NCBI GenBank assembly: GCA_001931875.2
Contig: MSJH02000504.1
Span: 124,001 to 188,000, forward strand
Direction of reading: 5' to 3'
Length of the DNA: 64,000 nt
From: Byssochlamys sp. IMV 00236
Lineage: Eukaryota; Ascomycota; Eurotiomycetes; Eurotiales; Thermoascaceae
Positions 1 to 64,000 of this stretch are shown here, one piece after another. A program made the translations under genes and the position numbers. Numbering within the stretch: position 1 is the first letter of the stretch; each line of letters starts with the position of its first letter. The notes beneath the pieces were generated by a model that searched no databases, had not been told where the DNA came from, and saw only the letters and a list, made by a program, of their open reading frames with translations.

Positions 1-848
1 GCCGTGTGAGCTATGGTTTCTGGGTACTGCGAAGGCAAGGGCACCCTGACGCTGCTGTTAAATATCTCACGTGCTGTCCTGGAAGCGTGTACTATGGGAT
101 CTGGCACGGTGAGGACAATTTTGATGATACGCCTTCTGTCGTGAGGATCTTCCAAAATCTCAAAACTGGCCGGTATCCGTTCGTATTCGAACATCATGCG
201 GCCGCATTTGGTCTCGCAGAGAGCAATGCTCCTCAGATATCAACGAGAGGTATACGATAGACGCACGATGTTAAATTTCAATGTGGTAACAATGGGATAG
301 GCAATACGAAAAGAAAGTTATACGCGGAGAGCTCTATCTCATCCGAGTCGTCCGAGAGTGAGCCTTCCGATATTCTACCTTCAGGGACCCGCACGCTACC
401 TCGAGACAAAAGGAAAAGGCCGTTACAAAAGCAAGATGGGAGCCGTCCCTCCCTGAAATCTCTATTACAGCGACTCCGATCTTCTCCACCCATACAGAAT
501 AGCGGAAAGGTAGTCGTTGATCCGAAAATTCCAGAAGACTTCTACTTCCGTTTTATCTCATCCGGAAACGAGACGCTGCGGTTACGTCGTATCAAAGACT
601 GTTACACGGCAAAGTACACAGTGAAAAACCTTTTCGAAGATGCAACTGAAGTGTTCAGCTTCTTCGACAAGATGTCAGAAGTCCGTTGCTTGAGCTTCAA
701 GTTGAAGGACTCTGATACATGCATGTATTATGTCCTGAATGCCAATGAACTCGATTTCCAAATGTTACTGCATGGGATCATGAAAGCTATACAATCAAAT
801 GAGGAACAGCCAACTTGGTCTGTTGAGGTCAGATATGTCGACTATTGA
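1..848 (+). CDS. Partial orphan protein, paralogue of the gene at 2425-3612 (5' end outside window)
   Basis: I do not recognise the family. The frame is open from the left edge (codons start at 3) to a TAG at 258-260, then open again in the same frame to the stop at 846-848. A 51-nt intron, 250-300 (GTATAC...GATAG, with a TAAC branch-like site), removes the stop and keeps the frame, so I read exons 1..249 and 301..848. The C-terminal ~85 residues (NLFEDATEVFSFFDK, then YYVLNANELDF) align in order with the C-terminus of the next gene (ELFERATTFFRLLDK, RYLFKGANEEF). The N-terminal part (GSVYYGIWHGEDNFDDT) matches its GVSFYKAWLYGNTYDT segment more loosely. A serine-rich basic linker joins the two parts. 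If the intron is not real, this is a pseudogene with one nonsense codon. No catalytic motif, signal peptide or membrane segment is visible. Confidence 0.5.
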
Positions 849-1207
849 GGTCAGATACGTCCACACCACGGGCATATTCCAAAGAAAAGGTGGTCCGTCT
901 TAAGTTTGCAAATAGTGAAGTTCGTGATAGTCGCACTAGCTAGTTTTTACCTCCCAGTCTCTAATATGAGAAATATTATACTACAACTTCACCCAACATC
1001 AGCAGAAGGTATAAAATGACGTTACCATACTATGCTATATGATCTTCTTAGTACTCCATAGAAGGCTCGTGTGTGTTCTCACGGACATTGTCTTATACTC
1101 CATGTACAGAGTAAATCACGTATGCTTAAAGTAGAGTAACCGGTCTGAACCGAGCTCTTGGTGAATATCTACTGGTTGTCATTCACTAAAGGCTTAGCAC
1201 TATAGTA

Positions 1208-1244
1208 TCTTTCTTCCCTTCAATCTTACCTTAACCTTCGAGAT
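1208..1244 (+). repeat. Imperfect direct repeat, copy A (copy B at 2116-2151)
   Basis: A 36-nt core beginning TCTTTCTTCCCTTCAATC and ending CTTCGAGA recurs at 2116-2151. The two copies differ at two positions, both C/T transitions. Weaker similarity continues about 45 nt upstream (CTGGTT, CATTCACTA, ACACTAT). Copy B lies ~270 nt before the ATG at 2425, so copy A is probably a duplicated fragment of that upstream region. Confidence 0.6.
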
Positions 1245-2115
1245 GTACAGAATCTAAGCGTCTAGTCCAGGGTATTACTTGACATAATATTTTCCCCGAA
1301 AAGCTTTAGCTAAGGGGTATTTCGACCTTAATATTACCGGCTACAATGAGTTAAATACTATAATAGCTTATTAAACCCCCAGAGAGTTTTTCGGCGAGTA
1401 ATACTGAATCTAGAGGCTAGCGGCCTAAATAGGCCAAAGACACAAAGTGTAAAAGCAAAGAACGTATTTTCCTGTTTACGTAGCAGGGTAGCTACTTACA
1501 TTCTAGAGTACATATAGCTAGAGCGACAAAGGTTAGCAGTATTTCTAGAGCTATAGCTACTAGAAATCTGGAATACTCATAGACTAGTGATATATAATAT
1601 GAACCCTTCTTATAATAACTTCAAAAAGGCATTATATAAGTAAACTAGGCCTAGAAGAAAATCTATAGCCTATGAAAGTAAAGGAAAGTAGTCAAAATAC
1701 TATATTATAGTAGGTAACTTTACCTAGTATTAGACGAGGACAGCAAATCTAGCCCCTAGACTGCTATCGCGATACTATCTGGGAGCGAAGCTCGCTGAGC
1801 TTAAATTCTCTAACAACTAGCCTAACCTGTTTATCTCTGTGGGTAGAGCTAGAGGGCATGGGAGAAACCCGACAGGAGGCTTGCACGTAGGCAGGCTCTG
1901 ACATACTATAAAATAGCCAACATAGTATTTTTAGGTGTTCATAACTATGCTTAGATATTTAATAAACTAATCAATTTATAGTTGAAATGGCTGTGTTTTA
2001 AGATACCGATACACCTATCGTGTATCAGATGAGATTGTGCACCAGACACTTAGATCCTGCTGGTTCATGTCGCCATTCACTAGAAGCAGTGAAGCATAAC
2101 ACTATTTTTCTTTGT

Positions 2116-2151
2116 TCTTTCTTCCCTTCAATCTCACCTTAATCTTCGAGA
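2116..2151 (+). repeat. Imperfect direct repeat, copy B, upstream of the 395-aa orphan gene
   Basis: Partner of the 1208-1244 element (34 of 36 positions identical). It sits in the 5' flank of the gene starting at 2425, so it may mark a promoter or leader segment shared by the paralogous family. Confidence 0.6.
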
Positions 2152-2424
2152 CACACAAACACAACCCGGAGAAAAAATCAAAACTTCTACACCTCGACCA
2201 AGTCTCCAGGAGAACTACGCGAGGAACAGCGAGGTTTGAACTGGTCCTAGTGTGAAAAGAACGACCCACGTTTCTATGAGGCAGGAAGGATCTACTGTTC
2301 AGGTAAAGTTGCTCAAGCGGTGCCATCGGACGATAAGTAGCGGGACAATCAGCTTATAATAAGCCATTAGTGACTCACTTGAACTTCTAGTCGCAGAGAC
2401 ACACCAGTCATATCGATCCCGAAG

Positions 2425-3612
2425 ATGGAAACAAGAACCGAGATTGGACTGCTCAGTCCATTCTCTCCGATGTTCGGTTTCGCGAAACGTAACGCTGATA
2501 TCCAAGACAGCAAGGTCAAGGATGAGTTCTCAGAAAGCTCACTGTCATCTATAGACAGTGAGATCTTCTCGACCCCAGAGAACATAACCACCGAAAACAT
2601 CAGCTGGATACAGAAACTATGCTCGGGTTCACTCCATCAGGGCGCCCAGCCAGTTCCTTGGCGGCTCGCCGATCATCTTCTTCTCATGATCAAGGAATGG
2701 CATGAGGCTTACCCCAAGCATATACCTCCAGCAGCTCTGAGGGTGCGTGATGTTTCTCGGGATTGGAGAGTATTCGACAAAAACGGAGAGAAAGCGTCTA
2801 TGAGCGTATTGGAATTCTCCAGTCCGCTTCGTTACAAGATGTTGGTACTCCATGTATCAAATGCTGCAGACAGATTCGTTGCGGTTGTATACAACCAGAA
2901 GGGCGTGAGTTTCTATAAGGCATGGCTTTATGGTAACACGTACGACACCGAGATATGTGCCATAAGAGTCCATGATGGACACTCCGAAAACGTTTTCGGT
3001 TCTGCTTCCTTGAGAGAATTACTTTTACTCGCTAGAGAAAAACTACCCACCAGGAACGCTAGTTCATCCGCCGCGGCGCTGCCCAAAGATCTCATACAAG
3101 CTAATACAACGCCACTTCCAGTGGGGATGGGATCCGAGGAGATCCATCACGTTCTGCAAAGAGATCGAAACGTACGGGACTCTGTACGGGATTCTGCTGC
3201 CAATGCATTTGACTCCGACCACACATCAGCAAAGCCGCGGAGGTCGACAAGAACCAAAAAGGGAGTCAAAAAGGCTGTTAGCAAGCCGTGCGAGACAGCA
3301 GACGAGAGCTGCTTTCCGATCGGAAAAGTGATTATGAGACTGGTTGCTCAGAATCCAGAGATTACAAGATGTTTCCCATTGGATGTATGCAGAACGTCCA
3401 GTGAGTTATTCGAGAGAGCTACAACCTTTTTTCGCCTTCTGGACAAAAAAGTTCACGTTGACGTGCTCAGTTGCTCGATCGCGGCCGGGGCTGAGCGTCG
3501 CTACTTGTTCAAAGGGGCGAACGAAGAGTTCACCATCTTTGTTGAAGATTTGAAGGATCTCGCGAACAGAAGCACCGAGAAACTGACGATTAGCGTCTTT
3601 TGTGTAAGATGA
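2425..3612 (+). CDS. Orphan 395-residue protein, single exon
   Basis: A single ATG-initiated exon encodes 395 residues. I do not recognise a named family. Three regions can be seen. Residues ~1-60 are acidic and serine-rich. Residues ~60-215 look like a folded N-terminal domain (WRLADHLLLMIKEWHEAYP, then RFVAVVYNQKGVSFYKAWLYG). A basic, disordered linker follows (RRSTRTKKGVKKA), then a ~90-residue C-terminal domain (residues ~295-395) shared with the partial gene at the left window edge. There is no signal peptide or membrane segment, so it is probably intracellular; the basic linker could be a nuclear localisation signal. The tandem paralogue and AT-rich flank suggest a fast-evolving, lineage-restricted family. 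Codon use looks normal. Confidence 0.7.
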   Translation: METRTEIGLLSPFSPMFGFAKRNADIQDSKVKDEFSESSLSSIDSEIFSTPENITTENISWIQKLCSGSLHQGAQPVPWRLADHLLLMIKEWHEAYPKHIPPAALRVRDVSRDWRVFDKNGEKASMSVLEFSSPLRYKMLVLHVSNAADRFVAVVYNQKGVSFYKAWLYGNTYDTEICAIRVHDGHSENVFGSASLRELLLLAREKLPTRNASSSAAALPKDLIQANTTPLPVGMGSEEIHHVLQRDRNVRDSVRDSAANAFDSDHTSAKPRRSTRTKKGVKKAVSKPCETADESCFPIGKVIMRLVAQNPEITRCFPLDVCRTSSELFERATTFFRLLDKKVHVDVLSCSIAAGAERRYLFKGANEEFTIFVEDLKDLANRSTEKLTISVFCVR

Positions 3613-4372
3613 TATGTTGCAGAACTTACGGATTCTATTCCCGAGGACGAACATTTGTCGCTGGATGGCTGTGATCGCGTGACCGGGCTGTGGCGAAAAC
3701 GGAATATTTGTTTAAGATGTCTTTGGGTTGTTGGATAGCAAGGGAGGTATGACTGCTTGTGAGCATGACAGACGCTGAAATTCGAAATAGCTGCGACTCG
3801 AGAAGGGGACCGAGGTTTGGAAGCTGTGGACCAATGTGTTGTCGTGATGAAACGTTGAAGTGTATGGTCAGTGTGTGCTTAACATATAGCACCAAGTGGA
3901 CGGAGATCATCCCCAAATGATGAAGTCTTCCGTCCGCACTGTTTGTCTTTCTTCCTTCTTACAGCCCAAGATTGTTTATCAGTGATGCTCGCCTATTGCG
4001 TCTGAAGTGCAGAAGGCATGGCTGTCAAATAGACAGTGAAGGTATCTTTAGCTGATACAGTTAGCTTATGAACTACTATTAGTAAGAATGATTCCAGCAA
4101 TTTCTGGACGAACGAGGATCTAGTAAGTCTCCAACGTGACAATCGCTGCTGAATGATGCCAATGATGTCGCTTTTATCGTTGTTTTGAGGTTGTAGTTTA
4201 GGTATCCAAGTGACCATTGGCCTACGCTGCTGACTAAGTAAGTCACCGACCACGTGGTCTGGGGAACGAAGCGACAATCCCAAACCGCTTGGAGCTTCAG
4301 CAACAGGAGAACCAGTGCGTCAGAGCATTCGATAGTCAGCCATGCTCCGATTATGAACTGGTCGGCTGTTCA
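3613..4372. other. Intergenic region, 3' flank of the orphan gene and 5' flank of GPI2
   Basis: Short ORFs on the minus strand here have no coding character. The frame of GPI2 extends upstream of its first ATG to a TTG at 4289, but no ATG occurs in that extension, so I treat it as leader. No other structure seen. Confidence 0.5.
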
Positions 4373-5964
4373 ATGGCTCCCCTGCCAAGTACATCACCTC
4401 CCCTCCCTCCTCCGGTACCCGTCGAGACTCATCCGAACAGAGCTGGCGGACTGAAACATCAGCGAGCCTTGCCGGATCCTAACCGCCTTGCTCCAGAAGA
4501 TGCATACTATGCGCATTCTCCTCCCCGATTAAGATCTAGGGTTGGCACCGACCGCGCAAATTACCGTGCTGTTAATGGTGTCGCTGCTAATTCTGGCACA
4601 TCTGCTACTCTGAGACCACCATCAACGGTTCCCAACGCCGAGGCAGCTAAGGAGCTGAGGTCTGTGAGGGCCTCCAGCAGGCGACGACGTCGGAAGGGAG
4701 CATGGAAGAAATTGCTCTGGGTCAAGCAGTCATGTATGCGATTCAAACTGGACCTGTCTTTGAAGTTCTCACACTGACCTTATACGAACTAGACCCTGAT
4801 AACTACACCGATACCGAAACCTTCCTAGATCATCTCCAGCGGAATCCCCGGCTTCGACCCTATGACTTCTGGCCTCTCGTCGCCGATTCCACAGTTATTG
4901 TCCAGCATGTCTGCTCGGTAGTAATATTTGTATGCTGCTTCGTGGGTATTGTCCAGGAACGGGTAAGCCCAGTCACCGTTGTCAGTTGGGGCAGTGTCGG
5001 GACGGTTTTAGGATGGTTTCTTTGGGACTATTGGGTCTGGAAGGAACAAGAGGAAGCCACATTAGCACACATTGCCGAAGGAAGTTCAGACGGTGAAGAC
5101 GGTTCCAGCTCCAGCTCTGCAGCCAGCTCTTTGCACCCAGTTGGTGCTGGCTCCCAAGAGAATGGTAGCAAAGAACGAGTGCATGGCCTTGGTTTAAACC
5201 TATCCGTGACAGATGCTGGCCGACGCAATGCGGATCTGAATGGGAACTCCCGCAATGCATCCTCTATCTCGTTGCAATCGCTCTATCCCTCTTTTCCTGC
5301 AGGCACGCAAGGAGGGCCCAGTTCTAACGCAAATGTATACTATGAGATGAGCAAATCATTGCTTATATCCTCACGAAAAAGACAGAGGCTGACGACTGTC
5401 AAATCGGCCATGCTTATCTACTGTGCATTACTGGGCCTTAGCCCCATACTCAAGTCTCTCACGAAGTCCACCGCTAGCGATTCGATATGGGCAATGAGCT
5501 GCTGGTTGATGATCATCAACATTTTCTCCTTCGATTATGGAAGCGGTGAAGGTGCGGGTGCTACGAAGTTTCCTGCTTCGCTCTCCACAAATGCAGCTTT
5601 GATGGCATCGACGGTGCTGGCTTCCCGCTTGCCATCCACAACTCACGTGTTTAGCCTGACGCTCTTTTCTATAGAGGTGTTCGGTCTCTTCCCGGTATTC
5701 CGTCGCCAGCTCCGGCATATCTCATGGACTGGGCACCTGTTCCTGACCTTTATACTGGTGATCGCCGCAGGAGGGGGCGTAGGAGTCACTCTGCGAGGTG
5801 GCGGTTGGACTGCTGCCATCGTCGGATCTATCTTAGGGAGCATTTTGACTGCCCTTGCTATGGGTGGATGCAGCTGGTGGCTTATCAGCCTTCAGAAATA
5901 TAAAAACGTTGTGACTGGGCCGTGGGATCCTGCACGCCCTATTTTACGACGGCACTGGAATTGA
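4373..5964 (+). CDS. gpi2: GPI2/PIG-C subunit of the GPI-GlcNAc transferase complex
   Basis: Exons 4373..4733 and 4793..5964 give 510 residues. The 59-nt intron (GTATGC...CTAG, branch CTGAC) joins the frames to create the family hallmark KQSYPDNYTD. PIG-C/Gpi2 is an integral ER subunit of the complex that transfers GlcNAc from UDP-GlcNAc to phosphatidylinositol, the first step of GPI-anchor synthesis. After a proline- and arginine-rich cytosolic N-terminus (~residues 1-115) come LWVKQSYPDNYTD and the DFWPLVADSTVIVQH stretch. Several membrane spans follow, interrupted by a long serine-rich loop (ca. 200-300), then a hydrophobic C-terminal half ending in a short basic tail. The start is the first ATG of the frame (MAPLPS). 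The N-terminus and internal loop make it longer than animal PIG-C, as is usual in filamentous fungi. Confidence 0.93.
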
Positions 5965-7835
5965 TGTGGAGCACATGCATAGGCTTCCGGCGTTGGTTCA
6001 TTTTTACTATACCCCTGGTCGACATAGTACTTTGTGGGATTTCTATGTACATTATCAGTTATCCATCTAGAGAATATACGCGACGGTTGAGTCACATCGT
6101 CAATCAGGTCAAGTTCTAGGGTCAGCCGCCGCCCCTTCAAGCAATACTCGATTTCAAGTATCTCCTTAGCTGAACTGGATCCCAAACGGCTCAGCATATG
6201 CCAAAGCAGCGATGACTACATTCAACACTACCTTTTCGAGGTACTCTCGGACGCTGTTATGCTTTGCCTTTGCCGTCGCGTTGTTTTCTCTCTGTGCGCT
6301 TTTGATCAGACTAGCCTTGGTGATATTTATGGGACCCGACTTGTCTATATGCTGAATGCTTATATAGAGCTACTGCGCTTGGGCTGCCCCATACGATGTT
6401 CATGGTTTGTCATGTTATGCTAAGCTACGTGCTCTGTCTGGGAATAGCCGCAAATGATTCTGCCTTTATCTACCAGGAACAAAGCTATTTTGAGATACTT
6501 TGTCCGTACATTGTCAGAAGGGACTATTTGTGAAAGTATATCGCCTATAAGAAAGCCCTTCATTAGTTGCAGAAGCTCGCGAAGGAACTCGAGTGATGAA
6601 ATTGGAGGCCTTGCGATGAACGAATATCCCTCAGGAAATATGCGCCTGCTAAATAGCATTCAACTTGAATTGTCCGAATCTTCCGCTGGTGACGATAGAA
6701 GATATCTGCACGCGTTAACAATTCCAGATATTGAGTCACCCTTCAAATTAGAAGCGAATATGTTATATGATTACTTCCTGGGTCAGTGCGAGAAGCGGTT
6801 CAAACTGTGTTGACTGGAACCCGATCAGGGTGCCAATGTAAAGTTTCCTCACAAAGGGCCAATTCGAAGAGGCTTTTCTCCACAGATAATAGCTTTATTT
6901 GAGAGAGACTTTGGCCGTCTTGACGCGCAATAATTAGCTCAAGCTTCTATCCACATACTCTGTTGAATATACTTGATGCTAATATGGGATGCTAAGCGTA
7001 GGTGCATCCATACTAACATACAGAAGGGGCAATATATTCAGTTCATGATGAATAGAAAAGATAATAAAAGAACCACGTAGTTCCTATTACCGTATAGAAG
7101 TTGACCGGCAATTGATTTTTGTAGTGTCTAGGAAGTGCGCGTAGGGCTGGAATGTGGGTAAGGATTGGAATGTGAAGGTAAGTGGTATGTGGTCCTACAC
7201 GGGACTTATTCCAGTCTTCGCCATCAATGAAGCATTAAAAGACTCTATGTACTCAGGTGATGTCCAGAATAGCAAATCAAAAGATGTGAATTGCTTATAT
7301 TAGGAGACTCTCTGTGACTGGCCGAGATCCTTTATCTGAAGGTCACAATCCGGACGGAGTTTACCAAGTTGAAGTATCAAGTTTCCGCATGTCTCAGGCT
7401 CCCTGCTTTTTTTTTCTGGATCCACGGGAGATCTGCAACATAGATATGTTGAAAAAAAGGTTTCCGAAGTACCACTTATGTCCCCAGGGGGGCAGGATAA
7501 TTGATACCTGAGAATGGACTAACGACAGCAAAATAATCTTGCCTGCCAGCCATCCAGCCAGCCCTGCGAAAATATTGAAGTCACGGGTTTACCTACCAAT
7601 ATGTTATCAAGCGAGTCTTTGTGCCTTTCACTTCATCTTGTTCACAAAGCCTTTTGTGTACTTGTTAAGGGAGTCAATTGAGAGTGTCACTTAGAGGAAC
7701 AGAAAGAGTCATCACACTTCATTTAAAAAGCTATCGTGAGCGTGTGTGTGTGCTTCTCTTCTGTTCCTCAAATTCCCTTACTGTGATAAATATCCTCATT
7801 TTCGGTCATTTTGATAGTGTATGTCACACTCCAAG
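5965..7835. other. Intergenic region with one doubtful ORF
   Basis: 1.9 kb between GPI2 and the first chitinase. The only ATG-initiated ORF of note is 6454-6813 (listed separately). Bases 7540-7835 would be the promoter and leader of the chitinase gene. No repeat or RNA gene recognised. Confidence 0.5.
6454..6813 (+). CDS. Doubtful small ORF, 119 residues
   Basis: ATG-initiated, uninterrupted ORF with no recognisable domain, signal peptide or membrane segment. It has a serine/arginine-rich stretch (SCRSSRRNSSDE) followed by a mixed acidic and hydrophobic C-terminus that could fold. There is no paralogue in the window. It could be an orphan gene or a chance ORF in a long intergenic region. 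Confidence 0.2.
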   Translation: MILPLSTRNKAILRYFVRTLSEGTICESISPIRKPFISCRSSRRNSSDEIGGLAMNEYPSGNMRLLNSIQLELSESSAGDDRRYLHALTIPDIESPFKLEANMLYDYFLGQCEKRFKLC

Positions 7836-9341
7836 ATGTTCATATTTCTCGCACTGGGCCTCTTAGTGGGCCAGGCTACGGCTCTGAGATTCGTCATGTA
7901 TATCGATCAGTAAGTCAATCCAGCATGAAATTTACAAGATATCCAGTCTAATAAATGATTTAGGTACCACGTAACGGACCTCCCCGATAGTTCGCAGACC
8001 ACAGGCATTACTCATGCCATCATGGGATTTGCAAACTCGACCCTATTCACAAGCGATCCAACGGGACAGTATACGCCGTTTCAGTCCGTGTCCTCGATGC
8101 GTAGCCGTTTCTCCAAGGATACAAAGATCATGATAGCTATTGGAGGATGGGGTGATACCTCTGGTTTCTCCGCAGGAGCCAAGGATGATGCGTCGAGGAC
8201 TCTCTATGCAAAGAATGTCGCCGCGATGCTGGAATCCGTCGGGGCAGATGGTGTTGGTATGGCTTCATATGAAAGAATTAAGGTTTTAAAGTCGAAGAGA
8301 AAATAGACTGACAAAACGATAGACATCGACTGGGAATACCCTGGCGGTAACGGACAGGATTACAAACAGATCCCCAATTCCGACAAAGTCTCTGAAATCC
8401 AGACATATCCGCTCTTCCTGCAAGCTCTACGCAAAGCGGTTGGAAAGGACAAATTGATTTCCATCGCTGTTCCAGGCCTTCATCGCGATATGATCGCCTT
8501 TACGAACGAGACGGGTCCAAAGATCTGGCCATCTGTGGACTTTGTCAATGTGATGAGTTACGACCTGATGAACCGCCGTGACAACGTTACCAAGCATCAC
8601 ACTAGCATCCAAGGATCTCTACAAAGCGTCAACAACTACACGGCCATCGGACTGGATCCGGCGAAGGTAAACCTCGGTATCGCTTACTATGCTAAGTGGT
8701 TCACCACCGATCCGAGCTCCGACTGCGCGACGCACCCAATTGGATGCAAGGTCGTTTCGCTCGAGAACCCAGATGGAAGTGACAATGGGAAATCCGGAGC
8801 TCTCACGTTTGAGAAGGCGAATATGGCACCTCCCCCATCCAGTTTGAAGACATCCACGGACGGGACTTGTGGGTTTGACAAAGGCACGAAATGTCCTTCC
8901 GGCCAGTGTTGCAGTCAGTATGGTTCATGGTGAGCAATTATTCCCGGAGCGGTGAATAGGACTACTGCTAACTTGGTTATCATCTCCAGCGGTACCACTT
9001 CTGATTTCTGCAACACTGGGTGCATGTCTGATTATGGAGAGTGCAAAGGCATTTCGATCACGGATTCTTGGCGACGAGCTCAAGAAAACGGAACAACTGA
9101 CAAGGTAGCTGGAGGGCAGTACTACTGGGATAGCGAAGTCAACCTTTTCTGGACATGGGACACGCCGGCTCTGATCACTCAGAAATTCTCAGATATCGTG
9201 GCCGCGAAGAAGCTGGGCGGGGTGATGGCGTGGAGTCTGGGTGAGGATACTTATGACTGGAGCCATCTTGATGCGATGAGGAAGGGTGTGGCAAACAGCA
9301 CGAGCAGCACAAACCGCACCTCAGCGAGGATCATGCACTGA
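7836..9341 (+). CDS. Secreted GH18 chitinase with an internal CBM18 (hevein-type) domain
   Basis: Exons 7836..7909, 7964..8256, 8323..8929 and 8990..9341 give 441 residues. All introns are 54-66 nt GT-AG with clear branch sites. An N-terminal signal peptide (MFIFLALGLLVGQATA) is followed at once by the first barrel strand. The SxGG-type motif is IGGWGD. The catalytic DxxDxDxE motif spans the second splice junction (GVDIDWEYPGG), with Glu127 as the acid/base. A complete CBM18 with the CCSQYGSC core lies at residues ~305-343. It sits after the barrel strand LGIAYYAKWF and before YYWDSE and the last strand (GVMAWSLGED), where GH18 enzymes normally carry their insertion domain. The enzyme should hydrolyse chitin in its own wall, in autolysed hyphae or in other organisms. 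A homologue-type gene lies at 15489. Confidence 0.92.
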
Positions 9342-10519
9342 TGCTGCTGAGCGAGCTTCGTCTTTAAGTTTCTGCTTGACTCTGGGCCCGGGGAAGACAA
9401 TCGTCGAAAGATTTCCCTTGGCTAAGAAATTACTCTGCGGCGTTTAGGCATGTTGGTTTTCCAGTTCATGAGATAGCGGCTGGCTGCTTAATCTGAAAGT
9501 AATGCTGATGTTGATATGATTATTGTCGCGTATGTAGGACGTCTTCTGGTCGAATCAATCACTCGAGCGAAATTTGTCTAGTCCGTAAAATCCTACTGTG
9601 TATCCTATTGCTTCTTCGTGTCTGTTTGTTTTCCGGATATATCTCATGGACACTAGCATCTAGCTTTAGGACATCGAACTGAGAAGAGCGTTTGCAAGCA
9701 TCTAGCCCCTTTATGCAACGCAGAAGGCTCCTAAGGGAATCCTGATTCTCCTGATTTTCCAGTTTAGAACGGGCCAGGACGGACGGAAGGCCAAGCCCAC
9801 ATGGTCCGCTCTCGACGCGGGAGGATGATGGCCCATGCTTCTGTCCAGAGCTTACCATAGAGCAGTCGACTTGCTGTCGGGAGGAGAATGAGATATGGTA
9901 GATACTCCGGAATGGGAGAGTTATCTCGATGAAGATGATGGTATAAGCTAGTGAAGACAGCCCAGAACCAGCCTTGACGATGCCAAGTCCGCCGTTGGCA
10001 AGGATCGCTCAACCAGTCTCTGGCCGCTCGTCCGCCACGAGTCTCGACCAGAGGATGTGACACGCTCCGGTCCACCACCGCCGCAGAGCCAAAATGCACT
10101 TCACAATGTCCAAGATGATCCTCTCCACGCAGAACGTGCCCGGACGGCTAATGGCTTGTGGTATCTCGCTGCAGGACTGGATGTGCCTGTGCTCCACGCA
10201 ATGCCCCGGATGCAGCGTCCATGGGCTGTCAGATGCTTCGTGAAAGGGACACCAGTCTAACTTGGGTAATACGCCCAGACTTTGGTTCCTGATATTGTCC
10301 CCAAACCCTCTACCCTCCGTCTTATATCGGGAGGCAGCTTCTCTCTCTTGACGCTTCTCTTGCTTGCGCCATTCGATCCTTCCCGATGCTGCAGAGGATG
10401 TTGGCGTCAATTCGTCTTCCAAGCGTGTCGCGGCAATACTGGAGTTCCTCGCCATAACCTGCAGTTTATCGCCAGTGATCTTATACCAAAGTAACCTTAG
10501 CGCCATCGCGCATACCACG
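9342..10519. other. Intergenic region with unexplained minus-strand ORFs
   Basis: 1.2 kb between the chitinase stop and the membrane protein start. The minus strand carries overlapping open frames at 9559-9858, 9764-10099 and 10009-10518. The longest (169 residues) lacks a recognisable domain and overlaps the 5' end of the plus-strand gene. The segment W-L-S-D-P...YHHLHRDNSP in 9764-10099 reads like protein but has no continuous gene model. A decayed gene on the minus strand is possible. Confidence 0.3.
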
Positions 10520-11515
10520 ATGAAAGCATTCGCTATTTCCTGCCTACTGTTCTATTCGTTGCCCCTGTCGCTAGGTGCACCGATCTCTCATGGTGAGTTC
10601 GTGCACACGCGGCATACTACAAAGGACGATTCGATCTCTCCATCTTTGAATCAACAACATGCTGCCTTGACTGGACTATGGAACGCACGAACCCTCGACA
10701 AACTTGGGAAGATAGATGGACCTGGTGGCTACGCGACCGTTGAGAGTTTTGTATCATCCTGGCAGAAGCTCGTGGCAGGCTATCCTGCAGACCGTGAGGA
10801 TGGGACAGGACACATGGAGGCAGTCCAACTCTTGATGGACTATTTCCTGTATGGAAAGAGAGTTTCGCAGAACAAGCACCAGCGTCAACCCAGCTTGACG
10901 GTGGAGACCCCGCTGCCGACTACAGAACTCATGCGTCTGAGTGCTGAGCATGAGCGCGCGAAACCGCCTCCCCTTCCGTCTGCACCCACCATTGTTCCCT
11001 TGTGGATGGAGGCATCACAACAAGCGGAGAAGGGCGCAGATGAGGGAACGGCAGGCATCTCACAACCGAGTGCTACTGTCGACGGACTCTCGCGTCCATA
11101 CCACGGTTACTTCGTGAAGAAAAAGGGCCTGGCAAATGTGCCCAAGGTCACCATGCCAACAACCACCAAGGACCAATTGAATGATGCAGGCTCAACATTC
11201 ACTTCCAATGTCTCTCTCGATTACTCAATATTGTTGCAGCGCTTTGGACCTGAGATCACGGTCTTGAGTGTCTTCATCCTTGTGCCAATAGCGGTTCTCA
11301 TCGTCGAGGCCATCGAGGTGGTCTGGAGACGCTGGAGTCCGGAACGTTTCCCACGACGCGGCAGAGGCCGTATACGGCTGGTAGGAGAGGAGAGAAGGTT
11401 GCAGGCGTGGTCTGATTGGGAGAGGGAGAAGGCTCTCTCGGAGAAATCGCAATGCTGGTGGAAGCGTTCACGGCGCAATATTGGTCGAAAGCACGCATTC
11501 AATTCCTCGAAATAG
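10520..11515 (+). CDS. Hypothetical secretory-pathway single-pass membrane protein, 331 residues
   Basis: Single exon. The frame is open further upstream, but the ATG at 10520 begins a clear signal peptide (MKAFAISCLLFYSLPLSLGA), so I place the start there. The mature part is hydrophilic and proline-rich (PPPLPSAPTIVP), with a helical segment near residues 70-115. One strong membrane span sits at about 245-267 (ITVLSVFILVPIAVLIVEA). It is followed by a ~65-residue basic, tryptophan- and arginine-rich tail (RRGRGR, WWKRSRRN). This suggests a type I membrane protein with a lumenal or external domain and a short basic cytosolic tail. No family recognised. Confidence 0.65.
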   Translation: MKAFAISCLLFYSLPLSLGAPISHGEFVHTRHTTKDDSISPSLNQQHAALTGLWNARTLDKLGKIDGPGGYATVESFVSSWQKLVAGYPADREDGTGHMEAVQLLMDYFLYGKRVSQNKHQRQPSLTVETPLPTTELMRLSAEHERAKPPPLPSAPTIVPLWMEASQQAEKGADEGTAGISQPSATVDGLSRPYHGYFVKKKGLANVPKVTMPTTTKDQLNDAGSTFTSNVSLDYSILLQRFGPEITVLSVFILVPIAVLIVEAIEVVWRRWSPERFPRRGRGRIRLVGEERRLQAWSDWEREKALSEKSQCWWKRSRRNIGRKHAFNSSK

Positions 11516-12492
11516 ACCTCTTATTGATACTACCACCGCGTGTTATTCAAGATATGCTTTATTGCACAAACTTTCACTCGACTTACGCGAGAGCTAGGCG
11601 GTGCTCTTTGCGATACCTTGGCCCTTGCTTTGAGACGCCATGTTGCCAAGGCCTTGAGACATGAATCGTGCTGCGGTATTGACTCTTCAATCTCATCTTT
11701 CGCAGTTGGTGTCTAGGAGCTTTCTGGATGTTCCAAGTGGCTGTGGGCCAGGTGATGAATGGGCATACCGCGCCAACCATTATGATACCCTTTTGCTGTT
11801 TATTTCCTACAGACGTTAAAGGCGCTATTTCTTATAGGATACCCTCACTGCAGAAACTCACACTTCAACATATTATTTGGTTTGTAATCCAGGTGTTCCC
11901 CGCTACCATTAGTCGGTGGGAGGTTAGAGCTGTAGTTGATCTGCACGTGTTCTTCAAAGTCAATGGAGAACCGATATGGCGATGGAAAGCGCAAACCATG
12001 TAGTCAGTCGACAGCAGAGCTTGGACAAAGGCGGGGTCTAATGCCTCAGGTCGGACCGAAATCGATAGCCCCGGCAAGTTATGTGGCATTAGGACAAACA
12101 GAATTCTCTTCAGGATACATGCAGAACGCGAACGCGCCAGACGCACTTCTTCGTACTGAGCAGGGGGACGCGCAAAACGGAACTGAAGCTCACTGTTCAT
12201 GCCACGGCCAAAACGTCAAGACAAGGAAATCCTTACTCGAATCGAGCCGATGATCTGCGGGGTTGCGTCGAACTGAACGGCCTCGGCCCGCCATCTAAAG
12301 TGTTTTCAGTCCTGTCAGTTCATGGGATGCGGATTGTCTCCGAACAGTTAAGCTTGGGAAGTATGACAGCCCATTTCTTAGGCCGGATTCGATCGTGAGG
12401 GGTTATTTGGTTTGTCTTTCTTGATCCTTTCCGTTATTGTCAGCAAAGAATTCTTTCAAGAAACAGACCTTACTCCAGAACAGTGATCAAGC
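11516..12492. other. Intergenic region, promoter of the SSADH gene
   Basis: No convincing gene. Short ORFs on both strands lack domain character. The ~200 bases before 12493 should be the SSADH promoter and leader. Confidence 0.5.
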
Positions 12493-14508
12493 ATGGCGAA
12501 GCAATACAAGGTACCCTTTGAGGTGAGTGATGGCTCTCTGTTCTTGTCTTTATCTCGTTCATCTTTCTGTTGTGGACATTCGACTTAACCCCGCACTGGT
12601 GACCGAAGGGGCATCGGGCTATTGTCCGACGGATAAGTACATACAGTTGTCGAAAGACGAACTTGTATAATGATGACTCTGATGTTTTGCTCTGGTATCT
12701 TTGGAATTAAGATGCAGTCGTTTTTTAAGCTTGGTCTATGGATCAGTTTGTGATGAGTGAGATGAATATTCTTGGATTGACCTGGGGATAATATATATTC
12801 CCAGTTGTACTCGTTCTAGCTATTCGCGCATCCTGCAAGAGACTTGCCGTCATTGATATAGACCATTCCACTAACCTCTCTAATAATATATACAGCTGGA
12901 AGATCCGGATCTCCTGAAATCTGACTCATTCGTCAACAATGAATGGGTTCAGGCGTCGAAGGGAGCCCGATTTGAGGTGGTCGGTGAGTCTTGCTACATC
13001 AACCTATCTACATCTGGGTCTAGCGAGCAACTGCTGACAGATGAGAGACCCTGGAACCGATATCGCTTGGGCTAGTTGCCCGACAAACACTACAGAAGAC
13101 GTTCCTGCTGCAGTTGAGGCTGCTCATGCGGCATTCGAGCAGTATAAGAAGGTCAACCCCCGCCAGCGGGCACAATGGCTTCTGAAATGGGACCAGCTCA
13201 TTCGTGCCGCGAGGAGCGATATTGCTAAGATCCTAACGCATGAAACGGGAAAACCGATGGCTGAGTCGTTTGGAGAGATAGACTACGCGACCGGCTTCAC
13301 TTGGTGGTTTGCCGGGGAAGCTGAGAGAATCCATGGAGGCATCTCGGTCCCTGCTGCTCCAGGAAGGCGAGTCTTCACCGTGAAGCAGCCCATCGGCGTC
13401 GCTGCGGCCCTGGTTCCGTGGAACTTTCCTATTGCGATGGTCCTCCGCAAGGCTGGTGCTGCATTGGCTGCAGGCTGCACTATGATTGTGAAGCCTAGCC
13501 CTGAAACGCCTCTCAGTGTCCTGGTACTGGCACATCTGGCCCAGAAGGCTGGATTCCCAGCTGGCGTGTTCAATGTCCTCACCACAGACCTGGAAAACAC
13601 TCCTTCACTTAGTGAAGTACTGTGCAAGCACCCACTCGTTAAAAAGGTCACCTTCACGGGTTCCACGCGTGTAGGAAAGTTGATTGCCTCTCACTGCGCC
13701 CAAGGTTTGAAGAAGGTCACCCTCGAACTAGGTGGAAACTGTCCGTTCATCATTTTCGACGATGCCAATCTGGACCAGGCTCTCGACCACCTCATGGCCT
13801 TGAAGTGGCGACACGCTGGCCAGGCTTGTATCACGGCAAACCGTATCTATGTCCAGGCTGGTGTCTACGACAAATTCGCCCAGTTGCTCAAGGAGCGCAC
13901 GAGCAAGCTTGTCGTGGGCCATGGTGCGGCAAAAGAAACGACGATGGGGCCTGTTACGACCCCGCGTGGTCTAGAAAAAGCTGCCAGTCAAGTTGAAGAT
14001 GCACGCAAACTGGGAGCGAACATCATCCTCGGCGGCAATCGAATCACAGACAAGGGCGGCTACTTTTTCGAGCCAACCATCATCACTGACATGACCAAGG
14101 ACATGTTGATCTCGCACGAAGAATCCTTTGCGCCGATTGCTGCGCTCTACAAGTTTGAAACCGAGGAAGAAGCAGTCAAACTCGCAAACGATACCAGTAT
14201 GGGGTTAGCCAGCTATGCATTCACTAAGAATATTGACCGAATGTGGCGGATGTTGGAGAACTTAGAAGCTGGTATGATCGGCATGAACACAGGTGAGTGG
14301 ACATGACAGTTTTCTTCCCATCTTGTTCCGCGTTTTCCCCAGAGTCTGGCCTTTGGGCTAATGATCAATAGGCAACTCGTCGGCTGCGGAGTCACCATTT
14401 GGTGGCATCAAGGAGTCCGGATATGGAAAGGAGAGCGGGAAGGATGTCGCCGTCGCGGAGTATCTTATTACGAAGACCGGAACGCTCACCCTGGAAGGGC
14501 ACTACTGA
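12493..14508 (+). CDS. Succinate-semialdehyde dehydrogenase (aldehyde dehydrogenase family)
   Basis: Exons 12493..12522, 12896..12983, 13048..14292 and 14372..14508 give 499 residues, typical for the family. The first exon encodes ten residues and is followed by an unusually long 373-nt intron; the others are 64 and 79 nt. The enzyme oxidises succinate semialdehyde to succinate, the last step of the GABA shunt. Visible motifs: VPWNFP (Asn165, oxyanion), FTGSTRVGK (cofactor loop), LELGGN (Glu266), GQACITANR (nucleophile Cys300) and ESPFGGIKESGYGKE near the C-terminus. GQACITANRIYVQ is typical of SSADH rather than generic ALDH. There is no mitochondrial presequence in this model, so it may be cytosolic. 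The acceptor of exon 3 is AGAG at 13044-13047; only the second AG keeps the frame. Confidence 0.9.
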
Positions 14509-15488
14509 AGTAACCAGAAAGGCCATTAGGCGCCATACGTCGCCTAAGACCGCACTTGCCTGGCGTGCCGCAACTTTGTCAAGAGCTTATTTTCCGTGGG
14601 TAGGAAATATCAAGCGAATAAAAGAATACGGTACCAAATTGATGTGCAAATTATATACAAGAATGCCTCTTGATCATCGAAAATCAACTTAAGTTCGCCG
14701 CCCATGCGTCTGTGCCGCACGGCTACAATGACTTTCATACCTGAATAACTAATGAGCAGGATCTCATTGCATTGACCCGTAAAACGTCCCAGTTGGCAAA
14801 CGTATGCCGAATTGGTATTCGTTGATGGCTGATATTGCACTTATAGATATAGGAGACCCAGAATACTACCAGTCGCTTGAATAGACTACGAGATAATGCC
14901 ATAGGCTCGCACCAGGACCCCGCGGAGTAGTCCGTCCGGATAGCCACCGGAAGCAAAGTCTAGATGCACGGTCTTCAGAGAATCATGACTACGCGGCGTG
15001 GTTAACCTTACCATACAATCTATTGTTCTCGCCTCTAGTGTTTAAGTTTCCTTGGAGCGGCTCGCTTGGCCTGTACTCGTGGGGTTGTTGCCATGTGCCA
15101 CATCGGGAATGCCAGATGCTTGTCTGGAATGTACCCAATCCCAGGGGAAAACAGAAGCAACCAGGAACGTGAACCGTCCGAATCTTCCTAGTCCGGCCTC
15201 TTAATGAAGATGCTTGATCTGCTTCTCCACATTTTATGAAATCTTCTCTTCAGCAGCCGTTGCCGATCTGTTTTGGCCACTCTTGAAAATGGTATAAGAG
15301 TATCGTACTCTTTCATTTATTTAGAATGGATACTCCCTTTCTCTAAAGTCCACCTGCCCATCTGTACCTTGCTGTCTGGTGTCGGGGCTGAGGTTATTGT
15401 GTCTTTCTCATTCGTTTCTCTTCCGGTGTATACTCTCTTTGATCACATTTTCCAAGTCTGCTTTTCTGATAGAGAGGCCGTTGTCATC
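14509..15488. other. Intergenic region, promoter of the second chitinase
   Basis: No gene recognised. The pyrimidine-rich stretch around 15380-15440 is probably chitinase promoter or leader. Confidence 0.5.
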
Positions 15489-17222
15489 ATGCACCGCTTG
15501 CGCTCGTCGGTTGCATTATGGTGTATATTACTTCTTTCGTCGTTGGTATCTGCTACACCTGCTGCGGATCTCGGCTTGTTGGCTCGTCGTACCTCTCAGA
15601 AGGCGGTTGAATGTGGTGGTAAGTGATACCTTATGTATCCTGACCGATACTGGATTATTTGGCAATAGCTGCAAGCATATGCTGATTTTATCACAGTGGG
15701 TGCTCCGCACGGACGGGAGAAGTGCCCTGCCGGCCAATGCTGCTCGAAATTTGGGTAAATAGCCCATGCTCAAGTCTCTAACCAATTGCCCTTGCTAACG
15801 AAAACGCGTTCAGATACTGTGGCATTGGCCCCGACCACTGCGGTAAAGGATGCCAGAGTAATTGTATCACTGAGAAGTCGAGTAAGGCGTATGTCGTTCA
15901 TATTAACTCGTTATTGCCTACTTTGTCGTGGATATCAAACTAACTTGACATGATCAGTACCCAATGCAAGCCCAATAGCAGTGCGGGTCGAACCGTCGGC
16001 TACTACGAAAGCTGGGCTAGCACGCGCCCCTGCGACGTATACTTACCGTACAACATCGACGCATCGGCGTGGACACATATCAATTTCGCGTTTGCAGTTC
16101 TGAATGATAGTAGCCAGATTGCACCGTCGGCTTCCAATGACACCGTCCTCTACAAGCAGCTCATGTCCCTGAAGCAGAAGAATAAGAATTTGAAGGTCTA
16201 CATAGCCGTCGGAGGATATGGCCTCGGCGCAAAGCCTTTCTCGACCATGGTTGCCTCGAAGTCGACTCGGACCGCCTTCATTAACTCTGCTTCCGCATAC
16301 ATGGACAAGTATGGATTCGACGGCATCGATATTGATTGGGAATATCCAGCTGCTACTGATCTGGGTGGATCCTCCGCCGATACAGCCAATTTTGTGAGCT
16401 TGGCCAAGGAGATGAGGGCTTCGTTGAAGAATAAAGGAATTACCATCACAGTGCCGGCTAGTGCTTGTAAGTTGGACTTGGATGAATCTGTCTCCAACAT
16501 TTTGATATACTGACGGGTTATCAGACTATTTGAAAGGTTATGACCTGAAGGCTATGGAGCCGTACCTTGACTGGATCAACTTTATGTCCTATGATCTTCA
16601 TGGAACGTGGGATAGTCCTCTGCTAGCACAGCCCCATACCAATCTTACTGGTAAGCCTAATCTACCCGTGACCAAGGTTAAAAAGACAAGAGACTAATGA
16701 TGCATTTCCAGAAATCGACGAAGCACTCGACTTGCTCTGGAACCAGGGCATTAGTCCCGGCAATGTGACTCTCGGGTTGGCCTATTATGGACACACATTC
16801 ACATTGAGCAGCAGCTCTTGCACGAAGCCCGGATGTGCTGCCTCAGGCGCCGGAACGGCTGGACCATGCTCAAACTCGGCGGGTACGCTGATCAATGCAG
16901 AGATCGACACTATCATTTCGCAAAACAACCTCAAGCCCGTGCTAGACAAGACCGCGGCTATCAAGTACATTACTTGGGGCGACAAGCAATGGTATGTTTA
17001 TCCTTATGAGAAACTCGGGTGATATTACTGTAAAATAAAACAAAAAGCTAATACGACTACAGGGCATCATATGATGATAGTGAGACCTTTGCTTTGAAGA
17101 AGGCATATGCCAACAAGGAATGCATTGGTGGTACCATGGCGTGGGCTCTGGATATGGCTTCGCTTAACAAGACCCAAGGTGTCTGCCGGGCCCATCGTCG
17201 TTATACAACGCTCTTATCTTGA
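15489..17222 (+). CDS. Secreted chitinase with N-terminal CBM18 and GH18 catalytic domain
   Basis: Seven exons: 15489..15618, 15697..15754, 15814..15888, 15958..16466, 16525..16650, 16712..16991 and 17063..17222, giving 445 residues. A signal peptide (ending LVSATPA) is followed by a hevein-type CBM18 at residues ~42-80 (GQCCSKFGYCG across a splice junction). The GH18 domain follows: GYYESW strand, AVGGYG motif, and DGIDIDWEYP with catalytic Glu216, then MSYDLHGTWD, the LGLAYYGHTF strand and the GGTMAWALDMA strand. The layout resembles class V / subgroup C-type fungal chitinases, though no LysM domain is present and the C-terminus is short. It differs from the first chitinase in exon structure and CBM position, so the two are not a recent tandem duplication. 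Confidence 0.9.
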
Positions 17223-18172
17223 AATGCTCCTGGGTGCGTCTCGATCGTATCAGGCATGAGATACAGCGCTAGCAACCACGACTTCGAATTTTCGCTTTTC
17301 AAGGAACGTCGCTCGGCGATAATTCCACATTGGAAGATACCCACCCCTCGTTATACCCCAATTGAAAAAAGATTGTGACGCTGAATACCTACTAAGGATA
17401 GATGGAATCTTATCTTAGAGCGATGGCTAAGAGGAGGAGAGGATATAGTTTTTTTGCACCTGTATGTAATTAGGTAGTTAATTAGTTAAGTACTAGTTAG
17501 TTAGTAACCCCACATAATGCAGATTTTACAAATAGCAAATTCAGGAGAGCTTGTCTAAATAAATCTGGGGAATAAGAAGCATATTGGAAGTTCCCGGAAA
17601 ATAAATCCGGTGCGGGTCTTCTAAGTACTATCCCTGTCATATCAGGATTAGAGACTTCATGCACAGCATTTTGTGAAAACGCGACAAATTAGCCGACGCG
17701 TTGGAATTGTGTTATGTGTATTATAGTAATAGATTATAAGAAAAGTTCTTGCTTAGATTGGGATATCTAGGGAAATTTATTACTATTTCTTTTAATCAGT
17801 AATGATTGCGATAAACTATCTTGTCATTCTCATGCTTATGCTATGCTTATGCTCATTAGGGAATGTCGTGTAGTTGATCTTATAGTACACGGGCGTATGC
17901 AAAAAAAAAGCCTCAAATTCAATACATTAGTAAAAGGAGTGGGATAGTTACCGTCCCGCCTTTCTGCTGTGATATGCGGAATATTATTCACAACAGGACA
18001 AAGTGGTTCAGTGATATATGATATACAGGAAAGAAACGAGGAGAGAGGGAAAAAAAAGATAAAAAACGAAAAGAGACCAATTGTAAATTGATCGAGAGAT
18101 GAAAAGGTTATGTCCCTTCTTCTGCCTGCGTTATTCCCGGGGATTATCCATCCAGACAGGTTCCTTCATAAT
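17223..18172. other. AT-rich intergenic region between convergent genes
   Basis: Shared 3' flank of the second chitinase (plus) and the PhiA-like gene (minus). It contains TTAGT/TAGTTA-type simple sequence near 17465-17510 and poly-A runs. No gene seen. Confidence 0.5.
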
Positions 18173-18763
18173 CTAGATATACTCCCAAGCAGCAGCACCA
18201 GTGCCAGTCCAAGTCTCAGCGATAGTATCGAAGCCCAGACAGGCGTTAGCATTTCCATTAGGAGCCTGGAGGTTCGGAACATTAGCATAGACCTGCCACT
18301 GGGTGCTGCTGCCCTCTCCGATCGGACAGGCGACGAAGCCATTAGCACCAAGACCTGAGAAGGACCACTTGGCAATGGCACCGTCATGCTCGTACTCGAA
18401 GGGACCGGTAGCAGCGCCGGCGGGGATGTTGGCGGAGTGAGCCTGAGTGAAGCCCAGCTCGCCGGAGGGAGCAGCGTAGATCCGCTGGCCGCCGGGGACA
18501 GCGACATCTAGACCGTTGATACCAGCGATGACGGTCTCGTTGCCGGGAGGGCAAGAGGTGATTGTCTCAGGGCAGTAAGTGCCGGGGTTTCCACCGAGCC
18601 AGAATTTGCCCTCGCGAGCTTCGAGAGTGAGGTATTGGATGGGAGAGCCGGAGCGGACGGCGACGACGGTGAAGGGAGGTGTGGTGGTGGTGTCTTGTCT
18701 CTTCAGGGGGCCGGCGGCGGCTAGGACGGGGAGGAGAGCAGCGATAGTAGTGAAGGCTTTCAT
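18173..18763 (-). CDS. PhiA-like secreted cell-wall protein
   Basis: A single exon of 196 residues read from the ATG at 18763; the frame extends upstream to an earlier ATG but the signal peptide begins here. The N-terminus MKAFTTIAALLPVLAAAGPLKRQ has a signal peptide followed by a Lys-Arg (Kex2-type) site. The mature part begins with FTVVAVRSGSPIQYLTL, the conserved opening of the PhiA family of Aspergillus wall proteins linked to phialide and conidium formation. Two cysteine pairs (CPETITSCPPG; ACPIG and ANACLGF) could form disulphides. The gene is single-exon and flanked by long AT-rich regions. Assignment is to the family only; it is too divergent to call the phiA orthologue. Confidence 0.75.
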   Translation of the reverse strand: MKAFTTIAALLPVLAAAGPLKRQDTTTTPPFTVVAVRSGSPIQYLTLEAREGKFWLGGNPGTYCPETITSCPPGNETVIAGINGLDVAVPGGQRIYAAPSGELGFTQAHSANIPAGAATGPFEYEHDGAIAKWSFSGLGANGFVACPIGEGSSTQWQVYANVPNLQAPNGNANACLGFDTIAETWTGTGAAAWEYI

Positions 18764-21015
18764 TTTGAGTGTGTTGGTATGACGAAGAGGTTGGATTTGA
18801 AAAGGACGGTTTTTATAAAAAGGTTGTGGGAAGATTGAGTGATTGCTGAGTAGATCTGCGTTGTCGTTGTTGTTGACGATGATCCCAAAAGGCAGGGTAT
18901 CGATGGCCCTTTTATAATTCTCGAGCACTCCTTCGATCCTATGTAACATGGGTCTTTTTGTATACAATGTTGGAATTATCATCGCTGACAGGAGCAAAAA
19001 TGTGATGTCACGAACAGTTATTCTCCGAATAAACTATCATATTTTTCTAAGAATACACACACTCCTTGGGACGGGATCCCCAGCCGGTACAGAGCGATAC
19101 CAATAGAATTGACGGTCGATTTGACTTGCGGGGTCACTAGCTTTTCCTTAACGAGACCAAGTTGCGAGTTTTCTAGTTTAGGTTGTGTCTTGGGCCACAT
19201 GGAATGGATACCGATTACTAGATGCGGAAATGCAGTCTTCATCGAGGCTGTGGCAGTGGCTTCGTCGAACTCCAACGTGACATCCTTTTTTGCCTCCGTT
19301 GAGATCGTTTTATTGATTAAGTTTTCGAAACACGGTCGAGGGTATCGTCAATTCCTCACCGTTGATATCCCTACGTCAGGATAGAGATTTTTCTAGGGAG
19401 CTACTCGGTAGTAACATTCGCCACGACACAGATTTCTCCCGATGACCCAATACATACTACTACTAGTTAACTAGTCCCTGTGAACTGGACGAACTAATCT
19501 CGAAATGAGATACCCAATCGTAGGGATAGGGACATTATTTCATCCCTGCGATTTCAAGCTATGCAGGATCAAAATTGATTTCCGATTAACTTTTTTCCCA
19601 CTAAATAAGTAAGTATTGTGGCGCCTTTTCCCGCAATGTGGGGGAATCGGTGGCTCAGCCTCAATACCTACAATATTAAGCTCTTTTTAATCCAATGTTG
19701 CTCCTTCTTTTGCCACCCTTTTTGGCCGGTTCGGACATGATAACACAACATTCTCCGCGGCCCTCTGTAAGTACGCAGGACAAAAATAGGAAGGTGTCAA
19801 ATGTCAATTACACCAATTCAATGCAATAATAATAATCACACGGGGGCTCGGGGATCCTACTACTTATCGGGTCTCTCGGTGACCGCTTGACTTCCCGTGA
19901 GTCTAAGACATTGATTATTGAGCCGAATTGTTGGTGTAGACTCGGGCCCGTCGTTGAGCAGCTACGTAGGGCGTAACTTGCCTTTTCCATACCTGTTAGA
20001 GATTAGCACATAAGATCATGTCTTAGAATGGTTCTGTACATCCAGACGATTTCCCTTGCTTCTTAATCCACTATCCACCTCGGTGAAACATCGCAAGAGT
20101 ACCTAAACGCGGGAAGAAACGGTTCGTTCGATTGAGGGAACCGGTGTTCCTTGTTACATTCATTGCATAGGTAGCGCGGCTCAATGCTATCCAAACTTAG
20201 GTGGTAGCACCGTCGTGGTTGTATCGCAAACTCGTCCAGAGTGCAAAGTTTACTCGTACGTATCCGAGTTTCTAGTGGGTTAATTCCGAGGATTGGAACA
20301 AGGAAAAGTAGATGAGGAAGCCAACTGTTGCGACTAGGCAGAAACGGCTGGCAGGTCATTGGGTTGTATGTAACTACTACTCTACTGTACATAGGAATAA
20401 CCCCCGGGCAGTGCCGTCTACACATCACCATCATCGCGAACGCCCAACGAGACAAATGCACTTGACGGGTTTGAGAAGACATTTAGGGAGAGTAGGGGTT
20501 ATTAGATATTGGAGAAAGAATATGTTGGTTTCTTTGCTAATAAGAGGGATCTGAATTTGGGAGTCATTATGGAAATACCTTTAGTAGTATGGTGGTATAC
20601 TATCATATCGTGTTCTATAGTCACATCGTAAACACCCTTCTGCAACCATCTACCAACATCAAGGAACAATGTGAAGAAAGAATCAACTACAAAGTGTCCT
20701 CGCCCTGTGGGTATCCATTTGAGGAAGATAAAAATATATACGTATATCAAGAGACGAGTGTCGAAAGATTGCACGCAAATGGTAAAAGGCCCCCACGTAT
20801 ATGCTCAATGGCTATCATTTCCGAAACCAAGTGATCCGTGTACCTTCAGGGTGCTGGAGAAGGGAAACCTCCCTTCAACCCCCGTAAACAGATACCCCTG
20901 ATGAAAAATTCAGTAGAGTCAATGCACCAGAACGCCGCTGATACCATCCCCCCGTATGCTCGTGATATCAACTCATAAAACATCGGCTGATCTACAGCCG
21001 GTGCGTAACGTATTA
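18764..21015. other. Long intergenic region without recognised genes
   Basis: 2.25 kb. The first ~250 bases are the PhiA-like gene's promoter. ORFs at 19109-19384 (+), 20063-20482 (-) and 20589-20834 (+) lack domains and coding texture. The region is locally AT-rich. Nothing else seen. Confidence 0.5.
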
Positions 21016-24000
21016 TTATGACTTTTTCTCTTGCTCTTTGTCCTCCTCGGAAGACGGGGAGAGCAATCCATCACGTGGCTTCTGCTGCCATTCGTCTAAT
21101 AGCCGAGAGACTTCTTTGAAAGATATTGGCTTGGTCAGGAACAGATCCACTCCTGACGATAGTGCTTCGGTCTCATCGCGAGCACTCGTCAGTCCAGTTA
21201 GAGCGATGATTGTGGCAGGGCCACAGCCGTCACGCTCTCTCTCCAGCGCGCGAATCGCTCGTGTTGCTTCGAAACCGTTCATCACAGGCATTGAGATGTC
21301 TAAAACACAGTTAGTACTCTGATAAATTTCATACCCAACAAAGAAATGTCCCACTTACCCATGAAGATAATATTGTACCCCTCCTGCATGCGCTCCACGG
21401 CATCGACTGCCATCTTGCCATTTTCAGCCGCATCCAAAACGGCGAAGTCTCGTTTCTTCATGAATGTGAGCATCAACCGCAGGTTGATTCGGTTGTCATC
21501 CACGACAAGGACTCGTGTGGCCCGGTTGGATTCAACGGAGCTACTTCTACCTGACAGAGAAGGCGCAGGTGGGCGAGCAGCAAGAGGGTTTTCTGTATCA
21601 ATGATCGGCACCGTGGGTAGGGATCTCCTTGCAAACCGTCCTTCCCGAATTTCGAGAGAGCGCTGTGAATCTCCCGAGGACATTGGATAAGACAGATCTG
21701 TCACACCAGGCTCAGCCGGTGATGTGATGCTCTCCTGAGGTGAGTTCGTCTGTGATCGCTGCGAAACATCTGAACTCTTCGATCTACCTGCCGTCTTCGG
21801 TTGATCGTCTGGCGACAGGCCCGTTGACCCTGCATTTTCCAACAGCATAGTGCGTTGGTCCTGCACTGTCTTGGAAATGGGAAGCGGGGCCCGAGATCGC
21901 TCCAGACATCGGACAAGAGCTCTGGACAGTTTATGGGGCCCTGTCGGCCTGTGGATAAAGTCCACAAAAGTCGCAAGGGTTGACCAATCTCTGGTTGTCT
22001 TGTTGTAGTTGATCGTATTGCTCCAGAGGATCAGAACACATGGTAGATATGCCGGAACCTGGTGTTTCACATCCCCGACGTTGACATTTTCGTCTGCAAG
22101 AAGAACATCGATCGGGCAGGTAGGCGGCCAATTGACAAGATCCAGACCAAACCAATCGGTGACATAGCGCGCAAGGATAGTCAGCCGGTCCGTATCAGCG
22201 TGAACAGACTCTGAGTTATACCCATAGATGGCAACTTTCCGACCCTTGTAACTCTCCTGGAGCTGACGGAGTGCGACGCACATATCCTTTGGGCTCCTCT
22301 GTAATCGGGGCGTCTCCGGTACAACGTCATCGACTCCTGGTCGCCCTAGGGGCAATGACACTCTGACAGTGGTACCCTCCCCGGGGCGACTGCGAATATG
22401 AATGCTGCCACCGAGAGTCTTGACGATGCTCCGTACGATAGACAAGCCCAGGCCTGTTCCAACAGCCAAGGTATCCTCTTGAGCAAAAGGCGTGTATAGG
22501 CGGCCGCGGAGGAACTCATCTGAGATGCCCTTCCCGGTGTCTGACACGGTCACAACGACAATCTCTTTCTTGTTCGATCCTGTGGGAGTCGTGGGAGAGA
22601 TATTTCCGATAACTGTTGACTCCAATCGCACTGTGATCAGTCCTTTATCCGTATATTTCATGGCGTTTCCGAAAATATTCATGATGATCCGACGCAGCGC
22701 ACCCGGCTGAGTCTTATAAGTCCAGTCCCCATTGGCCACATCGAGAACGATCTGGAGGCCAGGACGGTCGCTGGCTTCTCGAAGCTGCGACAGGGATCGA
22801 CTATCGCGGTCGCCGGGGAGAGCCACGTCGCCTGCCGTGCTGACTCGCCCATACGAGTGACCCAGACAGACACCTTCCACCACTTCTTCCGCTAAGAGCG
22901 CCACATCTGTTGCGACGTACGTATCCAAGTAAGCAGAAATATTCTCGGAGCTCTTGATCTCCCGTGGCGTGTCCTTGCTACGTCTCATCAATCGCCAGCT
23001 CTTTTCCAGTGCCACAATCTTGCTGAAATCTAGGACCTGATTCATCGTATCCAGGAGCGTCCGTCCGCAGGCATTGATCGTATCCAGTAGGGATTTCTGG
23101 AAATCGTTGAGGTGCGTCCCATCGAGGAACTCTGCGGCGGCTAGGATGCCATGAAGAGGGCTTCGTAGCTCATGTGAAATGCTGCCGATGAAATCCCCCT
23201 TCTGGCGATCCGCGATCAAAGACTCCACGCGGCTGCATTCTGCCATGATGGACGAGCCAAAGCCCATCACTGAGCTCAGCTCCACTGCAGAGGAGAAAAC
23301 TTGCGTCTCGACCTTGTTCCAGCAGAAGCACCCGGCGAACCACTGAGAACTGGCAGGGTTCCAGAGAGGGACGAAGAGGATCTGATTAGCACCGGGGAAG
23401 TATGCGTTGAGCATTGCAGTTTCTGTCGATTTCCACTTCTTTTTCTCCCTTGCTTTCATTTCCGGAGCTTTGGTGGTTTTGACAGAGGGTTGAGAGTCCT
23501 CCGGCGCATCCTCATGAGATTTTTCATCATCCGACGTGAACAGAGTCCGATCATCGTGGAAGCTCCAGATCTTCCCCTTCGGATAACGCTTCAGCAACTG
23601 CTGTAGAAAGCGACGGCTGAAGTTGGCTGCTTCACAGGACGCCGTCGACCCTGGTTCCGGTGCAAATGGCTCGTCGTTGGTGGACACAGCCAGAACAGGT
23701 GCTGGGGCGATGGCCTCGGCGAAGTAGTCATCCCTTCCCGAATCGACATCGAGCCAGGGGCTTGAGCTGCTCTCCAAGAAAATCACGCCGCCTTCCTGTC
23801 CGATTTCCAGACTCTCCCGAAGCAAATTGGCCGCTCTCCGGAACGCCCACAGGTTGCCATGCACCTCCTCCGGCCCGATTTTCGCTTCACCTTTGCCGTT
23901 GAGCCATTCGGGCAGCGTTATGTCGGATGAACCCGTTTCCGCCTTCTCTTCCGACACAGTGCTGCACCGTTCCAACTCTGCACCACCGCTGCGTGACCTA

Positions 24001-25042
24001 CCGGCACCACCCTCTCTACTGCTTCCACGGCCGCGTGAGGATAAAGGCGGGGTGTTGGTACACAAGGAATCGGCGCGAGATGTTCCCGCAGAGGTTAACG
24101 GAGTTGGCAGCTTGAGAGTCTTGGTCGAAGGCGTATTAACCAGACTGGAGCTCCCCTCAACGAAACAGGCTAGCCCATGGGATAATCGTGCGGCGCGCCG
24201 TCCCTCTGATGCTTGCCGGCTGACTCTCAGGTAGTCCATGACCAAGGTGGCGAGCGTCCCCATGGTCGACTTCTCACTATCCGTCAGACCATTTCGCGGT
24301 TCCGTGTCTAGCACGAAAAAGGTCCCGATGTTTTCCTTCTTCGTCGTTGTCAATGGCGTGCCTGCGTAGAATCGGAAGGGGGACGAGGGGGCGGGCAGTG
24401 GCAATTTTTTATATGCATCGTCTTCGTTGAGATCATTGACGATATAGAACGAATACTGGTCGCGATCTGAGGGGGGCAATGCGATAGTAGTCTAGTAGCA
24501 CTTCTATCAGCAACGGCGGGTTGCATGTCATTTTATTCATCCCTCTTCTATCCTCCATTGAGTGCTCCTCTGTACTCACCTCGCACAACTTGCCTTTCCG
24601 GGAGACGGCGGAACATCCAGCCCAGAGGACATCTTCCTCGTTCTCGTACTTGGAGGGGTCGCGGAGATTGAGCGACCTGGTGGCTTCGGCGATAAAATAT
24701 TGTGTTTCACGGTCCACAACACTGGGAGGGAGGAAATCAACACACAGACACACAAGGAGGAACAGAATCATTTAAAGAATACCTAATCAAGGCGCGCTGG
24801 GCATTCAGACGCAACGCTGCCAACTGCGCCAGCGACGTGAGAGTGGCATTGGGACTGGAACGATCCCCCAAGCTGTCGACCAGCACGGAGGCGGCGGCAG
24901 TGGCTTCAGTGACCAGATCATCGGGGTAGATCTCGCAGCCCTCGTTGAGCGCGGCCGGGTTGGAGGGCTGGAAGTAGCGATACAGCTCACGGACCCTGCG
25001 CTCATCGGGGTGATTGTCTCCCGTCGTCGTTCTGGTGTCCAT
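21016..25042 (-). CDS. Hybrid histidine kinase: GAF, HisKA, HATPase and receiver domains
   Basis: Complement exons 25042..24783, 24721..24580, 24491..21359 and 21299..21016 give 1272 residues. The start is the first ATG (MDTRTT). Splicing rebuilds a GAF-type sensor split over three exons (RALISVVDRETQYFIAEATRSL, then FYAGTPLTT and IGTFFVLD). A ~250-residue low-complexity linker and a second cytosolic region follow. The HisKA box SHELRSPLHG places the phosphorylated histidine near residue 574. ATP-binding G boxes are DTGKGISDEF and GTGLGLSIV. The C-terminal receiver starts at VLVVDDNRINL. Its phospho-acceptor Asp (~1179) is created by the last splice junction (FMDISMPVMNG), and TKPI is the conserved lysine motif. 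There are no membrane spans or PAS domains, so it is a cytosolic sensor feeding a phosphotransfer protein and SskA/Skn7-type regulators. Ligand unknown. Confidence 0.93.
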
Positions 25043-25916
25043 AATCGCAGGCAAGCCTCACGTCGGACGGACTTGCAACATCGCCTGACAAGAGAAGAAA
25101 GAAAGAAAGAAAAAAAGTCGATAAGAGTACTTGGTAGGTCGAGAACGGGGATATCGGCGCGGTTCCAGAATCCTGTCAGTGATGCGAGTGGGGCAGCAAT
25201 ACGGATTAATGCTCTTCAGTGTTCCATGGATGCTTCTGGCCTTGTGGCGGTCCATCGTTTGACTGTGGTAGTATGTATTCGTATTAATATGAATTCATGA
25301 ATAATAATAAGGTCCATATATCCGAGCACTTCTCCACGATCCATCAGATTGGCGGTGGTGGGTTTGTTGCTCCAAGCGTCATTATTCCCGGCATCTTCAC
25401 CTGCCTTGGATCGCTAGCTTCCACTCGTTTATGGTTTAAAGCCCACCAGGACTGTGAATCCCCAGCACGAGGTGGGGAGAGCGACGAGCGGCGGTGCCTG
25501 ACATCAACGTCCAGTGCCATGGATGCTGTGTGGCCGGGTGACCAGCCCGACAGACGAGCTGGCGGTTATGGCGCCCTGTGATTTGCGTGCCAGAAGAAAC
25601 TCATCAATTAGAAAGCGGCCGTTTTGCGCGGTGGAGTCTATACAAAGGTGGACATTGATCAGCGTGCCTTGGTTTGGATCTGGATCGCATACTTAGAATT
25701 CAGAAAAATAATTATTCATTATTGGGAGCCGAACTGGAATCGGTCTAGCCGCTGAGTCAGCTTCTTTTACTTTACTGTCACGGCGTTACAGTACAATACT
25801 ATATAACCATAGAGCAGCTGCGAGTATACAATACTGATTCAAATAACGATTTACCTTGTTCTCCAAAAGTCTCTGCTGTGTCAGAGAACAGTCAGATGGC
25901 GCATATGCAGGTAGCT

Positions 25917-25975
25917 AAAAAAAAAAAAGAAGAAGAAAAGAAGAAGAAAAGAAGAAGAAAAGAAGAAGAAAGAAA
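25917..25975 (+). repeat. Polypurine minisatellite, unit AGAAGAAGAAA
   Basis: An A-run followed by about four copies of an 11-nt GAA-rich unit, entirely purine on this strand for 59 nt. It lies ~0.9 kb upstream of the histidine kinase start. Confidence 0.9.
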
Positions 25976-26321
25976 TTTCTTCAAACAGAAAAGAGAAAAA
26001 ACGGGGAGGGTAGATGGTTACAGAAGATTCTAGCGAGCGTCGAGAATGAAACACCACCATTGTTCTCGACCATTAAACGAGACGACTAATTATATACTCT
26101 ATCAATCAGTATTGGTGGCTTATTTCGCTCGATCGATCGGTCCACAAGCATTACCAATGGTGCTTCCAGTCCTACACAATTTGATTCTTAACACAGACTA
26201 ACTACTTTATTGTGCTACTTCCGTACGTGTACTGGTATACCTCTGCGGCTGCGCAGACAGACATACATACTCGTAAGGTCAGGTCATAAAGAATGTTATT
26301 ATTACTTGCCTACCGTTGCCC

Positions 26322-26347
26322 GTACATGTACATGTACATGTACATGT
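26322..26347. repeat. Self-complementary GTACAT tandem repeat
   Basis: Four and a third copies of GTACAT, 26 nt, each overlapping the palindrome ATGTACAT, so the tract can fold on itself in many registers. It is followed by CTGTACAG, another palindrome. Confidence 0.9.
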
Positions 26348-27646
26348 GCTGTACAGTAGTGCATCGGGGTTCCTAACCGACATGCCAGTCTGATTGGCGG
26401 TGCAACGACCCTGATAGGGCTGGGATGCGACTCGGATCGATGATCTTTCGCTCGGTTTTGCCTCTGCCCTGCCTCTCTGCCCGCTAGCATATCTACCCGA
26501 CCCAGCTATTCGATTCTGCTCCAGTTTTATCTACTGCCTAGACTAGACTACCCGTGATTCGTGCAGCTGCCTCCAGCGCGGGCGTTGAACCTGACAATTG
26601 AGAGACTGAGTATCTCAACTTCAACATTAATGCCGTGATCGGAGCTAACTAGGTAGGAGTTAGGTAGTTATGTATGACCAAGTTCATCAAGCGCGGTCGG
26701 GTAAACCCCGGGATGCTGCAAGATCAGCCATCCCACAAGCCATTCTGGGCCCAGTGGGTTCGCATTGGAGCTCGATCTGGCCAGGCGCTGCACGCTTGCG
26801 ACGGAGGGCGCATCGGTGGCGGCGGGGGAGGCGAAAAACCGACAGCAGATGGAGTTCTCGGCGGATATCTTACCCACCGCGGTGTTGATTGTGAGGAGAG
26901 GGCAATTGTCTCAACTTCTCCAAATTGTCCGATCATTCGCTGGTCAGTTCAGTTCGTCATCTTTAAGCTCGTAAGCTCGTACCAACTTCGAGGAATGCAC
27001 GTGCTTGGCAAAAGAGAGTCAGAGTCTGTGGAGATAACGAGACACACACACGGCATGTTGATCTTCACGCTTCTGGGTTATGTTGGGACCCCTCGGAACG
27101 GCCGACACAGCTCCCCGGCTATGTTGCATTCGAAATCCCCAAAAGTAGTGGTATATTATCAGTACACGACATGTGGCGAAGGAAACAGAACGTCCAAAAT
27201 AGGATATACGCTCTCCCAAAACACATCATCTCGTCATAAACTCGTAGTCCGTATCGTCATCGCCCAGTCCAGCAGCAAAGCCACCACATGCATCATAAGT
27301 ACCAAGACCGGCTGGAATTCGGAAACACCACGGACAGCAATATCGATATTCTTACAACCGCCAGGTAAATGTAAACAGCAACGAATACGGAAATAAACGC
27401 GAGATCTGAATAAAGTGCGGTAATGGTATCTCATGTATCAGAAAAAGGGGGCTAAAAAAATAAAGTGGGAAAAAAACAAGGCAGAACCAGACCCCGCTAT
27501 CTAGGTCCATGACCATGCAGGAACACGGCCGCTCGAAAGGGGTATCGCTGCCCAACACACACACCAGCGGTCCGGCACGCAGAGACTACTTTCGAGACGG
27601 GGCGATACGGAGTAGACCGACCAGAATAATAATAATTGAAGCTGGT

Positions 27647-30128
27647 TCATAGTGACTCCATCAATTTCTTCCGGACGGTCCACATCCGAGCACGCTTCCC
27701 AAAAATATACATGGGAATCGCGGTCAGCAGGCAAGCAATCTGGATGCCACCTATGGCCAGGAACACGGTTCGCGGTCCGTCCGTTTCCAGCCAGTTGACG
27801 AAGAAGAGGGAGAATACGAGTCCATGAAAGACGTCTGCATTATTAGTGACATTGAACACACACGGCTGACAGAAAAGAAGAAAACAAGAGGACTACTCAC
27901 TCTTGCTGAAATTCAACGTCACGAGGGCCTCTCCTGCATACTGTCGGTAACTGTCCAGGCAGAATGTGATCGAGGTCGTGCTGCCCAGGGAGCAACCAAA
28001 AGAGATCAGCCCAAAGAATATGGTTGGTACGATCCAGGCGTCTCGCTCCTGTGCACTCCATCCGAAGCCCATCAGGCCTGCCGCAGTCGTCACGGCCACT
28101 GGTATGGCCATCACCAGTCGAAATTCTGGCTCGTACACACCGCCGTTGCGTCGGGTCATGAACCGGACAATGATATCCGATACCCTCCCAGCGACTGCTG
28201 TTCCGATGACACCACCGATGAAAGGGGAGAGATACACCAACCCCGTGCCCAACGGGGAGAAGTTGTAGTGCTCTTTGCCCTGATATATATGGGCCACGGA
28301 CTCAGAGAGCACGATCAGCCAACCAATGGAGAGAGAATACACCAATGTAGACCACAAAACTGCTGGGTAAGCGAAGAGGACAAACGGTCGAACAGCGACA
28401 CGCCACCAACGGTCACGAACAAGCCGACCGTTCCACGGCTTCAGAGTTTGGAGGAAAGGGAGAGGTGGCTGTTCTCGCAGCCGATGGGTATACAAGAAAG
28501 TGGTATTCGTAGGTGTTGAGTCTCTGGACGCGTCCCGTGATGGAATTGGAGTCGCTTTAGCAGCCTCGATGTCTCGGTCTCCAGAAAGAGCATCGATGCC
28601 CGAACAATCCTGGATCGTCGGATGTGCGCTAGGAAATGGTACCTGAGGGAAACTGCTGTCTGCCGACTTTTCCGCCTCTACTTCAATCGCATCATTGTTG
28701 CCTGCATTGTTCGCGCCAGCAGCATCGATGGTCGGTGTGACTTCATCTTCTAATTCCTCTTTCCCGCTCTTCTCGCTCTCAGCAAAACCGACATTTTTCC
28801 GCTCTCTTCGTGGCGCGGCAGGAGTTCCATCTTCATTATCAGCTCCCCCCACTGGCTTCTCGCGAGGGTGCCTGCCTCGGAAGCCATGAGTAACCATATC
28901 AGATACGCTGCGGTACATGTGCGGTCGCTTTGTGCGTTTGCGGGGACGAGGCCTTCTGTCCCAGAAGGTCTCGGGGACAAACAGAAACAGCAGAACAAGG
29001 AAAAAGCCCACAATGATAGCGACGATCCTGGAGAGAATTAGCCTGTTGTTGCGCAAGCAATGTAGAATGCCCTTACCAAAATACCCAACGCCATCCCAGA
29101 CTCTGGATGATAGCTGCGCTAACAAGTGGTACAAGGTTCTTACCACCCAGGAGAAGAAGAGTGTAAATGCCCACTCGATACGCCCGTTCATGCAAAAAGA
29201 AGATCTCGGCAATGGTCGCGGAGGGAAGGCATTCCACCGGACTCACAGCGATACCCTGGAAGATCCGAGCCACGACCAAACTGGCATAGTTAGGAGAAAC
29301 AGCACACCAAACGGCTGAAACGATGAAGAGAGTGATCCCTAGAAGATACACGGGCCGTTTGCCATAAAGAATGGCGGTTGGAGACATGATGACGGAGCCG
29401 ATACCCATGCCCAGCATATACAGCCCTGTTGTTAAAGCGACTTTCTGGGTAGTTACGCTATAAGTCGCTGCCACCTCGTTGAAACCCGCAGCCAGAATCG
29501 GTGTCATTCCACCTCCCATCATGCAGTACAGCCCGAGCGATATCAAAGCAGCATCTCGCCGCCATTGCGGCCAGTTGAGAGGGTCATTCAATGAATCCTC
29601 CGGTTGTGGATCCAACACGATATTGCCATCCGATGTTTTCTTTACGTGGGATGTCGAAGCACCTGTCCGGGAAGATGAACGAGACGGAGGCAAGGGTTCA
29701 GGAATGGACGACGCAGAGGTCCGCGCTGGCTGGTGTCTCAAGCCCAGAGGCTCGTTCCGATTCGATGAAAGGAGCAGGACGGTGCCTGTGCAAGCAAGAA
29801 TAGTCAGCTACAGTCGTAGAAGTAAGGTGTGATATCGAGGTCCGTAGATACTGAAGACCAGTTGGTGTTCCCTGATGCTGTTTCGTCGCAGGAGAATCCT
29901 AGCCAATTTCCACTTACCGGGAACCTCATCTGTCTCTTTATCGTTCAATATACCGAGTGTCCACCTTTCACGGTAACCCTTGAATCCTTCCACAGAATCG
30001 GACTCTGTGTCTTTCTTCGATCCCTTGAGGAATCTCTTCCAGCGGACCGTGGTTGACCGTCGCTGCGGCTCACGGCCTGCCGCGGCCTCTGGCACTGTTG
30101 GGGCGGCGGCCTCTTCCGCCGTCGCCAT
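27647..30128 (-). CDS. MFS transporter, DHA1-type, with a long central cytosolic loop
   Basis: Complement exons 30128..29918, 29785..29077, 29027..27901 and 27834..27647 give 744 residues. Introns are 132, 49 and 66 nt. The N-terminal cytosolic tail (~110 residues) ends in the LNDPLNWPQWRRD motif typical of fungal drug:H+ antiporter-1 and Hol1-like carriers. Twelve spans are predicted. GKRPVYLLG is the loop 2-3 signature, RIFQGIAVSP is the fourth span, and the sixth span is rebuilt across an intron (WRWVFWIVAIIVG, then VPETFW). Between spans 6 and 7 lies an unusually long hydrophilic loop of about 190 residues. The last exon ends with a basic tail. It is probably a plasma-membrane proton-coupled exporter or polyamine/organic-cation carrier; the substrate is unknown. 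Confidence 0.9.
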
Positions 30129-31734
30129 TTCTTTGTCTCTTCGCTACCTAGTACTCCTTCAGCTGTTGTAGCCTAGAAAGCTATCCCAGGAGTCAGTATA
30201 CACTCCACTCATTCCGATGGCGAACTCGACTCACTTGCAATAGCGAGGTTACCTCCCCAGGGAGCAACAGCTGCTCCGTCACAGACGGCAGCAATAGAAG
30301 AAAAAAAGAAAGAAAAGAAGAAGAAGAAGAAGTGAAAAAGGACCTATTGCAACCCACAAAAGTACACCAAGCCCCGATCTAGACAGAAGACAGTCGACCT
30401 CCTGGTGTTCGGTACCCGTATCACGTACTTATCACCCACTTCGCGGGGCAAGCTGTGGGAACGACCTCAGCTCAATCACGAAGGCGAATGACAAGCATGA
30501 TGATGGAGATAGAAGTGCCAGGCATACAGCAGCCGAGAGCATCCCTTTTATGGCAGAGTTGGGCTATCTCAACCGAGAAATTCAAGCCATGGATGAACTG
30601 CACCGAAAGGGAGCGGTGTCGAAAGGCCATGTGACGGCGTGGTTGGCTACATGTCGCTACTTCTGCTGGCACAGGTTCTGGGTGGCGGACAAAGTACCCC
30701 CATGTACCCCCAAGCTAACGCGGCCCACTGATAAGCCTCGATGCTGTCTGTCAGAGTCTGTGATCTTTTTGTCTACCATTCATCGGCCTTTGTTGGGCTG
30801 GAAGCTTTCCCACTTGGAGACTTGGTTTGCAATAATGTGATCTACACGCTTCTCGCGCCATCAAAAGGATAGGGCGTCGCTGAGCGGCTGCACATGGCGT
30901 TATTATTATCATTGGAAAAAGCAGCCCCTTCAAGACCAGACTCCAAACGCTCGATCGATCCAGATACCCCACTTCCCGTTATCGCTTTCTCCTGTCTTTA
31001 TTTCATGATTAATTGCTTATTGTCCTGGTTCGAGACACCGAGGAAAACAGACAAAGGTCCCGGAACGCGCCTCTAATGCTTTGTATGTGCAAATGCCATC
31101 GACCGGGTAAGAGCTGAGAATGCCTTGGTATGCCTGACTCGAAGTTTCTCGTCATGTCCCGCGCCGAGAGAGCTTTCCCCGGGTTCGCAGCTAACTAACG
31201 CAGTCACAGCCTCACAGGGTCTGGTGATTCGTGCTAGATGATCAGTGCCAAAGTGCCCGGGTAGCCTATCGTATACGATGCAAGTGAAACGCAGCGAGCT
31301 GTGTGTCTTCCTTCTGATGTGTGCACGGTTTGGCATGCCGTCATTGCGCAGTGGTGCTATGCGGATCACCGATGCTCGTGAACGAAAGCAGAACAGTAGA
31401 TGGGTTGCGATCGAGCGAATCTAACACTACTATAGCTACCTACTAGGAAACACTCGTCCTTTCTCGCCCTTGCGCAGCGGGAGAGGCGCATCAGATGAAC
31501 AATAACCACCGTCCTTTCTCCCTCTCGGGAATGCAGCTAATGATCCATGGCAAAGAGGCTTGCGGTAAATGCATGCTAACTGAAATTCTGCCTCTTCAAA
31601 TCTGCAGATGAGCGTCATCATCAATTGCGCCATGGCAAGGAAAATGAAGGTATGTTCTAGTGAAACAATATTGACCAGTAAATGATAAATCCCCGCATTC
31701 CGATAGACATTAAGAGACACCCTTTTTATCAGAT
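30129..31734. other. Intergenic region, MFS promoter
   Basis: 1.6 kb between the MFS start and the 3' end of the PLP-enzyme gene. It has a polypurine tract at 30296-30340 (pyrimidine-rich on the MFS sense strand). Short ORFs only; no gene recognised. Confidence 0.5.
30296..30340 (+). repeat. Polypurine tract in the MFS upstream region
   Basis: About 45 nt almost wholly A/G (GAAGAAGAAGAAG core), 170-210 nt upstream of the MFS ATG. On the transcribed sense it is a CT-rich tract, a common feature of fungal promoters and leaders. Confidence 0.8.
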
Positions 31735-33714
31735 TCATTTTGCCAAAATACTCCGAAGTTGGCTGATGCCACCCCGCATACTCCATGCTTCAATTCCCTT
31801 GGCCCGCAACACACTCGTGGCCACGCGTGCAGTGTCGCCCTCATAGTCCACCACAACAACCTTCAGCTTGTTTTCTAGTAGGTAATCCAAGGTAATCTGT
31901 GGATGCTGTTCTTTTTCTTTGCCTACTCCAAACACCTCAAGACACGGGATCCACTTGGCAAACTTACTCCGGCGTGAGATCTTCCTGCTCTGTGCTGTTG
32001 AGGACGGTGCGAAGATGCCGTCTAGTTCCAGCCATTGGTTCTTCAGGACAGATGAGTCTGCAAATGGCGATGGATCCTTTTCGTGGAGGGAGGAGATGGG
32101 AAAGTGGATGCTGCCCGGAAGATTCCACGTTCCAAAGGACGGTTGATTCCGGAGATCCAAGATCACCGTGTCTGGTTTGAGCTGCGCCGAATTGAGGTCA
32201 ATGCTATTGGACCCACGTGCCCTGTCAAGCGACGCTTCTGAGCTGCCTTCATGTTGAACCTTCTCGGTGACACCTAACTTCTCGTCTTGATAAGTATCAA
32301 GGCGGGGTTTCTTGCTAGAGGAATATGCTTTATTGAGGACTTCATCGGGCGTGACTTCCCATGCCTCGTCATAGCGGTACTTGTCGACTCCGACCAGGTT
32401 CTGCATGTAACCATCAGCTTTGCTATTCACCTCGGATGCAAGGAACAGCATGGACTAACCTCATTAACGATGGGACGGAAATGCTCTTCCCCTAGCTTAT
32501 CGAAGTACTCGTCGACATACTGGTATGGCAAATCACAGCATAGGAACACGCAGTGGATTTCTCCATCTTCGCCCGCCAGTTCGTGAAGATTCCCGTCCTT
32601 CTTCCTCTTCTCGATGAACTGGAACAGACCCTGGAGATTGAAGCCTGAGGATGGCCCGCAGAGAAGGCCCTCTCTGATGAGCTCCAGAGAAAGGCGGAAG
32701 GAGTCATATGAGCCAACATGCTCGATGGAATCAACAGCCTTGCGCCATGGAAATTCAACCGGTGCTAGCAGTGCGTACGATCTGGGCCCTGGGACCCGAT
32801 CACCTGGAGCAGTACACACGCTGTGTTGGGAAATCATTAGGAAAAATTCTCTTAAGTGCAGCGTCACAAGTACAGACTTACCCGACAGAGTGGATCGATG
32901 GCTTTTGACTCTTGAGATATGTGCCCGTTCCTGTCATGGATCCTTTCCCACTCACTGCGTCAGCACGTTGTCTGCAGGAAGGACATTTTCTACTCACCTG
33001 ATGTCCCCATGCCGGTACAGAACACGTTTATCTGAGGAAGTTGCTTTATGATTTGCGGACCTGTCCAGCGGGAGTGCGCATCTGGATTCTATAGGCGATG
33101 CCTATGTCAGTCTCCTGAATCTGCGACAAGAGGACTCCAAGCTCGCTCACTCACCAATGGATTCTCGTACTGGTTTGGATTGAAAGCGTCATCGCTTTCC
33201 TCTCCTAGAGATTTGGCTTTCTGTATGCCACCTCTGGGGTCAGCTGGTTCTGGTTGAGATGGTCCTCCAAACAACGTTCTAGCATCTGTCAGTGAGAGTC
33301 ATTAGGCTCAGGCATAGGGCTGCTATACACTTCCAGCCCGAATAGTCGCATTAGTCGGATCTTAGTGGTGCTTGTCTTGTTGCTCAGATAAGCTCTGGTG
33401 TCATCGATGCCATGCAGCACCCTTGCTAGCACGGCCATTGAAATGATCGTCGATCCCGAGCTATACTCCACGATGGTTTGTGTGCCCTCTTTGATTCCGT
33501 TTCCTTTCTGGAGCAATCGCAGTGCAGGCAAGGATTTGACGTTGTGTATAGGAAGCATAGTCATCATTTTCGCGTATATCCGGACGCCATCCTTGCGGTA
33601 AGGGTTCAACTTCTCGGGTATCTCAACCAACGGTAGGAACGGCTGGCAGTCTGGGTTATGATAGTCGATCAGAGACTCAGGGCCCGTATAGGTATTGAGA
33701 GGGTTGTTCGCCAT
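31735..33714 (-). CDS. Cysteine-synthase-like PLP enzyme fused to a C-terminal rhodanese domain
   Basis: Complement exons 33714..33329, 33278..33155, 33088..32998, 32942..32882, 32820..32460 and 32400..31735 give 562 residues. The N-terminal ~330 residues have the fold-type II PLP pattern of O-acetylserine sulfhydrylase and cystathionine beta-synthase. LPIHNVKS carries the probable PLP lysine (Lys60), YSSGST is the substrate loop, FGGPSQPEPADPRGG follows a splice site, and CTGMGTSGSMTG is the phosphate-binding glycine loop. The C-terminal ~150 residues are rhodanese-like (ILDLRNQPSFGTWNLPGS). At the active-site loop the sequence reads VVVDYEGDTAR, with no cysteine where CxxGxxR is expected, so sulfurtransfer is probably lost. 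The likely role is sulfur amino-acid metabolism or a regulatory relative. One acceptor (AAAG before 32942) is chosen on family fit; an upstream CAG would add four residues. Confidence 0.85.
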
Positions 33715-34933
33715 CCTGTCCTCTGGGGCCACGAACAATCAATCATATGGATACAACAAGAAGTCTCGTTTCCGACTGACAGAAATACGATGTGCGGATA
33801 TGTGGATATTTATCTGGGCTCTTTCCATCCCAGGACCTGCGAAGCTTAATGTGACATCGCGACTAGGCGCAAAGAAATTTCCCGTCTGGTCGACCGGAAG
33901 ATTCCGTCAAAGACGCTCACAAGGTGGCCCTCCTGCCCCTCGTGGGGTGATCCTATGGAGCAATGTCAAAAAAACCGTCCCGGAAGGTACTACATCTCGC
34001 TATACTCCGAATCGCACATGCTCCATGACCGATGCGGCCGGGGTCTGAAGAAAGCCCAGCTTTGAAGCTGGGCAATTTAGCTATTAGTCAAGGATTTTTC
34101 TTCAAGAGTGCACATCTCGTACTCAATCATCCACTCACAGATCTCGAAGGACGATCGTCTGCTGTCGGAGAAGTTATAGTTGTTGAGTTGAGGACCCCCG
34201 GACGACGCTTTACGACTCTTGGCGACTCACAATGTTCTCAATATCCCGCGTTACTGCGTCTTTTCACCCTCGAATGAACGCAGTCAGCACCAGCTCGCAC
34301 CTCTCGAAGCAGGTTCGATTGTCGATCATCACGGCTGACAATTCACTGCGTGGTCAGGCACAGACAAGTAGAACGGCAGCACTTTGTAGCCATAGGTCTC
34401 GGATCCAATAGCAGCCGGCTGTTTTCTCCCGGTGTGGATCGATCGACCATAGAAACCTGAGCAAACTCCCTCACGCTAAGCCCGCCAGTGCATACAACAT
34501 CAACTTCTTGTAGAAGCACAGCGGAGGGATAATACTTCTTTCTTGCGATATCCTGCGTTATCCCCATCAGCCACTGTTGTTGGTCCCATCCTGCCATGTC
34601 CACTTTCCTCTGTTCGAGCTACAAAGGTAGCAGGGCTAAGACATTGTCGGGTGCTCTGCGTACTTGGCATCGGTCAAGGTACCCTGTGAAGGGTCCGTAG
34701 ATCGGAGACGTGGGACGCTCTGTTTCTTCAGAGTCTTCTCTAGCAGCCTTCTTTTCTTAAAAAATTTTACATTGGGTTGTAATTCTTTTCTCCTACAGGA
34801 GAATTATTGCTCTGTTTCCTCAAGACACTTATCAGGTCAGCTGGACTCGAGTATATCGAGCCAAAGCCTCTTGGGCCTATGAAATAACGGAAACTCATCA
34901 GGAATCTGTGAACATTGATTTCCAGGGCCCAGT
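33715..34933. other. Divergent promoter region
   Basis: 1.2 kb between the divergently transcribed PLP-enzyme and DHA2 genes. It holds a perfect short hairpin (34054-34073) and a doubtful 86-codon minus ORF (34343-34603) with no recognised domain. Confidence 0.5.
34054..34073. repeat. Perfect inverted repeat, 9-bp arms
   Basis: GCCCAGCTT and AAGCTGGGC separated by two bases. It lies in the divergent intergenic region ~340 nt from one start codon and ~860 nt from the other. It may be a dyad binding site or a chance hairpin. Confidence 0.8.
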
Positions 34934-37260
34934 ATGGGAGGTTCCTCTGCTACCCCTCAGGTCGGTGCAGCAAACAATGCCATCACGTTTAACGAGCAAA
35001 CTCGATATGTGACCAAGGGCAAGATAATCACGGTATGAGATAGATGGATTCAGCGTGTCTGCTGCAGGGGTACAGGATGCGCTGACAATGTGCAGATCTT
35101 CCTGGCATGCGCCAGTGTCGATCTACTTGCGCTGATGGACCAGACAACATTGGCTGCGAGTTTAGCTATCATCGGATCTGCACTCCGTGCAGGCAGTCAG
35201 ACATCGTGGATCAGTAACGGTTACTTTATGTTAGTATCAGGGCTGTCCTGTTATATATGATAAAACGAAATCAACGTATCGCTGACTGGGTCTAGAACGT
35301 CGACGTCCTTCCAACTCCTGTACGGCAGATTCTCGGATATCTGGTCCCGCAAGTTTGTCCTCCTTACCGGTCTATTTATATTCTTTATCGGATCGCTGGC
35401 ATCATCCGTCTCGAATACAGCTGCGCAGCTGATCGCATTTCGCGCTATAACGGGCGTTGGAGGTGGAGGGTTGATGACCATAGCTCAGATTATTGTGAGC
35501 GACGTGGTGTCATTGCGGGATCGTGGGAAATATCAGGGGATATTGGTCCGTTGACTGATTTGATCCCTCCTACTTTCAGGATGATGTTTCTGACGGGGCT
35601 GGAAGTAGGGAGCAGTTGTTGCCTTGGCCAATGGCATTGGTCCTGTCATTGGAGGAGCTCTGGCTTCTATCTCTGAGGATTCATGGCAAGTCAAACCGTC
35701 TCTTCGATATTACCTCTGTGCAAGCTAATAAAGTCTGCAGGAGATGGATCTTCAGATTGAACATGCCACTCACTGCTTTCACGACCTTATGTGTTATATT
35801 TGTCATGCCGCTGCGGCCTGTCCAGGGGTCGTGGAAGAAAAAGTTAAAGGCGATCGACTTCCTCGGAGTCATTCTGACTCTGTCAGGTTCGACTTTGATT
35901 GTGGTACGTACTCTGACATTGCCATTTGTTACATAGACAACAACAACACTGACGAATATACTCCAACAGCTCGGTCTCACATGGGCTGGTGGTGATTACC
36001 AATGGAAGTCGCTGCACGTTATCCTAACGATTGTCATTGGGGGCGTCGTATGGATTTTGTTCTTTCTCTGGGAATGGAAAGGTCACCCGTTACCTCTCAT
36101 ACCGCTCCATATATTCAAGAGTCGGATGGTAAACGGTGCTTGCTTGACTATGTTTGTCAATGGTTGGAACTTTGTTGTCCAGGTAACCTTTTATCTCTAG
36201 CATCTTGTCTCCGAAGCTGAGAATCCCTGCTGACACGTATCTGTTGACGTAGGTATATTATATCCCAACATTCTACCAGCTGCTCTATGGATACAGCGCA
36301 GTCAGATCCGCGACACTTCTGCTTCCTATTACGCTGGTTCAAAGTATGCACTCCGCCCATATCCACCTTTGTATATGACTCGAGTCTTACGGATTCATAG
36401 CCTTCAGCAGCACTCTTTCGGGTCTGATCGTCACATGGACTGGTCGCTACCGTGAGAATATCCTCTTCGGATGGGCTTGCTGGGCCGCAGGACTCGGCCT
36501 GTACTCCACCTTGGACGCCTCATCCGGCTTGGGCAAGCAGGTCGGCTATGGAGTCTTGACTGGATTTGGAGTCGGGCAAACACTCCAACCAAGTTTGGTT
36601 GCTATCCAAGCGGCTGTACCGAGAAAGGATATGGCTGTAGTAACAGGAGCTCGAAAGTTAGTTACCCCTGACTTCCTCATGACACTCATCACCACAGAAA
36701 AGAAAATAAACTAACATTTAATTGCCTATCTCTAGCTTCATACGAAACCTCGGCGGCACAATTGGCCTAGCCATCGCAGGAACCATTATGTATGTCAAAT
36801 CAAACACAATTCCTCTCTCACCTACCTTTCATATCTAATATATATCCCTACACCCAGAAACAATTCCCTCCGCTCCGCCTTCTCCGACGTAAACTTCCAA
36901 GTCTCCGAAACAGAAGTTAACTCCATAATCAACGATCCTCTCTCCTTCCTATCCACCAAGGACGGTACCGATCAAAACAGCGTCGCGATCCGCAATGCCC
37001 TTATCCACGGCTACAAACGCGGCTTCCAAGCCATGTTCTGGGTCATGGCCGGATTAGCGGGCCTTGCGTTCTTACTGGCTCTCCTGTTAATACCACAATT
37101 AACTCTTGATAGAGCTGATGATAAGAAGTTGAAAGAGGAAGCGAAGCAGGAACTCAAGAAAGAGGCGGAGGATAAAAAGAGTAAAGCAGAGAAAGGACAG
37201 GAGAAAACGGAAGGGGAACCGGCCCCGATGATGAATATAGATGAAGTTACTGAAAAGTAG
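34934..37260 (+). CDS. MFS transporter, DHA2-type (14 spans), ten exons
   Basis: Exons 34934..35032, 35096..35229, 35296..35545, 35609..35685, 35741..35903, 35970..36182, 36253..36343, 36401..36656, 36736..36789 and 36858..37260 give 579 residues. Hallmarks: LDQTT-like entry to span 1 (DLLALMDQTTLA), WISNGYFITSTSFQLLYGRFSD (spans and loop 2-3), FRAITGVGGGG, and the motif C region NGIGPVIGGALAS. The C-terminal tail is highly charged (lysine/glutamate repeats). The fourth intron begins GCAAGT, a GC-AG intron; no GT alternative keeps the frame. The third intron has a weak GTCCGT donor. DHA2 carriers are plasma-membrane or vacuolar proton antiporters for toxic compounds, basic amino acids or siderophores; the substrate here is unknown. 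Confidence 0.9.
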
Positions 37261-37863
37261 GAGTTTGTTTCTTATGCTTTGGTATAGATGGAAGGAAAAA
37301 GATGAGTGCTTTTTTTAATTTGGACCGGGTCGATAGACGGCATTCTTACTTCTGGACATACTGATGAACGATGATGCGATGGGCCTATCTGGGCAGGCAG
37401 ATCCTAGAAATTAATGGATAGAATAAGAGATCCTTACGTTACACTGTGAAAATCAGAATGGCAATAAATACAAAACCATCTCGTATTTGCAGGCTACTAG
37501 CTAACTAATTGACAAGCAGGAAACATGATGAAATGAAAAGGTGGTTACATTCTGGATGCATAAGCTTCAAATAACATCAACAACGCCCCAAGAAGTAGTT
37601 TCAGACAAAGCCAAGCATAATTGTTGCTGTCTGATTGAGGCGCGAGGGTATCATGATCCAACTCCGAGGATTGCGCCGATCGCATGAAGAAAGAGGATGG
37701 TCGCTCCTGATACTGTAAAAGAACAAGGATAGAGGTGCTAGTGCCGAGAAAATGGAAATAGAAAGAAAGGCAGACAGGGAAGTGAGTCGGAAATTCCAAC
37801 TGAGGTCCGTAGCTTGCCATGTGGTCTTATGCGCGAAGCAAGACTGCATAAGCTTGCTGCCGA
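37261..37863. other. Intergenic region between convergent genes
   Basis: Shared 3' flank of the DHA2 transporter and the MYND protein gene. Short minus-strand ORFs have no coding support. Confidence 0.5.
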
Positions 37864-39491
37864 TCACGCGCGTCTCATATCAGAGAGAGACAGGGAAGTG
37901 AATGTTTCTTCGTGAATCACACCTCCAGACGTGGTGTGCTCTCTGAAGTTCTGAGTTGGAGTCTGCGTGCCTGAAGTCTGAGCGGAAGAAGAACGAGGCT
38001 GCCAAAGACTCTGCTGCGTAATCGGGATTTTGCGTTCTGGTTCGCGACGAGGAGGTTGCCAGAGACCACCGGTCATGGCCTGATTGTCGTCTCTAGAGGT
38101 GGCCCTCTCAGTCGTCGCGTCCTCATCTCCGAAACGTTTCAGACAAAGCAAGATCCGAGCATCGTCTGGATACTCAACACGCGCGTCTTCATCGACGACG
38201 CGATCTTCGATTCCGATATCAGCCCAAGGGTCTGTTTCAACGAGGGTTCCGTTCCCGTTGAAGGTGAAGTAGCGACCCTCAGAGAGGTGCAGTCTCCATT
38301 TGCTGCGGGTGCGTTGGGTGTCGATATCGGCGTAACGTTTCTGGCGTTCTTCTAGACGAGCATAGTGATGCTGGTTGTCGCCAATGAGCCAGGAGAGCAA
38401 GAGGGGCAGAGCGTCTGGGTCGTGAGCGGGTGATGGGAGGCAGTACTGCTTGTGCGCAGACCAGTGTTCGTGCTGGCATTCGAAAGAACAGTATCTGGTG
38501 AAAATATTTGAGTAAGTACAGTCTCATGATTATTTTCGTGGAAGGCTCTGATGCGAAAGTAGGATATGGATTGTGTTGCAATGTGAAGGTTGGATAGGAC
38601 ATGTGAGAGAAAAACATATAAACATACCCAACTTTACGACAGGCAGCACAAGCGAAGTTGGCCTGGGACTTTCGACAGCAGCGACAGTCCTTGAACATCG
38701 GCATACCAGGTTGACTGATATCACTAGGGTTGTTGAAGGGCTTCTGCGAGTCGTGCTCGATCTCGCGAGGGCGTTCGATGAGGATGTCCTTGTGCATCAT
38801 GATTCGTTGTGCGTATTTTTTGGAAAGCTCAATTCCCTCCTGATAGCAGTGTTCTTCGCCGTTGTTCGTACAGGCAGGAAGGGAAACGTCGACAACGACG
38901 ATGCAAGTGTTGCAGATGGAAGGGTCTTTGTTTGTGTTCTCGATGTCAAGGTCAAGAGTGTCGTCATCATGGAGGACCTGTCTGCGCAGGAACGCAGTGT
39001 GCAAAAAGGTAGATGCAGGGTCAGAACACACCACGCATGACCACTGCCTGTCGGAGACCTTAGTCGAGGCATGCTCATGGAGGATAGCTCTGGCGAAGGC
39101 GAAGGTCTCTTCGCAGTATTCGTTCTCATAGACAGGAGTGTTGAAGTTGGACTCGATCTCAAAAACGCTTGCAGAAGGCTCCCGGTCCTTGGCTTCGAAG
39201 CGAGACGCTGGAAGAGGGGCCTTGAAAGCGTCCAGCACAAAAGCAACTGGTGCACCGTCCACCGGGGAAGAAAGACGGTAGGGGATATACACGCGGAAGG
39301 ATACGTCCACCGTACTCTCCACGACGTCAGGAGTGGCCAGGTCTTCTATCTTCCATGTCAGCATCCTATTTCTTCACTGCAGGCCGGCCCTGCTTTTGCA
39401 GACACAACCAGTTTAGCAGAGTCTGGGATAGCTTACCTTCAAAAAGCCAGTGTCCCCAACTGCTGGGCTCAGTGGCAGAGGTGGTAGCCAT
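37864..39491 (-). CDS. MYND zinc-finger protein with an N-terminal cysteine module
   Basis: Complement exons 39491..39437, 39345..38628 and 38494..37864 give 467 residues. The first intron (91 nt) ends at GATAG just after a CTGAC branch site; this join (LFE then EDLATP) is the only one I found that keeps the frame. A MYND finger at ~238-278 is completed by the second splice (CRCCRKSQANFACAACRKVG, then YCSFECQHEHW). MYND domains bind zinc and mediate protein contacts. Upstream, residues ~120-190 contain CVVC (122-125) and PAC...C (177-185), with flanking helices. This arrangement recurs twice in the 619-residue protein encoded at 43695-45554. The C-terminal ~180 residues are charged and probably disordered. 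No SET domain was seen. It is probably a cytosolic or nuclear adaptor. Confidence 0.85.
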
Positions 39492-42400
39492 GCTGTTCTG
39501 TGGCTGGTTGTGAGCGTGCGTGATGAAGTGCAGGTGTAGGCAGAGGTGGATAGAAGGAGAAAGAATTTTTTTATAAGCTGAACAGACACACGCAGATACA
39601 AGCAGGCAGCGCAATTCAGAAAGCTGCGGACGTTCACTGAATTTGACGACTAAGCGATCCACGATCATGGAAGTCTGACAATATAGAACGACTAAGCGAT
39701 GTCACAGAGCTAAGTGCTCCAGAACATGCAAAGCCCCGGGGTTCCCGTACCCATAATGGGCATCCGGTGAAGCCCTGACGCCATGGTATATAGAAAATGG
39801 TGTATAAGATGCAGGGAACTCAAGAACGGATTCAAGTAGGCAGGCCATGATAGGCCACAGGCGAAACCTTTCTGAAGGGTAATATAGTCAGGAATGCAAG
39901 ACGGGAGGAGGGAATATCCTCGACAGGTCAGATCTCCCTTGAATAAAATGGAGCTGAGGATGAAAATGAGAAGTTGAAAAGGTAAATGATTCTTTGGACC
40001 CTTTTCTTTCCATCAGCTGGGGCAGGATTGTCTGGTTGAGGTCCCTCCAGCTCCTCCATTATATATGCCGTATTCTGCTCTTCATAACAGAAACCAGTAG
40101 TTGCAGATTCTTCTTCATGGGCGACAGAACAGATATTGGGCCACTTTATGAAAGACAGAGCATAGATAAAAGATAAAAAGTGAGGATTCTCTAAGGAATA
40201 AAGGACGGAAGCGGTTTGATTGACCTGGGTAAATATATAGAGGATGATGGTTTGTGTGAATCTCAGAGAAAGAAATTTTTCATTTATATAACTCACCAGC
40301 ACCTGGTTTGGCACAATCTGCGTGTGCCCTATCATTAAAAGTCCGCGTGTGAGAGATTAACCCCCCGCAGATAATACAAATATGACATTGGGCTGGATGA
40401 TATGTCCAAATAAGGGTATTGTGAAAGTAAATAAGAACCATTGTCACTAACAATGAAGCGCAATGCCTCACCTTTTGAATCATATCAAGAACGAATATAT
40501 TTGGCCATGATATACTCGAGTCGATGGTCGAATGAAATTTTCCGACTACTGACATAGAAGTGAGGACGTCATAGTGTCTGCGGCCAAGGCTTCTTAAGTT
40601 GGAGCTGGACAACCGCATTTCCTGAGCATGTACCGGAACAGCTTCTGGTGGACGCTTCCTTATCAACTCGTAGTATCAAACCTGTGGTCAGCATTTCGAG
40701 GATATACCCATGGCCCATGTCATAAAAGATTTGGGACATATAGGGGCGCAACTTGAGAATCAGTGGCCCCATTTCGAAGTATCAAGCATGATGCAATCTT
40801 TGCTCATCGACAGGATACTCAGTCAGCCGACGTTCCTCGTCCAATTTGCTTCGGCCGCGAGAATCTCATCCGAGCCACCGATGCGTTAAGGCCGGCCTGT
40901 TCCCCAACTGCGCGGAAATATATCTGAAGGACAAGCGCGCCGTCAGTATGGTATACTAGTTATCCAGGCTGGACCTAATCATCCTAGTCCCTGTGCGGCG
41001 AAGGCCTAACGCCTTGCGAATGGTTTTGGCGTCTCTTTTGATGGCCGTCGTAGTAATCACTTAGTCGCATGTGGGCGCCAATCTTTCATAGTTCCTTCCC
41101 ATAATTTCAGCAAAAGATAATAAATTTAAGGAAGTTGACGTTGGACATTTTCTCGCGAAATTTCGCACTGCTGTTAATTGATATCCAACATTCGGTAAAT
41201 GGGCAAGTCAATTTCTCCCGGTGTAATAATTCCATATCTTGTTCGAGCACTTCGTATCATTCCGGCTCTCTGTGCGCGAACATCCCCCCATGAAGCTTAT
41301 CGCCGTTTTCCGTCGCGGTGCCACGAGGACTCATTATCCCCAGTTTCGTCCGATAGACCTTTCTTAATCGATCATTCGAGAGACCTTTGATTGAAAACGA
41401 GTGTGTGGTGGAATATACTGTGCAGTAGTAGGACAAGTTGAGGATAGAAATTCGTATTTCCGGAACCAATCCAAGAATATATCCCATTTGGACGATATAA
41501 AGCAAGGAATCTCCATTATCAGGTTTAAGTACCGACGCTCAAAGGACGATATCGGAACAATACTGCATCCTAGTCTTGAAGGAAACTTTTGACATTTCAG
41601 GATGTCCTAGGCTGGACATACGTTCCATCTCGTTAGGGGCAAGCTGAAGACGGACGGCAGTCGAACATGCTGATCTCACTAACTATGTTTGTATGGATGC
41701 AACCTGCCGTAGGATGGTTCCCTTTTTCTGTAGCATTGGGAGGAGGCCATGTTATGAAGGTCTATATTGCTTCCCATGTAAGGATCGAACATCGAACGAT
41801 GAAGGGGTAGTCGAAACGCTGCAGGGTATATAGCAGCAATCTTTTCGATGCGGTGCATCCCTTTTTATGACGAAGGCCGTGGCGTACGATTCCAGACGGG
41901 AGTGGAATAGGGATCAGTTCAGACGGAGAGAAGAGAGTGCGCGGTTCCCGTGATTTTTTAAAGAGAAAACAAAACAAATCGATATCATATAACGTCACTC
42001 GGGAAGCATGGTAGATAATGTTTCGCCGTTACAAACCATGGAATACATAGATATATGTCGAGTATCCCAAAACAATAGTTTTACCCGATGCCTTCCAATA
42101 TCCACTACTTTGCATATTCATATCGTTGTCCGTGCCATGGATATGCCATTGACAATGCGGATTATGACACAGTTTGTGAGAGAGGAGACAGTAGTACCGC
42201 ATGTTGTGTTCAGGGACGGTTTATCTTGAGTGTGGTCTTCGACATTCCTCATATTCGACGTTGATGCATATATTCTTCTGATCCTCCATATAACCATAGA
42301 AGGCTCATCGTATCTTCTGGCTTGGAGATGCAGTCTGCCTTGGAAAATTAAACTTTGACAGATATCTATCGACATTCTTAGACACCGTATGGTCTCTAGT

Positions 42401-43694
42401 CCGATAGGCAAGGCAGCCCAACGTTCTCCGTGCCTTGTTGGTTCAAGTGATCATTGCAAAGTATTTTGAAAACCCAATAAGTGTTCAGGGATAAGTTGGC
42501 AGTTGTATAACCGATGGGGCCCAGGAGCCCAGTTCAATGAAAGCGTAGCCGAGGACGATAAATTGCGCAAACACAATGACCTCGTCTCGTATATAATGGA
42601 TTGGTAACCTTGTCATCAACAGCATGATAGATGCTTTATATAATAGCACATACAGTGCACAATAGGGCACAAAAACGGCCCCGGAGGATGTCGTCCCATT
42701 GTCGACGACAATATACCATGGTTTTCTGAAGGATGCCGTTCCGAAGGAATCCATAGATTGCTCGATGCCTCTCAACTTCGGAAACGGAACGGTGTCTCGC
42801 GGCCGCAAACAGAGCGGGTACCACAACCATTCAACTCTTCGATGCGAACTCAGATCTTCCCTCCCCAGACGTTACGATTGGCCATTATCACTGAAAAATG
42901 GAAGCCTGTGGTAATTGATCCAGACAGCTCTCGTGCATCTTGCTTATAAAGGTCGAAGGTGGGATTATATATCTGCATAGGTTACTTCATTTGAAACCTC
43001 TGGGACCATCTTTATGCCAAGCAAGTGGCCACTGAGCATCAAATTGGCCCTGGCTCTAACTCCAGAAAGAAAAAGGGATTCCTTCCGGATTGAGGTCGAC
43101 CATTGACCGGGGTGATGCAAAGGGCATGGGCAAGAAGCGATGATATGAAACAATTATGATGATTTATATAACGGCACCGTAGCTATCACTTGAACATATA
43201 TAGCTTGGTCGATATTCTCTCGCACTTGTGAGAAGAACTCAGTCTCATAAACAAAGTTCCGGCGGAGGGCAGAACAGAAGACTCCTGTCATTGACCATTC
43301 GAGGGCCGCAACTAATGGGCCCTGCAAGGCTGCGGAGTGTGATATACGACTGCAAGAATTATACAAAAGAAACAAATACGGGATTTTGATTTATGTGGGA
43401 GAAAAAGGTTTGGTTGTGTGCGATACAGAGAGAATGATGCCACTATGGAAAGACTTAAGAGAGAGCCATGAATAATTTGGCCTAAATATGATTCATGGAG
43501 TCCTTGAAGGCAAGGTCTACCGAATAACCAATTCGGTGAAGTCATATGTTGCCTTTTTCCTCAGCGTTCAAAAAAAGATTAATACCATTTTCGTGTTCTC
43601 GTCGTCATTCGTATCATCAATGCATTTATCGTTGCAGACATCGTCATCAGAGTCGGGGATCCGTTTCGTCGCGATCCGAGGAGAATTTTCCACG
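39492..43694. other. Gene-poor stretch between the two module proteins
   Basis: 4.2 kb, moderately AT-rich, with only short ORFs. The one with some character is 40280-40666 (minus, listed separately). No transposon ends, tRNA or intact gene recognised. It may contain decayed copies of neighbouring genes, but I could not align any by eye. Confidence 0.45.
40280..40666 (-). CDS. Doubtful small ORF with a Cys/His cluster
   Basis: A 128-codon minus-strand ORF; its initiator is not clear. Near its C-terminus is CHICIICGGLISH followed by FNDRAHADCAKPGAG, a C-x2-C...H...C pattern that could bind zinc. A good donor (GTGAGT) follows the PGAG codons. A donor and acceptor pair upstream (AAG/GTGAGG and CATCCAG) suggests the real gene may be a small multi-exon one covering this segment. 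Family not recognised. Confidence 0.25.
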   Translation of the reverse strand: MIRKRPPEAVPVHAQEMRLSSSNLRSLGRRHYDVLTSMSVVGKFHSTIDSSISWPNIFVLDMIQKVRHCASLLVTMVLIYFHNTLIWTYHPAQCHICIICGGLISHTRTFNDRAHADCAKPGAGELYK

Positions 43695-45554
43695 CTACCA
43701 GAAAGACTCATCTCTTTCATGATCGATAGCGGGAAGAGGAGGCAGTGGCCGGTTTTGGTAAGCCATTTGCAGGTTAGCCAGGGTAGAACGAGGCAACGGT
43801 CGGTTCTGAGATACAGCTTTCAGATCCTCGGTCTGAGGTAGATTAACCAAGGTGGGAGGCTTCTCCAGCAGCAGAGAGGTATCCATGGGCTCCGCACAAG
43901 GTGTTGTCCACAGTCCAGGATCAGCCTCCGTATCGTCGCTTTCCGAATCTGAATTATCCCCTGCTCTCCTATACCCGTGTTTCCTGAGGAATTGTCGTTT
44001 GACCAGTTCCTGGCTAAAGCACATTTCATGCCAGCGCCGTAGCTTTGTGATTGTCAAAGTGCTATCTTCAGGATTTTCTCCTCTGTCTGCTTTCTCGCTC
44101 ATGAGACCTTCAGAGCCCATCTTCTGAAGAACCAGCTGTGAGTCGTTACGTGCCCATCCTAACCCATCTCGCAAGCTTGGAAGGTCTGTATCAGGTTCCA
44201 ACCCAGGAAACTGCATCTGCAGACTCTCTGGTAAAACAAGTTTGATAAACTCCCGCGCGGCTGTTCTTGCAACATCTTCGCATATGGTTCCTGGTGCACA
44301 AATAGGAACGGCAAAGTCGAATATGTGTGCTCTCTTGTTGGACCCGAAGACTAACTCCGTTTCTGGGAAATTCCAGGAGCCTTTCACAAACTGGAACATG
44401 GCTATGACAGCCTTCCTGATCGCTTCAGATTGCCAGTGCACTGAAATGGATATGGGATAGTGGAGTAAGCATGTTGCCTTCACGAGCTCAGAACAGATGG
44501 CGCATCGGTATTCCGTGCTGCGAAGAATGTCTTCTTCAAGCGAAGCAAGAACCCGACAGCAGTCAATGGCCAGATCAGCTTTGTTCTTGAAAGGGTTCGG
44601 TAAAGTATCTTTTGGCCAGATGGAAGAGAAAACAAAACAACTGAGGCAGCCACGCGGAGGAGGATCAACGATTCGAAGCCGTGGTCTGCCCACAAGGATA
44701 GCTGCGGTGATTTCGCAATCTTCATCTCGAGGTGGATTAGGGGATTCATTTTGGCGTCGAGGAGGCCTGGGACTAGATTTCGTGACGATGTTGGACTGTT
44801 CAAGATCCCCTCCTTCGGCGTCGCCATCATTAGGAGAAGACGGTTTTGATATATCACAAGTCTCAGCCAGTCTGGACTCAAAGGCTTCTCGCAGCCTGGT
44901 AAACTTGAGCTGACCCTCGCACAGAGATTCGATGTACGCCTTGACGTTCCTGGAGACTAGGTCATGACACTTATTTTTGGGTGCACAGACAGGAGCCGCT
45001 ATTGCACACAGATATGGTCTGTCATTCATGAAATTGCTGATAGCCCGGTACTTGTCAATAATAGACCCAATATCGGAAGTGTAATAGGCAAAGGACATCA
45101 TAAGCCTATAGAGAAGGGTGAAGTCTGAAAGTTCAAGATAACCATTCTTTGTGACACAGATAGGACGGTGAACGAAGCTTTGTGCTGGCATATGACAAAC
45201 TGCGCATCCGTCTTTCTGACGCATGATAATCTGATCGCCATACTTGATTGCGAGTTCGATTATGACGGGGAAGATGGGATATTCTGCACCTATCCCTTTC
45301 TGCAGAGCTTGTTGAGGCCTTTCAAGACCGCTAGAAGGTGTCCTTGGTGAAAGGTCACTAACAGGTTGATCTTGGAGGAAGTGATCTGGGACCGATGCGT
45401 CGAAGTGTACATGGTCGAAAGGTTTCGAGGAAATGCCAGGACAGCCAGAGAAAACACAGAACCAGATAGGGCGGCACCTATTCTTCTGCTTCTGGCATGT
45501 GGTACTCGGGCATGTGCCGGTAGTCGTACTCTTCTGCTGGTTTGTGGAAGCCAT
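43695..45554 (-). CDS. Unknown 619-residue protein with two copies of a cysteine module
   Basis: One uninterrupted exon, ATG at 45554. I do not recognise a named family. Two internal repeats are visible. Repeat 1 (residues ~90-210) has CAVC at 117-120 and APVCAPKNKC with Cys190 and Cys196. Repeat 2 (~325-440) has CAIC at 351-354 and VPICAPGTIC with Cys419 and Cys425. Each is preceded by a helix and by a CxFS-type segment (FCVFS ~33, CFVFS ~306). The same CxxC...PxC pattern occurs once in the MYND protein at 37864-39491. Four cysteines per unit suggest a zinc-binding fold. The linker is proline- and arginine-rich, and the last ~180 residues are polar with an acidic run (SDSESDDTEAD). No signal peptide; probably nuclear or cytosolic. 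Confidence 0.7.
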   Translation of the reverse strand: MASTNQQKSTTTGTCPSTTCQKQKNRCRPIWFCVFSGCPGISSKPFDHVHFDASVPDHFLQDQPVSDLSPRTPSSGLERPQQALQKGIGAEYPIFPVIIELAIKYGDQIIMRQKDGCAVCHMPAQSFVHRPICVTKNGYLELSDFTLLYRLMMSFAYYTSDIGSIIDKYRAISNFMNDRPYLCAIAAPVCAPKNKCHDLVSRNVKAYIESLCEGQLKFTRLREAFESRLAETCDISKPSSPNDGDAEGGDLEQSNIVTKSSPRPPRRQNESPNPPRDEDCEITAAILVGRPRLRIVDPPPRGCLSCFVFSSIWPKDTLPNPFKNKADLAIDCCRVLASLEEDILRSTEYRCAICSELVKATCLLHYPISISVHWQSEAIRKAVIAMFQFVKGSWNFPETELVFGSNKRAHIFDFAVPICAPGTICEDVARTAAREFIKLVLPESLQMQFPGLEPDTDLPSLRDGLGWARNDSQLVLQKMGSEGLMSEKADRGENPEDSTLTITKLRRWHEMCFSQELVKRQFLRKHGYRRAGDNSDSESDDTEADPGLWTTPCAEPMDTSLLLEKPPTLVNLPQTEDLKAVSQNRPLPRSTLANLQMAYQNRPLPPLPAIDHERDESFW

Positions 45555-47595
45555 CCTTGAGTTCTATATATACACGTTGTCAGTCAAATCGAAGTAAAGG
45601 GACACGAGACATACTCAGAACTTATCGCATGATTTGAAAGTGGTAGTAGAAATGAGTGCTATATGAACACTACTGGCGACCGTGAGCAACAGTGAGCAAC
45701 AGTGACGTTGATACAAAAGTGAACTTGAGGATATCGATATGCTCCATGCAAGACCATTCAAGCCATACAGAAAGGACTATGACCAGGCAGGGAACAAACT
45801 ACATCACCCTGACTACAGATCTTTGTAAGTCATACTGCTCAAACGAGACACCAGAAAGAGATGATTCAGGATATGAATGAGGAGAAGTTTTTGATGCTCT
45901 GTAATCCTTTATGAACCCCAATAACCATGCTAGATTTTTACGCTAAGTCAGAACACAGAACGCTGATTGGCGAATGCCTATATGTTGTGAATCTCTGTTG
46001 ACGGAAATCCGCACTCAAAGAGATTCAATTGCATTGTGAGCAGGCTTTTGTGAAGGTGGCCTGTCTATACCCGTTCCTAACCATGCCAGAGCGATGTTAT
46101 CCGGTTTGGTGATATGATCCTTTTCACCCAATCGGTGCGGAATTCTCCAAAGATTGATGGAGAAAGCCGGCGGTTTCAACCAAAGTGACTCTGGATCTAT
46201 TCCTATATCGCATGAAGTGATTCTGCTAGCTCCTGGCGGGAAATCCAGGCCAATGTAATCTGTATACGTCATTTTCTTCAGCAAAACGATAAGACGTGAC
46301 CTAGCCATTCCATAATACAGTCTTCGCCATCTGTACTAGTAGTTATCTATGTCCTTCGCTTCTTTCTGAAACGGTACTGTACATTTGTGTAAACCCTTTC
46401 CTTCGAGTACATGTAGGTTCTCCATATTAGAGGCTTCCTCTGCTATCTATAGTTAGACAGAATCGGCTTATTTCTTGATATAGTACAAAGTATAACTCAG
46501 CTGAATTAGAGCCAAAGCAGTAGTTATCACGTCCAAAGTATAACTTAGTAGAACCTCGCGTATGTGCACGCATTCTCAATTAATACCTGATCAATGTAGA
46601 AACAGTACGCATGGAGAGATATCTAGTGGTCTAGCTATTATTTCTAATCTGTGCATTCTCAGAAGCAGAGAGGATATGCTCCATAACCGTAGGATAGTAT
46701 GGTACAACTTCTAGAAATGCCTTCGAACATGTTGGGATAGAGTTGCTGTTTGGCATTTACTCAGAGCTCTCTGCATCTGGGTGTTAAATTAATAATCCTA
46801 GGCATGTAACTACGCGTCATAAACGCAGTGGGAAGAAAAAATCAGTATATCTCTATTACAGATGCGCAAGATTGGTCTTCTCTGGTCGGTTACCACAAAT
46901 TTTTGACAAGGTTCCTGTTCATTCAGTGCAGGTCCAACTTAAACTCGCGCTATTGTTAAAAATAGTACAGCTATGGCTTCGGGACCGGTGCTTCTTAGCT
47001 TGAAACATTTAATTTGCTAGTGATTGAGTGATTGTATGAAATAGAGATCATTTCTGGAGTGATGATGGGAGTATACAGGGAAGACCAGCGGCTTATAGAC
47101 AAAACAATGGACAACAACCATTCAGCGATGTCGAAAACTGCTGTTGTATATCTGTTGGACGTTATCGTGATCGTGTCCAAGACTCCAAGGAAGATCCATA
47201 AAATCAAGCGCGGATTTAGCGGAGACGCCGCGCGGGTCTAGCCGCACTGGACACACGTGATGTGGAGAGACCGGCGAAATCCCTTGGGAGAAAATACTCG
47301 AGGATGGAAAAGACAACATCGCCTTTTATCCCCTAATAGGCTGGGCTTCAGACCCTCCAAATGACATTTAGGAATCATTATTGATTATTTTTCTTTTCGA
47401 TTCGTTCCTTACCTTGGCCGCCCTGGCCGTTCTGTCTTCCTTACTCCGCAATTAGCCACCGTCAAGACCACCTCACGCGCAAACACACTCGCTCGGTATC
47501 TGTACGATTGAACGTCGCCTCTCGTCCACAGCTTCTCTGTCGGCCTTAGTGTGATCAGGAATTTCTGAACCGACGCTTCTAAGCTACCATCCGCC
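45555..47595. other. Intergenic region, AT-rich in the middle
   Basis: 2 kb. A 97-codon minus ORF at 46015-46308 (ATG-initiated, begins MARSRLIVLL) lacks a known domain and may be chance. Around 46490-46550 the string AAAGTATAACT occurs twice. The last ~150 bases are the GDT1 promoter and leader. Confidence 0.45.
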
Positions 47596-49308
47596 ATGAA
47601 ATTCGCCCGCCTCTCCCCTTCTCTCGCTCTGTTGTTACTGCAGGTCATTCCCGCGGCCATTGCTGAAGCAGTACCGGACAACGGTTTATCAACACCAACT
47701 GCCCTAGACCGCCGGGAAGCATCTTCAGCAGATGTGCCTCTTTCAGCACCAGAAATCTTAGCTTCACCCAAGGCAGCACCGAAGGGAACGCTGGACGCTC
47801 CGATAGATGGTAAGGATGGTCTGCCACACCAAGGTCCATGGGTCGAAACCGGCGCAGAACGAGACCGTAAGAAGGCAAAGGAGACGGATCCCAACGAGGC
47901 TTTGATAACGTCGGAAGAGAAGGTGACTACTGCGGAAAAACTGGCATCGGACGGCAAAGCCATTCCACACTCAAATGACGGTGTGATGGACGATCCACAT
48001 AGGTTGGGCCCCAAGGAAGGCACGCGGGGAACAGAGGGTGGTGTATCAGAGAAGAGCAAGACCAGCAAGCTTGTGTCCGACAAGGTGCCGGGAGCACCAA
48101 AGGAAGCTCCGCCACTTCCTCCCAGCGAGCAAGTCAAGATCTCGGCGGCGGATGACAGCTCCTCCAAGGATACGAAGACCGGTGATAGTGGAGCGACAAT
48201 CCTAGAGGTGAGAACAATGGAATGAACCATGATTGATCTTTCTTTTTCTGACCTCGATGATATAGAAGCCAGCGGATCTCCCCGAAAAGCCTCATGATAT
48301 CCCCCTTCCAAAATCTCCTGCGCCTGTGAAGGGCGATCAACTGGCTGTTGGCAGTCCCAAGTCGTCCAAGGGCAAATCTTCCTCGTTGGATGCGACAATC
48401 CCAATGGAGGAGAGCAGCGTTATTAGCCCCATTCACTCTCTTATTCTATCTTTTACAATGATAATCTTCTCCGAGATTGGCGACAAGACCTTCCTCGTCG
48501 CTGCACTGATGGCCATGCGCCACCCTCGCCTTCTCGTTTTCTCCGCTGCGTTCTCGGCGCTTATTACGATGACTGTCCTGTCCGCAGTGTTAGGACATGC
48601 AGTTCCTACGCTGATCCCAAAATCGTTCACCAACTTCCTTGCGGCCATCCTGTTCTTGGTTTTTGGTGCGAAGATGCTGAAGGAAGCTCGCGAGATGTCG
48701 CCGGATGAAGGTGTCGGCGAAGAAATGAGAGAAGTAGAGATGGAGCTGGAGGAGAAAGAGCAGCAACAGAGCCAGATGGGTCGACGCCGCTCTTCGATCA
48801 GCCCGTATGCCCTGGAGGCTGGGCGGGTAGGCGGACGACGCAAGTCGCGGTCTTCGGCTAACCGTCTGCCCTCGCCGCCTGACAGTCCATCATCCTCCTC
48901 TTCCCGGAGTTCTTCTCCCGCTCCCAGCGCTAGCTGGCGCAGCGTCCTCATCGGTTTTAACAATTTGTTTTCTTTCCTCCTGACTCCTGCTTGGGTGCAG
49001 ACGTTTGTCATGACGTTTCTAGGAGAATGGGGAGACCGCAGTCAGATCGCAACCATCGCCATGGCTGCTGGACAAGACTATTGGTGGGTTACGGTCGGAG
49101 CTATCAGCGGTCATGGTATTTGTACTGCGGCTGCAGTCATCGGAGGCCGAGCTATCGCAGGCAAAGTCAGCATGCGTGTCGGTATGTATATCTCATCCCA
49201 TTTTCTGTCATGTGCCGTTCACATACTGATCTTCATTCAGTGACCTTCGGCGGCGCTATCTCCTTCCTTATCTTCGGACTTATCTACTCTTTCGAAGCGA
49301 TATACTGA
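47596..49308 (+). CDS. GDT1/TMEM165-type (UPF0016) cation transporter
   Basis: Exons 47596..48207, 48266..49181 and 49241..49308 give 531 residues. The two family signatures are present: EIGDKT (Glu274) in the first hydrophobic half and EWGDRS (Glu458) in the second. Family members exchange Ca2+ or Mn2+ for protons in the Golgi and support glycosylation. Each half has about three spans; between them is a ~90-residue serine-rich, acidic and basic loop. A signal peptide (MKFARLSPSLALLLLQVIPAAIAEA) leads into ~220 lumenal, disordered, lysine/proline-rich residues before the first core span, much longer than in yeast Gdt1. The large minus-strand ORF over exon 1 is a shadow: this strand has the signal peptide, splice sites and family motifs. 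Confidence 0.92.
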
Positions 49309-50278
49309 GTTCGCGATGAAGCGTTGCTTCTTTACTCAAAAGTGCGTTGGAAGCAGGATTTAAATATAGACAGGACACGGTATCGGGTCTTTTCAGTTTT
49401 GTAGTACTTAGTCTTATTTCGTTTAATAACCGCACGGGTGCTTCTTTGCTCTTTTCTTGGTGTACGTTTTCTCTTTTATTCTCACAGGCACATTCGAACA
49501 ATTCGTGGTGACTGCTTAATGCGAGGATGGGACAATATAATTATAGACCAACCCTGGGAGGATGGTATCATGACCGAGGCACACAATGGAACTGCGGCAT
49601 CACAATATAATGAATCAGACAGTACGCAATGTAATTATAACATGACAGATCGTGGCGCTCAAAATTTAAGGGGGCATCATGTGGTCCCTAGATTTTCATT
49701 TGAAGTTATCCCACCGATCGGATCGGTCTAGTGAAAACTACCCAAATGCCACCAGCCGGAATCGAATTCCAACTACGGTCTCAGGTATTATTATAATCAG
49801 AGCCAGTTTATCTTCGACAGACAGGTCTCAGACAAGTCCTAGACAGGTGATGCAGATGACAACAGGCCTCTGTACGCATTTTGCCCATACTCCTCCGCAT
49901 ACCTAGTCTCTCTTCCTAGGTATCATCGGCCCCGACGACGCCGCCCTGGAGTATACATGTTAAGGCCGTTGGAACCTATGCTGTAGCTTGATGGTTGAGA
50001 AATCATATGTCCCTGTTCATTCTCAGTAGCTCTGAGCTCTCTAACAGTCCTCCCCTTCTCTTCATCTCATCGCGTGTCTGATCGCCACACATACATACAT
50101 TCAACTTGGAAGATAGATCAGATGGATCTTGACCATCTTACAGAAGAACAATCAGGTCGCAACTGCAAGATAGATGCCTCCATTAGCGCAACTTCACGAC
50201 CTCCAGTGAACTGTAGACACACTGTTGACGCAGTATCAGTATGACCTCCGGCGATCTCTTTCCTAACTTGGTAATTTC

Positions 50279-50350
50279 AAACCCTAACCCAATAACCCTT
50301 GGTGCCTTGTTGCCTGATATTGTTAGGGTTTAGGATTATGGGTTAGGGTT
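50279..50350. repeat. Inverted telomere-type repeats
   Basis: AACCCTAACCC (50280-50290) and a further TAACCC (50293-50298) on one side; TTAGGGTTTAGG (50323-50334) and GGGTTAGGGTT (50340-50350) on the other. The 11-nt outer arms are exact reverse complements separated by 49 nt. TTAGGG is the telomere unit of most filamentous ascomycetes. Confidence 0.9.
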
Positions 50351-50416
50351 ACGGTTATGGCTAAATTCTGATTGGTCAGAACCCCCTGATCCCCACTTTT
50401 ACTTGGCGTCCAGTGA

Positions 50417-50430
50417 TTAACCTAGGTTAA
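50417..50430. promoter_or_regulatory. Perfect 14-bp palindrome TTAACCTAGGTTAA
   Basis: A perfect dyad ~175 nt upstream of the ATG of the telomere-binding gene. It includes AACCTAGG, a one-base-deviant telomere half-unit, so it could be a dimeric protein site. Confidence 0.6.
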
Positions 50431-50604
50431 GAGTAGTTGTCCTCACGCTACAGCATCACCAGAACACAAGTGCGACCGACGATCATCAATAGAAGAACCT
50501 CCCCTATCGCTCGCCCCCTTTTTGTTTTCTTTCTCCTGGTCTTTTCTCCTGACTACCTTCTCTGTACTGGTTGGTTGGCAGCAGCATACTTTGCCGCGTC
50601 GTGG

Positions 50605-53600
50605 ATGTCGGCGTTCATCAACCCACTGGAGAAGTTTCGCCTCCGCTCCTCTCCGCCCGCGATGGCGCGCCCCGCGACGCGTCAATCCTCCGTTGCCAGC
50701 GACGGCATCAACATGGCCGCCACGGCAAAACAGGTCGATACTCCAACCTCAAAGAAGTTAAAAAACCGTTCATCGCGTTATAAATCACAGTCTATCAGTC
50801 CTTCAAGGCGGCGAACCACAAGAAGTCAGAGTCGCGAGCTCGAAGCAGTCGGCCTGAAGAGCCATGCTACAGAGATCGGGATCCCGAAAAGTTCGCTTGA
50901 CAGTCGACATGGCGCACGTGGGAAAGCTGAGAGGATGGCAAAGGGGAAGGGTAAGTTCCTATTGTTGCTTTAGAAATAATCATGTTCTGCCTTCGAACCT
51001 CGACAATGTTCTACACATACGCGTTGAAGGCGTCATCGTATAGTGTCATAATTCCCTTAGTGCAAAGTGGCTACCGTCATTGCCCGATCTTGTTGTTATG
51101 CTCTCATTCACACAGAGCGTTAATATGCTCCCTGGATGGAACGCTCATTGTCTGATAATTATTCACAGAACTTGCTGTTGTCGAAGAGGAGTCTCCAGTC
51201 CACTCTACGCGTCACTCCATGGTGCGTTCAGCGGACAATACCATCGTAGAAGAGCTCCCTGAGGAAACGGTAAACATCTCTGGGACGACCTTCCTCCCGA
51301 CTGATTCTGATCATGAGTCCGGGGAGATGGATCCATATATGATGGTCGAAGTGCTCCCTGATCTCCAAAGAACGGCATCCAGCGTTCTCGAGTTTCTGTT
51401 GCCTGCGGCACAGACTAGTACCGATCTCCTAGATCTGGCAAAGAAGCTGCAGGACCCAAAAAGTCCCCAGAGCAAAAAACTCGACCGTCTTCGATCAAAA
51501 TTCATAGGGGAAGCAAAGTACTTCGGTAACCAGACATACATCGATGTCGCGAACGTGTCACGGACCTTGCCATCCGTCAAGCCTCGTAGTATCCCCGGGT
51601 CAGCCCCAAAGCGATGGCGTCCAGATGGGATCCTATACAAGGCAAACTGCGCCCGACTCGCTCTGGAGGTCCTCACCTCTCGTCGCGCAACGGAGCATGT
51701 CCTCTACGATTTGGAAGGCAAATTCCCGATGCCTTTTATGAGCGGTTTGGTATTTCATGGCACCACCAAGGGAAACCCTACAAGTGGCAAGAGTACTACG
51801 CACCAACTGACTTCCGACCTGGCTCTGGACCTCAGGACACAGTTCCTTAAGATGAAGCTAGAAGCGCGAAAACTGGATGACTTCAACCCGGAAGGCGTCG
51901 TTGAGGACGTCTTTTTTAATGAACCACTTGCAGACGATGACGAATCCGGCGACCTGGAACTACGAGGCTTCAATCTGGCAGAGCTCCAAGATGAGGATGG
52001 GTGTCTACCCAAAGACATGAGGAAACAGGTGAAAGCACGCATCCACCATATCAGCCAGTACTTTACTGGCAGTCAACCTCCAGTGGAATATGAAGGCCTA
52101 GAGTCGGCATTCCCGTGGTCCGAATTCGTTGTCGCGGTAGGAAGATGGTTGTACAAAAGAAACGAGGAAATAGACAAAGAGCTGAAGGCCCAGCCATCCG
52201 TCGAGGATGTCCGTGATGTACTCGAACAGGAAATCACTAGACGGGGTAGTTTCGGCAGTTCTGCAGGGGAATCATCGCAGGAACAAGACGCAGGAACGCC
52301 CGTTAGAAAAGATCCTTCAATAGTTCATGAATCCCAGCCCCAGCAGCAACAAGATGTGGAAGGCTCCATCGGGGAACAGTCTTCACCACCTCGTGGATCC
52401 CAGCCGCAGCAACTTAGAAAGGAATTGCTGCCTGCCCCCGAGTTTGACTTGGGACGAGCAAAAGGGTGAGTTTTTCGATCAATCCCAAAGACGAGTGAAT
52501 TCCCCAAGACTGACAGGTTGTTCACGAACAATTAGTTCATGGTTCAAACGCTTCGCAGTTCAATATATTCACCGACAAGAGCCACGACGAGAATCCCTGA
52601 TTCGCGCCACCTCTGATGCGCCAGAGCCTAGTGACACATCTGATTTTGCAGGGTTCATTTCCCAGCACGCTGCCAAAGCATCTGCCACCAGTGTTGTTCC
52701 CGGCCGCAATGTTCTCACGGAAATATCTCTGAGACCACAGTCCAGAGATGGGCCCTCTATGTCGATGTCGCCCGATCCACGCCGCACCTTCCGGGGGCAA
52801 CCCGCGCCTCAACCTGAACAAATTACTGTTGCTGACTCTCAGTGGGAGATCACTCTAAATGATGATGATGATGACTGGGACCTACGACCTCCTAGTCCTT
52901 CTGCCCGCGCTGCTCCAAGAGATCCTAAGCGGCTGGCACCCGGGACTCGTAATGATAATAATAATACTACTACGAGCCAGAGCAGGGCTCGAGAACCTGT
53001 GGTGAATATTCCTTCCTCGAAGCAGATATTAGCCGCAGCTATGCAACACAAAGCTTCGTCTGGGAAAGACGAACGAGGCCCTTCTTTTATTGACCGCCAG
53101 GCAAATGCCCACAGGGTATCTCCAATAAATATTGGTTCTGAGACCCCTAGTGCTGGACCGAGCAACCCGAGGAAACGCAAACACACTGCTGATCACAGTG
53201 ATGAATCTGGCGAAGACGAGTTCAGCCAAGATCAGCGAGTTGTTGATGTGCGGCGGAAAAGAACCGAAAAGCCAATTCTCTCTCCGTCAAAGCGTGCAAG
53301 GCTTTTTGACTATGATGTGTCTGACAATGATGCTGAGAGGCAACTTCAAAGCACCCTTGATGAGACTGTGCGGCGAACTCCAGAGGTAGCATCCTCTCAT
53401 CGAAGGCCCAGTCAGGAGAGGACAACGCCTGTTGAAGATCGATCCCACCATCGTTCCCACATACGCAATGTGATGGATCGGTTTTCAGCACTCAGTGGGC
53501 AGCCAAGGACCCAGAAACCTCATCAGACATCCGAACCTAAACCTAAACCCGTTGAGAGCCGCCCTGCATATCCAGATTATTCTCGCGCCCGTCGACGATG

Positions 53601-53945
53601 GAGTAATGAAGAGAATGAGCGACTCATCTACCTGATCGAGAATTATGGCGTTAGTTGGGCAACACTCAAAAGAAAGGATGACGTGATGGAAGATGGGCCC
53701 AAGTTAGAGGACAGAGATCAGGTGCAACTGAAAGACCGAGCCAGAAATATCAAGATCGAATATATCAGGTTTGTGCCATCTCCCGTTGTTCTTCCTTTGT
53801 CATCTTGCAGTACGTACCTGGGTCGACTTTGTACTAATGAGAATTATCCAGGAACGGTTATGAGCTTCCCAGAAACTTTGACAAGGTCACGCTGAAAAAG
53901 ACGGATATCGATCGGCTTCGCGCTATCGGGCGAGAAGTTAGTTGA
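50605..53945 (+). CDS. TRF/Taz1-like telomere repeat-binding protein with C-terminal telobox Myb domain
   Basis: Exons 50605..50950, 51169..52465, 52536..53768 and 53852..53945 give 989 residues. An in-frame ATG at 50662 is an alternative start. The N-terminus is basic and serine-rich. Residues ~180-310 have a helical stretch (SSVLEFLLPAAQTSTDLLDLA, then RWRPDGILYKANCARLALEVL) that fits the dimerisation domain of fungal TRF-like proteins. A long disordered region includes a polyglutamine-type patch and a basic KRARLFDYD segment. The C-terminal Myb (~899-975) reads RRRWSNEENERLIYLIENYG...WATLKRKDD, then VQLKDRARNIK, the telobox signature. The last splice adds NGYELPRNFDKVTL. Such proteins bind double-stranded TTAGGG repeats and recruit shelterin partners. 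TTAGGG-type repeats lie in its own upstream region. Confidence 0.88.
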
Positions 53946-54593
53946 GTTCTTGATCCTGTTGCGTGATGGCTTCGTCCACGTCGCACATAGCTCCAGGCTG
54001 GCCATTTGAACTTGACGGAAAGGAGAACAGGTCCACATCGCACTGTTGCTTTGCTTCTTGGTTATCTACGTTGATTTGGTTTACCTTTTGGTCTTGATCT
54101 TCGCTGAGATACCCCACATTGCGTCTGCATGCCGTTGCTACTTGTATTTATTTTGCGTCTGTAATAATATTGCGCGCACGTTAGAAGGCTCTCCTAATTA
54201 AAATTCCTCTTCGACCAGAGTTCTCCGGTCCCCAGTAACACTGCGGTCGTTTCCATGCATCAGCCAGGAGTATAAGAGTAGCACATCAGTTCGCTATGGT
54301 ACTTCCGACATTTCGAGTGTCCTGGAACGATTGTGTAGTACCGCGCTTCCGAGACAGTGTTCCAATTGTTCTGGTTCCCAATTCCGGTAGGTAAAAAGGG
54401 AAGTAAGTATACGCAGGTGGGTCCACACAAACAAAATTTGGTTATCCGTGAACGCAAAATTGATACTACTCAAGAAGACAAAGAATAGATAGTAATTACC
54501 TTCTATTGTTTTGAGCTATTAATCCTACTCTCGCGGAGGATAATTCGTTTGGATCCTTGAATCGTGATTACGCACTCCTAACTTTCAACAGAT
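53946..54593. other. Intergenic region between the telomere-binding gene and the tRNA
   Basis: No gene seen; AT-rich towards the tRNA. A minus ORF at 54260-54457 lacks support. Confidence 0.5.
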
Positions 54594-54707
54594 GCCCGGC
54601 TAGCCTAATGGTAAGGCGTTTGACTTCTAATCTCATGAATAGCTAAACAGCTAAAACATGACATATACGATATCAAAAGATTGTGGGTTCGATCCCCACG
54701 TCGGGTG
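54594..54707 (+). tRNA. tRNA-Arg(UCU) with a 42-nt intron
   Basis: Cloverleaf by eye. The acceptor arm GCCCGGC (54594-54600) pairs with GTCGGGT, discriminator G at 54707. The D arm is GCC...GGC. The anticodon stem TTTGA (54619-54623) pairs with TCAAA (54673-54677), and the loop CTTCTAA has anticodon TCT at 54626-54628. The T arm GTGGG-TTCGATC-CCCAC contains a good B box. The intron, about 54630-54671, sits one base 3' of the anticodon, the canonical position. A run of 14 T follows at 54745. It reads AGA codons. Confidence 0.92.
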
Positions 54708-54744
54708 GTTCCCTAACCCTCGTGGTTCTATACTTTTTGCGTTC

Positions 54745-54758
54745 TTTTTTTTTTTTTT
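54745..54758 (+). terminator. RNA polymerase III poly-T terminator
   Basis: Fourteen consecutive T starting 38 nt after the tRNA discriminator base, with no earlier T4 run between 54707 and 54730. A short TTTTT (54735) may already terminate some transcripts. Confidence 0.75.
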
Positions 54759-55025
54759 ACTCTGGCTGCGAAGAAGACATAGTTATGCCATAGTCGCGTT
54801 CGAAAGACAGAAGCACGTTGGACATTCTCAGGTCATGTATCTTGGCGTGGGTTCCATATCTTGGTAAACGACAGTGATAATATTGACATAGTATAATTTT
54901 GGCTATGAACATTGCAGCTTCAAGTTCCCCGATCCAAATTATATCAATTCAGACGACAGCATATTTCGCTTTTCTTCGTTGCCTCATAACATTCATTTCC
55001 ATCGCAGAGTTTCATTTCCATGTTA

Positions 55026-56769
55026 TCAGAACGAGCGAATGAGATCTGATCAGGAGTTAGTAGAAGGTGATGAGATTGAATGTCTAGATTCACTTACCAT
55101 AGTAAAGCATCATCGCCTCCAGGTGGACGGCGATATCCAATCTCTCGTCGACAGTGTGGATGTTCAGAGCTCTACCCGTTCTCGATGGACTCCATCGGTA
55201 GATATTCCTCGTGAGGTTCCAGTAGAACCTAGTGTCTGTGTTTCCAGTCATGATATCCCCAACTACGACAACAGTTTTCCCCTCGAAAGCGGGAAGAGAT
55301 TCGAAGACTGAACGAGAAACGCCCGAAAATCGTGCCCAGACTTCATCCGTCTGGGTATCTGTCGGGCTTAATGGAGCCGGGTAAAGCGGTTCGCTAAGAG
55401 CGGCCAGGTCGAGATGGTTTATTATTTCGTCAGATGGTGAGTCTTCAAATGCGGTGAAGGTGAGATTGTACTTTTTTGCAATCGGAGTGATGATCTTAAG
55501 AGCACGCTCCTTGACGACTTCCGGAGTCTGATGTAGAGCAACGCGGTAGTTGACCACCGATGAGATCTTCTCCGGCAGGGCGTTGGTCTTAACTCCACCG
55601 CGGAAGAGATCCGCAGCCTGTGATGTCTGGAAGGTGTATAGGATCTTTTCACCGCGCGATTCTCCAACGCCTCTCGCGAGAGCGGTATAGTCGTCAGATT
55701 CCAGGGCGTCCGCCAGCCATGGTTCAACGTACTCTGGAGAATGGCGCACTTGGCATTCGAGAGACTTTCGAGTAGGATGTTGCTGATTGAGAACAGGGAT
55801 GAATAGGTCCTGGCGTTCTAGTTCGTAGATGATCTCCGACATGATTCCAATGCCGGTGTGCGGCGGAGGGACTGAACTGTGACCGCCGGTTACATTCAAG
55901 GTGAGAACAAGGTCTATACTACCTTTCTCACCAACGCCAGGCAAAGCATAGACGACATCACCGAGAACTTCCAAGCCCATACCACCTTCATCCAGGATGA
56001 ATTCGAAACTGTCTTTGCCCCATTTCTTCTCTAGTTCTTTGGCAATAGATCCAGCTCCGAGCCAGCCATGCGACTCTTCATCAAAACCAAATGCGAGAAC
56101 GACTGTCCTAGTTGGTTCCCAGTTCTGAGACAGCAGGTCCTCAACAACGGAGAGCAGGCCAATTAGCACATTCTTGCAGTCACTGACACCTCTGCCCCAG
56201 ATCCATTCTCCATCGAAGTACCCTGAGAAAGGAGGATATGTCCAGTCACTAGGATCATCGATGGGCACAACATCCTGGTGAGCAGTGAACAAGAGCGGCT
56301 TAAGGGAGTCGTCCGTTCCGTTGAGCGTGAAAACCAGGCCGAGGCGGTTAACGTGATCGATACGAGCATACGAGTACCTTGATCAGGTCAGGAATATCCT
56401 TATAGAGTGTTGAACTGGAAATGGGGCAAACAAGCGGGCATACGTTAACGGAAACAGCGATTTCAGGAGCTTATGGAGCTCCAGGAAAGGAGTGAAGACT
56501 TCGTCGTACGGATCAGTCGAGAAATCATTAACTGTTGTCGGCACCTGGACAGCCCTGGAGAGACGCTCCACCTGTTTGGTCTTGATCGCTTCGTCTTTAA
56601 TGAATTCGATAGCTGGGTGCAAGCCATCTTCGGGGGCGACGATCTTCGGCGCAAGTGGACAAATGTCTTTCTTGACGAATGTATCCAATACTTGCTGCTG
56701 CGATGGAATTGTCAGAGCTGCTGCCCCAATGGACAGCAGCCCGAGAGTAGCTGCGCTCAATAGATACAT
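55026..56769 (-). CDS. M20-family carboxypeptidase (CPS1-like Gly-X carboxypeptidase)
   Basis: Complement exons 56769..56444, 56377..55098 and 55045..55026 give 541 residues. A signal peptide (MYLLSAATLGLLSIGAAAL) predicts secretion or vacuolar delivery. Zinc and catalytic motifs: TAHQDVVP (His), RGVSDCKNVL (bridging Asp), FDEESHGWLGA (catalytic Glu pair), ILDEGG (Asp) and NIHTVDERL (His). The first intron ends in AAG after a CTGAC branch site; this is the only join I found that keeps the frame through PLTYSYARIDHV. The second has a strong donor (GTAAGT) and a TACTAAC branch site. It replaces the apparent stop after LYYGK by a seven-residue last exon giving LYYDLIRSF, as expected for the family. 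It releases C-terminal residues from peptides for nitrogen supply. Confidence 0.9.
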
Positions 56770-58425
56770 TATTTCTTTCCAATTGCAGTGCCCGCCTGAA
56801 CAGTACAAGGAAGACAATTCAGAGGAAATTCAGGAACCGGAAGAAGACCTTAAACCCCGCAAATCTTCTATCAATTGACTCTTCTTCCACTGTCTTATCA
56901 CAAGAGGCGGACGCGCTATCTTATCATCGATCTAAGTCCCACTCGTCGGCTGAGACCGCCTATTAGATAGCCTCAAAATCGCCCAAGACGGAAGGTCGGC
57001 GCACAAAGTCACCTCGGATGTCACATTTTGAGAAGAGTCCATCGCATCGGCAGAAGTCCGAACGTAAGCGCAAAGATCCATTTGGCATTTGTTGCGCGAG
57101 CAAGCAGCCGGAAACCTCAAGAAGCCGATCACATCTTCTCAAGGTAGAATTGCGAACGCACATGGAAGTCCTTGGACACCTCAAAATTTGTAAAGGTCAG
57201 GGTGTAGAAGTATGCAGTCTCGTACGACCCTGCGAAGCCTAGCGGCCTTATAAGCAGGTAAAGGTGAGCATGAATGCGCATACTGTCGGTCTATATTTAC
57301 AGAACGTATGTGCATCCTTCGAGCTTTTGATTTCTTCGTGGACTCTCTTCAAAGACGAACCCGAGCAAGGGTCTTTCTCGAATTTCCCAGAAGTGTTGGA
57401 TACTTGCTGGGTGCGGTTATCGTCTCCACGCGGAACGGCCATTGTTCGGATGGTATACTCGCGATACATATCATCACCAGCTCTTGGTGTAGATCAGACA
57501 GTCGCTAGTTACTTCGCATGGTCTACTCCGTAGGTGACCAGTGAGAAGAATCCGCCGCATTATTTGCAGACATTGACCCTTAAAAAGGCCACACCAACAT
57601 TCTCCTTGGTGATCCGTGTTATGCTTGAGACGCTGGCGGAATTTGCCAGTGCAGTCAAACCGTGGGGTTGATGGGTCCATCAAAACGGGCTTCCGCATAG
57701 AACCGAACATCTTATTGTTTCTTCATGTTGGACAAGACATTCACAGCCACAGCGCTGTGCGCCATATATCCCCATTTTGAGCACCTCGGCGTGGCTTCAA
57801 CAAATATCTGAAACAGCCGTCCGCAATGGGAAGTCGACGCCACTGATATCGCGGTAATATGCCTTCAAAGCCACTGGCGGAGGCTGATCTGATGAGATTT
57901 TCAGGGCTCTGTCCGGGCCATGCCGTAGTGAGACCGTTAGGCTCGTCAAGGGGCAGAGGCGACCGTAGCACTGGAGTCAGATCCTAGCCAGGGTTGGTAA
58001 GGATAGGCTTGCTTTAGGCGATGGGATCCCCTTTTGGGCCGTCAAGATCGCTCGTTCACGGCCCTTAATTAGTTGTTCATATTTGAAACAGCGTCCGTCG
58101 GTAGTTCGGCTGTGTTTCAACAGCACGCTTTGCGTCACTGTGGATTCTTCTCTTTGTGATCTTCTCAGCAATCATCATGCGGAGTAACATTGGACTTCAC
58201 CAACAGTGGTACTAGAGCCAGCAATAGGAGGAGACGGTCTGTTGTTAGTGAACGCCGAGGAGCGAAGAGAGTCCGAGCTGTCAGGATGTGTGGGTTGTTT
58301 ATAACCACATGACAGCGCGCTCTTCAGGTCCATCGCTGTCGAGCAGGTCTGTCCTCCCTTTTTCCGAGTAACTTGCCTAACTTACTTGTCTCTCTTTTTT
58401 TTCAATTGTTCCAAATCCAACAACC
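56770..58425. other. Divergent intergenic region
   Basis: 1.66 kb between the M20 peptidase and the WSC protein, transcribed away from each other. Short ORFs only; no RNA gene or repeat recognised. CT-rich sequence at 58360-58425 is the WSC leader. Confidence 0.5.
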
Positions 58426-59118
58426 ATGTCTTTCTTTACCAAATCCCTCCTTTCCGTTCTCTCCTTATCTGCGGCGCTCATTCAGCCCGCCACTGCTAGA
58501 ATTGGGGGATACGAGGGGTGCTTCAACAGTGTTGCCAATTATACTCAGACCGGCTCTTACATCTACCAGAGTGATGGATACTGTGTGTCCACTTGCAAAG
58601 GAAAGGGCCTGGCAATTGCTGCCACTCAGGGACAACTCTGTGCCTGCGGCCAGGGTGTTCCTCCAGCGGCGTTGAAAGTCGCCGATACGCAGTGTGGCAA
58701 TACATGCCCGGGTTACCCGTACGAAAACTGTAAGTACTTCCTTTTGTCTTTGAGGCCAACAGCCATATTGATTTGGTTCCTTCTAGGTGGTGGAGACAAT
58801 GCCTGGTCCCTGTACAGTGTGGCCCAGTACAACCCCTACGCCGGCGTGAGCGTTGCTCCAGCAGTTATCACGAGTGCTGCTTCTGCAACTCAAATTACTC
58901 TCCCCAGCTCGACCCCGACGAGTTTCGCCGTTCAATCGAGCCCTGCCTCTTCTAGCCAGCCAACTGAGATCGTCAAGAAGCCAACAATTCAGACCGCTCA
59001 GGCCAACGCGACGAATTCCGCGTCCAACGGGCTTGGTCTCGCGTCCCCCGCCCACGCAATTGCTGCTTCTATCTTGACTTTCACAGCAGCCGTTATTCCG
59101 TTCGTTCTCTACGTTTAG
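58426..59118 (+). CDS. WSC-domain cell-surface protein, probably GPI-anchored
   Basis: Exons 58426..58729 and 58787..59118 give 211 residues. A signal peptide (ending PATA) is followed by a WSC domain (residues ~25-110): GYEGCFNSV, YCVSTCKGKGLAIAAT, LCACG, CGNTCPG, YENCGGDNAWSLY. The final NCGG is made by the splice. WSC domains are cysteine-rich and bind wall glycans; in yeast Wsc proteins they sense wall stress. A serine/threonine-rich, probably O-glycosylated stalk (~125-185) leads to a small-residue site and a hydrophobic C-terminal tail (AASILTFTAAVIPFVLYV) with no charged cytosolic tail. That favours a GPI anchor over a Wsc1-type sensor. It would depend on the pathway started by GPI2 elsewhere in this window. 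Confidence 0.85.
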   Translation: MSFFTKSLLSVLSLSAALIQPATARIGGYEGCFNSVANYTQTGSYIYQSDGYCVSTCKGKGLAIAATQGQLCACGQGVPPAALKVADTQCGNTCPGYPYENCKYFLLSLRPTAILIWFLLGGGDNAWSLYSVAQYNPYAGVSVAPAVITSAASATQITLPSSTPTSFAVQSSPASSSQPTEIVKKPTIQTAQANATNSASNGLGLASPAHAIAASILTFTAAVIPFVLYV

Positions 59119-59778
59119 AGAAGTCATGGACCATAGGTGTCCGCTCTAATTCTATGTCCGCGGGACGGAATTTTCGCATACCCATCCATTCGTCAGCTGT
59201 GACCAGTCAATAGTCCAGAAAGCTTTTCTATTTCGACTTTTCAATTCCTCGTCATTTCAGGCGATGTCCAGTCCTTCACAAAAAAAAGCATTAAGAGCTC
59301 CTTATCCCCCGAGATTTTCCAGCAGGGGAGACAAATGATACCCCGTAATTCGTCAGTGTATTAATCGATCTGCCTTTTCAAGCCTAAAGCCTACCAAACT
59401 TGCAACTTGGTAGCCGAGTTTCTGTGTACCACTCGGTCATCTTCGTGTTCTTTGGATCTCGTATAGATGTTTCAGGCCTCCGAAGTTAATAGACCCAGTA
59501 ATAAAATTTGTAATTGAGCGACCCCGTACACAACACAAGCCCGCTGAAAAGTATATCATGAAAGCATCCTCAGTAGTCTCACCTGAATAGCTGGGGGAGG
59601 CTTAGTAATTTTGATGCGGTTTGTGCGTGAAATCACGGTAATCCGTCTCATGCTCCCGGGGATACATCAGACGGCCAACAAGCAACTATCACCTCTCTAT
59701 TCCCGTTTGTCTTCTTACAAAACTGCTACAGTTTCATGAATTCGATCAAACAAGTATGCTCCTATGAATTATGATAGG
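59119..59778. other. Intergenic region between convergent genes with two adjacent hairpins
   Basis: Shared 3' flank of the WSC gene (plus) and the P450 gene (minus). Two short inverted repeats at 59391-59436 (separate entry). Otherwise nothing seen. Confidence 0.5.
59391..59436. repeat. Two adjacent hairpins of unknown function
   Basis: CTACCAA (59391-59397) pairs with TTGGTAG (59407-59413) over a 9-nt loop. Directly after it, CCGAGT (59414-59419) pairs with ACTCGG (59431-59436) over an 11-nt loop. They lie between convergent genes. They could be 3'-end structure or a tRNA-like relic; there is no T-arm or B box. Confidence 0.6.
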
Positions 59779-61457
59779 TTAGCGCCGGGAGAGTGCATAT
59801 TCTTGGGCGTAAAAGCCCCTTACCTCCATCTTCAGAAACCTGTCGTCATAAAACACCTCAAATCGGCTCGTGATACCAGGACTAATTCCTTCGAAGCCCT
59901 GTTTAATAGACGTTTTATAGTTTCTGTATACTGCTCCCAAGAGGGTTGTCATTTCCGCCATCGCCAAGCTGATTTCGGTCAGCTCGTATCTAGGAGAATA
60001 TAGCCAGGATCGAATGCATAATCAATGGGTTAGAGGCAGACATACTGCATTCCAATGCACATCCTTCCACCACCTGAGAATGCCCACCACCACTTCTTCA
60101 TCTCATTTAGCTGCTCGCCCTCGCAGAGCCATCTGTGTGGGTCAAATTTCCAAGGATCGCGAAATACATCCGGATTTCTGTGCAGAGCGTACGGCTCCAT
60201 GCTCACCGTGGTGCCTTTAGGAATCAGGAAGCCATCGATAACAACATCAATCGCGAACGAACGTGGTTCAGACGCGGGCAAGGGGGCATAGAGTCGAAGT
60301 GCCTCTTTGATCAAGGCATCCATGTACGGCAATTTGTCGCTGGACTGTGCAGATGGTATACCGTTCCCTACCAACTGAGCATCCTCGATCAACGAGACCT
60401 CTCGAATTAGTTCCTCCTGATACTTCTGATTCTCAGGCAATGACAGAGCCCAGATCAAGAACATAAGCGTGTCGCTAGTAGTGTCAATCCCTGCTAGAAG
60501 GTGATCTGCGCATTCCGATGCAATATCCAGATCTTCAAGAATACCTCCCTTCTGGCTGCAATGAAATCGCCAAAGACACCCAATTACGGTAGTCTCTGCA
60601 TATTCATCCTTTTCTGTCGCTGGCGCAGTCTTGAAATCGTGCCATGCCTGCAAAGCATGAGTTCGAATACCAGTGTACGTTGCCGGTTTCTGCATAGGCA
60701 GAAGACCCAAATTAGAAATCATCCTCTCCATAATCCCACTGCGCGAGTATAACCACTTCGTTAATCTAGGTAGGTGCACCGCGAACCAAGACAGCCTTCT
60801 CCTTTTTGGATCTAGGATATCATTCAACAGAGCTCGATCTTGCGCACACCCCATCAACGCAGCTGTACCACCATATTTTGGCCCATAAAGGAATCGCGTG
60901 ATCACATCAAGCGAGAAATAATGTAAACTAGTAAAGATCTCTCCCGCGGTCTCATGTTCGTTTTCCAGAAGTTTCAAAAACTTCATCGCCATCTCCTCGA
61001 CCATCTGCGCAGTTGAATCTCTCAGGATCGTCGACTTTGCATATGCATGATTGAGCAGTCTTTTACGCTCCGCATGCATCTGCCACGGTCCAAACGTGAA
61101 TAGGTTCTGGCGCCCGTAAACGTCGAACATGCGATAGAAGTCTGTTCGTTGGGCTTTGCTACCGGCGCCGTATATGGATCGGAGAGCAGTTGAGCTGTTG
61201 AAGGATACTTCATTTGGGGAAATTCGCACGACTGGTCCGTAGATACCGTGCAGTTCGTGGATCTTGCGTGTTCGTGTACCGTTCCAGTCCTCGTAGGCTA
61301 GTCGCCAGCGGGTTATGGTGAAGAGGCGTGGGCTGGGAATGTATCTGAGAGGGTCTGTTAAGTACATGTATAATAGATGGCCAAGGAGATATATTGCCAG
61401 TAGTGGAAACACTACAGACAGTTCCAATCCTGCTGCATATATCTCCGCCAGGACCAT
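59779..61457 (-). CDS. Cytochrome P450 monooxygenase
   Basis: Complement exons 61457..60046 and 59968..59779 give 533 residues. The start is the ATG of MVLAEIY, just before a hydrophobic ER anchor (residues ~8-30) and a proline-rich hinge (LRYIPSPR). Motifs in order: I-helix LLAGIDTTSD, K-helix EALR, the meander FDPHRW, and the heme loop FSGGGRMCIGM with Cys467 as thiolate ligand. The 77-nt intron follows the heme loop. I chose the ATCAG acceptor (after a CTGAC branch site) because it gives CIGMHLAMAEM, the canonical spacing; an upstream TAG acceptor would insert seven residues. Such E-class fungal P450s act in detoxification or secondary metabolism. No backbone synthase lies nearby, so the substrate is unknown. 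Confidence 0.9.
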
Positions 61458-61874
61458 AGTGCTAGGTAGGTATGTATGAAATTCACTATCAGGACGGGAT
61501 TCATGCAAGAGCTTCCCACGTATATCACAATTTCTTCAAAAAGATGCTGCAAGTTGGATCTCAGGCGCGACAGCCTAACTAAAACAAAAGTTCTACAATC
61601 ACAGACGTGTGGAAAAGGTTTATGATAATCAGTTTTCCAGATTGACATCGGGACTGCCGCCAGAAGATAGCTTTTTGGCTGAAGGCTTAAACGTAGATAA
61701 GATAAGGATTATCTCCGCTTTTCAAAGCAGGCGCCGTCGCTCCACAAGAAACTACTCTAGTTGCAAGTAACCCTCAACTTCAATAATCGAATATCTATGC
61801 GAAATTGTTGCTATTCGTGACAGGTCATATAAGAATGAATTCGACTCCAAAGCAGAACTTATTCTATACCTAGA
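61458..61874. other. Intergenic region, P450 promoter
   Basis: About 420 bases between the tandem minus-strand permease and P450 genes. A short minus ORF at 61412-61648 is not supported. No other structure seen. Confidence 0.5.
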
Positions 61875-63978
61875 TCAAAACAGCCGATCCAAAAAGGCCA
61901 TCTTCGACTTCGGCCTAGCGATATACTGCTCTTCATACTCATCGATCTCCTTCTTCAGCCCCCCAACCTGCAGATCCGCCATTCCCGGACGAATATAAGT
62001 CGTCCGCTGCACAAATTTCCACAGAACGAACGCCAAAACAAAAACACCAATGATCGTATACGTAAGGAAGAAAGATCGCGTATCCCATCCGCCATTCATG
62101 AATAAATAGTATCCAGAGACGAGCATCATGACTACCGTCCCGACCACGGAGACATAGGCTGCATATGGTTGGAACTTTCCCTTATAGGGAAGAGTGTTTC
62201 GATCGATATCGTGCTTTTGTAGAGCGGCGTGGAAGTGTAAATAGGTGATACCGACAGACATGTAATTTAGCAGTTGGCAGGCAGTGACGAGGTCGACGAG
62301 CCAGCCGAGAACTTTCGCGGAGGAATTGCTGATTTGTAGAAAGCCGAGGAGGCAGAATGCCAATCCAACCATGACTGCATATATGGGGACTCCAAAGCGG
62401 GTGCACTGAGAAAATATCTTGGGCGCTTTTCCTTCGAGAGATATGCCGTAGAGAGTTCTGGTAGCGGAGTATAGTAGACCGTTTCCGGAGCTGAATACAG
62501 AAGTCATAATTAGGGCGTTGACGATGTGAGGGAGGCCGCTAATCTTGAGATTCTCCATCGCAATCACGTAGGGGGAGCTAGCAGTGATAAGTTAGCGTGC
62601 TTTGATCCATGTAACTAAAAAGTGGTCTGAAAGCCTTCCATACGCTGCACCAGTACTGCTTCCCTCGTCCAGTCGCAATGCCAGTGTTTTATCATTATAC
62701 GGGATAACGATTCCCATGCAAAGGGCCGATCCACAGAAGAACGTCAGGATACGCCATACAAATGATCTGAAAGCTCTGGGCAAAACCTTCCGCGGTTGTT
62801 CGGTTTCACCGGCGACGATGGCAACGTATTCGGGTCCACATATTCTATTCGACAATTCAGATTTTCGTCAGTGCAAAACATTCGAAGGTGAGCTTACGAG
62901 AAAGTTGCCTGGATAATACAAGTCACAACACCTAAAAACCGACCAGTGTCGCCCGGAGCAAGGTATTCTACAAAACTTCCCTGTCAAGTACCCACGTCAA
63001 TACATCAGCTGCTCAATTTCAGGAAAAATAGGAGAGACACGAACCGGATCTCTCCAATACCGAAACCCATATCTATCATGCAGAGGATTTCCACCCAGCA
63101 TCGTTATGAACGTGAAGAGTATACAGCCCAGAATGAGAAAGACTTTGAATATCGAGAGGTAGAATTCCGCAATACCGAAATAACGGACGGAGATCAGGTT
63201 AAGGAGACTATCAGCATCAGTTAACCTCTCTGCTCATGCTGAATTATTATGGGAGCCGTTATACGCATAAGCCACAATCATAGCCACGACAACCGCTTCG
63301 ACGGGGACTTTATCCGTCCAGAACGTGAGGAGAATGTTAAAAGCTACTATTTCGAATGGAACCAGGAAAGCTGCGATCTGTTAGGTGAACCCTCGAGAAG
63401 AAGTATGCGGTCATCCGTTAGATTTTTATAAGGACTCACCCATATTAAGGAAGAAATTCCATCCCATAGCAAAGCTCAACGCATCATCGACCCAGTGTCC
63501 GCCGAGTCTGATGAATGGAGACGAAATAGGTACGTAGCATACCATCTCAGCTGTTGGAAAGTATTAGATGCTGCGAAGTTGCAGCAATCCTAAAGACAGA
63601 GTATGATTCTTACCGAAACACTCGTTAACAGCAACCATGATCGCTCCCCAAATCATAAAACCGAGGAATAAGCCCGCAGGACCACCTTTTGGAAGCGCAC
63701 TTCCCATCTGTACGAAGGTAGCTGTGTATATATCGTTTCAGAACCACACCAAAAAACAAAGATAATCAAGATTCAAAGTGGTGAAGAGACTCACAAGTCC
63801 CAATTGCGCCTCCAATCGCAAAGAGCTGTACTTCCTTACTGCGAAGCTTTCGGTGCAAGTTCTGCGATCCTGCTTTGAGACTCCTGACCTCGCCGACTCC
63901 ATATGTGGTGCCTTCTGCTGAAAACTTCCCCTCCGATTCCACGGCTGTTTTCTCGACTATTGACTTTGGGCAGGCCAT
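61875..63978 (-). CDS. Amino-acid permease, YAT/APC family
   Basis: Complement exons 63978..63795, 63721..63614, 63550..63440, 63370..63265, 63207..63045, 62980..62898, 62844..62644 and 62577..61875 give 552 residues, the usual length. Hallmarks: LRSKEVQLFAIGGAIGTSTFVQMG (first span, spliced), GGPAGLFLGF, NECF then AEMVCYVP (spliced), WVDDALSFAMGWNFF, and ICGPEYVAIVAGETEQPRKVLPRAF at the span 6 loop. The C-terminal span series is followed by a cytosolic tail (EIDEYEEQYIARPKSK). About 12 spans; proton-driven uptake of amino acids at the plasma membrane. Many eurotiomycete permeases have this many introns. The upstream promoter lies outside the window. Confidence 0.9.
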
Positions 63979-64000
63979 TTTGACCGGTGCGTCCTTGTGC

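Follow-up and report, generated by a model that had tools for sequence, protein, structure and literature searches.

A rare inverted TTAGGG-type repeat before a divergent TRF/Tbf1-family gene of Byssochlamys, and a telomere-like cluster in the leader of its paralogue TBF1

In Saccharomyces cerevisiae, the Myb protein Tbf1 recognises several clustered TTAGGG motifs irrespective of how they are oriented or spaced, and the promoter of its own gene is among its targets, whereas Candida albicans Tbf1 is reported to require the palindrome TTAGGG-N6-CCCTAA and not to bind its own promoter (PMC2834713). Neurospora crassa, a TTAGGG-repeat fungus, is described as having, besides Tbf1 and Tay1, the Tbf1-like Myb protein Tbf2, which binds TTAGGG directly (PMC4650311). 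In Schizosaccharomyces pombe, the histone box AGGGTTAGGGTTkTGAT is bound by the telomere-type Myb protein Teb1, which requires two repeats, AGGGTTAGGGTT (PMC4839565). In human cells, telomere length is proposed to partition TRF2 between telomeres and promoters; TRF2 occupancy at distal promoters drops when telomeres are long, which is described as a sequestration-partition model (PMC6264879), and sequestration of TRF2 depending on telomere length is also reported for TERT (PMC12483519).

The locus described here resembles the S. cerevisiae TBF1 promoter in that a gene for a TRF-family Myb protein has clustered TTAGGG at its own locus; it differs from that promoter, as reported in PMC2834713, in that the dyad, known from its sequence, belongs to the more divergent of two paralogues and to a filamentous fungus, and in that a second cluster lies in the TBF1 leader. 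As in Neurospora, a Tbf1 occurs together with a Tbf1-like Myb protein, and we liken the gene to Neurospora Tbf2 by the description of the latter (Myb domain, weak similarity to Tbf1) and not by alignment (PMC4650311). Plant telo-boxes are likewise short telomeric motifs at interstitial positions, where Myb-like telomere proteins bind them in promoters; the binders, the TRB proteins, belong to another protein family, and the abstract does not link the motifs to the factors' own genes (PMC10167121).

Table 1. Features of the tbf2-like locus, in coordinates of the window (the whole stretch of DNA analysed, 64,000 nt).
Feature	Position	Strand	Remark
GDT1-type antiporter gene, upstream neighbour	48326..49308	+	ends ~970 bp before the dyad
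Dyad left arm, AACCCTAACCCA	50280..50291	-	reads TGGGTTAGGGTT on the - strand
Degenerate half-unit AATAACCCT adjoining the left arm	50291..50299	-	
Degenerate G-strand array, six TTAGGG-like units	50323..50360	+	overlaps the right arm
Dyad right arm, TGGGTTAGGGTT	50339..50350	+	
CTGATTGGTCAG, putative CCAAT-type box	50368..50379	-	contains CCAATCA on the - strand; candidate landmark of the proximal promoter
Exon 1, TRF/Tbf1-family gene	50605..50950	+	ATG at 50605; splice sites by eye
Exon 2, predicted TRFH-like helical domain	51169..52465	+	splice sites by eye; domain from AlphaFold2 model
Exon 3, disordered linker and beginning of the telobox Myb	52536..53768	+	
Exon 4, end of Myb domain and stop	53852..53945	+	

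The first-pass annotation of the window had proposed inverted TTAGGG-type repeats 49 nt apart, flanked by half-units and placed about 255 nt before an ATG, and both the repeats and their position proved exact. GGGTTAGGGTT (50340-50350) is the exact reverse complement of AACCCTAACCC (50280-50290); as 11-mers the two are separated by 49 nt, and the right arm ends 255 nt upstream of the ATG. Inclusion of one base further inward per arm lengthens the inverted repeat to 12 nt, still perfect, and leaves 47 nt between its arms. The array that overlaps the right arm reads TTAGGG-TTTAGGA-TTATGGG-TTAGGG-TTACGG-TTATGG, and with three TTAGGG in mixed orientation inside 67 bp, 255 bp from the ATG, the element fits by sequence a Tbf1 promoter element of the S. 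cerevisiae type. Together with a pyrimidine-rich stretch near 50500-50550, the box at 50368-50379, which we take to match the CCAAT-type consensus, would fit a proximal promoter. Since the upstream antiporter gene lies on the same strand, there is no divergent gene in that direction for the dyad to serve. A DNA hairpin at the dyad (z -2.3; equally good in 5 of 200 shuffles) is possible, yet unnecessary for the explanation. No DNA related to the dyad region was found in viral contigs.

The protein encoded downstream is 99% identical to a protein of Paecilomyces variotii (order Eurotiales); the first-pass annotation had named Aspergillus and Penicillium for a comparison of orthologues. Its N-terminus, MSAFINPLEKF..., is similar to MAFVNPLDKF... 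of a Rasamsonia protein (P0003), and the P. variotii record P0001 starts at a later ATG, 50662. A telobox Myb domain and a TRF-like helical domain had been read from the sequence at the outset, and both were recovered: residues 898-973 match TBF1 8x6d with E-values of 1.6e-9 to 3e-11, the telobox recognition helix (VxLKDKxRN type) is present as VQLKDRARN, and the AlphaFold2 model contains a helical dimerisation domain of the TRFH type. Plant TRB proteins have, to our knowledge, no TRFH domain. The Pfam Myb score of the window protein is 16.9 against 24.4 bits and thus under the cut-off; PF08558 gave no match to it at the cut-off and only weak ones in 7 of 28 relatives (best E 2.6e-4). By its modelled fold and its Myb domain, the gene is a divergent relative of the family rather than a Pfam TRF member. 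It is a divergent second TRF/Tbf1 copy, which we name tbf2-like; canonical TBF1, the one PF08558 match in the assembly, lies on contig C511. Neurospora Tbf2 likewise appears to be a divergent second copy. When remoter homologues were sought with a profile, the named matches were from Eurotiales, so that orthology to Neurospora Tbf2 is argued from the description of that protein. In the open-access literature, no paper title on the promoter of the tbf2-like gene was found.

The assembly comprises 47.4 Mb, and the P. variotii genome is one that we presume to be about 30 Mb. This larger size and a second telomerase RBD match, on a 36%-GC contig (G000:C331:8528-8860; L041), make it probable that the assembly contains a second organism. 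Two 35%-GC contigs with histone genes (C725 and C342; L043, L044) point the same way, and very AT-rich blocks of about 20% GC are found at L027, L029, L031, and L032.

Within the window, TTAGGG is rarer than chance (11 copies, 22.9 expected). All three copies of TTAGGGTT lie within the dyad region; three per window were reached in 15 of 100 shuffles, so the count is ordinary and the clustering unusual. Across the assembly, where genome-wide counts apply to an apparent mixture of two organisms, GGGTTAGGGTT is matched 12 times, twice at the dyad (27 times for the reversed-pattern control), and the spaced pair AACCCTAACCC-N34-64-GGGTTAGGGTT occurs at a single place, this dyad (control 0). From twelve random sites, about 2e-4 pairs within 70 bp would be expected. 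When the 1,295-bp intergenic region was shuffled with dinucleotides preserved, the dyad (N30-70) arose in 0 of 20,000 shuffles and any three TAGGG/CCCTA within 80 bp in 299 of 20,000. The local score against (TTAGGG)n is 28 at the tbf2-like promoter, with its peak at 50363; the top score among 342 other 500-bp blocks from the window and 18 loci, a background that includes ten 11-mer-bearing loci and leaves out the loci fetched for paired TTAGGG, is 15. The element is real, rare and well placed, and it is not chance-like. A chance telo-box, which had initially been entertained, is contradicted by the uniqueness of the dyad and by the shuffles.

TBF1, too, has a TAGGG cluster just before its ATG, which is a new observation. 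On the sense strand the leader reads GCCCTACGCCCGCGCCCTACCCCTAAACCCT and ends 54 bp before an ATG in strong start context (L022:4873-4843; C511:96842-96872). The gene model begins MVSTRGSRLSSDGK, and record P0042 of P. variotii No. 5 opens with the same residues. An N-terminal extension, MRP(T/I)PKPSFLLxEVD(T/S)PT, is present in 6 of 68 TBF1 records, all from Penicillium (P0065, P0067, P0085, P0087, P0088, and P0091), the remaining 62 carrying no information on the leader. In the matching frame, the P. variotii leader reads RPTPKPSFLLLEVRST without an ATG before the upstream stop. From PKP to the next M, five of the six Penicillium records have 16-18 residues, to which the 55 nt of P. variotii come close by eye; the sixth, P0085, is apparently out of frame, also by eye. 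The simplest reading is that leader DNA with a telomere-like core has been kept between the genera, and it looks conserved as far as peptides can tell: the Penicillium evidence consists of peptides in which third codon bases are hidden, and from which we infer the DNA motif. Alternatively, the Penicillium extensions may represent a conserved short reading frame. The start codons of the six Penicillium records are possibly misannotated, as the extensions resemble translated leader.

In the window and 119 kb from 19 of 56 loci, only two places, the TBF1 leader and the dyad, have three TAGGG/CCCTA within 80 bp; the other 37 loci, which lie outside this count, include copies of both regions, low-GC contigs and 14 loci with CCCTAA-N20-50-TTAGGG (L024-L037), and the comparison with TBF1 was itself prompted by the first dyad, the definition of a cluster being set only afterwards. 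A recount over all 56 loci found the triple in 7 of those 14, in L028 and L032 away from the pattern that had led to their fetching. Same-strand TAGGG triples in a short span are not enriched genome-wide (46 matches, 65 in the reversed control); by eye, the 46 merge to about 22 places, one of which is the TBF1 leader. TAGGG clusters are thus rare, yet not exclusive to TRF-type genes. The TERT promoter has no cluster, with a (TTAGGG)n score of 9 in the 500 bp upstream of an ATG estimated from the ORF.

A wide regulon of TTAGGG dyads was considered and rejected: CCCTAA-N20-50-TTAGGG occurs at 17 places (60 in the control), which is no enrichment, and TTAGGG-N4-8-CCCTAA at one (7 in the control), this single candidate for the C. 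albicans-type palindrome TTAGGG-N6-CCCTAA lying elsewhere than at the dyad. The ten other places with GGGTTAGGGTT are divided into four inside long ORFs (PKS, NRPS condensation, short-chain dehydrogenase, and one without family) and six between long ORFs. ORF families near these sites comprise GH72, 2OG-oxygenase (below cut-off), alkaline phosphatase, dynamin, SRR1, and MFS. The ORFs scanned near them yielded no telomere gene, 20 ORFs being scanned in all, one of the 20 being the telomerase fragment on C331, remote from any GGGTTAGGGTT site.

The main rival to a regulatory reading is that the dyad is a neutral, decayed interstitial telomeric sequence, left upstream by accident through break repair, telomerase slip or duplication; a healed break had already been named as an option for the site. 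The right part of the element, a degenerate array of six units, is what would be expected of an old interstitial sequence, and TAGGG triples are present elsewhere in the assembly. The order CCCTAA...TTAGGG is, however, opposite to that of an end-to-end telomere fusion, where (TTAGGG)n precedes (CCCTAA)n, and exact DNA of the interstitial telomeric type is very rare in the assembly, TTAGGGTTAGGG occurring once. In addition, the TRF paralogue has a cluster of its own, which the Penicillium records match. We therefore hold a neutral origin to be doubtful, though it deserves to be kept in view.

Our preferred reading, towards which we lean by a modest degree, is that the dyad, a genuine cluster of TTAGGG motifs close before the tbf2-like gene, serves as a proximal-promoter site where TRF-family factors bind, giving auto- or cross-regulation. 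This reading follows the analogy with S. cerevisiae Tbf1, which binds clustered TTAGGG irrespective of arrangement as well as its own promoter, the cluster in the window being of that type. A TRF-family Myb factor would bind the dyad cluster, the candidates being the paralogue TBF1 and/or the product of the tbf2-like gene itself, and binding would adjust transcription of the tbf2-like gene, so that the TTAGGG-binding proteins of the cell would regulate themselves or each other. We infer binding in the cell, as well as the protein responsible and the sign of its effect. The self-control suggested by the first-pass annotation accordingly stays reasonable in view of the S. cerevisiae precedent and the TBF1 leader cluster; C. 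albicans Tbf1 argues by analogy against it, as a counter-case to self-binding. Clusters at both paralogues suggest that TRF-type proteins may control their own production. The locus makes testable by what means, feedback or other, the amount of telomere-binding protein in a cell is set, and the rare compact site at a TRF-type gene, with a second one at the paralogue, offers about 80 bp to examine in filamentous fungi. If the preferred reading is true, even without sensing of length, the self-binding of S. cerevisiae Tbf1 would gain a counterpart at a different paralogue and in a different class of fungi.

A stronger version, also raised at the outset, is a homeostat of telomere length, in which the protein represses or activates the promoter of its own gene and is sequestered by long telomeres, so that promoter activity reports length. 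The site architecture would permit this, and the human TRF2 studies cited above provide a model of such sequestration. Those studies differ from the present case in that binding at TERT is mediated by G-quadruplexes and does not concern the factor's own gene (PMC6264879, PMC12483519); between 50270 and 50400, no canonical G-quadruplex (G3+ x4) is present on either strand. The telomere repeat of the species is unseen in the assembly, where TTAGGG x3 has 0 matches. Telomeres of filamentous fungi are reported to be short (PMC3603654), with 7-21 repeats in Aspergillus fumigatus (PMC8305976), which implies a small titrating pool. We consider the homeostat unlikely. Its widest form, in which both Eurotialean TRF-type paralogues read telomere-like clusters in their own and each other's promoters and free protein off short telomeres sets expression as a gauge of telomere length, seems to us slightly less likely still.

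TTAGGG-type sites are also read by other Myb proteins, and the dyad might be a site for a double-Myb factor of the Tay1/Teb1 type, as at the S. pombe histone box, with no self-regulation. The left arm on the - strand, TGGGTTAGGGTTTGAAATT, resembles that box, Neurospora Tay1 binds TTAGGG, and both here and in S. pombe GGGTTAGGGTT stands in a promoter (PMC4839565). The dyad arms carry GGGTTAGGGTT without the leading A of the histone box. The S. pombe case differs in being a single box at histone genes bound by a Tay1-family protein (PMC4839565). The box is absent from histone loci here: none of 12 PF00125 loci, some of which overlap and some of which apparently come from the low-GC second organism, has GGGTTAGGGTT, and any TTAGGG occurs at one of the 12, some 1.3 kb ahead of the histone match. 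The TBF1 cluster, too, points toward the TRF family. A Tay1/Teb1-type site is thus improbable, about as much so as the homeostat. A histone-box regulon was rejected, the PF00125 loci being without GGGTTAGGGTT.

The last alternative, that a telomerase RNA gene has its template in the AACCCTAACCC copy, draws on the eleven nucleotides of this copy, equal in length to the A. fumigatus TER template CUAACCCUAAC (PMC3603654). No Rfam match was obtained in 49300-50700 with permissive thresholds or in the window with gathering scores. A TER of roughly 2 kb on the + strand would overlap coding exons; that of A. oryzae is reported to be 2035 nt long and located near Zpr1 (PMC3603654). We regard a telomerase RNA gene at this site as very improbable.

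Several further observations were made along the way. Locus L012 (G000:C807:346600-352700; 37% GC) has ten scattered TTAGGG/CCCTAA in 6 kb and no triple within 80 bp. Minisatellite-like arrays that contain TTAGGG and are similar to each other lie at G000:C791:140624-140768, C797:118996-119139, and C815:4310-4421, and are perhaps one repeated element. Downstream of the tbf2-like gene, the window contains a tRNA gene of 114 nt on the + strand (54594-54707; Rfam 55 bits), probably with an intron, which was missed by an ARAGORN run with the bacterial code.
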